A DNA stretch of 64,000 nt, taken from NCBI RefSeq assembly GCF_036785885.1, contig NC_092323.1, positions 7,200,501-7,264,500 on the forward strand, given 5' to 3'. How positions within the stretch are numbered: the first letter of the stretch is position 1; the number at the start of each line of letters is the position of its first letter. A program made the position numbers and the translations under genes. The notes under the pieces are model-generated. The model was not told where the DNA came from. It ran no database searches and was given only the letters and a program-made list of their open reading frames with translations. Shown here in pieces: positions 1-64,000 of this stretch. The stretch comes from Coffea arabica (Eukaryota; Streptophyta; Magnoliopsida; Gentianales; Rubiaceae).

Positions 1-513
1 TTAACACGTTTATGATTCATATACAAGTGATTGAATATACCATCTTTGTTACAAAAAATGCACAAACAATTTGTAATAAAATACAGCATGATCAAGCAGT
101 TATACGTGGCCAAATCTTGTTTTATCCAATTGCTACTTCACGAGGCGTCATGCGTCGCGGAATGAATAGTTCGATTAATTTTACTCATCAACGATAAAAT
201 CAATAGCACTTGCCCCCCAAAAAAAAAATCCAAGGTCCTAAACTGCAAATATCGAAAACATTAAAGAAATTTCCGTACATATGTCCGTTAAACGCAGATT
301 TGTACAGCAAGTTCACCATGGGGCCTCTAGTCAAGCCCGAGACTATCACTGTTGTTGCGTAGCCCATTACTTAACACGAACATCTCGTGCATCGAGTTTG
401 GGCTTTGAGCCTTTTTATTGTATTCCATCCCTATATCTTTTCAGACTTTGAATCTTGTGCTTTCCCTCGCCTCTCTGCCATCATAATCTCTGTAACACCA
501 ACTGTTCGTTAAA
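1..513. other. Upstream region of the SANT-domain gene
   Basis: This stretch precedes the first gene and holds no coding sequence I can support. The short open frame at 12-197 has no recognisable domain and lies in AT-rich sequence. The last 100 bases, pyrimidine-rich around 440-490, probably contain the promoter and 5' leader of the gene that starts at 514. No clear TATA box was identified. Confidence 0.5.
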
Positions 514-2979
514 ATGCGCCAGAGAAACTCTACTGAGAACAGAGCGAAACCCGTTGTCGCAATTCGCAGATCTCCACGATTTCTGAAGCCAAATCAACCC
601 GACTCAGGATACCTGCAGACTCCGAATCATGTTCCAGACAAGAAACGGGTCCCTCTCTCGGATCTCACACCTCTTAGCTCAAATCCAAGCGGGAATTCTT
701 TAAAAAGAGGCCAACTTTCAGATAAGGCAAAAGAATCCAATGTCCGGTGTAGAAGTTCCACGAATGTGTGTAGCGAGCCCAGAAAATTGACAAGATTGAA
801 TGGTGGAGTTGACAACTCTCGTGTTGTTCGACGGTCTCCTAGGTTTTCTCAGAATGGCAATGTTAATAGAATTGTTTCTGATGAATCTAAGCTGGAGCGC
901 TCATCTAAGGTGAGTAAGATAGGTAAGCCAGTCTGCATGAATGCAAAATCTGAGACAGAAAAGCGGGTGACCAGGAGTTCTTTAAGGAGGTGTAACAATG
1001 GAGGTGTGAGGGGCAATGGAAAGGGTTGTGATGGAGTCACTTTGAAATGCATTTCTGATAACGGAAAAGCTAAAGGGGATGTTAATTTGTCTGAGCAATG
1101 CATGTATAAAATTGAAAAGAGGGTTACAAGAAGTGCCACTCGAGGAATTAAAGATGAACACCGTGCAAGAACTGGTAACGCCGAGGGTAATGAGTCCATC
1201 CAGAATATTCCCTTTGGTTGTTTGTACAAAAAGGTCCTTTCAGTTGATGGAGAAGATAAACATGGTGCAAACTTACCTAGAGAGCCTATTAGTGAAAATG
1301 CAACTACTAATGTTCTGTCCACAGATTTAATAGGAGGGGAAGGTCGGAGTGTTGGCTTTGAAGCTGAAAAAAAGCAGGTTCCTGCAAAAAGGAAGAAAAT
1401 CCAAGTTGAAGAAGAGCATAGGATGTTTCAGGGATGGACAGCAGAGCAAGAACTAGCGCTGGAAAGAGCTTATTTTGCAGCAAAGCCGACACCCCATTTC
1501 TGGAAGAAAGTTGCCAAAATGGTAATGTGCTGCCACTTGATTAATTTGGCAAAGAAATTTGGTTTCTTGTTAATGGTATCTGTGTTATTTTATTAGAAAA
1601 AATGTACTAGAATAACTTTTGGCCTATACTTTTATCCATCCATAGCTCTCACAATTATCAAATTAGTTACAAGCAATTGGAAATGCATGTTTAAATTAAT
1701 TATCTTGGTTTCTTTTGAAAATATGCACTTGTCAAATATAATCCCTGAATAAAATTGTAACACAAGGACAATTATAGTTTGATGGAACTTATGATGAACT
1801 GATTTGTGCCCCCAATAGGCAGGGCTTCGCAAAACTTGATGTGGTTTCTTTTTCCCTTGCTTCAGTTCATAAACCCAATCGCTCTGCTTCTTAGAAGTGC
1901 AGCCAGGAAAATGAAATCCAATTGCAAGAACAAATAGATTGGTAACTTATAATATGCTTGACCTCCTTTAATTCTTAAATCTACGATTCTCGTTTCGTAT
2001 AAGATTCAGATACTTGTTCTTAGTCTTCTTGTGGTATCAAAATTTTTTGCAGAGTTCACACATAAGCCAATGTTGGTCTGATAATCCTACTCGTTATTCA
2101 CACACTAGAACAATGACGCCATTGCTAAAACTGCATTTCCAACTTTGAGGTTTATACAGATAGATGTTCTCTCCACCCTTTACTAGCTTGCATTTCTGCA
2201 GTCTTGATATGGCTTTAAATCTTGGAAGTTTGTTGCAGGTTCCTGGAAAATCTGCCCAGGAATGTTTTGACAAAATCCATTCTGTGCTTTTGACCCCAGC
2301 GCAACAACAACCACGATCCAGGACAAAAGGAGTGAATGCCTCCCTGTCACTCTCAGCAAGTAAATTGCTAAATGCTTCAGAATCTGACACGAAGAAGTTG
2401 AGATACAGCAAGCAGAAGAGTCGTGTTACACGTAGAACTGTCCGACAGCTACTACATAAACAGTATGCTGCAGACCAACATTATGAAGCAGATCTTTTCA
2501 ATGTTTTGGAGTCAACATTGGATCCATCCACTCAATGTGTTTCCACCCCTGAATTGAATAGAGAAGGACTAGGATTGGACAAAAGGTGCCAGGAAATTTC
2601 TTCATCAGCCCACGGAAAGCTTCTTTCGTTATCGAATGACTCACGTGGATCTACTGTTATTAGTCCCGCTGTTCTAAAGAAGATTAAAAACAAAGCCTTG
2701 CATGAGAAATATATTGATCAACTACATTTGAGGGAAGCCAGGAGAAAGGCAATGTCACTAAGGGGAAAAAAATGCACGCAGGACAAAAGTGGTGGCAATA
2801 ACGAAGATAACCTTCAGAAGAGCAAGATAGTAAAAGATGCAAAGAATGCATTGGTTTTTTGTGCAAGAGATGCCATCAAGCATTTTCACCATCTACAGAG
2901 CAGGGAGGCAAACAAATTTGACGATAGTGTTCGCGATTTTGTAGATAGTTCTGAAGATGAATTTGAAGATCAAAGTTGA
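514..2979 (+). CDS. SANT/Myb-domain nuclear protein, MIS18BP1-like SANT
   Basis: Two exons, 514-1521 and 2239-2979, join in phase 0 and give 582 residues. The donor (G|GTAATG) and acceptor (TTGCAG|GTT) fall inside the single recognisable domain, a SANT/Myb-like motif at about residues 306-350. It reads GWTAEQELALERAY, then HFWKKVAKMV and, across the junction, PGKSAQECFDKIH. The FW..VA..V.....EC..K pattern resembles the SANT domain of animal MIS18BP1/KNL2 more than ordinary R2R3 MYB repeats. The N-terminal half is basic and low-complexity, with two RRSPRF motifs and two EKRVTRS motifs, suggesting a nuclear, chromatin-associated protein. The C-terminus is acidic (DSSEDEFED). No SANTA domain is visible. 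Gene structure is well supported; the function is inference and could equally be a general chromatin factor. Confidence 0.85.
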
Positions 2980-4534
2980 GAATTCTCATTATCCTTCTTG
3001 ATTGCATGGAAATGTGTCAAATTTCTCCTTTGTCTTATAGGATAAAGCTGTTTGCTTAGGAGTACATGTCACAAACTTGATGACTATTATTATTTCCAAT
3101 TTTCTTGGACAATTAGAATTGACGCATTTACTGATTTCTCGTCAAAGATCTGCGTGGTCTATATCTGCTTTATGACCCATACAAATGTATATATGTGCTT
3201 ACTGTCTTGTATAAATAGTTGACTGTTTCTATTCCTTGCTGTATTTGCTTTGTAGTTTGTGTTACTTGACTTGAAGCTCCATAAATCTAAGGTTGTAAGT
3301 TTATATATATATATATATGTGATATTACGTTGGCATAGACTGAAAAGCGAGTACAAGAAATTAAAGTTTACAAAGCTGGAGAATGTGAAAAACGTCATAT
3401 GTTATGGAATTTGCAGTGGCTTCTCAGTGTTGATGCGGGATGGCTATTATGCTTCCGCTGCTTCATATGCTACAGAAAGAGACACCAAGGATCTTTTGGC
3501 TCCATGGATCTGGATGCCTGAAGATTGCCATCCTGTAAGATATTTCTCTGTTGCGTCAAACGACTCTGGAAAATGGGAGTTATGAGACTGAGAATAGCTG
3601 CCTAAAGCGTGGATTATCCATGGCTGTTTCCCGAAGCCATTTTGCTCGGTAGAGAACTTCTGACGTAGATAACAAAGACTTGCCTTTAGTCCTGGGATAT
3701 GCCAAGTTTATTTACTACTTACTGCTGACTGCTGAAGTAGAGAGTATCGAACTCTTCAAATGTCAGCTTACGAAGCTCGTCTTTAAGCTCTAGCTAAAGT
3801 AGATTCTTTCTTTGTTCTCTTGTCTGAAAGCAACCAGACCTACTGCCTCGCCTTTCTACTTAGTCTGCTGAAAACCCAATTTCAATTTCATCTTTGCTGC
3901 AAGAAACGATATACTTGTACAAATATGAGATCCATTTCTGGACTCGAGAGACGAAAAGTTTGATTATTGCCAAATTACTTCCCCAGTACTGCTATTACCA
4001 TTTGTTGTTGGTTAGGTTGTGGATTCATTCTTCATACCAAACAGGGTCAGCCAGTCAAAAACCAACCCTAAGTATAAACTCATATTTGACTAGTTTTGGA
4101 AACGTATCAAGATGTCAATTTCTGTATATTGTTCCAAGGATCTTTTCACTGCTCGAGACATTCCTTGCTGACATATGATCATTGCATTGGATATGTTTCC
4201 CAGGATTTTATAAATCCGTTTGTGTTTTATTTTTAATCTATATATCTATGATAGAATAGGAAATAATGGGTAATGACCGTATGGTTCCTCCATCAGATCG
4301 ATTCACAATTTGTAGATCCAATTCATCATGTGTGTGTGTATTATAAAACATCATACTTTCATTAAATCTCCACTAATGGCAGAAATCATCATATACATCT
4401 AATGATTTAAAAATGAACCTCTAGAAAGCCTACACTATTAGAAACTAAAAAATTGCTAACACAACAGATCATCTTCCATGTTCCTCGCTAGGCTTCTGAT
4501 AATGTCCAGATTTATTCTGCTGCAGCCACGCTCT
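2980..4534. other. Convergent intergenic region
   Basis: This region lies between the 3' ends of the SANT-domain gene and the bHLH gene, which converge here. It should contain both 3' UTRs. A short (TA)n run sits near 3300-3318. Open frames at 3259-3585 and 3894-4178 show no domain, no conserved motif and no convincing splice context, so I treat them as chance frames. Confidence 0.5.
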
Positions 4535-6059
4535 CTATAGACATCTTCCTCCATAACCTGCATTCCTAAACAGTGCTTGCTTAACATCTTCAGATCCAAC
4601 AATTCTGCGATGCTCCGCCACCTAATCAATTAATTAGAATATGAGATAGCACGAAAGGCTGGAGCAGGTCAATTACTAATTTTTTTACCACGCAATCAGC
4701 AAAAGATGATAATTAAGGTACTGCCCCCCACGCAAAAAAGAACCAAAAAGAGGGGAAAAAGGCGCAAAAGACGATTCTGAAGCATTTACCGAGCAAATGG
4801 TCAGATGCATACCTCGGAACAGGAGGCTTGTACTGAGAAATCATTGAAACAGCTGATAACACATTGTTGAATGTCAAGCCCCAAAGCTTCCATTGTGCTG
4901 ACTGTTGACAACAACATCCCTGGCTTGGCAGTGCAACAAATTTCGATCCGCGTGTCTACACTTCTCCTTTCCACGTCAAACTGATGCATCATTGAAGCCT
5001 TAGACAATTAAATTTAGCTGTGGAAACTAGGAATTTACGATACTGCAGTGCATAAGAAGTGACAAATGACAATGTCCTGGATACTGGATAGAGAGTTGCA
5101 TCCGTTGGGTGCAGAACTATACCTTTGGAGGGTTCCTGGCAACTACCTCATTTGGCTTTAGCTGTTTCAAGTTTCCTATTTTAGTCAGCTGGTTGATGTT
5201 CTCCTCCGTACTCTCTTCTCGCGACTTGTGGATTTTATCCAAAAGCTCCTTCATGTAATCTATGGTATCTCCAAGTATGGATGTTCTGTCCATCTGTTAA
5301 ATCAAGCAGCACTTGTTAATTTCATCCTACACACCAAAAAAAGAAGAAATGAAGCAAAGGAAAAGCATGTGTAATGCCAAATAAACTTCTAGAGACGATG
5401 ACCTTGCTAATCTTAGGAACAATTGATCGAAGCATGGAAAGCCGGTCATTGAGTCGCTTCCTTCGCCTCCTTTCTGCCATGAGATTTTTGGACGGTTGCC
5501 CCTCAGCCTTCTTGATCTTGCTCCTTTTGTCTCCGCACAAGCCCACTCTAGATGCACCGATGCTGGTGGCGGTTGGTTGTTCAACCTCCACCTTGCAGAA
5601 TCCTTTCCCCTCTTGGAGACCACGGAGCCCAAGATTTCCTCCATGTTCCACCATCCCTTCTCCATAATCTTGTTGGATGGGAACTGGTGGTAAACTGTCA
5701 AAATTAGAACGATCGTACGAGGAGCCCAGTTCCGGTACTGCCGTACTGAAACCATCACCAACATGATCAAGAAACGGATAGCTGGTGCTTTCGCCAAAAG
5801 GGAATGCAAAGCCAGATTCGTGAGACCCTGCCGCTAGTAATGCTGCCGGTGATGAGAGGAGTCCTAAAAGCGAGTTGGAGTTTGTGTTTGAGGTTAGTAA
5901 ATCTTGGTTATGATCATTGCGATCGAAAGACTCGCAGTTCCAACCATTTGGGAAGATTTCGATCCCTCCACCGGGGAAAGTGGTCCAGTAACTATCCAAC
6001 TTTGGAGCCACTAAAAACTCCTCCAAAAGCCCATTTTGAGTTTGATCAGTATGCTCCAT
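4535..6059 (-). CDS. BHLH93: bHLH transcription factor, bHLH93-like
   Basis: Four exons on the minus strand, 6059-5403, 5293-5123, 4980-4813 and 4621-4535, give 360 residues; all junctions are GT-AG and in phase 0. The bHLH domain spans about residues 191-240: basic region [18 protein letters not shown], helix 1 [11 protein letters not shown], then [21 protein letters not shown], split by the first intron. An ACT-like C-terminal domain follows ([33 protein letters not shown]), and the protein ends NAGYGGRCL. Both domains and the ending match Arabidopsis bHLH93/bHLH61, which are E-box binding factors near the ICE1 group; bHLH93 has been linked to flowering under short days. The glutamate and arginines that contact E-boxes are present. 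The N-terminal 190 residues are poorly conserved, as usual for the group. Family assignment is firm; the role here is by homology. Confidence 0.95.
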
Positions 6060-6404
6060 CTCTCTCTCTCTCTCAATGGATAAGAAGCAACAAAAGCAAG
6101 GGAGCTAGCTAGCTTAACGATAAGTTCTTGATGTTGCATCAAGTAGAAGGAATATGTAAACGTATATAATAAGGTTTGATTTGCATTATTAAATTTCGTT
6201 ATGCTATTGTTTAAGGGTATAGATTGTGTGTAATGAGACTAATATCAATTATCACCCAGAGCACGGTCAGATTGAAAAAGGAATCTACTTTTTCTCCTTA
6301 TACAGTACTAGTATGCGTGTGTGTGTGTATATATATATTGAATGTCTTTCTCACCGAAATCTTCAATTGGACAGACAGGCTACATAGTTAAATACCGCGA
6401 CCCT
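6060..6404 (-). promoter_or_regulatory. bHLH93 leader and proximal promoter
   Basis: Immediately upstream of the bHLH start codon lies a (GA)n tract on the coding strand (6060-6074), a common feature of plant 5' leaders. A TTATTATATA stretch on the minus strand near 6162-6173, about 105 bp upstream of the ATG, is a plausible TATA box. A (TG)n/(TA)n microsatellite follows near 6317-6340. The promoter is interrupted at 6405 by a retroposon insertion. Confidence 0.4.
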
Positions 6405-6776
6405 GATTTGTGTTTTGATCCATCCCACGTCGAAAGATCGTAGGGTCTTTACTCTGGGTTTAAGGTCCATGGGAGCACCTTCCTGTCACCAATTGGGTGG
6501 ATGGGTGTTTCTTGTGGGTTCCCCTTAGATTACCTTCGAGTCGCTCTTTCGGGTTACTCCCGTGTTTGTTCTAATTGAGTGCGTGTGTGTGTTTATTTCA
6601 GTTGATGAAAGACCATTAATTTGGTGAGGGTGTGCACGGGGGGTTGGGTCACCATCCCACATCAAAAGATCGTGGGATCTTTACTCTGGGTTTAAGGTCC
6701 ATGGGAGTACCTTCCTGTCACCAATTGTTTGGATGAGTGTTTATTTCAGTTGCTGAAAAAAAGATTTGTGTTTTGA
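6405..6776 (+). mobile_element. Dimeric SINE-like retroposon with 14-bp TSD
   Basis: The 14 bases GATTTGTGTTTTGA occur at 6405-6418 and again at 6763-6776, bracketing a 344-bp insertion that ends in an A-run. The insert consists of two related monomers. The left one begins at 6419 (CCATCCCACGTCGAAAG) and the right one near 6651 (CCATCCCACATCAAAAG). They share about 75 bp at high identity, including TCTTTACTCTGGGTTTAAGG, and both end in TATTTCAGTTG followed by a purine-rich tail. The right monomer lacks an internal segment of about 80 bp. Duplicated target site, A-tail and lack of coding capacity indicate LINE-mediated retroposition. A TTCGAGTC near 6536 could be a pol III B-box, but no convincing A-box was found, so the SINE class is an inference. 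Confidence 0.75.
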
Positions 6777-8601
6777 CCACTGATCTGTCTGAACCTAAGA
6801 GGACGGAGCTAGCATCTTCAATCCTGTCATGTTTTAGTATGCCAATTAATCTGCTTAGACTTGGAAAAACAATATATGTGTAATACTATAGCTTAATTTT
6901 TTGGTGAAGAATAAACTACAAAGTCTCTTCTGATCAATGCCTCTGATTTCTTTTTTCCTCTTTCACGCTGCGCCGGGTTCCAAATCAGTATGTCCTTTGA
7001 ATTGAATACCCTGATTAGCCTCTGGATTCGTTTGATGATTGATTGCAATTTTAAGCTTCTTAATACTTTTCTATAAATATATGTGTGTTAGACGACTTTT
7101 GTTTATGGCAGTGAGTTGTACTAGTATATATGCTTTTGTTGGTTACTATGTCACGATTAATTATTCATATATCCGTCCAAGTGAATACTGAATAGTGATG
7201 CAATCGAGGGTAAAAAAGGGTGTGAAAAGGGTGGAAGGATAAAAAAAAGCAGTAATGAAATGTTCACCTACTTTCATGACTTTAGGCTCCGGAGATGAAT
7301 ATATTTAGCATTCGTGATGGAGGCAAATTCTTGTAAAGAAAAAATGTAACATACCGACTTGTAGATCATCTCAATTTTTTGCAATGAAAATGAGTTGGAT
7401 GGTACGAGAAAACGGAGCGTAAAAGAGAGATTTCGGATTCGAGCCCTTTCACTTATTAAAAAAAAAATTCATTTCTGGAGCTGCTGGTCTCTGTCTCGCG
7501 GCAAAAGATTCCCTCCCATCTTAAGTTGGTACTTGCGGTGTAAAAGTTGTTAGGCATAGGCATGCAGGCTCAAGGCACTGCTGACTTTGCCACTAAATAG
7601 AGTAATTGTAAATGGTTTTTCTAATGGGTCGCCTCGCCTTAAGAAATATTATTATTAAGTAAGGTGAGTTAAAGATTTTAGTATAGTTATCTATCAAACA
7701 CTAAATATGACAATAAAATTGCGAACAATAATATCTCTACCAGAGAATCAAATACAAAGTACCAACTCAATAAAGCAAAAAACCCGCCCTGGATATAAAG
7801 CAGAACGAGAAAACATGGAGAAAATGAGAAAACAAAGTGTTTCTAATAAGCCAAAAAAAGATGAAAAGAAAAAACTGTTTCTAATAAAAGAAACCTTACA
7901 GTGATCAGCAAACCCTAGATCTTAAAAAGTGAAATGGTTAGTCTGAGATAATAAAAGAATTTATTATATGTTAAGAGCCTAGCTTAGCTAGCTGGAGAAG
8001 ATTTGCTCATGTTTTTGTTGTCTTAGTAAAGACCAATAACCTCAAAGATCAAAAGCCTGGTACAAACAAAGCACACATCTCAAGAACAAGTCGGCCAGTG
8101 TCAGGTCAGGAAAGCAACCAACTACAAAAACATATAATTAATTTGCTCCAGATAGATGTCAAGCAAAATATTATACATTGTACAGAACAACATTTCTTTA
8201 GCAGAATCGATTAAATCTTCTTCCTGCATTCTCTTTACAAGCTGTTCAAACTTCAAAGATGTGATGGCAAGCTGTGAAACTATGAAGAAAAAGCAGTTGG
8301 TTGTTTTTGAGCAAGATGCTAACATCCAAACACAAAACGGTGAAGTGGTAATATTTTAGAAGTACGATTACCCAATATTTTAACGAATGAACCTTTTCTT
8401 GACAGATATAAATGCGTATCTAAATGTGCTTCACCGAATACAGTAATTAGGAGTAACCATGCACGTTATAAGGCAGTGAAGGACACGTCCATCTCTTTCA
8501 CTTTGCTGTAAATACACCCATGTAGTACGAGTAATGACAACTGTCGTCATTTGTCAGCTAATCTCTTTGTATTATCATCCAGATCAGAGGTAACAATATG
8601 C
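6777..8601. other. Intergenic region, no gene seen
   Basis: AT-rich sequence without a supportable gene. A possible SINE remnant lies near 7385-7470: a TGAGTTGGATGG box, then about 35 bases later GGATTCGAGCCC, then an A-run, which is the spacing of a tRNA-derived A/B-box promoter. No target-site duplication was found there. The 65-residue lysine-rich open frame at 7707-7904 lies in A-rich sequence and looks random. Confidence 0.4.
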
Positions 8602-8699
8602 CACTACACCAAAAAGTAAGGGTGCTGATTGCATGATTTTGCCATATTTGGGGACACTATAGTCTTTCTGAAAATTCATTGAAAGGTTATCAGCACCCC
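8602..8699. mobile_element. Short inverted-repeat element, possibly CACTA-like MITE
   Basis: A perfect 10-bp inverted repeat, GGGTGCTGAT at 8620-8629 and ATCAGCACCC at 8689-8698, encloses about 60 bp of non-coding DNA. The sequence just to the left, CACTACACCAAAAAG from 8602, resembles the termini of plant CACTA transposons, whose ends often carry subterminal inverted repeats. No matching GTAGTG right end or clean target-site duplication is visible. It may therefore be a degenerate or truncated non-autonomous copy. Confidence 0.45.
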
Positions 8700-10764
8700 A
8701 AAAAAAGGGTCAAGTTGAAACTACTACAAATTAATTAAGGTCTTCTGGAATCCATCAGGAAAACAATAATATATCAGCGTAAATCCCTGTATTTAAATCC
8801 TTAATTCGAGGTGATATTTCACTCTTTACATATATATGTTGTGTAGCAAATTGATGGTACTTGGCTTGGTTGTCTTTGAACCCAAAATACCACCTGCCTG
8901 TGTAGTGTGTGGGCGTGGAACTTTTTGATTTTGCCAGTAACTCCTCAAATGGTCCATTTTCACTTCACTCGGTCGAGGGAGAAAAAACGTTCAAATTCCA
9001 ATGTTGAAGCGTATGAAACAGATCTGACACAATAGCAATATTCGCAGCAACGAAGGGAATATACATCCACCGCCATCTTTGCCTTTTCCGGCCAAGCGAG
9101 AGAGAAGGGAAAGCAACAACAAAACAGATTGTGAAGCACCTGCACCTTCCAAAGGAAGTGGAACTTTAAACCAAGAGATGGGGTAACTTCCTGACAACAC
9201 TGAAGGACTAACGCAATAATTCACCAGCTAGCCTGTCAAGCAATGCTTTTTGATTCAATAAATCAATGAAAAATGAATAGATCAATAAACAACAAATAAC
9301 CAAGAATAGATCAATCCTGTTAGACATATGTTCAAGAAGAAATGGTAATCAATCAACTATATATGTATCTCAGCTCTTATAAGATATGAAAATTGGAAGT
9401 CAACTGCAATATTGTGCTAGTTACAAACCACATTTAATTGAAGAAGAAGGCCTTTGAGAACGAAAAGCAACATCTAAAGGTTCACCTTTTCTTTTGGCGC
9501 CTCATTGGTAGTAACTATGCTCACGGATGGTGACAAGACTGCGTCTCCCAGACAGGATCGCCATATTCTTTTAGATTACACTTGTACGGCCTTATTCCAA
9601 TTCCGATTCCAATCCCATCACGCCAATTCAGAAGCAAAACCACGGCGTCCTACATTCCCATCCCAACCTCCCTTATTCTTTAGAACGGTTTCTCTCCATC
9701 AGGCATCCACCGCTGGCTTTCCTACTTTTTCTTCTTTTTTTTCAGAACGGATGGGGTGGAAAAGAAATGATAGAGATGGTAACAGAACAAAATTCCTATT
9801 TCTGTCGAATTGTGGGTTAAATCAGACAACAAAATGAGTTGAAATTCATGCATATGTCATGTTATGTTTGTTGCAGTTATTTCCAAATTAAAACTTAGGG
9901 AAATTCTACAACTTTTTTTGAATACCATCCCCATTATTGTAAAAAATTTAGTAAACGCTTATCATATCATTCCATAATTTAAATTTCTAAAATCATATGG
10001 GGATACATAACATTATATCTCATTGAAAAACTCTACCATTTCTTTTGAAAAATACTATACCCATGATTGTAATCCACAACAAATTCTTGCTGTATCATTC
10101 AATAATGCAATAGTAATGATAAAAAAAATTAGGATTTTTTTAACGAGTGTTTATTGGGTGCTCGATAACACTAAAATATATCTTAATGAATGTTCAATGG
10201 ACACCCGTCAGACAGATCCAAAAAATTATATAATTTTAGAAATTAAATAATCTATTGAACCAGCAAATGATAACAATATAGAAAGAGAGAGGAGTTTTTT
10301 TTTTTCCATAAGTGAGAGGTTTGGAATACAAAACCTCAAATTTACCATTCTTTCAACCTTACCAACCAATCCAACACCTCCTCTCTTTTTGTTTCATTCT
10401 TTATAATTCTATTTTACCCTTCAAATAAAAAGCAAAATGGTATTGTCCTCTCCCATGAATAGGTACACTCTATCACATTTATACACTTGTTTTTCAAGTC
10501 TAACAAAACATCCACTAAAGTGACAAATGCCAACAACTTCTTATTCCAATTGGAAGAAAAAAAACACAGTACTTCCATGCACATATCTGGAAAAACCTAC
10601 AACTCAATAACTTTTTTTCATTTTAAATCTGCACACAAATAAGTGTACCGTTCCCATTAACATTTATGTTATTAACAGTATAAGTTCTAATGATATCAAG
10701 TAATCATTCAATTGTTGCCATCATTTGGCAAACAGAAAACAAGAGAGACCAATAACTCCAGGGC
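8700..10764. other. Intergenic region, no gene seen
   Basis: AT-rich DNA with several homopolymer runs. The 110-residue open frame at 9505-9837 and two overlapping minus-strand frames near 8960-9224 show no domain, no signal and no splice context; I treat them as chance. From about 9890 to 10700 the base composition is strongly AT, consistent with old decayed repeats, but no defined element ends were identified. Confidence 0.4.
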
Positions 10765-10877
10765 GAGCAGCAGGGCAGTACTTCGGGTCGCTCTTTCGGG
10801 TTACTCCTATTTTTGTTCTAGTTGAGTGTGTGTGTGTGAGTTTCTTTCAGTTCTTGGGAAAAAGAGCAGCTGGGCAG
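10765..10877 (+). mobile_element. 5'-truncated copy of the 6.4-kb SINE family
   Basis: About 85 bp (10779-10863) match the 3' part of the left monomer at 6419-6612: CGCTCTTTCGGGTTACTCC, a TTGTTCTA-TTGAGTG block, a (TG)n stretch and TTTCAGTT, ending in an A-run. The insert is flanked by GAGCAGCAGGGCAG (10765-10778) and GAGCAGCTGGGCAG (10864-10877), a 14-bp duplication with one mismatch. A 3' fragment with a target-site duplication is the expected product of incomplete reverse transcription, which supports the retroposon reading of the 6.4-kb element. Confidence 0.7.
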
Positions 10878-11022
10878 CCCACAATATTTTGGCAAAACCG
10901 CTTTCCCGCTCTCCATGATTGTTTGATGATCAGCTGGGTCCCGTTTGCCCATCACGTACGTACCTTCATTATCAGATAGACTAGACTCCGCTGTTACTCA
11001 TATCATTATATGCATCTTTTTT

Positions 11023-12099
11023 GGATTAATCTCACTTTACCCTTAGCGATGTTTAATGCTATTATCAATTTTTTTCTTAACATATTATTTTTTAGTCATT
11101 TTACCATCAAAATCAACTGTTAAATTTAATGAAATTTATTAATTCAAGTAAAAAGACAGATTTAGTTATTAAAATTATTATCACTTCTTCCCCATAAACT
11201 ATAATTTTATTATCAATTTACCCGTAGATTTATTTTTGATCAACTTAGTTTACCGTTAAATCAACTTAACAAGTCAAAAAATTTTAGAGGAAGTACCCTC
11301 CTCTTTGTAATAAACATAATAAAATTTTAAAGCATAATAAAAATTTTAAAGTTTTATAATAAACATAATAAAAATTTTAAAGTGGCTCTTCTCCTTTTTA
11401 GTATCAAGAAAAAAAATTTAAAGCATTAATCTCTTTCTTTTTAGCAATCTTATTAATATTAAAAAAAATTGAAAGATAGGGAGAAAAGGGGGAGAGACAG
11501 AGAGAGAGTTCAATTCTTTTTTTAATACAAGTTAGAAAGAATTCAATATTTTTTATTATTTTAAAATTATTTTGCTTTTCTGTTTACCACCAAATTTCAC
11601 GTTAAAGTAATACAATAATATTATATTTTTTTATTTTCTTTCTTTGTAAAATTTAATTTTTTGTTTCCTCTCCTATCACTTTTTTTTTTCTAGTATTAAT
11701 AAGTGTGAAAAGAGGAATTTGATAAAAAAAATTATTTTTGTAATTTTGAAACTCTTAAAGTGAAAAAAGGAAGAATAATCATTCCAACTATTTTTTATTT
11801 TTAATTATATATAAAGAAGGGTAAAAAGTTTTAAAATTTTTTAGATCATACTGATTAGATTAATGATGGGGTAACATGCCTAAACAATAATGTTAGGAAG
11901 TAAAATGATTGTATCACTGTAATTTAAAGGGATAAAGTAATAATAACAATGTAATAATGCTATAAAATAAAAGAGTTTTTTTGTCCAAAATTTGTTAATA
12001 TGTTGAATTGAATTACCTATGAAAATGAAATGACTAAAAGATAATGGGTAAATTGATAGTAATGATATATAGTTTAATAGGGTATTGTGATAATAACCC
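11023..12099. mobile_element. Long-TIR DNA element (MITE/MULE-like)
   Basis: The left side begins near GGATTAATCTCACTTTACCC (11023) and the right side ends near TAATAACCC (12099). Reverse-complementing the right end gives a related sequence: GGGTTATTATCAC, then TACCCTATTAAACTAT, then ATTACTATCAATTTACCC and TTTTAGTCATTT. This defines imperfect terminal inverted repeats of at least 70 bp. A second left-type end, TTATTATCAC followed by CCCCATAAACTATAA, occurs at about 11176, inside the first. The interior is over 80 percent AT with no open frame of note. Long diverged TIRs without coding sequence suggest a non-autonomous MULE-like element; the superfamily is not proven because no clean target-site duplication was found. 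Confidence 0.6.
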
Positions 12100-13066
12100 T
12101 TCTTTTCTTGCTTAAATTCTTTCCGCTATCGCATTTAATTTGCTTACCTTCATTAGTTACACAGATACATACTACATTATCGATTTTAAAAGCAGGGAAA
12201 AAAAAAAAAGAAGAAGAAACGGAATTGGGACATAATTTTGTTTGTCCATTTTTTGACCAAATTTGCCCGTATAATTAATTCTGCTTTGAGCGGAGAATTT
12301 ACTTGGATTGCCCGTGAGTGCAATGGGTAGGTGCTTCCTTCCAGCTCCTAAGCCATTGCCACTAGTACTGAGTGCATCGTCAGCGGGACTTTTTATCGTA
12401 GAATGATGGAGGGAGGGATTCGGCTGAAACGTCTAATACTACATGGAATAATGGGACGTTGCTTTTGTTTCTGACCAGGAGAATATTTCTTCTTCTTTTT
12501 TTTTTTTCCTTTTTTGTTTTCTGGTTGGAGCTTTGATTCGACCAACAGATGAAGACGTGTCTGCGTCTTTCACCGGTCCAATCGACCGAGGAGATCTTCT
12601 TCTTCTTCCTTTTCGTTCTCACCCCAACAAGTAAATACAGGCAAATGAATGAATAATAGGATACAACGTGATTGCATGGATGCTGAATGAATGTGCAGTG
12701 CATTCCTTACCGTTTTAATAACTGGGCGACCAATAGTCTTTCTGTTTCTTTCATGGGATTAAATGCCAGACATTCAGGATTTTTTTTTTTTTTTTTGTCG
12801 ACACAGGAGTGGTATAATCATATATACTTAACTCTCTGTCGTTTTTCTTTTTCTTTTGTACTTATAAAGCAATGCAATTATCCTTAATTTTTTTCCTTTT
12901 TTTTTTTGGTCATCTTCGCTCCAGATCATCACGTCTATGTGGTTGGCAGTCGAAAGAATTTCATCAAATCATTTCGTCAGTTATCGTTCAGAATTTCAGT
13001 TGCGTTACGACCAGAAGTGAAAAATTGCACTTTAAGAATGAGCTTAGAGTTTCCGAGCAAGATAGT
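12100..13066. other. Intergenic spacer between two related element ends
   Basis: No supportable gene. The region contains A- and T-runs and a short TTTT-GTCGACACAGG motif near 12781-12807. That motif matches the 3' terminus of the antisense SINE at 23.6 kb and may be a severely truncated copy. Open frames at 12380-12703 (minus) and 12687-13111 (plus) are low-complexity and unsupported. Confidence 0.35.
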
Positions 13067-13294
13067 TGCCTAAAAATAATTTTAGGGAATAAAACGATTA
13101 TATCACTATAACTTAAAGAGATAAAGTGATAATAACAATAATGTAATAATGCTATAAAATAAAAGAATATTTTTGTCTAAATTTTGTCAGCATGCTGAGT
13201 TGAATTAACTTTAGGGGGTGAAATGACTGAAAGATAACGTTAGGAGATAAATTAATAATATAATATAGTTTAGGGGATAAAGTGATAATAACCC
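13067..13294. mobile_element. Second right-end copy of the 11-12 kb element
   Basis: About 228 bp here align end to end with 11877-12099. Shared blocks include TAATGTAATAATGCTATAAA, ATAAAAGA-TTTTTGTC, GTTGAATT and AAATGACT-AAAGATAA, finishing in GATAAAGTGATAATAACCCT. The similarity stops exactly at the element terminus. It is either the right end of an outer element into which the 11-12 kb copy inserted, or a solo end left by deletion. Confidence 0.6.
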
Positions 13295-14778
13295 TAATTG
13301 ATTTGAAGGACAGCTGCTATGATCTAAATAAGTTAGCATGCGTGGGTAGGAAAGAGACTTATAATTACGGAAATAAAAGAAGAAAGTCCTTAATCCCAAT
13401 AATAAATCACCAGAAAGATGATTTGAGTGGCTTATTACTGTCCAATGCGAATGTAACAAACAGTCGGATTTGACGTTCCAAAAACTTTATTCATGAATTT
13501 GTGTCTGAGGGACGGTTCAACTAGAAAAAAGAAATTTTTCTCAAAAAAGAAACTGCAACCTAATACCCTTTTATAGTCTAGTAGAAAGAATTCAAAAGCT
13601 GACCCAAGGGACCAAGACCCTTAATTTGAGCCCAATGACAAAAAACAAAACAAAAGAAAAAAAAAAGAAAAGGTTGCCACAAGTAAAACTAGTCGACTGT
13701 AATTGACTCCTTAAATCCTGTAGACTTTGTTGGACATTAGTCAGACTTTTCTATTAGACGTAATAGTGAAGAAATTTGAGGTACAGATATCTCATGCATG
13801 CCTAGCTACAAAATCAGGGCTAATCAGTTACGTTTTTCTTTCTTTCTTTCTTCTTAACCAACACATATGATATAATTGAGGGGCGGACAAAGAAAAAAAA
13901 AAAAAAAACCATCCATCAATATCGTTCAATTCACGAAAAAAGATTTTAGTGTTTCCGTCTTGGATAAGATTAGACGTGCTGATGAGCAATTATCCAAGTA
14001 AAAAAACAAGAAATGATCCCCAAAATTGTGCAATTATTTGTGGTAATGCAGACAGGATTATGATATCTCTCACGCATGAGGCTGACTACTGATCATAACT
14101 TGACAATAACTTGATCATCTTTCTCTTATTCACGTCGATCGAAATTTTTAAATATTTTCTTTTGCCGAAATCACCTAAAATCACGTATCCGGGAAGAACA
14201 TGAAATTAAATCATTGTCATGCCAACCCATATTTCTCTAACTAGTGTATATTTTGTTGATCCCACTTTCCAAAAAGAGGGAAAAAATAAAAAAAAATTGC
14301 TGATGCCAGTCGAAGCAACAAGGCAATCAGATGCCGGATGATCTTAATAGATCTACAAACTACTACGCAACCAAAATTTTGCCTGTCATCAATTTTAATT
14401 GAAAAAAAGAGAGCAAGAAAACTAGTGGAGGGCCTTTGTATATATATATATATATGGTCTGCATGCACTAAATAAGATTTTGACTAGTTAGTGGATCGTG
14501 GCTTTTTTTTATCTCCAGAGCCTCCTGGAAGTTTTATGCTTCGTTGACTCTCATGTAACAGGTCAAAATCTTGGTAATGATGGCAGAGGACAATCTTTTT
14601 GAAGTGCAGAGGAGGAAATTGAAGGTCCGTGGTTGGTTTTTAACACTCCAACGTTTTCAAGGTTTACGCAATTTTTAATTTTTTTTAAACACTGCAGTGG
14701 TACTACTATAAAAAGCAAATTGAGCCCTATAGGCTATAGGCTATAGGGCCTACTTTCGTCGTTTTGTTTGCCTCTTGT
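13295..14778. other. Intergenic region, no gene seen
   Basis: AT-rich intergenic DNA with a (TTTC)n run near 13838-13852, several A-runs and a (TA)n microsatellite at about 14440-14456. The minus-strand frame at 14241-14468 reads through the microsatellite and has no recognisable domain. Nothing else was supportable. Confidence 0.4.
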
Positions 14779-15039
14779 GACTACGTTCTCACACTGGGCC
14801 ATTGGCTCAGTGGCTGCCACCTAGTTGGTGGGTCTTGTCTCCCATCAAAATATCACATTTAAGTGTTTTATTTTCAAAAAAAATTCAGGCGGGTATGCTA
14901 TGTATCCGTTTGGTCTGGTGGTGGTTCAGTCCCCTCCGAGTTATTCCTGAGTCTCCTTAGGTCCGTCCCCTTTCCTTAGTGTAGGATAGATTAGATTTAT
15001 AGCCTCTGAAAAAAAAAGAAAAAAGACTACGTTCTCACA
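14779..15039 (+). mobile_element. SINE with perfect 15-bp target-site duplication
   Basis: The 15 bases GACTACGTTCTCACA occur at 14779-14793 and identically at 15025-15039. They flank a 231-bp insert (14794-15024). The insert begins CTGGGCCATTGGCTCAGTGG, in which TGGCTCAGTGG fits a pol III A-box about 10 bases from the 5' end, as in tRNA-derived SINEs. A GGTTCAGTCCC near 14924 resembles a B-box but is too far downstream. An internal A-run near 14876-14884 suggests that two units are fused. The 3' end is an A-rich tail. Identity of the duplications implies a fairly recent insertion. Confidence 0.85.
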
Positions 15040-16089
15040 ATTTGTCGAATTCTTTACCTTCTTTTTTTTTTTTTGGGTGGTGGTGGTAAGTGGTAACTTC
15101 CGTGCTTATTATCATGCTCAGGCTTCTTTTGATAATGGTTCCAGCCGACCAACGCAATCATCACAAGGTTTATTGATCTTGTCATCTTTTTTTAAGCATC
15201 ATTAAAAAGGTGAAAATAGTAATTATTCACGTGACAACAACACTACGGCTGAAAAAGCCACACTATATTTATTACCATGCGGCAGCAGCTTATGTTTTAC
15301 TGGTAGTAATTGTAAGCCACATTCATCCAGCTCTCTGTTTTCTTTTTTTTTTTCCCCTTCCATTTACGTTTTAATCCTGCTGTTTTACCCCAACATTTCT
15401 TCCAACTGCCCTCGACATGCATTCTGCTTTGACCTTAAACCAGAATTGCAATGTTACCGCCTCTGAATGGATATCAAACTATAGAGTTTATAGACAGAGT
15501 CAAAAAATATATATATATATATATATCTCATTTATTATTTTGAAGGGTCGAACTTTAATATGCCTAAACTTAAACTTATGATCCAAATATTTTTTGGATT
15601 TTTTGTGGGGGCAAAATTTTAAATCGTAAAGAGCGTTTTTTTTTATTTAAAATTTTTTAAATTTCGTAAGGGAAAAAATTGAAAATTATCTCCCCCCTGG
15701 TTGCATCCATGATAAAGTGTAGTTTCTTTTGGAGCTTTTGTCTTACGGCATAAATACATAATATTAAAAATTGAACCCTTTTCTTTTTTGTTGCATCTAA
15801 ATGGTAATTTTAGATGCAATGAATATGGCTGTAAGTAAAATCTTTATTCTTCTTCTTCGGTTTTGAACTTCAAAGTCATTAGCTTTTACGGCAAGAATTA
15901 ACTTCTGTAGTCCGCCTCATAAGCACTAGTGTATGTTACTATAGGTTCAAAAGTGATTCCGAGCCTTGTTTACGGGAATAGGTGATTCGTCGGCCTAAAA
16001 TCATGGCATGGGCTGAACATATTTTTTTATTAAGCCCAACGACTGAATTCCGTTTGGACTCTGAAGAGCGGAAGTTACATGTCTTGACC
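15040..16089. other. Intergenic region, no gene seen
   Basis: No supportable gene. The region includes T-runs near 15062 and 15342 and an (AT)n microsatellite at about 15507-15526. The sequence before 16090 may be the flank of the LINE insertion, but no target-site duplication of the LINE could be recognised. Confidence 0.4.
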
Positions 16090-17640
16090 AAGGCCTAATA
16101 GCCCATTGGATTGGGTGATTGAGCAACCTAATAAGTGTGATTGAGCGAAACATTGAAAAGTTGGGGAAGGGATCGCGAAACCAAAACAGAAGGGAGGTTT
16201 GGGTGAAAGGAGGGTGAAATTGATGAACAGAGCTCTCCAGAGCAAAGCTCAACCGGAGATATAGGAATGCCAAGGGGGAGTTGTATTGCAGAGGTCCTAA
16301 GATTGAAATATGCCAGACGATCAGAAGATTTGGTACCACTGAGAAGTGGAGCTTCCCGAGTATGGTATGGCAGGGCGTAAGAAAGGGTGATGATCTGGTG
16401 TCAGAAGGAATTAAAGAGGATGCTAGGAAATGGGCAGAAAATTTCCTTCTGGACTGACAAGTGGATTGGACGGAAGACACTGGAGGAACTTTGCATAAGG
16501 GAACTGCCAGAACAGGAGAGGATGAAGAAATTAAGAGACTGTTGGCAGGAGGAGGACGGCTGGCAATGGAGCATTCTGGAGAAATACTTTAAAAAGAGGA
16601 AGAGCTGCTGAAGTCAAGGGAGGATGCACTGATCTGGGGGCAGGAAAATATCGGTAGGTTTACAAATTGGCAATGCTTGTTATGGCTGACCAGACAAAGG
16701 AAACTACTTACACATGGAGAAATATGCAGACGTCACCTGCTGTCCTATTTGCCACAATTCTTTGGAAACAGCATTGCATGCCATTAGAGACTGTGCATGG
16801 GTGGAGCAAATCTGGAAAGCTCCGGTGAAGCAGAATCAATGGCAGAAATTCAAAGGCGTACCTCTTAGAGAGTGGATTGACTAGAATCCGAAGGAAAAAA
16901 ATGTAGGCAAAGGATCCCTGTTGTTGGCAGTTACCCTTTCAGTTAGCGGTTCATCATGCATGGCTTGCTAGGAATGAGGTTAACGCAGGGGAGGAACCTT
17001 AAAGATCAAAGTACCTCTGGTCTGGATTGTTCAGCAGGTGGTCAAGGCTCAGGAGGTGGTAAAAAAGGGATGCAACCCCAGGAGAGCTGAGTTTAGATAC
17101 GTCAACTGGTCCAAACCCCCACTAGGGTGGATGAAGATAAATGTGGATGGGTCTCTACAGGGAATCCCGGCAGCTGTAGGAGCAGGGGGGCTCATAAGGG
17201 ACGACAGAGGAACATGGAAAAAAGGATTCTGTGTGTTATCCTGGGAGAGGCAGCTAATGTCTTAGCTGAGCTGTGGGACATGCTGCATGGGTTAGGATTA
17301 GCATGGAAGGAAGGGTATAGAAAGGTGATACTGGAATCAGATTCACTGACAGGCATAAATCTGGTCAAGAAGGAGCTGAGGAGAGTCCACATTGCAATAT
17401 TATCTACAGGATATGGCAATGGATGGGCAAAGAATGGGAGTGTAGCTTGACCCACACCTGGAGACTGGAGAGAAGGAAATGTGCGCGCAGAGCACCTTGC
17501 AAAATGGAGCCACTAACAATTCTCAATGGGCCACTAGATTTCTGTAGAGGAAGTTTATGTAGTGATGTAAGGGGGGTCTCATCCCCACGTTAGTTGTTGT
17601 GTATTGGGCCTTTGACACTCCAATGCACTCAAAAGAAAAA
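16090..17640 (+). mobile_element. 5'-truncated, decayed L1-type LINE (zf-RVT and RNase H)
   Basis: Three reading frames together show the 3' half of a plant L1-like non-LTR retrotransposon. The tail of reverse transcriptase gives IAKPKQKGGLG and KLMNRAL near 16170-16240. Then come GNGQKISFWTDKWIG (about 16427-16471) and the zinc-binding zf-RVT segment CCPICHN with ETALHAIRDCAWVEQIWK (about 16735-16820). Last is an RNase H domain with INVDGSLQG and AGGLIRDDRG (about 17130-17210), continuing as AELWDMLHGLGLAW and ILESDS in another frame. At least two frameshifts and several stops show the copy is dead. The 3' end is near 17640 in an A-rich stretch. The 5' boundary is approximate; endonuclease and most of the RT are absent. 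Confidence 0.85.
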
Positions 17641-18069
17641 AATCAAACCGAGTCATTGAGCTAAACACCAGTTGACATTAAAAGAGAGAGAGAGAGAGAG
17701 CTAAATACATATCAGACTATTAGTTCCCTTCTTAATTTAACTTTAATCAAACAACACAAAAGTCACAACCGTCCAATATATATATATATATATATATACA
17801 CATACATCAAAGTAGCTATTTTAATCACAGTTTTTCTCACTCCTACATAACATGTCTAATTGAAAAGAATTAACGGGTTATGGGTTACCCATACTAATCC
17901 TATTCGGATTATATTATATGTTTAAAAATTATCTCTAATTTTAAAATAACTTTAAAAAATAACTAATCTTATTTTAGTGATAGCTGCTTTCTATCAAATT
18001 ATTATAATGATTATATTATATGTTTAATATTATCTTTAATTTAAAATAGTTTTTAAAAAATAACTAATT
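17641..18069. other. AT-rich intergenic DNA
   Basis: After the LINE tail this stretch holds a (GA)n run (about 17682-17700) and a (TA)n microsatellite (about 17779-17798). A loose repeat of ATTATATTATATGTTTAA sits near 17910 and again near 18010. No gene is visible. Confidence 0.4.
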
Positions 18070-18302
18070 TTATCTTAATAATATCTGCTTTCTACCTAAT
18101 TATTAAATACAAGTATAGTCAAACCTTTTTTAAACCACAGTTATTGAAATCTTACATTCCCATAAATTATTTTCTTTCACCACTATAATCTTATCTTAAT
18201 GATATCTGTTTTCTACCTAATTATTACATAGAAGTATAGTAAATCCTTTTTAAATCACAATTATTGAAATATTATATATCCCATAAATTACTTCCTTTTA
18301 CC
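18070..18302. repeat. Tandem duplication, about 115-bp AT-rich unit
   Basis: Two adjacent units, about 18070-18181 and 18188-18302, share TTATCTTAAT-ATATCTG, TTTCTACCTAATTATTA, AAGTATAGT, TTATTGAAAT and CCCATAAATTA in the same order. By eye they are roughly 80-85 percent identical. Nothing suggests function; this is decayed satellite-like or transposon-derived DNA. Confidence 0.6.
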
Positions 18303-18626
18303 TCCATATCATTGATTAGTATTCAAATTGTTCATCATCTTTTCTCTTATTTTTTAGTTAATTTAGTGTAAAAAAAGAATTAGCTATTACACTTATAGAT
18401 TTATCAATTTTATTAGAAACTTAATATTTATTGACGAAGAAAAAATGGATTGCTAGATCTTTTTCTACTTAATTAAATATGAATATACAGTTCTAGGTGT
18501 GTGGTCATTATAAAAATTTAAATTATCTAAAAGAATATTTATAAAAAAAGAATATCCACCAATTTTTGATACGGGGTACATTATTTGATGTATACTATCA
18601 TATTATAGTAAAAGTATGTAAACATA

Positions 18627-18900
18627 TTTTTAAAATTAGTAAATAATCGAACATTTAATAAACATTAATTTTTTAAAATTAACACGAATCAACATGTAGA
18701 ATTGTTTTTAATTTTTATATTTAAGTTACTACTATTTGTATAAATTCACCATAAATAAAAAAAGTTTTAAAAAATTAGTAAATAATTCAATATTTAAAAT
18801 GCATTAATTTTTTAAAATTAATATGAACAAACAGGTAGAATTGTTGCTAATTTTTATATTTAAATTAATTATATTTACATAAATTCATAATAAATAAATA
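18627..18900. repeat. Tandem duplication, about 135-bp AT-rich unit
   Basis: Units at about 18627-18760 and 18765-18900 align throughout. Shared blocks include AAATTAGTAAATAAT, CATTAATTTTTTAAAATTAA, GTAGAATTGTT, TAATTTTTATATTTAA and AAATTCA. Identity is roughly 80 percent by eye. The sequence is extremely AT-rich and non-coding. Confidence 0.6.
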
Positions 18901-19070
18901 AAAAAGACCATGCTAAAGCAGACAAAATTCTAGTTATAACTTATAAAGGATAGGTCTTCATCTGATTACTATGATCTCATCTGATGGCATGTTAACATTC
19001 TATCATTGCTTCTACTACCAAAATTGCTTATTTATTCGGTTTAATATAACATAATCTTATCCCGATGCTT

Positions 19071-19310
19071 TGATTTCGATTATTCAACCACCATTTTGTA
19101 ACTTTTTTGTTAGGCAACTACAAAAATGTCAAAGAGTATAGGTGACCGAGAAGTACAGTGATCTGATTTCGACTATTCAACCAACGTTTTGTAACCATTT
19201 TGTTAGGCAGCCACTTGAATATTTTGTTTGGCAACTACAAAAATGCCCTTCAAAAAAAGGGAAAAAGGCGAACTACAAAATTGTCAAGAGTATAGGCGAC
19301 TGAGGAGTAC
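19071..19310. repeat. Diverged tandem duplication in the BXL6 upstream region
   Basis: Unit 1 (19071-19156) and unit 2 (19164-19310) both start TGATTTCGA-TATTCAACCA and both contain TTTTGTTAGGCA, GGCAACTACAAAAATG and AGAGTATAGG, ending GA-GTAC. Unit 2 carries extra internal sequence, including a second partial copy of the ACTACAAAA block. The ATG at 19228 lies inside this repeat, so the 37-residue extension it would give the downstream protein is repeat-derived. Confidence 0.65.
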
Positions 19311-19338
19311 AACCTTAGAGTACATCCCTGGCTGGAAT

Positions 19339-22300
19339 ATGTTCTACTCTTTCAGATTCCTCTTTCTTTCAATAATCACATGCTTTTATGTTCTTGGACC
19401 AAGCTGCTCACAACTTCAGTACCCATGTAAACCACCATACGACAAGTACCAATTCTGCGACACATCTCATCCGATCAAAACCAGAGCAAAATCCCTTATC
19501 TCACTTCTCACTCTTGACGAAAAAATCCAGCAGCTTTCAGATAATGCAACACAAATTTCAAGACTTGGCATTCCGGCCTATGAATGGTGGTCTGAGTCCC
19601 TGCATGGAATCGCCACCAATGGACCTGGAATCAGCTTCAATGGCACAATTCAATCTGCTACAGGTTTCCCACAAGTCATTCTCACTGCTGCAGCATTTAA
19701 TAGAACTTTATGGCGTGAGATTGCTAAGGCTGTTGCCGTTGAGGCTAGGGCTATGTACAATCTTGGACAAGCCGGGCTGACATTTTTTGCACCTAATATT
19801 AATATTTTTAGGGACCCCAGATGGGGAAGAGGCCAGGAGACTCCAGGGGAGGACCCTATGGTGACTTCTGCTTATGCAATTGAGTATGTGAGAGGGTTCC
19901 AAGGTCAGAATCAAAGAGGGAGTAAGCACCCTTACAGGGAGAGGAGGTTCTTGAATGATGATGATCAGAGGAGTGGTAGTTTGATGTTGTCTGCTTGTTG
20001 TAAGCATTATACAGCTTATGATTTGGAGAAGTGGGGTGGGCATACCCGATATGACTTCGATGCTAAGGTGAACTTTGAAAACTTTTTATTGTTTCCTTTC
20101 TTGAATGGAGTGATAATTTTGTGCTCTGAAATATAATCTTGTATGTGTGTGCGTTTTTTATTTTTTTCTTTTCGTAGGGAACTCGTAGCTGTACCAAATA
20201 AAGGACTCATAATTGAAAAGGACAAAGCATTATGTATTTCGTTAATTTTAGCTGTTCATGGATAAATTATTTTACCACTAGAAATCAAGTTCATGAAAAA
20301 AGTTTAAATCTTGATCCAGGAAAATAAGTAATTCTTGTTTCTGGTTTAGTGACCATCCTTGGAGCAATGTTAACTTCAAGTTTCTTTTATTGATATGCCA
20401 TTAACTGTATATTTGGCAGTTGCATTGAACATATTCATTGACATCATTTTAGTCATTGAATTGGTTAGCAAAAAGACAGAAATTTGTCTTCGAGGATGCA
20501 ATTCTGGTGCAAGTTTAAGCCTTTAAGGTCTGTGTAGAGAAAAACATGATATGCCATTGGTGTAGGTACATTTCAGCAGGGATCTGATGCTTTGAAAATT
20601 ATTGAGATGATAATGACTTGAGCTAATTGTGTTTCTACTTGAGCATTTTACTGATTTTCTATCATCATTTTCAGGTTACAAATCAGGACATGGAGGATAC
20701 ATATCAACCACCATTTAAAAGTTGTATTGTGCAGGGCAGAGCTAGCTGCTTGATGTGTTCATACAATAGAGTAAATGGAATACCTGCATGTGCTGACCGG
20801 GATTTGTTGCACAAAGCCAGAAATGACTGGGGATTCAAAGGGTGACTATTCTCCTTCTTTTATGATAGACATATTTTCTTCGGACTGACATGGATGTAAA
20901 AGGACTCATGTTCTGATCCCCTCAATGGCTAACAACAGATACATCACCTCTGACTGTGATGCTGTGGCTACGATATTTGAGAATAACAATTTCACTAAAA
21001 CTAAGGAGGAAGCAGTTGCTGTTGCTCTAAAAGCAGGTTTGAAATATTTCTCATCTTAACTAAACCTGCTAATGTCTACCAGATTTATCAACCTCTGTTT
21101 TCATTAGGTACGGATATCAACTGTGGAACCTATATGCTGCGACACATGAAATCCGCAATTGATCAGGGGAAGGTGTTAGAAGAAGACATAGACCGAGCTC
21201 TCTTCAATCTATTTTCGGTTTTACTGCAGCTTGGACTCTTTGATGGAAACCCTGCAAGACGTCAATTTGGAAATTTGGGATCTCAAAATGTATGTTCATC
21301 TGAGCACAAAACATTGGCACTTGAAGCAGCAATGCAGGGTATTGTACTTCTCAAAAATAACCAGAAGTTCCTGCCTTGGAACAAGAATGACGTATCTTCA
21401 GTAGCTATAATCGGTCCAATGGCAAACACTACGAACATTGGCGGTGACTATACAGGTTTGATTATCCATGTACAAGAGATGTTACCATATTGATCAGTTT
21501 TCTTGTAGTTTTTGCACAGAATTTTTCTGTTTGTAAACATGGTAAACGATTTGATTTGAGCTGACATTGAAAAAGAGAAATGGCTGGCATAGAAGAGTTG
21601 TGGAAGAATTATTTTAAGAATTCGTGCTCTCAGGATTATGATGATGACAGTGTTATGAACCTCTTCTAAAAGAAATTTTTGCTAACCCTGATGAACCATA
21701 TTACAGTCTGCAATTACAGATGTTAAAATTTTCACTTAATCTGGTTTAGTAGAGTTCATAGCAATCCCTATTCAACCAAAAATATTAGAAACATTTAACT
21801 CCTCTTGCCCAGAAAATGATTTTAAAAAGTTTAATTTCTTATTACACCTTATTACTGTTTTCAGGATTTTCATGCAACCCCGAAAGCATTCTTCAAGGAC
21901 TTAAAAACTATGTGAAAGACACATTTTATGCAGCAGGCTGCCAGGATGTTCCTTGCAATTCAACTGCTGGCATTCCAGAAGCTCTTTCTATTGCTAAAGA
22001 AGCTGAATATGTAATAGTAGTGGCTGGGCTGGACTTATCTCAAGAAACTGAGGACCTTGATCGATATAGTCTATTATTACCTGGTCATCAAATGGCTCTA
22101 ATAAGGGCTGTGGCGTCTGTATCCAAGAAACCAGTGGTGCTAGTTCTTACTGGTGGTGGCCCTGTTGATGTATCATTTGCTGAAGGAGACCAACAAATAG
22201 CCAGCATTATTTGGATTGGGTACCCTGGAGAGACAGGTGGCAAAGCACTTTCGCAAATTCTTTTTGGAGAGTACAATCCTGGTGAGTATGATTCAGAAAG

Positions 22301-23167
22301 TACTTTTAGAGCGTGCATAATTGTGGACGATGTTCTTGTGCATCAATATGCTGCAAATTACATGTCATTTCTTGGAATGAACAAGGATGTTACTGCCAGA
22401 AATTTGATGAAATAGAAAACTGATTAGTCAGAAACATTACATGAATGATTACACTAACCACCTAAAGAAAGGGAACAGAGTTACTTTATGTAAAGCAGCT
22501 TTCATGTATAAAGAAAAGATTAGAACAATAATCTAAGGCATGAATTATTGTTGTCTCTGAATCAAAAACAGGAGGTAGACTGCCTATGACTTGGTATCCC
22601 GAATCATTTACCAGCATACCAATGACTGACATGAGCATGAGAGCTGATCCTTCTCGTGGGTACCCTGGAAGAACGTATAGGTTTTACACTGGAGAGAGGG
22701 TATATGGGTTTGGACATGGACTAAGCTATACAAATTTCAATTACAAGATCTTATCAGCACCAGAAAGGCTGAGTCTATCCGGACAAGTTAAAGGGAAATC
22801 ACGAAGATATATCCTTCAAGGGGGAGGCAATGGGCTTGACTACGTTCATGTTGATGATGTGGCATATTGTGATTCATTGAGATTCTACATGCAGATTTCC
22901 ATCATTAATAATGGGGACATAGACGGAAGCCAGGTTGTGTTGCTATTTTCTCAAGTGCCAAAGTCTTTTACTGGTGCTCCGGAGAAACAAATCGTGGGAT
23001 TTGATAGGGTCCATGCTTTAGCTTATAGATCTGTTGAAACGAGCATCTTGGTGGATCCTTGTGAACATCTTAGCATCGTCAATGAGCAAGGGAGAAAAAT
23101 ACTGCCTCTTGGTGATCATACTCTAATGGTGGAAGATTTAAAGCATACTTTGTCAATTGAGGCGTGA
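19339..23167 (+). CDS. BXL6: Beta-D-xylosidase, GH3 family, BXL6-like
   Basis: Six exons (19339-20067, 20675-20841, 20939-21036, 21108-21455, 21865-22281, 22572-23167) with GT-AG junctions give 784 residues. The ATG at 19339 is chosen because a hydrophobic signal peptide follows at once ([20 protein letters not shown]) and the upstream in-frame ATG lies in a repeat. GH3 landmarks are present: [31 protein letters not shown] and [19 protein letters not shown] carries the conserved catalytic aspartate, about residue 304, and EDLDR a conserved acidic motif. The C-terminal domain ends in [10 protein letters not shown], typical of plant BXL proteins. The enzyme should be secreted to the wall and release xylose from xylan or arabinoxylan side chains. 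Similarity is closest to Arabidopsis BXL6, whose substrate is not well defined. Confidence 0.95.
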
Positions 23168-25645
23168 TGGAACGGGAAGGTAACAGAAATTGCTGGCATT
23201 GCGGTGGAGTACATTTTCACTGCTAATTCGCCTCTGTTTTCGAGAACACAGAGGCTGTATGCTGATGGACAGATTCTGAGGACGTCAATAACTTGTACCA
23301 TCCTTGAGAATTCAAAGGTCCATTTGGTCTATTTTGGTGTTGGGGGGAAAAAATTCCTTTCTGTTTGTCTTGTTAATTTTTTTTATGTATGAGAACTGAG
23401 AAGGCACTACTCCAAGTAATCTTGATGTGGAAACTTCTCTGCAATCTGCCTTAAACCAAGTAAAATCCTTGCAATTACGTTCCTATACCTTACTTTGATG
23501 AAGCGTTTCGTTCCAGGTATCCTGAAACGAGTCTGCCACCATGCATCAGTGCAGAATGTTAGAAGTCAAAGCAGCGCCACGGTTGGAGTAAATAATGTGC
23601 AGTAGTTACATTCTTGTTGATCTTTTTTTTTTTTTTTTTTGGTCGACACAGGGATATCCGGGTCAATTCTTACGGGGCCCGACTAATTCCCTGCCGCCCG
23701 ACAGAGAAGGTCCCACTCCACATTGAACACGTTAACAGATAAGAAAATGAGAGAGTCTCGAGTAAAAGCAGATAAGAAAATAACTCCACCAGCAAAAATC
23801 TCAGGTGCCTCGCGAGAAGCATCAAGCAAAAGAATATAACCCTTTTTGATAGTAGCTGGTCCAATTAAATTTCGTTATAAAAGAGGAACAGATTAAAGGC
23901 TTCCTTCTGCAGTTGCAATCACATTAATGCTAAACAGTTGGAGCAACCAAATTTTGCACGGTGGATGTATGAGACACGTTCATTCCGTCCATCGCGTGCA
24001 CAATTACAATATGATACACAAGGTTCAAAACCATACGATCATGAAGTTTAGACGGAGGGGGAAATAAATAAATAAACCAAAATTAAGTCATAAGTATCAA
24101 ATAAAACACTGTATAAGCTTCAACGTGGAGGTCTATGTCCTATCTTTCTTTCTTTCTTTCTTTTCTTTGGAAGATTTTGAGCAAAAGACAAAAAGGTAAT
24201 TAGAAAAGGATAAAAGGGAATTTACACATTTCGGTGGCGGTGTGAGTGTGAGTGGCAAAGAGGCATGAAAGGAGCTCCTCCGCCTCATGGGAGCGGAGGG
24301 AGGAGGATGAGGAGAAGTCGGAGCGGGAAGCGATGGGCAGCACAGCATCCGCATCAAGATGAGATTCAGAAGGAATTTGTTTGGGCTTTTTTGGGCTGGG
24401 TTTTCTTGGAAGCCAATAAGGATCAATGGCCATCAGAAACAGGCATTTCTTTGGGCCGGGTACACCATCGGTATAATTTGATTTGATTTAGGTAGACCAG
24501 CTTGATTTGACACTTTTCCTAATTGCATCGTCCATGGTTCAATGATCGGCTTTAGCGCTGCAATAGTCTCCCGTTGAATCAGGATTTTTTTTCTCCAACT
24601 TCATTAAGTTTGAGATTTTTTTTCTTTTTGAAATACTATTAATACAAAAAAGACAAATACGTTTATGGACACAAAAAAAAAAGGAAGAACAAAGGTTTGA
24701 GGATGCAAGCACACACTTGGAAGTTGGGACACTGTTCCTTGGTTCCACCACACCACACCGTTTGACATTTTGACTCATTTATTTGGTGTTAGAGATAATT
24801 TTTCTTTATCTAGTTTAACCAATCACAAGATCAGACGAGATGAGATGAACGGGGTCCGATTTCTTCTGTTAGAGAAGCTGGAGATGATGAAATAAATCAG
24901 TACGTACTACAGAATTCATAGCCAAACATAACAGATCAACTTCACTTGTGATGGCAAAATTTCTACCTACAAGACCATCGTAAGTGGAAATATGCTAAAG
25001 GGGTTAGTTTTGAAGTTGCTACCTGCAAAAAGGGGTTAGTTTTGAAGTTGTCTCTCGTCGCTTGTAAATATGCTAAAATGCTCTCTACAAGACCATGATA
25101 ATGATAATGATAGATAGTTGCCTACGCCAATTTGGTCATTTTGATTTTGTAAGCAATGCGGATATTTGATCATTGGTAAAGCGAAGAAGGTGGAATGAAT
25201 ATTCCCAAGTCAACCCAACATTCAATCCTAACTAACTCTTCACCAGTCAGTGATTGTCCCTCAAATAAACTCTCTCATGAACACTGCTACTGCCTTCTTC
25301 TATAATTCCTACCGGTCTCATGATTCATGAACACTTCCCCCTGAGTCCAGCACAAATCCCAACTAATTCTCTCAACCGACACGGAAGAGCCCCCGTGTGG
25401 GACCTCCACTTTATCCTTAAAACTTTGGACGCTCCAGATTAAATCCTTACTCCTCAATACTTCTTCATCCGAATTCCCAAACGCTTCCACCTATACCATC
25501 AAATCAAAATCTATTCGTAATTGGATCCCACACCGCCAATAATAAATGCAATCTCCAAGGGAAAGAAAACGCCCTCCCAACCCAACACCTGCACTACAAC
25601 TGCCACCATCCTCCTCCTCCTTTCCATCATCACTTCACGACGGCC
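23168..25645. other. Intergenic region between BXL6 and the PB1 gene
   Basis: Contains the BXL6 3' UTR, a SINE remnant (23624-23720) and a (TTTC)n run near 24145-24165. A GC-richer patch at 24200-24490 is open on both strands; the minus frame starts MAIDPYWLPRKPSPKKPKQI and then becomes serine-rich, but I find no domain and no continuing exon. The 25500-25645 segment is CT-rich, typical of a plant 5' leader. No other gene was supportable. Confidence 0.45.
23624..23720 (-). mobile_element. SINE 3' end in antisense orientation
   Basis: On the minus strand the sequence reads GGGAATTAGTCGGGCCCCGT, then AAGAATTGACCCGGATATCC, then CTGTGTCGACC and a run of about 17 A. This resembles, from memory, the conserved 3' part of Solanaceae SolS SINEs (AGTCG...GCGCAAGCTGGCCCGGACACC followed by an A- or T-tail). 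The 5' half is not recognisable, so this is a truncated copy. No target-site duplication was identified. Confidence 0.5.
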
Positions 25646-26482
25646 ATGGAAACAAGAATCAAAGCTGATGGCGGAAACAAGGTGAAGTTAATGTGCAGTT
25701 ACGGCGGGAAAATTCTGCCGAGGCCTCGGACTTGCAAACTTACCTATGTTGGCGGCGACACAAAGCTCCTGACCGTTGATCGAAACGCTAAATTCTCCGA
25801 CATTGTCAAGAAGCTCAATTCTCTGTTCAATTTCAAAACCGACGATATCCTGATAAAGTATCAGTTGCCTGGAGAAGACCTCGACGTCTTGATATCTTTG
25901 ACCGGCCATGATGATCTCGAGAACATGATGGTTGAATACGATCGTTTCCGTTTCCACAGGATTCCTTCTCCGCATAACAAACCAGTAAGGATACGCCTCT
26001 TTGTTTTCTCCTCCGCGAGGAACCCCGCGAATCCGACAGGTTCTAAGTCCGGGTCGGGTGCCCCTTTGAATCCGGATTATCTCTTCGGGTTCGATAAGCA
26101 CTGCGACTTCAACAGTACTACAACTGACATGCAAGCCAGTAACAGTGCCACAAAATCCACACACGACTTGGAGCCTTGGAAGATTCCCTGCACGGTTCAT
26201 CCCAGGAACATACCATCAAACAGCAGTCTGAACCCTAATTGTCATAATGCGAATGAGGTGCAGAAGGTAACAGCGCGTGATGGGCACGTGGCTGTTAGGG
26301 TAGCAAACCAGCTGCAATTATCAGCATACGGTTTTCCGGTGATAAGCGTTGGGTTGGAACAAGCACGGCAGCGAAGCAGAATATTAATGCCGGGAATGAT
26401 GAAAGTGGGGATGATGAATGGTGATCGCCTGCAACAGCCTATATACAATTTTGTTCCGACGATGCCGTCGGTGCCGGAGTAG
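25646..26482 (+). CDS. PB1-domain protein
   Basis: Single-exon gene of 278 residues. A PB1 domain occupies about residues 12-100. It starts with KLMCSYGGKILPRP, the plant octicosapeptide/Phox/Bem1p signature with its basic lysine, continues through LTYVGGDTKLLTVDR, and has an acidic OPCA-type segment (YQLPGEDLDVLISLTGHDDL). PB1 domains form front-to-back dimers through such basic and acidic faces. The remaining 180 residues are low-complexity and lack a kinase or other catalytic domain, so it belongs to the stand-alone plant PB1 proteins of mostly unknown role, probably soluble scaffolds. The CT-rich leader and the first ATG after it support the start. No intron is needed. Confidence 0.9.
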   Translation: METRIKADGGNKVKLMCSYGGKILPRPRTCKLTYVGGDTKLLTVDRNAKFSDIVKKLNSLFNFKTDDILIKYQLPGEDLDVLISLTGHDDLENMMVEYDRFRFHRIPSPHNKPVRIRLFVFSSARNPANPTGSKSGSGAPLNPDYLFGFDKHCDFNSTTTDMQASNSATKSTHDLEPWKIPCTVHPRNIPSNSSLNPNCHNANEVQKVTARDGHVAVRVANQLQLSAYGFPVISVGLEQARQRSRILMPGMMKVGMMNGDRLQQPIYNFVPTMPSVPE

Positions 26483-29448
26483 ATGGACATAGTGGTGACT
26501 GCAGTAGATATGTCGTGTCACGATCCAAAGGTTACCACAAGACCCCGTTAACTTTTTTTTTTTTTCAATAATTTTTTGTTTAGTAGTTTTTTTGGACATG
26601 GAATGAGCAGATATGTAGTGATGAATGCGTGCATGTTGAACAGTTTTTTGGTAGCTTTAATTTTTCCCATTTGACAAAGTTTCGTACTACAAACTTTGTA
26701 ATTGATTGATTCATGAACTGCTTTTATTAATGTGTATACCAGCTACATCAACGGGTTAGCAAATTGCAGTTTTACTATACCAAAGGATTTTGTAGTTAAG
26801 TAGCTCTCTGGTATAGCAGATGATCAAATTGTAGTATTACTTTCTGAAGAACCCATTAGAAACTCCCGCGGACAAGTATGATTTTGGTTTTCCATAAATT
26901 TGGCCAACTTATAATTTGGTCTTCACATGAATAATTGTAAATTAAATGGATGATCACCTGCTGCTGCTCTATCATTGTAGTACTAGTTTTGTATCTTTGG
27001 CCCCTTTTTTTTTTGAAAAAAAAAAAAAATGTTTCCGTTTGTTTGTACAGCAACCTACTCGTTATAAACAGTGTAACGTCTTCTTAGTCAAGAAAATCGT
27101 CCTTGTGAGAAACTTTGAGTATGAACCTAGAAAGTATTGGTCCATCCAGTATATATTTCAAGAACATAATCCTTTTGCGGTCGGTCGGTCGGTTGCTTGA
27201 CTTCTTCAGTTTTTGTTTTATCTTTAATTTTTTCTTGCAAAGGAGGGGAAGGACTTAAGATCGGATGAGGTTGGGAGATTTGAATCCAAAAAAGTCTCAA
27301 ACTTAGATTTGACTTCTTCAGTCTGTTTAAAGGTATAATTTTTCTTTTATTCATGTCAGTTTAGGCAGGTTCATGGTTGATTGATTTATTATGATATGAC
27401 AGTATACCTCTTTCGAGATTTTGTACCCATAAGGATCGAGCAAGTTATTGCTAGCTAGTTTTCTAGTATACCATTTGGCACCGAAGGTCCTATGAGAAAA
27501 AAACGTCACGGGCTAAATAATCAAAGTCCTAATCTACAAGATGCAAAAGAACGTACTATAATCTTTTACTTCTATCAACGAGAATCGCGTCCAACTCTTG
27601 CTCCGCGTATACCATTCAACCATGCTCAAAATTTTGACCTCCTTTCCAACTAATCCAAATCCAATCCATAGTCCGCAAAATTTATCATGTTAAAAAAGTA
27701 ATCGTGAACGTACTATTATGGATAAAATCCTTTTAGGCAGGAAACAGAAAAGAAAAAGGGAAAAAGAGGTCTAATAATAACTGTGAATGTACCATCACAA
27801 CGCCTACACGCAATTGCCTGCTTGTTATGGCATTTCTACATTACTAATGGATAATTGTGTCACTATACAAACAGCTCATTAGTTTCTTTTACCATTTGCT
27901 TTGCTGGGTCTTGATCATAATACAAAGGCAAACTGTACCTAAACAGCATATAACGCAGTGATATGGGATTATGGGTTATGTTTGTCAACAACTCCACTAT
28001 AGCAATCTAGGTCTAGCTAGCTACATGACGCAAGTAAAACAATAATAATGTATGTATATGAAAGGGCAGTCTTTTCAAGTGAAGTCTATACCTGCCGCAT
28101 TCTCAAAGAAGAGCCTTCCACAATTTTGCAGTTCTTAATTCATAAACAGAATAAGTTTGAGGAAGCTTTTCAAAATTTGATTGAAGATTCATTTGGTCCA
28201 CTGGATAGAATAAAAAGACTTTTCTCCATACATTCTTAGAATAACTGCACAAATGCTAGCCTGCTAGGCTTAGTGATTTTCATTCAATACATAGAAACAT
28301 AAGCCCTTGTTTGGATTGCATTTTCTTGGATTTTTTGTAAAAAAATTATTGTAATTATTTGATGTATGTGAGGAAAAAAGTAATAGAAAAATGTGATCAT
28401 GGAAAACGACACAATTTTTCGTGAGAAAATGGCTATTCATTCAAATGGGGCCAAACGCGGTAAAAATACTAATCATTTCAAGTATCTACGTTCTTACCTA
28501 GTTGACATATAAAGGGACCAAAATTTTCAAAAAAAAAAAAAAAAAAAACTTAAAAAACCAACATCTAAAATTTGCAACAATACAAACTTTCAGGACGAAA
28601 ATTGTCTCTCTCAAAACTGAAATGACTAAAATTGCAATTATCCCATCGGTGAGTGTAGCAACCGGAGCCCACGCTGTGAGAAGCGTGCATGCACCTTACG
28701 GGTTCTGGGGCTTGGCAAGGCTGTCATCAAACTTTAGTGCAAATTTTCTTTGCTTTCCTTCTTTTGGGAACTCGAAAATTTGATTTTATTGCTTTCCCTT
28801 TTTGAGCAGGCCCATCTATCTTACCCCTGTTACGAGGATCCGGAAAGAAAGATTCAATTTAATTTGAAGATAGACGTGGTATATTCTATTACTACTAGAA
28901 TATGATTTAGATTTGAATGAGCTGCGTTACAAAGGGTGAATGAATGAGAGAGTTAGTTGTCAGTACTATTCTTAAGCAGGTCTGGTTCATGTACATCATC
29001 ATAATTCCCTGCTTTATGTGCATCATTATCTGGGCAAATTTTGCATTAAATTCCCTGCATCGTTATCATGCAGAATTTGCGACAATTGTATTAAGTAGAG
29101 ATTACTACTATTACAGTGACTAAATGCACGTATTTATCTGGAAAGATTTCGAATGGCCATAGCGGCTTCCAAACTCTAGAGGGCAGAGGCGAAAAGAAAA
29201 AAAATGTTACCAGCAAGATGGAATAAAATGATTGAAAAGATACGCAGGATGACAGGAAAAGTAAAAAGGAAATGAGAAAGAAAGAAAGAGCGGAGTCGGA
29301 GAAATCATTATTATGCGGTGACGGCTCAAATTGGCGGACGTATTTCTTCTATTGGTCATTGGTCCCACTCCCACCCTATTAATTATTTTCCGTAATTACC
29401 ACTTTTCTTTTTACGTAATTACTTCTGCGCCAATACCCAATAATATCC
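26483..29448. other. Intergenic region between the PB1 and CYSTM genes
   Basis: Holds the 3' UTR of the PB1 gene, A/T homopolymer runs near 26550 and 27005, a MITE-like element (28304-28460) and a long A-run near 28530. Open frames at 28048-28239 and 28502-28783 have no domain and overlap repeats. Just before the CYSTM promoter, 29270-29420 is moderately GC-rich and may carry regulatory sites, but I cannot name them. Confidence 0.4.
28304..28460. mobile_element. Short MITE-like element, hAT-type ends
   Basis: The element starts CCCTTGTTTGGATTGC and ends GGGGCCAAACGCGG, whose reverse complement is CCGCGTTTGGCCCC; the GTTTGG ends form a short imperfect inverted repeat. The interior is AT-rich (GTAAAAAAATTATTGTAA), typical of a very abundant class of plant non-autonomous elements with TTGTTTGG-type ends. 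No exact target-site duplication was found, so the superfamily is tentative. Confidence 0.45.
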
Positions 29449-29456
29449 TATAAATA
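29449..29456 (+). promoter_or_regulatory. TATA box of the CYSTM gene
   Basis: TATAAATA lies 114 bp upstream of the CYSTM start codon, with a CCAAT motif about 20 bp further upstream. Position and sequence fit a plant core promoter and would put the transcription start near 29480-29490. Confidence 0.6.
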
Positions 29457-29569
29457 AATACAAAATCGGGTTCACTGCTCGTTTCTTGGCCGAAGTTTTC
29501 AGTAGTAGTTTCTTGAATCTTATATTATTCTTGGGAAATTGTCTTCATCATTGAATCCTTAACTCAGAG

Positions 29570-30121
29570 ATGAACGAACCACCAAAATATGCTTATCCTT
29601 ATCCCTCTCAAGGTACTCCCAATCTTTCTCTCTTTGATCTCATCATCTTCTTTCACCCTGGAGAAAATTAAACCCTGTTTCATTTTTATGATGAACTTCC
29701 AGATTTCTTTTTCTTATACGTTTTAAGTATTTATTTGTCATTTTATGGGTTTCCCTGAGACCAAGACCAAGGTTTTTTGTTTCATCGTTAACGCTTGCTT
29801 ATCTATGATTTGATGTATAGGATATTACCAAGGGCCTCCGGTGATGGCACCCCCACAATATCAATATGCAGCACCTCCACCACCCAGAAGGTCACCTGGT
29901 TTTCTCGAGGGATGGTATGCTATATGAAAATTTCCCTTCTTTCTCTTTTTCGTGTTCCCTTTTCTACTAAATCTCTCTTTCTTTCTCTTTTTTCCCCCTC
30001 CGTGGGATATGTAAAGATTTAATTGTATAATCTTTGGGGGTTTGGCAGTCTTGCGGCGTTGTGTTGCTGTTGTCTCATTGATGAGTGCTGCTGCGATCCC
30101 TCCATCATCTTCGTCAGCTGA
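29570..30121 (+). CDS. Small cysteine-rich transmembrane (CYSTM) protein
   Basis: Three short exons, 29570-29612, 29821-29914 and 30049-30121, join in frame to encode only 69 residues. The N-terminus is Pro/Tyr/Gln-rich (MNEPPKYAYPYPSQGYYQGP, then PPQYQYAAPPPPRR). The C-terminus is FLEGCLAALCCCCLIDECCC, the hallmark of the CYSTM module: a short hydrophobic helix packed with cysteines near a membrane. Family members are tail-anchored in membranes and many respond to stress or metals; a specific role here is unknown. The exon order (short start exon, Pro-rich exon, Cys-rich exon) is, from memory, usual for the family. A TATA box at 29449 supports the promoter position. Confidence 0.9.
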
Positions 30122-30320
30122 GCTGATCCAATTTCTAGTGATGTTAATAATTTCGTGTCATCCTTTTCATGATAACTAGGTAAAAACCAAAACAGGCAGG
30201 ATGATGATTTCAAGTTGTGTTTTTTTTTTTGGGGTTAGCTAGGTATTACTAAAGTGATGTTTGGTTGGAATCCTCGTGTAGTCTTGGACCCTTTGAAGCC
30301 AGCTTTCAGTCCATCATCAT

Positions 30321-30352
30321 GGTTGATGGTTGATGGTTGATGGTTGATGGTT
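30321..30352. repeat. Heptamer microsatellite (GGTTGAT)n
   Basis: Four and a half consecutive copies of GGTTGAT, followed by a variant GGTTGGATGGATG. A simple sequence repeat downstream of the CYSTM gene. Confidence 0.85.
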
Positions 30353-32659
30353 GGATGGATGTGTGGCTGGTGGTGATTCCATTTTAATTTAATTTCAGCG
30401 GATTTGACTGCTTATAAATCATCTCTCATTTCCTTCACTCTCTTTTTTTCTTCTTCTTCTTCTTCTTTTTGTCTTTTGAGAGTTCAAAGTTAGGATCCTT
30501 TTTCCCTTCTAATTTTCCGCGAGCTACGGTCGGACCATGCGCTGCTGATTAACGTCGTCATTATCTGACCACAATCCCAGATTAGTCGTAATTGACAGCC
30601 CACTTACCAACAATACACTGCTGAAATTTGTACCCCGATATGGATTATGGTTTTGCCTCAAATCTTTTCTAACTTTAATTTTCGTTTAAATATTAATCTA
30701 TGTGAACTAATAATGGTTTCTTTAACGTATGTCAAACATCTCCTGTTGTCCAAAAACAAATCAATAAACGTTTCTTGAATTGAGATAAAACGTTTCTTGG
30801 CACGGATGGGCACATTTGCTCTGTCTCATCTCTTGTTTGTTCAAAAAAGAAGAAGACAAATCAAATTTCTCTCTTCAGCTGCAGTTCTTCTTCAAATGCC
30901 TCTTTCTTCTAGCACAGCGGGCGTGTGATGTCTGGGCACCGCTGGTCCCTGCTGCCGTTGAATTGCGAATAACATGACAAGAATCATAACGTCTAGATCA
31001 GGCTAATTGATAACTCATTCTATATATACTCCATATTCAAAACAGTAAGGAAAGAAATTATCCAGTAGATGAAACCCTCATAATTTTGGGCGTGCGCATT
31101 CATGATTTGTGAGGCAAAACACTGTACTAGTATACTATGCCCCGAGCATTATGGAAACAATTAACGGCTCGATCTATGTGTAAAGATGTGCTTGCTTTAC
31201 AGGTCATTCTTCCACTGAATCTTGATCTTGGAGCTTCCTTCCTAAATCAAGCAAGTACATTGCCAGAAAGTTTTAGGCCTTGTTTTGTTTTCTATGTTAA
31301 GGGTCACATCCCACCCTAATTAGACACGGTAAAAGGTAAATGTACAGCAGCAACACCACTCGAAGTTGGTAATTAATTACCGCGAGTATAACGTGCTATC
31401 AAAAAAGGACTTGGACAATTCTTGAAGTAAGCTTTGAGCATTATTATGTCTTTGGTCGAGAGAAATCCACGAAGTGTCGATTTTAAATTGATAATTGTGT
31501 TTGTGGTCTGTATTGTTATTACCTGGAGCTTCTTATCTTGTAGGTTGACTTGGTTAACATATGTGATAGGAGAATGTAACTTCGGTCAATCAAAGCACTT
31601 GACAAATCAACATGTGATAGGCGTTTGAACTTAAGATCAACCTGATAAAGTTCTCCACACTTGATTTTGCTAATTTTATGGACTCCTCAAATTGACCTGA
31701 CAAAAAGAAGATCAATTCTCACGGACAGACTTAAAGAAGGTTTAACTATGTGATATATCATGGGCACAAAAACTAAATATAGAGACCAAAAATTGGAAAA
31801 ATCCAGGAATATTTGTTTTGACAGGAAATTTCTTTTTGTTACCAAATCAGTTTTTTTTTTTATATGTTTAACTATATATATATTTATTTTACTTCACATA
31901 CATAAGTCGTGTTACAAATAAAAATAGAGTATTTATTCTGAAAAAAAATTCAAATAATATGGGTTTGTGGTGCTTCACCTTCTTTGTGATCTGAAATACC
32001 CTACTCTCTAACTCTTATCACAACTAGCCCATGGTGACTTTGAACTTGATGGGGGTCACAGCTGTGAATCCGAACCCATTACAACCAGCCCGTGTTGAAT
32101 GTCAAAAGATGGATCAACACTCTCTTAAGTGCATGCATATTTAATTACCGCCGGCCCATGTAACCAGCCCGCGTTGTTGTTATTGGTTGTTTTTTTTTTT
32201 TTTTTTTTTTTTTAATGGGAAGTGCAGTCTGCACAGCCCTTGTTGATTTTACACTTACGGCTCAGTAGGTGTTGAACTAGAATTACCACTTTGTCCTTCA
32301 AAAAAGAATTACTACTTTGCAGTATCTGGATTTGGTGCGGAAAAAGCACAAGGAAAATAAACAAATAAAAAGAAACAATTTTAGCGATTTAGCATTGTAA
32401 GTGTCAAATTTACACCACTTCTAAATTTAATTGGCAAAATAAAATTATGCAAAATTATTCTCTTCTCTTGAAAAACAAAAAAGCACTTTTCTAATGTTAA
32501 TATACTCCTATTGCTTAATCTCACCTATAAATCACACTACATTATAATACTCCCAAATTCTCAATGATTGATCACTATAGGTTTGGTTATGCCGATCGAT
32601 CGAGTAGTACTTTGGTAGTCATCCACAAGGGTGTGGGGTGAGCCAACCCCTTATCAGTA

Positions 32660-33150
32660 GTTTGCGAGTAACTGGGTCAAAGCTTGACTCGAAATTAGTT
32701 TGACTGAATTCGAGCTCAAGCTATTTATTTCGTGTAACGAGTCGAGTTTGAGTATCAATAGTAATTATTTGAGTGTTCGATGAGTTTAATTCGAGTATTT
32801 ATGTTATTTATATATTCTATATTTTAATTATGTAATGAATATTATGGGTTTGTATTTTAATAATTTTACATGAAGTATGTTTAATAAAAAAAAAGTGATA
32901 AATGACAAAATAATTATATGATAAATCTAAAATATAAAAAATTAAAAACAAGAAAAGAAAAACTCGAGTTCGATTTTGATAGGGTCAACAGTTTACTCAA
33001 TCTCAAATAAATTGACTTGAAATTTAAATTTTATTATATTAAATCGAGTTCGAATTCAAATTAATATACTCATTCGAATTTAAAATCGATTAACACGGAT
33101 AGCGACCGAATTCAAGCACAGTGTAACTTGAATTCGACTCGGCTTAATAG
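32660..33150. repeat. Decayed dispersed repeat with GAGTTCGA-type motifs
   Basis: The region is littered with related short motifs: TTGACTCGAAA, GAATTCGAGCTCAAGC, GAGTCGAGTTTGAG, AACTCGAGTTCGATTTTG, AAATCGAGTTCGAATTC and TTGAATTCGACTCGGCTT. Motifs near the two ends are partly inverted relative to each other. GAGCTCGA/GAGTTCGA-rich ends are common in abundant plant DNA-transposon derivatives, so this is probably an old non-autonomous copy. Exact limits are uncertain. Confidence 0.45.
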
Positions 33151-33883
33151 CACTTTACTCATCTAAGATTACTGAAATACAATCAGATAGATATTGCCGG
33201 ACTGGTACAGTTGTACATCACCAGGCGTCAGCAGAACCAATCAGAGTTGGCCCCCTCCACGTCACCAAACGACCCCACATGGCGTCAATGCAGCAGGATC
33301 TTATATCCTTCCATCCCCAGCCCCCAGGAAATTTTCTTCCGCTTCAAACTCAAATAGGTACTAGAGTATTTATTTCGAAATTTTAAGTTCCCACCCAAAC
33401 ACATCATCCACGCATCACATGACGCCACGCACTCCCCCAGGGTCAATCGCAGCCATTGGCACCACCTGGCACTGTCGGGCAATGCGGGCAAACATCAGAA
33501 ACATGCAGGCCTTGAGATCAAACTTCAACGGCTGAGATTCTGCCCGATCTGCAGACCTGCAGATCTGGCTGCCTTTAAGAAGCGGTGATCCTCCTCCTGC
33601 TTTCTTCGTTCAAGCAAGGAGGGTCATAGAAACCCTCGCCTTTTAATAATTTTTTGCCTTTTTTTTGGTTTAAATATCTTTCCATTTTGATTTTCTGAAC
33701 ACATTTCCCTCCAACAAATTACTAGCTTTCGACTTTCCGGCCAGCGGCGGTTAAAATTTCCGGCTTTCTAGCCATGTGTTCCCGCCATTTTTTGGTCGGA
33801 GATTGACCGCCAGGGCGAAATTTCTTGAGCGACCCGTTTGATTTGAAATTCAATCCGCTTATTTTTTTTGGCTCCCGCCTCAT

Positions 33884-35917
33884 ATGGCTTCCGCCGTCTT
33901 GCCCAGCCGAAATGAGTCCTATTGGGCTGAACGCGAGGTTTGTATGAGGCAATTTCCAAACAACCGCACGAATCATCCCCATTTCTACCCGCGGTTGAAT
34001 CCTAAACCTCATCCTAACCCTAGCAGGTTTCCAAACCCCATTTTCAACTCAAATTTCAACGTTAGCCGGCAAATCATTGATCTTACAGCTAAAACTGGTC
34101 TCCGGCAGCGCAATGAACCATCACCCAGGCCTCCTTTCCTGCCACCTTCGGCGTCGATCAATGATCCGCACTCCTTTAACCGGAGTGCAGATGGGCCTCT
34201 TCTATCCAAGGATCCGTTTCACCGAGAGTACGTGACATTCAAAGCGTCATCGTACTCGAAAAGAGAGCTGAAAGAGCTGAAAAATCGACTAATCTCCGAC
34301 CTCGAACGGGTTCGGACCCTATTGACCCGAATACAGACCCGGGAGCTTGAGTTTAGACCCGGTTTTTGTAGGGCCCTATTCAGGCCGCCTGCTGTAGAAA
34401 CAAATCACATACCAGTGAACCTTACATCAGATGAGAAGCAGAACCAAAAGAACCGGGCATCCGGGTCAGTGACCCGAAAGGGTAAGGGCAAAAAGAACCA
34501 AAAACTTTCGGGGCAAAAAAGGGCTCTTGCTTTAGGTGATGCTCGAGAAACAAAGCGGCCGTTTGTGATCCCAACTTCATCAGAGGCCGAGAAGGCGTCG
34601 GAAACGGTGATGAAGAAATGTAAGCAGATTTTGATGACACTTATGAAGCAAAAGCACAGTTGGGTTTTTAATAAGCCCGTTGATGTTGTTCGTCTAAGGC
34701 TTCATGATTACTTCAAAGTCATAAAGCATCCAATGGATCTTGGGACTATCAAGTCTAATTTCAACAAAAGGGTGTACAAATCACCCCTTGAATTTGCTAC
34801 GGATGTAAGGCTGACTTTTAACAATGCCATGAGATATAACCCCAAAGGGCAAGATGTCCACGCAATGGCGGAGTCTATGCTTTGGAGTTTTGAAGAAATG
34901 TTTGAGCCCGTGTATCAGGAGTATGAAACCGGACATCGAAAACTGGCTGCTGAGAAGATGAACGAAATTACCAACTGGGTTCAGCTGGAACCGGTGATTG
35001 CGATGCCACAACCGATATTGTTGAGTTCGCCTTCATGTCAGAATGAGCAGATTCTGTTGTCTCCTGGATTGCAGAGTACAAGCGGGAAATTGCCAAACCC
35101 AAAAGCCAAGGATTCGAACAAGAGGCAAATGAGCAATGAGGAGAAGTCTAACTTGGGGTTGAATTTGCAGAATATGCCGCAGGAGAAGATGGAGCGCGTG
35201 GTGCAGATTGTCAGGAAGAGGAATCCTCATTTGGTGCCGGACGGAGATGAGATTGAACTTGATTTTGAGGTTCTTGACGATGACACTCTTTGGGATTTGG
35301 ATAGGTTCGTGAGTAATCACAAGAAAGCTCTGAGCAAGATGAAAAGGCAAGAACTCGTTGACGGTGCCAATTTGATCGAAGAAGGACCCAAGGTAACGAA
35401 TAAATGCCATAAGTTTGATATAATAAAGATTTTGACTTGTTTTAATTGGCTGATAATTCTTTAGTTATGGTAACAGTCTCCAGTTAGTGAGCCTTGTGAG
35501 GTGGATGTTGAACAGAACAACAAAGAAGATGCAGGGGAAGAGGATGTTGATATTGGAGAGGACATTCCAGCATTTGACTTTCCCCCTGTGGAGATTGAGA
35601 AGGATGTGGAGGTTGAGAAGGGTAATGCTGCTGCCTCCGTTCTGGAGGTTGAGATTGAGGACTGTGCTGGAGCTAATGGTGGATCCCGCAGCTCTAGTGG
35701 CGCAAGTTCTAGTAGTGATGATTCTTCTTCTGATGGTATTCTATTCTGCATTTATGTTTTTCTTTTGGCATATATAGTCCACAGAGACTGATGTTGGTGT
35801 TTGATACAATGTGTAGATTCAGATTCAGATTCTGGTAGTTCTTCAGGGAGTGATGATTCTGACGAGGATAGTGTACAGTCGCCTTATGTTGAAGCAAAAG
35901 GAGTCCCTGCAGCTTAA
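33884..35917 (+). CDS. GTE7: Bromodomain and NET-domain factor, GTE7/GTE2-like
   Basis: Three exons (33884-35392, 35477-35735, 35817-35917) give 622 residues; phase arithmetic rejects an alternative acceptor at 35483. The bromodomain (about residues 244-345) starts KKCKQILMTLMKQKHSWVF and contains HPMDLGTIKSNF and NNAMRYNPKGQDVHAMA; the NAMRYN motif includes the acetyl-lysine-binding asparagine. The NET domain (about 415-490) includes IVRKRNPHL and ELDFEVLDDDTLWDLDRF. The tail is serine- and acid-rich (SGASSSSDDSSSD, SDSDSGSSSGSDDSDED) with many potential CK2 sites. Plant GTE proteins are BET-type readers of acetylated histones that promote transcription. The domain order fits the GTE2/GTE7 group, and the neighbours also match that locus. 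The choice between GTE2 and GTE7 is uncertain. Confidence 0.95.
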
Positions 35918-38900
35918 TTCTGTTAATGGGTATGTGAAGATTTCAAGTAACAATTAATGGAAAAGTGAATGGAATTGAGAGGGTTTGAAGTGTTGGCGTT
36001 CTATCTTTGTTGGCTCCCCTTTTTTTTTTTTTCATTTCTGGGTTTGTGCATTTTGGTAATGGAGGAGAATTAAGGTAACTGTGGTTCTGGCTTTGGCATT
36101 GCTTGGCTCAAGCTGTAGCATTTTGTAAAAAGGATGGCCAGAATGTTACTTTAGGTTAGGATAACCGAGACATTAGTTAGACGTGACTGAATTAGGGTGT
36201 TACAGCGGAGGGGTATAGTCAGAGAAGTTGGGAAGAACTGAACGGTAGAAAGATAGCAGTAGCATTACTGAGTTTGGTAAAACTCTTTTTGATTTCTATA
36301 CTGAATCACCACACGATTTTTAGTGGTGGAGCAGCAAAAGCAGTAAACATGTACAGGGAGTAGTGTACTCTGACTGGAAATATGCAAATGTAGTTCTCTC
36401 TTCAAAGATCTTACAGAAGAACCCTTTTGGCTTCCTTGAATTCTAATTAGCTGTTTTTAATAGCGTTCCAAACTCGTACTTAAATGAAATGAATGCCTTA
36501 AACGAGTAGTTTTCTTAAATTGGAACTGTTTGCAATCTCATGATTCAGAATCCAGAAATTATCAAGTCTAGTCTGCTTCTGTGCAAATATTGTTCAGGAT
36601 GCTGTGTTACACACATGCTTGAATCTTTATCTTGATTAATTATGGTTTCCCTGAGTCAAAGAAGGAAGTCATGAAAGCAAAATGATACAAACATGTTGAG
36701 TATCCATATATTTCAAATGTGATGCATGGTATATGTTGGTGACTTTTTAAGTTGAGATACCTCAATAAGAATGTTTAGCTTTGCTCGAATTGTAATCCTT
36801 GGCTTCACAAGCAATTGAAGCTTAACCCAACAGTATTCCCTGTCAAGAATTTGTTATTACGTGTTAAAAGTACGCAAGTGAGAGTAAAACATATTATAGT
36901 ATTATTCTTATTACAGGAGGACAGAAGGCAAAAAAAAAAAAAAAAAAAAAAAGTCGGGGGGGAGGGGGGTGGGGAGCATGAAGGAAATCCAGAACTGCAG
37001 ATCAGAATTCAACCGGCAACTTTGCACAACTCCGATAGCCACCAACAAAAAGGAAATGCCAAGAAGCACGATGGCCAGCAAGCATGGGCAAGACGTTAAG
37101 AGATTCAAGTTGCCATTGATCTACCTTAAATTTTTCATTCAATGGAGAAAAAGGTAGATCAAAGGTACTACTGTCTTGCCACCCAGTTCTCTTCAGCTAA
37201 GAAGGGGGGGGGGGGGTTAAGGGTTAGGTTATTAGTTCGTGGCCTCAAGAGTTGTCGGCTTTTGAGGGCTTTTGAGGTTTATCTGGGATTAAGGGTTAGT
37301 AATTTAATTCTGAATTTTTCGTTGAAAGTTCTCTTCAGCTAAAGACAGGCAGTTGGATGGGCCATTAAGCCAATTGACGTCCTTCGGCGAGTCTCTTCAA
37401 AGAGAAGACACTAATGACAACAATCTCAATTTACATCTATTCCAAATTCATTCGTTTACAGGCATAATCCAATCAATAAAAGCCAACGCGAGTACCCAAT
37501 CTTTTCAGACAATTCTGATCACCCCATCAATGAACAGAAACGCAGCAACTTCCACTCCTCCAGTTATCTTATTTCAAGGGGTCCAGTATGTGGTAAGAAA
37601 CATCTAATGCGTAAAACATGATATGACTGAGAAATAAGAGCACCGCACCGCAAACCTGAACTAAACAAAACTCATTTAATAACCAGGACAAGCAACGCCA
37701 ACTTCAGTTGGGGCTTAACCTACACAATAAAGAGATTGCAAAAACTGCTGTACTTCCTTTAATGAATCTAAAGCACAATACAGAGAGCTAGCTACTTAAG
37801 ATCAATTGGGGAGGTACATGATGAACTAGCTAGCTGATCACTGTAAAGATAGAAGGAATGAATTGCGAGAGCATGAGAAAAGCGAGCTCTTCAGAAGCAG
37901 TCATTCGCAAGCGATGCCATAAATTTTCGCAAGTCTAACTTCCAATGCCAATATGAAAGCTCCTAAAAAAGTTGGTCATAAATTTTCATATTTCACAATG
38001 ATCCCCTCCACCTTCTGAAAATACATGATGAACGTCCAGGGCATCAGGAACTTATTTCTCCATTACGAAGTCGAAGTACTCTGGAAACCAAACAACACTA
38101 CCATGTTTGTACTCTTTCCTGAACTATGTCACTCTGATGTTGAAATTCTGCAATTGACTTTGACATTATACTACAACACTTCATCCCCTGCAAAGCTCAT
38201 CCAGTATATAGACTTCCTAGTTTCAAAGTTGCATTACATCAAATTCTTCATCCCCTGCGTGGTTGCCTGTATCGCATTAGGACCCACAACTTAATTTGGT
38301 CCCACGGCGTCAAAGAAAACTTGGCGAAAGAAATAAAGGTAACAGGCGAGTCTTGCACACTGGTGCAGGACAGAAGACTGGTGCAGAAGGATTTTCTTAG
38401 AGAGAGCCAAAAGTGCTGGGGAGAGCTAATGCTGCAGCTAAGAACCCGTCATTAAATGGTGGTGATCTGAAAACCGGTCTTGATAAAACTTTTGCCATGT
38501 CTTCCTTTAATAAACTCCTCATACCAAGATGCGGAGGAAACTTTTTGTTCCAAGATAATCCATTCTCTGTTTTTGTTAATTGCCCTCTTTAGTAATTTCA
38601 AACTCAAAACAGGATTTTAGGGCAGTCAGCTCTCCAGAAGTGTTGCCACTCGATTTATGCTTTATTTTGGTCTTACCAAAATAAATTTAAATAAGAATAA
38701 TGCTTCTTTAACGTCTGTTAACATCTTTTCAAACCTTTCTTTATCCACTATGGAGTTGCAGAAAGGAATTATCTCGGATGCTGTTATGACCATCTGTGTA
38801 TTCCACGTAAGAAACAATCAGAAGCTAGTCGGGTCGAATGATTTCTTCAATTGTGAAAACATACTGTTCAATCTCAAGACCCAAATGGTCACGTCAATAT

Positions 38901-41900
38901 CATTTAATGCAGAAGAGTTTAAAGGAATGTTCCCAACACCTGGCAAACTGAAAATAGAGACTGGTGAATGGGAAGCGCTCGTTCACATACTCACACAGTT
39001 AACATTACATCAAGATCAGGTTCAAAACCCCATCTGATTATGATAACAAAAAGTTTTCACCTTTTACTTTCACTGTAACCCTCCTATTCTCTCTCTCTCT
39101 CTAATTTAGAGCTCGCTTTGGGATCACAATTTCTCAAACTCAGCAAGACTCACTTTTTATCCAATTCTTTCACCAGACTCTGAAATGAAGCTTTCATTGA
39201 CCCTATTTCAATCAAATTAAGTTTTTAAGTTCGTTAAGTGGTGGGGTGTCCATAGGTGGTGAAACACTTCTAGCGCTGCATCACCTGGTCCAGTTTCTTC
39301 ACAGGAACTAAAGTACGGGACCCTGTGAAGACCATAACAGAGGCTTCTATTATTACCAAGTATAATTGTACATTTGCACACACAACTATAAATCCTTATC
39401 CAGAGAAGGTGTCCGAGGTAAGATTCCCACAATTTCTTGAGAAGTGTGCATATAATTAACTTTGATCATCCATCTTCAAGTTGAATTAATTGGGATTGTA
39501 AATTGCAGTTTGCAGTCACATCTGCTGTTGCAGAGGGCCCTGAAAACCAGGCATACAACTCTTTGTGCGTAAGAATTATATATAGACACCCAAGGACTAA
39601 CGCTCAACCATCCAGAGCATTTTCTCGAAACCCTCTAGAAGGAAATTTCTTCAATTCATTGAGATGAAGTAGGATCACTTGTATAATCACAATAAGTCTG
39701 GAAGGACAAAAACTGCCTCTAAATCAATTGGCTAAGTGTACATATTATCCAAGTTACTGGTCTTTCAGTATATTGTTGCTTCCATCAGCCAAAAGAGTAG
39801 TACAAGAACTCATTCATGCTCTCAGAAAACCTTTGATAGTTTGGTTCTGCATTCAGGAAACACTTTATTTGTCTTCATAAACAAAGGCGTTTTGGCACTT
39901 AATAGCTGCATAGGAGGGCCAAATGCCTCTAATGAAAACTGACTAGCAAAAAGTAAGTAGGCAACAGCATTCCCTAGCGCATTCAGAGAGTGGCTAATTA
40001 AACCATCTGAAGAGTGGACGGTCAAGGGATTCTTAGCTTTGACAGAATGATCTCCACTCCTTGGGTGGTACTTGACCAGCTATTTTCCTGACTGACTGTT
40101 ATCTTTGACTCTTTAACTCATTATTTTGCACAATATGTGCTAGGCTGAGCATTATGCTCCCTTAAGACTATCTCTAGTCCAAAGAACATTCAAAGACCTG
40201 CTAACATGGAATACTAACAAGTGATAGATAGTAACTCTAACCGGGGATGTTATACTTGCTAAATATGCTAGTGTGCCAATCCATGACCAAATCTAGCAAC
40301 AAAGCTAAGCAAACCGCATTTGGAACTGGCTAGATATTGTAAAGATACTACACTTAGCAGCCAGGGAAAAACTGTTTAATCTCCAGTTTTACGGGTAACA
40401 AATTGGTTTTCTTCAGGCGGTCCCTTAAATTGTGCACCAAATGCTAAACTTAAAAACTTCAAGTTGCAAGCCATTTACAAATCTATTCTATTCCAAATTC
40501 AGCCTGTTCTTAGTCTATGCTTATCCTAATTTACACTGCAATTTTCTACTTCTAATCTGAATTACCCAGTAAATCAAAGATATCATTTTTGTCTAAGTTT
40601 TTCAATGATTCCGTTCATGTCGAATGTGGCTTTATAGGTTGCAGAAAAGAGGATGAAATTAAAACAGCAAAGTTAGCACCAACTAACACGACGAAATTCC
40701 TAGCACTCCATGAATTTGCCTTTGAGACATATTCAAGCACAGTCCATTAGATTCCAGTTAAAATCACAGGCTAGAGGTGCAGTAGAAAATGCTATGACTT
40801 CAGCTGGTTCATGGTTGTGCAGGGCAATTTCTAATAGGTATTTGTTCAGATGAACAAACTAGAAAATCAAGCTTTGGGAGCAGAAAATCTCACATGAATC
40901 ATAAAATGCATGTGCTGATAGATAAAAGCCGAATAGCAAATTTTAATTGCTACAAGAAAAAAGAAGAGAAAAATCCTACCATTTTTGTTGGGTTGTACTC
41001 TTCAAGGACAAAGAGGACACCGGTAACGCGACGCTTGAAGACTACCTGAACCAAAATTACCCATCATTTTCTAGCTCAGAAACAGAAGAAAAACTGAGCG
41101 AGGAATCAAGGATTGAACCTGCAAGCACGAGAGTTCTTTTCATCACATCTGAACATAATCAACAAGTTCAGATAGAGATGCGCTGAGAAAAAGGAATCCC
41201 ATATCTACCATAAGTTAGATAGAGCTGAAAAGGAGATCCAAGATTGCAGTTTGACTGCTTTAACAAGTTAACTACATCTATTTCAACACTAACAGTATAG
41301 TCTTGGAACATGTTCACACTGTTTAAGATAAACCCCCTCTGTTTCTAGGACAGAATATAAGGTGGGTATTAATGAGAAAGCTTAATGACAGCTGTTTTCT
41401 TCTATGAGATCCAAATCACAGATTTTTGAGGAAGCGCACATCCACAAGAAGGGTCACTTTGTGGGAGCAAATATACGTATGCAGGTGGGAAAGTGGATTC
41501 TGATGGATGGCTCACACTTTCACCAAACAAAACAAAAAGAGAAGATGCAGGGGTCCATGGCCTTGAAATCTCCTCATCTTTAGTTTAAATCATAGAGAAG
41601 TTTATTTTTGTACTGAGGCAATGAATAATATGTTATTGGAGCATGCTTATTACATCAAGGCATTGATTAGATTCTGGTGCGAGCAAATGTAGGATTGAGT
41701 TGGGATCAAAAGCTACGCCCGGGAAATTCAAGATAAAAGTAGAGAAGCTCCCAAAAGCATAACGTAAACGACCCACTTGCTACGTACTCCGGACACTCAG
41801 GGCTGCTTTTGTAGTTATCATGGGGGAGGATGGGAATCCATCTAGCCGGCTAGTGCACAATGAATTATAGTTCACTTGGGCCAAAACAGAGAACATACTT

Positions 41901-42906
41901 TGCCAAGTTGAATTCCCACAGAAGTACTATATCACACCATATATGTTACGTTACAACATACGTTGAAATCATCCCTTCATCTCCCTTTCTAAATTTCACT
42001 TCTTCTGGGTTAAAAAAACAAATCATAATATACCTCTAAAAAGCGAATGCAAGTCAATCAAACATAAATTTCAACCATGCAAAAATGGGTTGGATGCAAT
42101 CACAAATCAAGTTGGATTCACCAGTCACATTCTTCTTTTTTTTTTTTTTTTTTTTCCTTTTGCTTTTATTTAAGGAAATCGACCTTGATCATGTAGCTAA
42201 TTCTTGGAACATAAGTTGTTATTAATTTTTTAATTATGGTTAAAAAAAAAAAAAAGAAAGACAGAAGGCAAGAGAGAGGGTTTGAGAGTTCACAACTCTA
42301 TCGTCTTATGCTAACACATTTAGCCCACAGAGGACAACTGTTTGTTTGACCATCGGCTTTAGGCCCTTCTCATTGAAGCCTGAAGGAGAGTTTGTGATCC
42401 AGATAGTCGACAAATGCCGTCATCATATCGATTTACATTTGACTAATGGACTTGCAAATTTCAGCACCGTGACCCAGAATAGACCGCCATCAAAATGATA
42501 CAATCGCCGAATTTGTTGACAAGTTCATGATATGGACGCTCATGGTCATGGATAAGAAAACAACGAGAAGAGAAATCACAGGAGTATTACATACACAATA
42601 CATGCATACACAATAGGAAGATGGTACTTCTTATCGGTATTGGATAGCTAGTTCGTTCTCACAGTTGATTGCATTCGTACAAATCCAGTCCTTCATTAGA
42701 CTTCACATGCAGGATCACAGAATAACTCAGCATTTTAGTATAGCACTGTTCTCGAGAACAAGCAGTCTCAAGATATCCAGTAAATTATTTGAGCTAGACT
42801 AGAATTTCTCAAGCACAACCTGCCAATCATCTTGCTGGTGTTGATGATGCCCAAATTTCAAACAACTAGGACTTCTTCATGATTGACAATGCAGTCATTA
42901 CCAGCG
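35918..42906. other. Gene-poor 7-kb region
   Basis: After the GTE 3' UTR no gene could be supported on either strand. Visible items are an A-run of about 22 bases at 36930, G-runs near 36955-36970 and 37205-37216, a (CT)n run near 39090-39104 and a T-run near 42135-42155. The longest frames (38657-39037, 126 residues; 38025-38294; 40947-41186) show no domain, and their surroundings lack coding bias. Composition here is less AT-rich than in the transposon zone, so an unannotated non-coding transcript or regulatory DNA is possible but not demonstrable. Confidence 0.4.
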
Positions 42907-45900
42907 TTATATGTGTGTATCTACTAACTCGTTGCCCGAACGACTACCGCAACCACCACAAGCACCAGCCTGGACACCGGCTGCACCCGCAATCTTATTC
43001 CCACAATTACCACCACAGCCTCCTCCACAACCACTAGCATTCACGTAGGGCGCACCACTGATCTTATTGCCACAACCGCCACCGCACCCCCCACCACAGC
43101 CTCCGCTCTTAATCATATTACCACAACCACCCCCACAACCTCCACCACATCCCCCACCACATCCTCCACCACAACCGCCACTCTTTAGCACATTCCCACA
43201 ATTAGCACCACATCCTCCACCACATCCCCCACAACCGCCACTCTTTAGCACATTCCCACAATTAGCACCACAACCACCACAAGCCCCACTCCTCACTTCA
43301 CTGCCACGCCCTCCACTACAGCCACCACCGGATGCTCCTCCTTTCCCCATTGTAATTGCATTTCCTTGCGAGACCTCAACATCTAACTTCCCATCTTCTT
43401 GTACTGTAGTTGGAATAGTTTTGCTGACATCCAACGGACATTTGCTAACTTCTTTATCTAAAAATTTGTTTTCCTCCAAATTCTTGCCGCTGGAATTAAT
43501 GCTGATATATCCCTCTTTTCTCAGTATCTCACCAAGTATGAAAGCCAGTACCAGACCAGGAAACAGCAACCACTCTTCATTAATCTATTTTTTCAACAGA
43601 AGATGCCGAGCATGGTAAGGCAAGGCAAGTTGAAAAGTCTTCACCTCAAATCTGTATAAACATTCATAAAGAATATAGTTTACCTTGACAGTTCCAGATT
43701 TGAAATCAAACAATGCCAATGCCTTGCCATAGGGGTCTTCCACAGAAAATTCAACTGCTGTCAGAAAGTCACGATCATTCCTTTGCTTCTCACAGTGCTT
43801 TGGCTCATATTCCAGCTTTCTACCAGGAAATAGTTTTACCTGTACCAAGCATGGAAAAGGTACGATGGATGCATGGTAAAAACTATAAAAACATCTTTCT
43901 GCCACAGGTTGAATTACAAAAGGATGTACCCTAGGTCTTATCTCTTGCTTACCCTCCAATTGTCACGTTTTTCCAAGCGATTCTTAAAGAGATCATATTT
44001 CTTAACTCATTCTTATATGAATCCCTAAGAACATTCCAAAAGGCTAAAACATAAAGACATATGGTATTTTTATTTTTCATTTTGGCACAGAGAAGATGGT
44101 TGTTTTTCATGGGATTTAGCTTAGCTAAATAGGTAATGGATTCTCTGTTCTTTGTTAATATCTTTGGTGTAGGAAAGAGCAAAAGAAAAAGCAGAGTGAA
44201 AAAAAAAGAAACTGGAAAATCTGAGGCTGCAATTTCCCTCAGGTATCATCGAAAAGAGCTAAACATATGAGAAGTTTTAATTTCTAGAAACTTGTATATA
44301 ATCAACTATGAAGAGAGGCAAATATCATGGTAAAGCAAAGGAAATCACATGATTGTGCAATTCCAATGTATCTGCACTGAAACACCTGGAAAAAGGATAA
44401 ATGCTTACTCTACGATCACCAATCAGCTCCAGAAGATATCCATCTTCATTGACAGTCCCTGGAAGCTTGACAGACCAGTTGGAATCTATCAGCAACCACT
44501 CTGTCCCAGTAAACTCTGCAACCCTGTTTGTGCCACCAGATTTTATGATGCCAATCACCTCTTTTTTCAACATGGAATCATTCTTTTCCTTTGACTTCTT
44601 GAAATCCCTAGAATAAAATAATGACTTATTTCAGATTATCTGCAGCACAGTTGAAATTCAATAAATGGAGAAACAAATAGTACTCATACTATCAGGACAC
44701 CGTAGTTTTGCATCTTTAGTGAAGTTGCAGAATATAATACAAGTAAGAAGAATGAAGATACGCTTATGATAAATCTCAAAGCAAAATCTTCAGGATCTGC
44801 CAAGCATAGTATCTGGAAGAATCAGCATTGACAAGCTCAAAAAGTTCCATCAGACAAGTTTAATCAGTCAGTTCCTGGGCCAAAGTTCATGTAAACACAT
44901 GTTGCAGCACAGTGTATGTCTTTGAATTTATTCTCAGTTAAATGCCAATATGAAGAAGACAATCCATGGGATGAACACAAAATTGGAGGTTAAATGCCAA
45001 CATGAAAAATATAATTGTATGAGATGAAGTACAAAGCCAAAGAACTTGAATACTTGCAATATGTAATGGCAAATGATTTAAGGAATTTCTAATAATATGT
45101 ACAAAGTGGAATTCCTTTTTTTAGTGGAGAACCTAGGCCCTTGTGCAGAAAGAAATTGTAGATGCTCCATAAACAGAAGAACTGTCACAAAAACAGCAAA
45201 TGTTTTAAACTCATACCTCATTTGAAGGCTGATGACTTCTTTGCCATTGTCATCAATGATGCGAGTCCAGCTCTTAGCTAGATGTACCCTTCCTGGCAAT
45301 GGGAAGAAGCAAGAATTTTTCGAGAATGGTAGTGAACGAATCAAGTGAAAAATGTGAGGTGCATTGGTTGGTACAGTAGTTGAAAGGGCAACTCGTAAGT
45401 AGATAGGCTTCGAGCTCAAATAATTAGAACTAGGTAACAACTCCAACCATTTTTCCATGGTAAGATTAGATAATGGGGACAATGAATCTTCCAGAGATAT
45501 GGAACAGGAACCCAGAGTCTTGGCTGGCTTCGATATCGGTAAGTTGGAAGCTGAGTGGCACATAAGTTCAAAGAACAGATTCCCAGTAGGTTGACATTGA
45601 AAACAAGCAACCTGTTTCTCCCCAGCCTGTGACAAAATAGTGAGACTTCTCTTGGCGTTGAAGATTGTGTCAGGCTGAGTCTTACTAAATGAGACAGAAA
45701 GGCCTCCCTTATGTCCCTCGCTAAGGTTTTTCACATCCACAAACTCCAGCATTACCTGAAACAATTTAGAGATTTATTTTTCTAGGTCAAAGATTAAGTA
45801 CAGAAAAACAAAGGCACCATGTGAACGTACAATGACAAATAACCTGGTTAAATGACCGCAAAAGGCCAATCCACCCCCAAGTTGGGAGCTTAGCCGAAGT

Positions 45901-48520
45901 CAAACTCTAAGGTAAATAACACCCCAAATATGCAAAAGGTGGAAAGATAGTTACACAAACTCAACAAGCTCAAACAGCATACACCACATGCCATTAGAAC
46001 TATTAGACCACGTGATTAAATCCATACAAGTTAAGCTATCTGCAAGTTGGAGTGCAGGACTACAAGTTGCTCTCTTTCTCTCTCACGTCGGTCTGTGTGA
46101 GAATGTGTTTTTGTGAGACTGTTTTGGGTGGGTGGTTGGCTTCCAATGTTGACACCATTTGAATCACAGAATTTTGGGTAACTCCAATTACTGGTTCCTA
46201 GCAAGGTGATTCACTTTTACCAAATTCCATATGTTCCTTAAACACCAGACTCCTCACATCCTGCCAGTGCCATCATAGAAATATATCCAATACATACTAC
46301 ACAGATATGATGGCAGGTTGCAATGTGTGTTGTGTATATGCATATGAGTTGATGTATAAACTGTTAAATTAGCATAATCAGGAAGAGAAAAGGTTCATTC
46401 AAATTACCTCAACAGCTTTCAATTCAGAGAGATGCATTATTTTCTGATTCTCTTTTGATGGATAGTCCTTCAAATCAAGAGATGGATATGGAGTAGTCCT
46501 TAGAGGTAAAGGGGCATTGCCTTTGTGCATTGCCCCTGCTCTCCAATATCTTACACCATACATCTCTTCCCACTGCTCGGTAGTTCCAGAAAATCCAACA
46601 TCCAACTTCTTCCCTTTTGTTCTGTCTGAATCTGTGTCATCATGCTCTAATACCTTCCCCATTATTTCCACAAGGTCTTTGCAATAAGAAGCTGGATGCA
46701 GTTGGTGGGTGTGCCACATAAGGTCAATCTCATAAGTAGGAACTGAGAAGCTCTTTATTGATCTCTCCCTGTTTCTCCTGATTAGATGCAAAAACCCTTT
46801 GTATCTAGCCACTGCTCCTTCTAGGTAGAACTCATTGCTCATATGCGGCCTTGCCACCTGGAATTTATACACATAGTAAGGCTGAGACAGACTGACCAAT
46901 ATCTAACTCATCATCTCAATGATGGCAAGATATTCTCCTCAAAATCATATAGTCCAGTAGTACGTCTCAGCCAAACTGATCTAGTGCAAAGAGGAATAGG
47001 ACCTGACCTTTCAATCCAAATATCTTTTATACAATAGAATGTACATAACATTCAACAGATTGCAGATGTCTCGTTGTCATAGTGGGTAAAACAATAAACC
47101 TCATGGTTAGCAAAGTGGCATGTATTTAGTTACTCTATTCAACCCCTGAGTGAAAAGAAAAACCATTTTTGCATGAAACTCCTGTAATAAAACCCAAAAC
47201 TAAGCAATATCACTTCAAAGTGCCGGTATACATTGGGAAGAATTTCCAATTGAGGCAACGTTATAGCATTATAGGATGTATTTCTGGAACCAAGAACCAT
47301 GCAATGACTTAGTAAGGGTACAAGATTCTGAAAAGAAAGAGTTATCAAGGTTTTGTGCAATATAGAGGAAAGAGTGGCTACACAGAAATCTCCGGTTGCA
47401 AGGTTACAGTTTTATATATATAGTCTCACCCAAACCAAAACTTGTAACAAGGTTTTCCTCAGATTTACCTGGTAAAAAAATGGGCTTTGCCTCTTAACAG
47501 CAGCTAGCAGATCATATTTGGTGCAGTTTTCCAATCCAGATATTTCTTCAGAAAAAGTGTCTGAAAGAGCTTTGGCTGAATTGAGTTCAAAGGGCACATC
47601 TAGGTACAGATTCTTCCATATCTCTTCAGTTTTAGTTTTTGATGCCCCTCCAACAGTGGATACAACATTATGGTTGTCAAGAACACTTCCATAGAGTTCC
47701 TCGCAGTCAGATTTGTATCTAACCTGGAAGTAGGATTGTCAAAATTCCAACACGTTAAATTGGACAAGTAGCTCGGATGAGATAGAGAGTAAATTAAACT
47801 ATACTCTGACCAAGAAGACATACTGGATTCAGCCTGTGGCAATGCCAAATCCATTCACAATCAAGAGGGACAACCAAAGGTCCTTCAAAGAATGGGGACA
47901 CCGAATGCTTGGCCAGCAATGGAAGCCAATACGCATTATACCTGTCAAATTAAGTTCTCAAAACTGTCAAGTTGACACTCTTGAGTGGCTAATATTTATT
48001 CTCTAATAGATGTAACAAAATCCACAAGACTGTAAATGTAGCTTAAAAATGTATGACCCAGAAAAAGAAAAGGTAGAAAAACTTCTTCTCGCAACTCTCT
48101 TAGGCAATTATGGAATAATTTTAAGAACAATATTTTCTATTTGGAACACTTTTAGGACAAATTGTTCCCACGAGTAAAAGGTTATGCACATAACAGCGCG
48201 GAAAGGTTAGCACTTATCCTTACTGCAAAGATTTCCTGAACAATCTAGGAAACTTAGTGATTGTTTGGAAAAAATTAATCAAGAACATGGTCTCAAGCAT
48301 GAAAAATGACACATTAAAACAATTCATTGTGGTAGCCTTTGAGCTCGAATGCGATATTATACCTATGGATGGCCATATCCAGAGCAGGACCTTCATAAAG
48401 CCAACGGTTCCTATCAACAGCCGCGAGAAACTCCAGCTGTCTTTTCGCCGCGGCAACAAGGTCTACATTTATCACAATATTCTGCGCTTTCTTCCACTCC
48501 ATTTCCTGCTCTATCTCCAT
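42907..48520 (-). CDS. GRDP2: Glycine-rich domain protein (DUF1399), GRDP-like
   Basis: Eight exons on the minus strand: 48520-48363, 47941-47824, 47723-47469, 46857-46408, 45755-45217, 44607-44409, 43839-43684 and 43584-42907. They join in frame to 850 residues, close to known plant GRDPs. The N-terminal DUF1399 half has two related motifs, CEWIWHCHRLNPVRY and IDLMWHTHQLHPASY, each with a W-H-x-H core. A middle region of beta-rich sequence follows (FTGTEWLLIDSNW; DDNGKEVISLQ). The tail from about residue 704 is a Gly/Cys repeat of SGGCGGGCGG and CGNxI modules. Arabidopsis GRDP1 and GRDP2 influence ABA and salt responses, auxin balance and growth; molecular activity is unknown. The symbol GRDP2 rests on its position next to mtHsp70; GRDP1 cannot be excluded. 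Confidence 0.93.
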
Positions 48521-48927
48521 AGCTCTTCTCCCTGATTATCAAACTGTCAAATCAAATCACAAGCTCATCATCCTCCGCAGAAAATACTATCATAACTATA
48601 AAGACATCATCCATTTCGCGAAGATGATAGTTAAAAAGTATCAACACATCGCCCAAAGTTAAAAAAAAAATAAAAAAATGACGCCGGTTGAAATTTTTAG
48701 AATATGCCCGGAATACAGTTTGTCCCACCTGGAAAAGTTGAATTGTTGAATTGAATTGAGCAGAAAAAGGTATCGGCGGAAAGTCTCTCTCCTCCGGCGA
48801 CCGTGAGTTAGAATCAATGGCTCACAAGCGTGATCGTGGCAATAACGTTGACGGTTCTTCCTCAGTGAAGAATGGTGTTTAGGATTTCGGGGTAATTACG
48901 GGGATGGTGCGACTTGTGAAAGTTCGG

Positions 48928-48936
48928 TATTTATAG
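48928..48936 (-). promoter_or_regulatory. Candidate TATA box of the GRDP gene
   Basis: On the minus strand the sequence reads CTATAAATA, about 410 bp upstream of the GRDP start codon. This implies a 5' leader of roughly 375 nt, or a leader intron; alternatively a nearer initiator is used. Confidence 0.4.
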
Positions 48937-49227
48937 TTATCCTAGCGTGTACGAACTCTCACACTTGACAAGTACAGGTTTTTATTTCCCGGACGAAATT
49001 GTCCTTCAGATTCAGAAACCGCGCCAATCAGAATTTCCAACAGTTCTCTTTTAGTAGTATTTATTATTTTTCAGAGTCAAAATAGTTCTTCTTTTCACTG
49101 TAATTTCCTTTACGATGTTCTGACAATTTCTTGGCCAGATTTTACTGGTAAGACCAGCAGAACAAGTTTCTTAAAAAATAAATAAATAAAAAGAGAAAGA
49201 AATTTCATTTGTTATCTCCGTTTAAAT

Positions 49228-49363
49228 TAGTTGTTTTTGGATATATTTTTAAAAAACTTTACTGTAGTAATAGTGTCTATGAAAAACTTTTTTTTTGAGA
49301 TTTTTTTGTTTATGTATTACTGGAGCATTATATTTGAAAAACAGGAAAATCCAAACGAAATTG
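49228..49363. mobile_element. Short MITE-like element
   Basis: Starts near TCCGTTTAAATTAG and ends AAATCCAAACGAA, whose reverse complement is TTCGTTTGGATTT, giving imperfect terminal inverted repeats. The interior (TTTTTAAAAAACTTTACTGTAG) matches the general style of the 28.3-kb element and of other abundant plant MITEs with CGTTTGGAT ends. No exact target-site duplication seen. Confidence 0.4.
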
Positions 49364-50683
49364 AAGCGTGAAAAATTAAATGAGTTCTATGATTGATGTT
49401 GACCTGCTCGCTCGAACACCATACAATTATTGATTAAATCAGATATATTATATTGAAATTCTTGTGCTTCAATAGAGAATGGATAAGCTTTGAGGGGATA
49501 TCATTGAGCTCAACTACTTATTCTTGCATTTTTTTTTTAAAGTTTTTGATAGTTCCCTTATTCTCAAGAGAGAGTGAATTAGATCCCACAACTATCCTCT
49601 TGATCTTGTGAAAAGAAAAGGTAAGCCGCAAGATAATATGAGGCGCAAGTCAACGCATCGCATTTTTCAAATCAAAAAGCAAATTTTCAATGTAGTTAAT
49701 TTTACTTCATAACCAAGTGAATAAACACATAGATCATGATTCAGATATCATGATCCCTTACAAGATTTCCCGTCTTAGATACAAAAAACAGAGGTAATAA
49801 TTTGTTCATTTGCTCCAAAAAAAAAAAAGAGAGGAAAGAATATAATAATCGAAACAACACAAGGAAGTTTGGTGGACGGTGATAATAGTCACCAAATTCA
49901 TTTTCGGCATCTACCATTGTACTGGAGAAGCAAAGAGCTGTAAAAGGGCAATCATGGTATGTTGTACTGGTGGGTGGTACTACTACTGAACAAGCAAATG
50001 CAGTAGTACAATTGCGCAAGCAAACCACCAACAAAACAAACCCCAACAACCCACGATGAAAAAACCAAAAACCCCCGCGGGGGTCCAAAGACTAGCACCA
50101 GCATCAGCAAAACAGACTACGCTTGATGTGATGCATCAATCACGATAATCATCGAGGGGGAAGACAGACAAGACTGTTTTCTTCTTTAACCGTCTTCTTT
50201 TCTCAAGAAGCTCTCAACTTTTCTGGCGATCATCCGTTTCAGCTTCGACCACTTTTCTCCCTAAATTAAGCGAAGTGCAAAACAAACATGAACCAAGCTT
50301 AAACAAGTTGGTCTCATCTCTATATCACGTTCCTCGGACCTGAGGAATTAGTTAGCCAATGACGATTGCATGCCAGATTTGTTGCTTTTCTGCTTGTATC
50401 GGGTATCAACCAAAAAAAAAAAAAACAATGCACAGTGAGTACCATTTAAACATTGTATTGAAGAAATTTCGTGACAGATGCCAACAGTGATGTACAAGCA
50501 GTCTTAAGACGAAAGAATTCTGCAAATTGTCTAAACCAATAGGTCCAATGTCTTGCATGCTTGCCGCAAAGACTACGACTCAACATCAAATTGATTACCT
50601 TCAATTAGGTAAACTAACAAAAAATTCACCTTCTATAATCCTGCTACGTGCATGCCATTGCATGGTTATAACTTGAGACCAAC

Positions 50684-53600
50684 TCACTTCCTGACCTCCT
50701 GATATTCTGTTTCTTGGGCTTCATCACCACCCTGAGGGTCAGACCCTCCAGAGGTATTCCCACCGCTACCTCCAGCCATATGCTCTCCAATCTTTGAAAC
50801 GGCTTTATTTGCAGCTTCCATCTTTGCCTTTATTTCATCAACATTTTCTCCATCCATTGCTTTCCGTAGATCTGAGACTGCAGATTGTATTTGAGTCACC
50901 ACCTCAGCTGGAACCTTATCCCTAAACTCTGTTAAGCTCTTCTCAATGCTATAAATGGTTGTCTCAGCAGAATTTCTCTGATCAATCAGTTCTTTTTTCT
51001 CCAGGTCCTTCTGTGAATGCAGCTCGGCTTCTTTGACCATCTTTTGAATCTCATCCTCAGAAAGCCCTCCGGATGAACGTATTGTTATCTGTTGTTCTTT
51101 CCCAGTAGTCTTGTCTTTAGCTGAAACTGTAACAATGCCATTGGCATCAATGTCAAATGTTACTTCAATTTGTGGATTCCCCCTAGGGGCAGGTGGAATT
51201 CCTTCAAGATTAAACTCCCCTAGAAGTTTGTTATCTGCTGCAAATTCGCGCTCCCCTTGAAGCACTTTAATATCAACTTGAGTTTGGTTATCAGCAGCTG
51301 TGGAGAAGACCTGAGATCAAAATAAACATAGGCTGAATAATTTGATCAAACCATCAAATTGTCCCTCCTGAAACATGTTTTATCTAAAGAGAAGTGCAAT
51401 AAACCATTTTAATCATGGTACAACAACGGCTAAGCAACTCTAAGATATCTAAAGTTTTAACATTGGTAGGAATATTCTGCAATGGTTATTTCCCGCATAG
51501 CCAAGGGCCTAATTATGACCATTACATTGCCATACACAAAACGTGAGTTGATGCATCTCCACGACCAAAACATAGGTGGGAGATGTTGAATGGAACAAGT
51601 TTTGGCAATATTAATTCTAAAGATCTACCAATCAGTTATCCTTTTCCTTGCAACAACTAGAATTCAAACGTATGCAAGTAAACTCACCTGGGACTTCTTT
51701 GTTGGAATTGTTGTATTTCTGTTAATTAACCTGGTGAAAATGCCACCCATAGTTTCTAAACCAAGTGAGAGAGGAGTTACATCCAATAACAGAAGATCCT
51801 TCACATCACCACGTAGAATACCACCCTGAATGGCGGCTCCCATTGCCACAGCCTCGTCAGGATTGACACCCTTGCTTGGGCTCTTACCAAAAATTTCAGC
51901 AACTACTTGCTGTACCTTAGGGACACGGGTCATTCCTCCAACCAGAAGAATTTCATCTATATCTGTGGTGGAGACACCGGCATCCTTCAGACAGCTTATA
52001 CAAGGGGCTTTAGTCCTTTCAATCAAGTGATATACAAGAGTCTCAAACTTTGATCTGGTCAAAGTCACATTAAAATGCTTTGCTCCAGAGGCATCTGCAG
52101 TTATGAATGGCAAGTTGATTTCAGTCTGAGATGTTGAAGAGAGTTCTATCTTTGCCTTTTCAGCAGCTTCTCGCAGCCTTTGCAGGGCAAGCTTGTCTTT
52201 TGATAGATCAATCCTCTCTGCCTTCTTGAATTCGCTCACCAAGAATTCCAGCATTGTGTTGTCAAAATCCTCTCCTCCCAAAAATGTGTCTCCATTAGTT
52301 GCTTTTACCTGTTTGCAGACGTTTAAACAACCAACATAAGACACATAAAGGAGATGCAGATCACATAAAACATGTAAAGAGAGTTTTTCCCCCCTTGGTA
52401 ATAACATGTAAAGATTGATGATTACCTCAAAGACACCATTTGATATCTCTAGAATGGAAATGTCAAAAGTACCACCTCCTAGATCAAAAACTGCGATTGT
52501 CCCTTCCTTGTTGTTGACTCCATAAGAAAGTGCAGCAGCAGTGGGTTCATTAATTATTCTTTCCACAGTAAGACCTGCTATCCTCCCAGCATCCTTTGTA
52601 GCTTGTCTTTGAGCATCATTGAAGTAGGCTGGAACCGTAATTACAGCTCTGTTCACACTTTTGTTAAGGTAAGATTCGGCGGTCTCTTTCATCTTAGTAA
52701 GTATGAATGCTCCAACCTGGCTGGGAGAGTACGTTTGTCCATTAGCTTCAACCCAAGCATCTCCATTAGGTGCTCTGACTATCTTAAAAGGCACCATTTT
52801 CAATTCCTTTTGTGTCTGAGGATCATCAAAACGCCTTCCTATGTAACGTTTAGTGGCGAAAAGTGTATTTTGTGGATTGGTCACAGCTTGACGTTTTGCC
52901 GTAGCTCCCACAAGCAAGTCTCCTTTCTGGCTAAAAGCAACTACAGATGGGGTGGTTCGGGTTCCTTCGGCATTCTCAATAACTCTGGCAGTCTACACCA
53001 ATCATTAGTGAACAATGAGTGAAACTGCTCATGCAAGTTATTCTGCAAGGCTAAAGAAGTATCAAGTCAAATGAGAAAGAAGAACTAAACCTTTCCCTCC
53101 ATAAGTGCAACACATGAATTTGTGGTACCCAGGTCAATTCCAATGACATCATCAGCTAGTGGCCTTGAACTTAAGATGGAAAAAAGGAAAACGCATTAGC
53201 AGACCAGGAAAGTTCAAAAGGCAGAAATCAAGCTGTTGCCAGGTTGTGGTTACCTGAAGTATCTGAGACTAGTCAACATCCTTGACAAAGGAGAGGTAGC
53301 AGGGGATGCCTTAACATTTCCCACCAACTGCAATAGCAAAAGTATACATGATAATCTTCAGACAAATGCAAACATCAATTCTTGGAAACTCCTCAGATCT
53401 GCTTATTATTACAACCTGTTATTTGAACGGATTATCACGGGAACAATCCCAAGTACCATGCTCAAAAACCAGCACTAGCTTAACAGTAACAGGACAAAAG
53501 ATTGAGGCCTAAGAGTAACCGAAGAGCATGCAAATAACAACTAATTCATGTAGAACAAACTAGGCTAAACCAATTAGATCTGCCAACCAGCTGATTATTG

Positions 53601-54152
53601 TTTCTCATAAAGCCTAATTAAACAATCCACTGTTTAAGAATTACAAGTCCCAATAAGCTACATGAAACTTACCACAAAAATTGCAGTCTTTCCCAATTCC
53701 GAAAGAGAAAAATTCAAACTTTAGCAAATTATGTTCCATACATTCATCTTTGATACCAACAACAGAGTAGAATCAAAATATAGCTCAGTAACTGAGGGTC
53801 TTTATTTCTCGTTTTGGATGCCTCAGAAGAGATATCCTTTTTTCATACAGAAAACATTGTATTAAATATAAAACTTAATTAATTAAAACAAGATTTCAAC
53901 ACTAAAAAAAAAAAAAAAGAAAAAAGAGAAAAAAAGGAACCAGAGCTGTCCGCAATACGCATATATATCATCGTGTGTAAGAAAAAGAAGACAAAGAAAT
54001 TTAAGACAAATAGAAAGTATTGACAACGGAGGTAAAGACATATGTAGTGATCAAGAAAGAGGGAAGAAACTCACGGATCTCGAAGCAGCTAAAGCAGAAG
54101 TATGCAATTCCGGGCGCCTAAGGGCCGACCGCAGGAGTATCGAAGTGGCCAT
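50684..54152 (-). CDS. mtHSC70-1: Mitochondrial Hsp70 (mtHSC70)
   Basis: Six exons on the minus strand: 54152-54075, 53327-53254, 53163-53091, 52992-52426, 52308-51688 and 51310-50684. They encode 679 residues. The first 50 residues are Arg/Ser/Ala-rich with few acids ([20 protein letters not shown]), a mitochondrial presequence. The three Hsp70 signatures are present: [14 protein letters not shown] (about 58-71), [13 protein letters not shown] (about 244-256) and [14 protein letters not shown] (about 384-397). The substrate-binding domain carries [10 protein letters not shown], and the C-terminus ends in [14 protein letters not shown], typical of mitochondrial rather than plastid or cytosolic forms. 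It is the matrix chaperone that pulls in imported precursors and folds them, and it assists Fe-S cluster assembly. Arabidopsis has two copies (mtHSC70-1 and -2); the neighbours favour mtHSC70-1. Confidence 0.97.
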
Positions 54153-55057
54153 GTTAGCGGAGATTCGGTGTATGTTGTTCCTTGGTAGAAGTAGAACTAC
54201 GTTCTTTGTTCTGGAGGACGGAAGCTATGTAGGGTTTAAGCCTGAGTTTGGGTATAGGGTTTAAGGCTGCCCATGTCGTCTACGAGGACACCTAAATGCT
54301 TGTGTTTTGCTTGGGGGAGAGGCTACTGAAGGTGGGAAAAAAAGAAAAAAAGAAAAAAAAAAGTCAAACCCGTTACTGGTGGCAATGGGTTGGATTCAAC
54401 CCGAACCACGAGGCTACCCGACCCGATTTCCTATAACGGTAAGGTTACCTACAGCAGCTTTTTACGATTACTTAACAATTTTTTTTTTGGGGTAGCGCTT
54501 CAAAATGATCGACACAACCATTCATTACTTATCTCTTTATTAGTACTGTGCTTAAAATTTACAAGGCAAAATTGTGCTTCGTCTTCCATGAACCATCATG
54601 ACAACCAAGTATTGAATTTTTTATTAACAGCAAGTGTTTCTCCATAGCTTATATATATTTTCTCAAAATCAAAGAGAGTCCAGTAACCCATGACTATACA
54701 AACTGCTGCATGTGATTGTAAACAATTTATTGAAGTACCTCAACCCGCGGGACGAAGTTATAGCAAACACTTGGATAGACATGATTTATGTAGACCATGT
54801 GATCCCAATATCGTTACGCCAACTCGCTAATCCAAGAATGGAATATGTGATAAAATTTGAGTCACGTGATCTCCAAGACCAGGTCTATCTAAGTTTTTGC
54901 CAAAAGTTACTATGATGTGATACATAACACTATAACAGCATTTGGCGGCTACAACATTTAACCAGGTACACTGAGATACAAGAGAAGATTTCAGAATTGC
55001 GCTTGACGACTCGACAACATGAGCAGATCTTCTGGCTTAATGTAGGTGTGATGATAT
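54153..55057. other. mtHsp70 promoter and downstream flank of the At4g37920-like gene
   Basis: The part next to 54152 is the mtHsp70 5' leader and promoter, including two telo-boxes. Further on, A-runs near 54335-54362 and AT-rich DNA lead to the 3' UTR of the next minus-strand gene. The frames at 54307-54647 are read across homopolymers and are not supported. Confidence 0.45.
54230..54262 (-). promoter_or_regulatory. Paired telo-boxes upstream of mtHsp70
   Basis: On the minus strand AAACCCTA occurs at 54237-54230 and again at 54262-54255, 25 bp apart and about 80-110 bp upstream of the start codon. The extended context TTAAACCCTA is also shared. This is the plant telo-box (AAACCCTA), known to be enriched near transcription starts of ribosomal-protein and other growth-linked genes. 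Function here is inferred from position. Confidence 0.5.
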
Positions 55058-58000
55058 CTACAGATGGGATGCTTTCTCACAACTCCTCTGATTTACCATC
55101 TCTCTCTCTCTTTTGCCTTCTTGACTTAAATATTCCTCTTCGATTGTTTCCTTTAGGATGAAAAGTCTCTGGATAACAACAGGCTGGTTCATCTGCTGCG
55201 CTTCTCTTATTTCAGTCTCTTCCTTGCTCAGATGGTAAGCATCAAGCATGATTTTAATCCACTTATGTAGCTCCTTGGGAGTACTGCCCCACCCCGTCCA
55301 AAAAAAAAAGGGAGAAAAAGATAGAAATGCCAAATATTGTCAAACTTAGAAAGAAGCAAAAGATCACGTAATATTATCACAACCTCAAAGAAAGAAATGT
55401 AGAGCTCTATTACGTGTATATAGCTTTTGGGTCCTTCATATCATGTTCGTCCCCAGGGGAGAAGGCTGTGGCCAGTGCCGAAAATCGCTCTTCAGGGTCG
55501 ATGATGTTCAACAAATACTTAAGTAGCTTTATTTCTTTTGGAGCAATACTCCTCAGACTACTTTGAGTGGCCTTGTACAGTCGATACATTATATCTTTCA
55601 CCTGTATTAGCCAAGACCACGGTCCAAGTCAAGGACGCTGAAATATTGAATAAACACTTAAACAAATAATAGCCAGGAAACACTTGACAAATATGGAGAC
55701 AAGAAAAGATCTTGGATTACGAACGATTAGGACTGATATCTCCATATATTGCAGGCTTAAACTAGTGACACTTCAAATTAAGCAGGGTAAGACAATCCTA
55801 ATCCTTTGGGTGTGGTGGGGACAAAATTGGGTTGATAACATCAATCACTGCATGTAAAACTGCAACGAGTGTAAAAATTTACCTCTGGTCTTTTAAATTG
55901 CAGTATCTTTATCACATGTGTTAATTCAAGGGAGTTTGGACTTTCAAGTGACTCCCTTGGCAAGATTGGCACAAGGAAGTTTAATTGCCGTTATAAAATC
56001 TAAGTGGAAGTCACTTTAAAACCCAGGAATAAGCAGGAGGATGTGCAATTTAAATTTCAAATATCACTGAACTTCGTTTAGCGACCTACTAATGCTCATA
56101 CCTCATTTTTCATTGTAGGGGACTCCTTTGCCGATGCCCAAGCACTGTTTATCAATAGGATCAATGAAGGGCTAAGTTCTTTTGCCTTGGCAAGACTTTT
56201 GATCTTTTCACATGCCGCGTCCACTGACACTGACCCCAAGATGTCATCAAATTTCGCTTGTGCAGAATCTAATGTCTCCACACTCTCCAGGGTGTTATCA
56301 AAAGCACTGACAGCTGACAAGCATCTAGCCCCAAGTCTAGCCAATGCTGTTTAACCAATGATATGACAACATCATAGGTTGACAGAAAATTGGCATTATT
56401 TTGCTTCTGTTTATACAAGAACAATCCCCATCCCCTCCCACCTCGGCCCGAACACAATGAAACGCATCATGTTAGTTTATGTTGTGATGAAGTATCATGC
56501 CACTAAGAATTAACTAATTTAATGATAGATGCTTGCAAGCTAGATGAAATCATTAGTGGGCATTGCACGATATATAAGAATGACTATAGCTGTTCAAACT
56601 TGATTGCACTTCTGTTTTGAACAATATACAAACAGAGGTGCCTGGAGACTAGACCAAGCTCAGAAATCTCAAGGGGTTGAAGCTTTTGCACTCTTTACAT
56701 GGGAAAGTTCCAAGTCAAAAGAATACCAATAAGACGAGAACCAAGGACCTTGTTTTCCATTCAAACTTTACTGAACTTGACATTAATTTTGTATTAGTAT
56801 ATCCCATGGGATTCCTAAGTCAGCATAAATCAATATGAATATGTTTGTCATCTAACAATAGACAAGTTTATCATGACCTAGTAACAGTATGCACAAGTCC
56901 ATCGTCCATTTTTTGTCAGAATAAAGAACCTAATGACTAGAATTCAGCAATTGAGATGCAGCAACACAAGCAGTCCTAAAATAACCATCAGGTAGCTAAA
57001 ATGTCAGGAAGTGAGTTACCTATTTGTCTAAATAAACATCTAGCTTATAAGATCATTACAAACCAAACCTTCTAATTTATCCTCTCAAGTCTTAATGATG
57101 AATGGAGCAACAAAGAAACATAACTCTTCGCAGTAGGACATGTTTCACAGCTCACTGTTTCATAATAACAATTAACAGATTATTTGAATTGAAAACGACA
57201 AATAGATAAATGACACTCCTAAATTTCTGTCAGTTGTTTAGATCATCAAATTATTTCATTCTAGCAACTTAGACGCACAAAATGCAAAACTTTTTACCAT
57301 CCCGGTCTTCCAAAGTATCACATGTCTCGGAAAGCAGAGTAAGATAGCGGAAAAACTCCCCAGTGAAATCCTTGCGCCTTTTAGAAACGATTGCATTCAA
57401 GTCCAAGGGGCTATCTCGAATCTCTTTAAGAAGTTGAGTATGCCTTTCCATTTCATCATCAATCTGTAATACTCAATACCGATTAGTTCCAATACTCAAA
57501 ACTGATTACAACATGCCTCAATCTCAGTTGAAAAGAAAAAAGAAAAGCATGATGAAATTCATCAAATACCTTCTTCACTTTTCTTGATAAAGTAATCAGC
57601 TTTTGCTTCATTTCAGAATCATTTTCAGCATCAGCTCGAGATAAGCACCGACTGTGAAACCTATCCCTGTATTTCTTCCACTCTTCCCTAAATACCAAAT
57701 ACTTCCTCCAATCTTTTGACTTGGGTTTTTCATTCAAGAATAGTTCGATAATCTTGTCACAAAATTGGGTCATTGTCAGGCCATCTGCAACTTCAACGTC
57801 AACTACTTCCTGTACGGATTCACTAGACACACTACTCACCAGAGTCCCTGAACCCAAAATGGAAAAAAGGGAAAAAAGAGAAAGACCCATTAATACCGTA
57901 AACCCAGAATTTTAAAACCAATAAAAGAGACATCTTTGGTGGAAAGAATGACTTTTTATGTGTGTTTTACTTACTGGTTATGGAAGTGTTTGTTGGTATG

Positions 58001-58155
58001 AATTTCTTGGATTTGGGAATGTGGGAAAGCTCCCAGGGTAGAAGAAGAAGGGAAGAGGACGTGGTGGAAATTTTGGGGGGATTTAAGGGTAATTCTGGGG
58101 CAAATGAGAAGAAGGTGGTGAAGAGGGATGTTTGCAAGCCTAATAGATTGCTCAT
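55058..58155 (-). CDS. Predicted plastid protein, At4g37920-like
   Basis: Six exons on the minus strand (58155-57975, 57847-57570, 57463-57298, 56346-56102, 55601-55414, 55283-55058) join in frame to 427 residues. The first 60 or so residues are Ser/Thr/Leu-rich with few acids (MSNLLGLQTSLFTTFFSFAP), like a chloroplast transit peptide. The mature part is helical and charged: MTQFCDKIIELFLNEKPKSK, FREEWKKYRDRF, RKDFTGEFFRYLTLL, LARLGARCLSAVSAFD, TPKELHKWIKIMLDAYHL and QPVVIQRLFILKETIEEEYL. It corresponds to the uncharacterised Arabidopsis At4g37920, sometimes labelled endoribonuclease E-like without direct evidence. The last intron's acceptor at 55284 was chosen because it restores the conserved TTPKELHKW join. 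Function unknown. Confidence 0.92.
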
Positions 58156-59625
58156 GCTTTGCTTGGCTTGGTTGCCGGGAATGAAAGATGAGGGAGAGAG
58201 TTAGGAACAGTTGGGAAGAGTAGAAACTCGGACGATTAAACCGCCCCTTTGTTACGTCGTCGTGCAGCTGATTTCTACAAAACCCATCTAAACCCCTTAC
58301 ATTTCTGTAGATTCTTGGTTACTTGCTACGCAGCAGGTAGGGAAATCATAGAAGGATGTCGATCCCTCAATCTAAGGTCCCATGGACCGTGGGATGCCCA
58401 TGCCTAAATGGATTTAACTTTTCTTTTCATAGCCCTTAACTCTTTTTTTTTTTGACACTTCCTTTAATAGCTGTATACGTATTTTTACTTGTGCTGGTGA
58501 AATATTTGCAGTTTTTAATTAACATCGTTAACAGTAGAAGAAATAAGCACCTCAGTATGGTAAAAGGCACTACAAAATCATTACTATCATCCAACACTTC
58601 TGATTTAAAAGATCAAATAAGGGTAGAGGATCCCCTTTTGAGTACAGGACAAATTGAGTTAAAATATGTTATTTGGATGCATTAGCTCAGGCCGAGCCAG
58701 TAGCCACCGAGGGAATCCTATTACATTATCAAAATGTTGGTGGCTTGTCACAACTCACAAACTTCAGTAATCAAAAGTTAACATCACAATCAATTAGCAC
58801 TATAAATCATTATAGTCAAAACTATCCGATGAAACAAGAGTTTTGGAAACAAGCTCGAAGGGAGGAACCAGGGAGACCTGAGTGTTCCTAGCTAATGGTA
58901 ACCTGCTAGTGCAACCGAAATTTTGTAGCTCAGGGAACCATGGTAATTTTCACGGTTTAGTCATTGAACAGAGCTCAGTTAATTCAGCTCTATGCAACCA
59001 CCTAGTGGGTCACGATTGATGCCAGTTCTTTGCTGTTCTACACCACCGCATATGCTCTAGAAGTGTTGCCATAACCGCATTCTGAGAATGACCTTTAGGC
59101 GTTGGCGTTTTGGACAGAGACGTTAAAAGTACAGAGCATTAGCCATGAGCTGAATAACTTACAAAATCTAGCTGTAGATAGCTAATCAGCTAATGGACAC
59201 TCTAATTCTCCGCACATTTTGCTTTAAACTGATAGGGCAGAATTTGCACCAGTAACTATGCCAAAATCACCACTTTTTGTTGGGAGTATAATTATGTTGA
59301 TTGAAAAGGATGTCTTATGCATGTGCATTTGAGGCCTCATCTTAACTACTTTTTAAGGTAAAATTAATTGAAATGTACTAGAATCCTCAGCGTGGTAATT
59401 GGCCAAGTTGCCATTTTGGCAGTTCTATGTTACAAGTATTGCAGAATAGCTTGAATAGTAGTTTACATAAATCGACACAATAGCGTACATTTGTGAGCAA
59501 ATCATTGAGCATTTCAGTGATCCGTCCATACATCTGCCAACAGAGAAAATTTTATCAAAGAACATCATGAAGTAGAAAGATTTGTCAGGATTGGTAACAT
59601 AAGATAGATACAAAAGGGATGAAGC
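58156..59625. other. Divergent intergenic region before STR2
   Basis: Lies between two divergently transcribed genes. The first 200 bp probably form the promoter and leader of the At4g37920-like gene. Farther on, frames at 58452-58685 and 58673-58891 (MDALAQAEPVATEG, then LLHYQNVGGLSQL) look somewhat protein-like but have no recognisable domain, no continuing exon and no matching neighbour. I leave them uncalled. Confidence 0.4.
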
Positions 59626-59684
59626 AAACAAGATGGCATATTCTCCTTTTTCGATCAAAACGATTAAAACCGGACTACTCAATG
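59626..59684. promoter_or_regulatory. Candidate mycorrhiza-response motif cluster of STR2
   Basis: Three motifs known from mycorrhiza-induced promoters lie within 59 bp. AAACAAGAT (59626-59634) is the reverse complement of ATCTTGTTT, with the CTTGTT core of the MYCS/CTTC element. Two bases on, GCATATTC (59636-59643) fits the P1BS consensus GNATATNC bound by PHR factors. CGGACTACTCAATG (59671-59684) fits the AW-box CG(N)7CNANG bound by WRI-type factors. The block lies about 235-295 bp upstream of the STR2 start codon. The motifs are short and could occur by chance. Confidence 0.5.
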
Positions 59685-59918
59685 CTCAGTTGGAATGTGT
59701 AAACTTTGGAATAGCCTCCTCTATTAGGCCCCACCGGCTGTAGAAGTTCTTTTCTCCATCTCTGCGTCCTTTTAATTCCCCCCCGTCAAAGGCATTCTGA
59801 ATAGTTGGGAGGCCAAAAATAACATAAACAAAAAGGCTCAAAACTAAGCCTTGTCTCAACAATTCTCTCCACATTCATCCAATATATTTCTTGGAGCCAA
59901 ACAAGCTAAGGTTTACCG

Positions 59919-62458
59919 ATGATGGGAGCTGCAAATAATGGCCATCGTCCTGATATAGCAATCGAAATAGGGAAACCGACCCACTTCACTGGAGGCGTAG
60001 AATTCTCAAGCCTTACATACACTATCATAAAGAAGAAGGAGGAGGATGGTAAATGGGTGAGTAAGGAAGTCGACTTATTGCATAAGATCACTGGCTATGC
60101 ACCAAAAGGATGCATCACAGCAGTTATGGGTCCAAGTGGAGCTGGGAAATCAACACTCTTGGATGGATTGGCCGGAAGAATTGCCAGTGGAAGTCTGAGG
60201 GGAAGAGTTTCCTTGGATGGGATGGACACTAGTCCAAGTTTGATCAAAAGAACTTCAGCATATATAATGCAGGATGATAGACTCTTCCCAATGCTGACAG
60301 TCTATGAGACACTAATGTTTGCTGCCGATTTCAGACTCGGACCAATCTCAAGGTCAGAGAAAAGACAGCGCGTTGAGCAGCTGATCGAGCAACTTGGTCT
60401 ATCCGTAAGTTCACCAGCCTCTCTTCCTTGTCTCTTTTGCAAGTTGAAGTAGTAAACGTTTGGACAGTTTTTTGCCTTTCAGTACCAGAATAAAATCATA
60501 AGTACGCAATCTAATGCTTGCATTTTTTCCTTGTAGACCACTAGGAACACTTACATAGGGGATGAAGGAACTCGAGGAGTGTCCGGAGGTGAACGTCGTA
60601 GGGTCTCAATCGGCGTTGATATCATACATGGACCTACATTACTCTTCTTGGATGAGCCTACTTCAGGACTAGATTCCACCAGTGCTCACAGTGTTATTGA
60701 GAAAGTACACGATATCGCACGAACAGGGAGCACTGTAATACTGACAATTCACCAGCCTTCGTCCCGTATCCAGTTGCTTCTTGATCATCTCATAATCCTA
60801 GCTCGTGGACAGCTAATGTACCAAGGATCTCCCAAGGATGTGACTCTCCATCTGGGGCGCATGGGGCGCAAAGTCCCAAAAGGGGAAAACTCCATAGAGT
60901 ACCTGATTGATGTGATCCAAGAGTATGATCAGTCTGAGCTAGGAGTTGAGGCTCTTGCAGCATTTACCCTTACTGGGATGAAACCTCCATCATTATCTGC
61001 AGATGGTTTCTCAACTTCTACTGTCCTTCCATCTCCATCTCCAGCTCCACGTTCTGGTCAGCGGGCAAATGAAATGAGAGACAAAAGTGGAAAAAACGTT
61101 CGATTACAATCTGGAGCAGATGATGAATTTGATAATAGTGTGAGGAGTCCATGGAACACATCAAGGTCTTGGACCCAAAGTGGAATTATGCAAGCACTGA
61201 TGTTTACACCAACTAGGCAACACCCGGACCATAGACTTCCAATGAGGTAAACGCCATAGTCTTCAATTCTCAATTTCTTGTTTCCAATTCCAATTTTCAA
61301 GCTATCTAAGTCTAAACTAAATTCATCCCAGTAAGAGCTCCACCATTGCTCTTAGCCTCTTACTGATTATGCTTATCTGTACAGTTTCTGACAAAATTTT
61401 AACGTCTAATTAGGGTCTCAAATCATTTGGTTTTTATAGTTTTCCCTTAATCTCTCTCTCCGCAATTGTGCAGTTCATCACCAGGCTACTACACCTCCTC
61501 CAGTGATATGCTTCAAGGCACTCCAACACCTCATAGCAGCGATTACACTGTGAATGAGAATGACTATCTGACCCCAGATGTTGCTCCAGACAAGAGGGCA
61601 TACCTCCATCTAGGACCAAAATTTTCGAATTCCTTCTTCCTTGAGACTTGGATACTCATGCGCCGAAACTTCATAACCATCAGGCGGACCCCTGAACTTT
61701 TCCTTTCCAGACTAATGGTCCTAATAGTAATGGGCATCATGATGGCAACAATGTTCTGGCACCCTCCAAAAAACATGCAAGGAATTACAGACCGTATTAG
61801 TTTCTTCATCTTTACAGTCTGTCTCTTTTTCTTTTCTTCCAATGATGCTGTCCCTGCTTTCATCCAGGAACGTTTCATCTTTGTTCGCGAAACTTCTCAT
61901 AATGCCTACAGAGCCTCATCATATACCATTGCTGGTCTAATCACTTACCTTCCCTTTCTTGCAATCCAGGCTGCAGCTTATGCTGTCATTGTTTGGTTCG
62001 CATTGAAGCTTCGCGGGCCATTCCTTTATTTCTTGCTCGTTCTCTACATGTCCCTTTTGTCCACCAACTCATTTGTGGTGTTCGTTAGCTCAATCGTGCC
62101 GAATTACATACTTGGCTATGCAGCAGTAATTGCATTCACTGCTCTGTTCTTCTTGTTCTGCGGGTACTTCTTGAACAGCCATGATATCCCCAAATATTGG
62201 AAATGGATGAACTACATTTCAACGATGACATATCCATATGAAGGGCTTCTGATGAATCAATACCAGACTCCAATTAGTTTTGGAAAAAATCCAATAGGAC
62301 AAGAAGTAACTGGATTTGGGATTTTGAATTCGCTACATATTCGTACAGAGGAATCAAAAAAGTTGGAAAAGGTCTACTTCATGTTGGGATGGGCTGTCCT
62401 CTACAGAATTCTTTTTTACGTGGTTCTGCGCTTCTTTTCAAAGAACCAGAGGACATAA
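59919..62458 (+). CDS. STR2: Half-size ABCG transporter STR2
   Basis: Three exons (59919-60404, 60537-61246, 61474-62458) encode 726 residues, matching the usual length of STR2. The nucleotide-binding domain comes first: Walker A GPSGAGKS (71-78), ABC signature VSGGERRR (177-184), Walker B LLFLDEP (197-203) and H-loop TIHQPSS. A Ser/Pro-rich linker follows, then a six-helix ABC2 membrane domain (about 460-720) starting FFLETWILMRRNF and including FFFSSNDAVPAFIQERFIF. The C-terminus is RFFSKNQRT. The reverse-type domain order and the linker motifs TPTPHSSDY and ENDYLTP match STR2. STR2 pairs with STR at the periarbuscular membrane and is required for arbuscule growth, probably exporting lipid to the fungus. 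STR2 is absent from non-mycorrhizal Arabidopsis. The second Met is an equally good start. Confidence 0.95.
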
Positions 62459-62876
62459 ACAGTGACATCAATGGAATTAGAAGGATTGATCATCTTCGAC
62501 ATGTTCCAACACAGGATGTTAGCTGTAAACAACCTCCATACGAGGATCTCTCCTAGTTAACTTCCTGTGTTTTGCCCTTGCTATTGCATCCCTGAATTTC
62601 ATGGTCAAGTCAAAATCAGCAATTGTAGACATGAAACACATTTTATCTGTAGCATTGGAGTGAGATCGTGCTCATGTAATTAGCTGAAATTGGTTTATTT
62701 TTGGTAGCCGTCATGGAAAATAAATATCTTTTATGTATACTTAATGTGGAGGTTTTCAGCTACTCGTTTTGTAGGATTGATTAACGATTTCACATAATAA
62801 CATGCTAAGATTCTTGATCACCTCCGGTGGCAAAAGTGAAGGAATCACCCCACAATCATCTAGCTAAAAAAAGACT
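62459..62876. other. STR2 3' flank
   Basis: Contains the STR2 3' UTR, with AATAAA-like signal near 62719 (GGAAAATAAATATC). No further gene is visible before the inverted-repeat element at 62877. Confidence 0.45.
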
Positions 62877-63714
62877 GGATAAATTACCTTTTATCCCCTA
62901 TTGTTTGGTGTTTTCTCACATAATCTCCTATGGTTTAAAAAACCTATATATAATCTTTAATAGTTTGGATTAAAGTGTCACCGTTAGTTTTTTTTTTGTT
63001 AAAACTAACGGTCAATAGTAAAAAAATTAAAATTAAAATAATAAATTAACAAATTCATCCTTTCACTACTTTTTTTCTTCTTCTTTCTCTCACTCTCTCT
63101 TGGGGAGAGGGGAGGAGAAGAGAAAAGGTGATTTTGAAAACCTACACTTTGGCCTACAAAAGCTTAATTTTCTTTACATACAAAAGAGATGGAAGGAAAA
63201 TAAAAAAGAAACAAAAAGGATGGAAGGGAAATACAAAAATACAAAAATACCAAATCTTTTTTTAAATACGAATATCATTATAGGTTTTTTAACTAAATCT
63301 TTAAGATTTAATCTTTCCTATACTGATATTGTATACACAGTCAGTTTTGGATGAATAATAATTATACAAAATTTGAATTTAAAATTCAATTTTTGCACAT
63401 ACGTCATGGATTCAATAGTGATAGCGTATATAAGATTTATTCAATCTTTAATGGTATTTTCTACTTCATATTTATCTATTTTTAATTTTAATTTCTTCTT
63501 TTTACGTTTGGAGGGAAAAAATGAAGTAATGAAAGAGTAAAATTTGTCAATTTATTAGTTTGATTTTCACTCTTTACTATTGAGAGTTGGTTTTAATGAA
63601 AAAGTTAACGGTGACATATTAATCTAAACTATGAGGAGTTATATATAGATTTTTAAATATAAAGGATTATATGATAAAACAATAAATCACACGAGAATAA
63701 AAGATAATTTACCC
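62877..63714. mobile_element. Long-TIR non-autonomous DNA element
   Basis: The left end reads GGATAAATTACCTTTTATCC, followed by TCACATAATCTCCTATGGTTT, AACCTATATATAATC, TAGTTTGGATTAA and GTGTCACCGTTAG. The reverse complement of the right end reads GGGTAAATTATCTTTTATTC, ATCATATAATCC, AATCTATATATAACTCC, TAGTTTAGATTAA and TGTCACCGTTAAC in the same order. This defines terminal inverted repeats of about 125 bp, roughly 75-80 percent identical, in an 838-bp element. The interior has no transposase; the frame at 63100-63354 is A-rich and random-looking. Long TIRs suggest a MULE-like MITE. Flanks are A-rich and give no exact target-site duplication. Confidence 0.7.
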
Positions 63715-64000
63715 AAAAAACTACTAATAACCTGTCTGTCTGTAGACATTTTATCCACTCCTGAATTCTGAAAAAGAGTTACAACAGATGTGCAATTGAA
63801 AAGGGAAAATAGATAAAATGAACCAGAAAACTTCTTCTGAGATTGAATGTTACTTGTAAATCCAATATGGCACTGCAAATTACGATAGCAGATAGTTCCA
63901 CACCCACCCATCATCGGACCACCCCACTTTTACGGACCCTTCACCACAGTCCACCAACTCTCTTCTCTCCTTCCCCACCCCACACACACACACACACACA
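63715..64000. repeat. AT-rich end of window with (CA)n microsatellite
   Basis: No gene is visible. The last 20 bases (63981-64000) are a pure (CA)n run cut by the window edge, preceded by CT-rich sequence (63950-63980) that could be the leader of a gene beginning beyond the window. Confidence 0.5.

Follow-up and report, generated by a model that had tools for sequence, protein, structure and literature searches.

The proximal promoter of a putative STR2 gene of Coffea arabica contains a MYCS/CTTC-type core close to a perfect AW-box, and the two probably constitute the working part of an ordinary mycorrhizal promoter element of the WRI/CBX1-RAM1 type. The MYCS-core and AW-box pair upstream of STR2 looks real: the same combination was found at three further mycorrhizal genes and in none of the control promoters. 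The comparisons described here separate the recurring part of a three-motif cluster (core and AW-box) from a part that does not recur, a P1BS.

The DNA analysed (the window) is a stretch of 64,000 nucleotides, C14:7200501-7264500, from a genome of 1.198 Gb in 131 contigs. Protein matches in this genome were found on C1-C7 and C9-C22, mostly on adjacent contig pairs with near-equal scores. The gene with its ATG at 59919 encodes a product of 726 aa, in which a domain search placed a single ABC_tran domain ahead of a single ABC2_membrane domain, the composition of a half-size ABCG protein. The gene is presumably STR2, as the preliminary description labelled it; its predicted product fits an STR2-type half-size ABCG lipid exporter. 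C13 alone among the matches listed carries a near-identical copy (97-98% identity). Elsewhere in the window are two adjoining open frames with HSP70 matches (50684-52917, minus strand), a bromodomain and BET domain protein of 526 aa (33884-35464, plus strand) and an open reading frame with a C2_GRDP match, the C2 domain of glycine-rich domain-containing proteins (45078-45764, minus strand).

Table 1. Positions, in window coordinates, of the STR2 exons and of the motifs upstream of them.
Feature	Position	Strand	Basis and homeolog
STR2 exon 1	59919..60404	+	Splice sites from sequence; C13 homeolog aligns across exon 1
STR2 exon 2	60537..61246	+	Splice sites from sequence
STR2 exon 3, ends at stop	61474..62458	+	Splice sites from sequence
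MYCS/CTTC core TCTTGTT (AACAAGA on plus strand)	59627..59633	-	Pattern scan; same in C13 homeolog
P1BS GCATATTC, palindromic consensus GNATATNC	59636..59643	.	Pattern scan; C13 homeolog has GCATTTTC
AW-box CGGACTACTCAATG, minus strand CATTGAGTAGTCCG, pattern CNTNG(N)7CG	59671..59684	-	Same in C13 homeolog
Distal AW-box CCTAGTGGGTCACG	59001..59014	+	Both STR2 homeologs
Distal P1BS GCATATGC	59048..59055	.	Both STR2 homeologs; 55-bp span with distal AW-box
CCTTGT, cMYCS hexamer of WRI5 promoters in the accessible part of PMC12130850	59849..59854	+	Pattern scan

The preliminary description had reported a MYCS core, a perfect P1BS and a perfect AW-box about 235-295 bp upstream of the ATG, and a pattern scan found all three within 59627-59684, at -292 to -235. 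The antisense orientation given for the core was correct; the AW-box, for which no strand had been given, is antisense as well and occupies -248 to -235, 44 bp beyond the antisense AACAAGA at -292. The core and the P1BS had been placed one base apart; they are separated by two, or by three if AAACAAG at 59626-59632 was meant. The MYCS match had been described as limited to its core, and this was borne out: CTTGTT, the core as defined in the accessible part of PMC12130850, is present and the final C of CTTGTTC is missing; upstream of STR2 the heptamer matches in neither homeolog, and the complete MYCS element of 11 bases, TTTCTTGTTCT, has no match anywhere in the window. A longer core, TTCTTGTT, given in one passage of the accessible part of PMC12130850, is matched at STR2 in seven of its eight bases. 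The AW-box is perfect in both homeologs. The CCTTGT closer to the ATG is a short motif and may well be a chance match. A repeat origin for the cluster was ruled out, as the surrounding 201 bp match C14 and the C13 homeolog alone. Some 2 kb past the STR2 stop codon is a further cluster, with two matches each to the P1BS and the AW-box within approximately 70 bp (L064:561-627, or 64561-64627 in window coordinates, past the window end).

The frequency with which such a cluster arises by chance was estimated from shuffled sequences. When the 600 bp upstream of STR2 were dinucleotide-shuffled, the trio fell within 60 bp in 7 of 20,000 cases with CTTGTT as the core and in 1 of 20,000 with TCTTGTT; the 1,719-bp intergenic stretch treated in the same way gave 15 and 1 of 8,000, respectively. 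Because the motifs and the span were chosen after the sequence was seen, these rates, and the 104-kb result that follows, are optimistic. The cluster nonetheless stands up to the shuffled-promoter comparison proposed in the preliminary description. The STR2 trio is also the sole trio, and contains the sole pair of core and AW-box within 60 bp, in 104 kb of contiguous sequence. Across the same 104 kb there are eight combinations of P1BS and AW-box within 60 bp, and P1BS matches occur at 0.26 per kb; a genome count of P1BS was set aside, since its reversed pattern contains CG and offers no fair control. A pair of the distal type, AW-box with P1BS, is not especially rare: 165 of the 8,000 shuffled 1,719-bp sequences contained one.

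Taken singly, the motifs are common, as had been anticipated: 600-bp shuffles contained an AW-box in 22% of cases, CTTGTT in 42% and a P1BS in 12%. These rates are consistent with all three matches being coincidental and STR2 being driven by other sites, for instance by AW-box-like motifs nearer the ATG as in Medicago, where the accessible part of PMC10505183 attributes induction of STR2 in arbuscule-containing cells to such motifs at -124 and -156 and to ERM1. The homeologs, which show no constraint on the motif bases (see below), are compatible with the same explanation. It is nevertheless unlikely, given that core and AW-box occur as a single pair in the 104 kb and that this pair recurs at STR1, PT4 and one VAPYRIN homeolog and at none of the controls.

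The search for the pair beyond STR2 followed the discovery of the STR2 pair, and covered four mycorrhizal (AM) genes, STR2, STR1, PT4 and VAPYRIN, with two homeologs each. Within 600 bp upstream, a CTTGTT core and an AW-box fell within 60 bp of each other in seven of these eight promoters (both homeologs of STR2, STR1 and PT4, and one of the two of VAPYRIN). No pair was found in 16 control promoters, whether 600 or 1,110 bp were searched and whether spans of 60 or 100 bp were allowed; these controls comprised eight PHT1, three other PHT1-like and five ABCG paralogue promoters, and represent eight homeolog or tandem groups from two gene families. With promoters grouped by homeolog or tandem relationship, the comparison is four of four AM genes against none of eight controls, one in 495 by Fisher's test. 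The pair was present in 53-83 of 4,000 shuffles per 600-bp promoter, four promoters being shuffled, one for each AM gene.

A background of 257,630 partly overlapping bases yielded six matches to CTTGTT with an AW-box, five of which trace to a single homologous site present in three physical copies at PHT1-like genes; it yielded no TCTTGTT with an AW-box, and no trio. This background left out the STR2, STR1, PT4 and VAPYRIN loci, window bases from 58200 on, and several overlapping loci (L004, L009-L014, L020, L029, L030, L040, L045, L051-L054, L060-L062, L067 and L068); overlaps persist among part of the loci that were retained. The CTTGTTC heptamer was found within about 1.47 kb in 6 of 11 PHT1-type control promoters and is no sure mark of AM genes in the Coffea arabica genome. 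Single motifs are, in short, less telling than the pair of core and AW-box.

The individual promoters differ in detail. The STR1 candidate on C5 and C6 is an intron-bearing relative (75% identity or less over one stretch), which we take to be STR1 (STR) from its N-terminus. Its promoter has an antisense AACAAGA at -309 on C5 and at -308 on C6, followed 24 and 45 bp further on by antisense AW-boxes. In L029 and L030, the loci of a transporter presumed from N-terminal features to be of the PT4 type, both homeologs show the same three sites: a P1BS at -289, CTTGTTC at -166 and an AW-box at -160. A domain search of the C11 copy of VAPYRIN found MSP and ankyrin repeats, and its promoter (L067) reads GAACAAGTC at -282 with an AW-box at -242. 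The extended CTTC element GACTTGTTC is whole on C11 at approximately -277, and is broken in the C12 promoter (L068) by an A-to-T difference: there the AW-box is kept and the CTTC element reads GAACATGTC. This change is the sole difference between C11 and C12 in about 275 bp of aligned VAPYRIN upstream sequence. FatM was considered as a further AM gene; its PF01643 matches on C1/C2 and C11/C12 were unassignable, and it was left uncounted.

The alignment of the two STR2 homeologs covers 1,456 bp of upstream sequence and runs into exon 1; of its 1,574 columns, 1,515 are identical, 22 are mismatched and 37 contain gaps. The P1BS is not kept: position 59640 is A on C14 and T on C13, so that the match to GNATATNC near the core, GCATATTC on C14, becomes GCATTTTC on C13. 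This substitution stands alone in the approximately 405 bp that separate the neighbouring events at 59358 and 59764. If it is ignored, the longest distance free of events measures 406 bp, a length attained in 0.4% of random placements; if it is included, the longest is 282 bp (6.5% of random placements). The difference may be either a gain on C14 or a loss on C13. The C13 homeolog (L052) also has an 11-bp insertion directly 5' of the STR2 ATG (window 59905), and the resulting CAAACAAACTTGTTTGG is a short, imperfect palindrome that contains a CTTGTT core.

Across the four AM genes, 2 of 79 motif bases changed between homeologs, the flanking rate predicting 1.34. The homeologs are too similar for such a comparison to demonstrate constraint, and homeolog conservation was rejected as proof of function, the motif bases having changed at much the same rate as their flanks. 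Absence of the P1BS from one homeolog was likewise rejected as proof that it has no function, because one VAPYRIN homeolog loses its CTTC element despite the presence of the extended element in 14 of 14 VAPYRIN promoters, as stated (data not shown there) in the accessible part of PMC4274732.

The preliminary description had proposed that the whole trio is one module linking phosphate status to lipid export; PHR at the P1BS and WRI/CBX1 factors at the sites flanking it would couple the two in this copy of STR2. The half of this proposal that concerns the core and the AW-box is supported by the recurrence of that pair and its absence from the controls; the phosphate link is unsupported as a conserved unit. 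The rarity of the trio in shuffles and the perfect P1BS both argue for a single module, as do the P1BS of PT4, which is kept in both homeologs and lies about 95-115 bp from the PT4 cores, and the accessible part of PMC8789775, which describes an action of PHR2 and P1BS on AM genes and the frequent occurrence of P1BS alongside CTTC or MYCS motifs. Against this, the P1BS differs in the homeolog while the surrounding 405 bp or so are otherwise unchanged, and none was found in the 2 kb upstream of STR1 or in about 1.5 kb upstream of VAPYRIN, in either homeolog. Moreover, a P1BS is expected inside a 60-bp interval in approximately 1-2% of cases (an estimate from the density per kb), and one such site among four genes is for that reason weak evidence. 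A three-part module thus appears rather unlikely.

The proximal P1BS is best regarded as unproven, because STR1 and VAPYRIN have no P1BS in the stretches searched and because the distal pair is common to both STR2 copies; on sequence grounds it may be either incidental or an extra input specific to one homeolog. As the distal AW-box and P1BS are whole in both homeologs, a phosphate input could be common to the two. A phosphate link through the P1BS, unsupported as a conserved module, is unrefuted for the window copy of STR2. A further suggestion, and a highly improbable one, is that the homeologs share the activator pair and that the one base that makes or breaks the P1BS places a phosphate-starvation input near the activator in one copy. 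If that were true, then together with the loss of the VAPYRIN CTTC element it would mean that the subgenomes divide mycorrhizal control by single-base changes. The STR2 homeologs in any event form a natural one-base test of the importance of the P1BS.

The best explanation for these observations is the WRI/CBX1-RAM1-type element. The interval 59627-59684 would then belong to the proximal promoter of a half-size ABCG lipid exporter of the STR2 type. As to the protein that binds the pair and each step of expression, we infer that WRINKLED1-like AP2 factors (CBX1/WRI3/WRI5) acting with RAM1, or related AP2/ERF factors such as ERM1, would read the pair, and that it would turn STR2 on in arbuscule-containing cells along with STR1, PT4 and VAPYRIN. 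On this explanation the MYCS/AW promoter code of the legume papers is extended to STR2 and, beyond legumes, to a crop among the woody asterids; among the titles and abstract openings of a partial literature collection, no STR2 promoter outside Medicago was found.

Three known systems resemble the coffee promoter. In Lotus, according to the accessible part of PMC12130850, RAM1 with DNA-binding WRI factors activates RAM2, STR and PT4 via MYCS elements and AW-boxes, and the STR promoter has two AW-boxes besides a single putative MYCS element. Coffee STR2 resembles such WRI/CBX1-RAM1 targets of Lotus and Medicago in that a gene for a periarbuscular transporter has a MYCS core near a perfect AW-box in its proximal promoter, and coffee STR1, with two neighbouring AW-boxes and a MYCS core, resembles Lotus STR as it appears in that part of the source. 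Coffee STR2 differs in that its core, TCTTGTT, lacks the CTTGTTC heptamer; in the accessible part of PMC4274732, CTTGTTC shows only moderate over-representation among AM-induced genes, and the longer GACTTGTTC is taken to be the form that matters.

The MYCS-P1BS or CTTC-P1BS module of mycorrhizal phosphate transporters and LjVTI12 is similar in that a MYCS-type core adjoins a P1BS in an AM promoter, and different in that coffee STR2 has no strict CTTC element and the P1BS is missing from the homeolog and from the STR1 and VAPYRIN stretches searched. The third system is Medicago STR2 itself, for which the accessible part of PMC10505183 reports that the 250-bp promoter is bound by the ERF factor ERM1 and unbound by WRI5a, and that WRI5a transactivated the promoter independently of the AW-box-like motifs. 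In this respect the gene differs from the WRI/CBX1-RAM1 targets, its Medicago counterpart having, in that part of the source, AW-box-like motifs and ERM1 without WRI5a binding. The coffee and Medicago promoters share the gene type and AW-class elements in the proximal promoter, whereas the coffee AW-box is perfect, lies farther from the ATG and is accompanied by a MYCS core, a combination that would suit either WRI with RAM1 or an ERM1-type factor.
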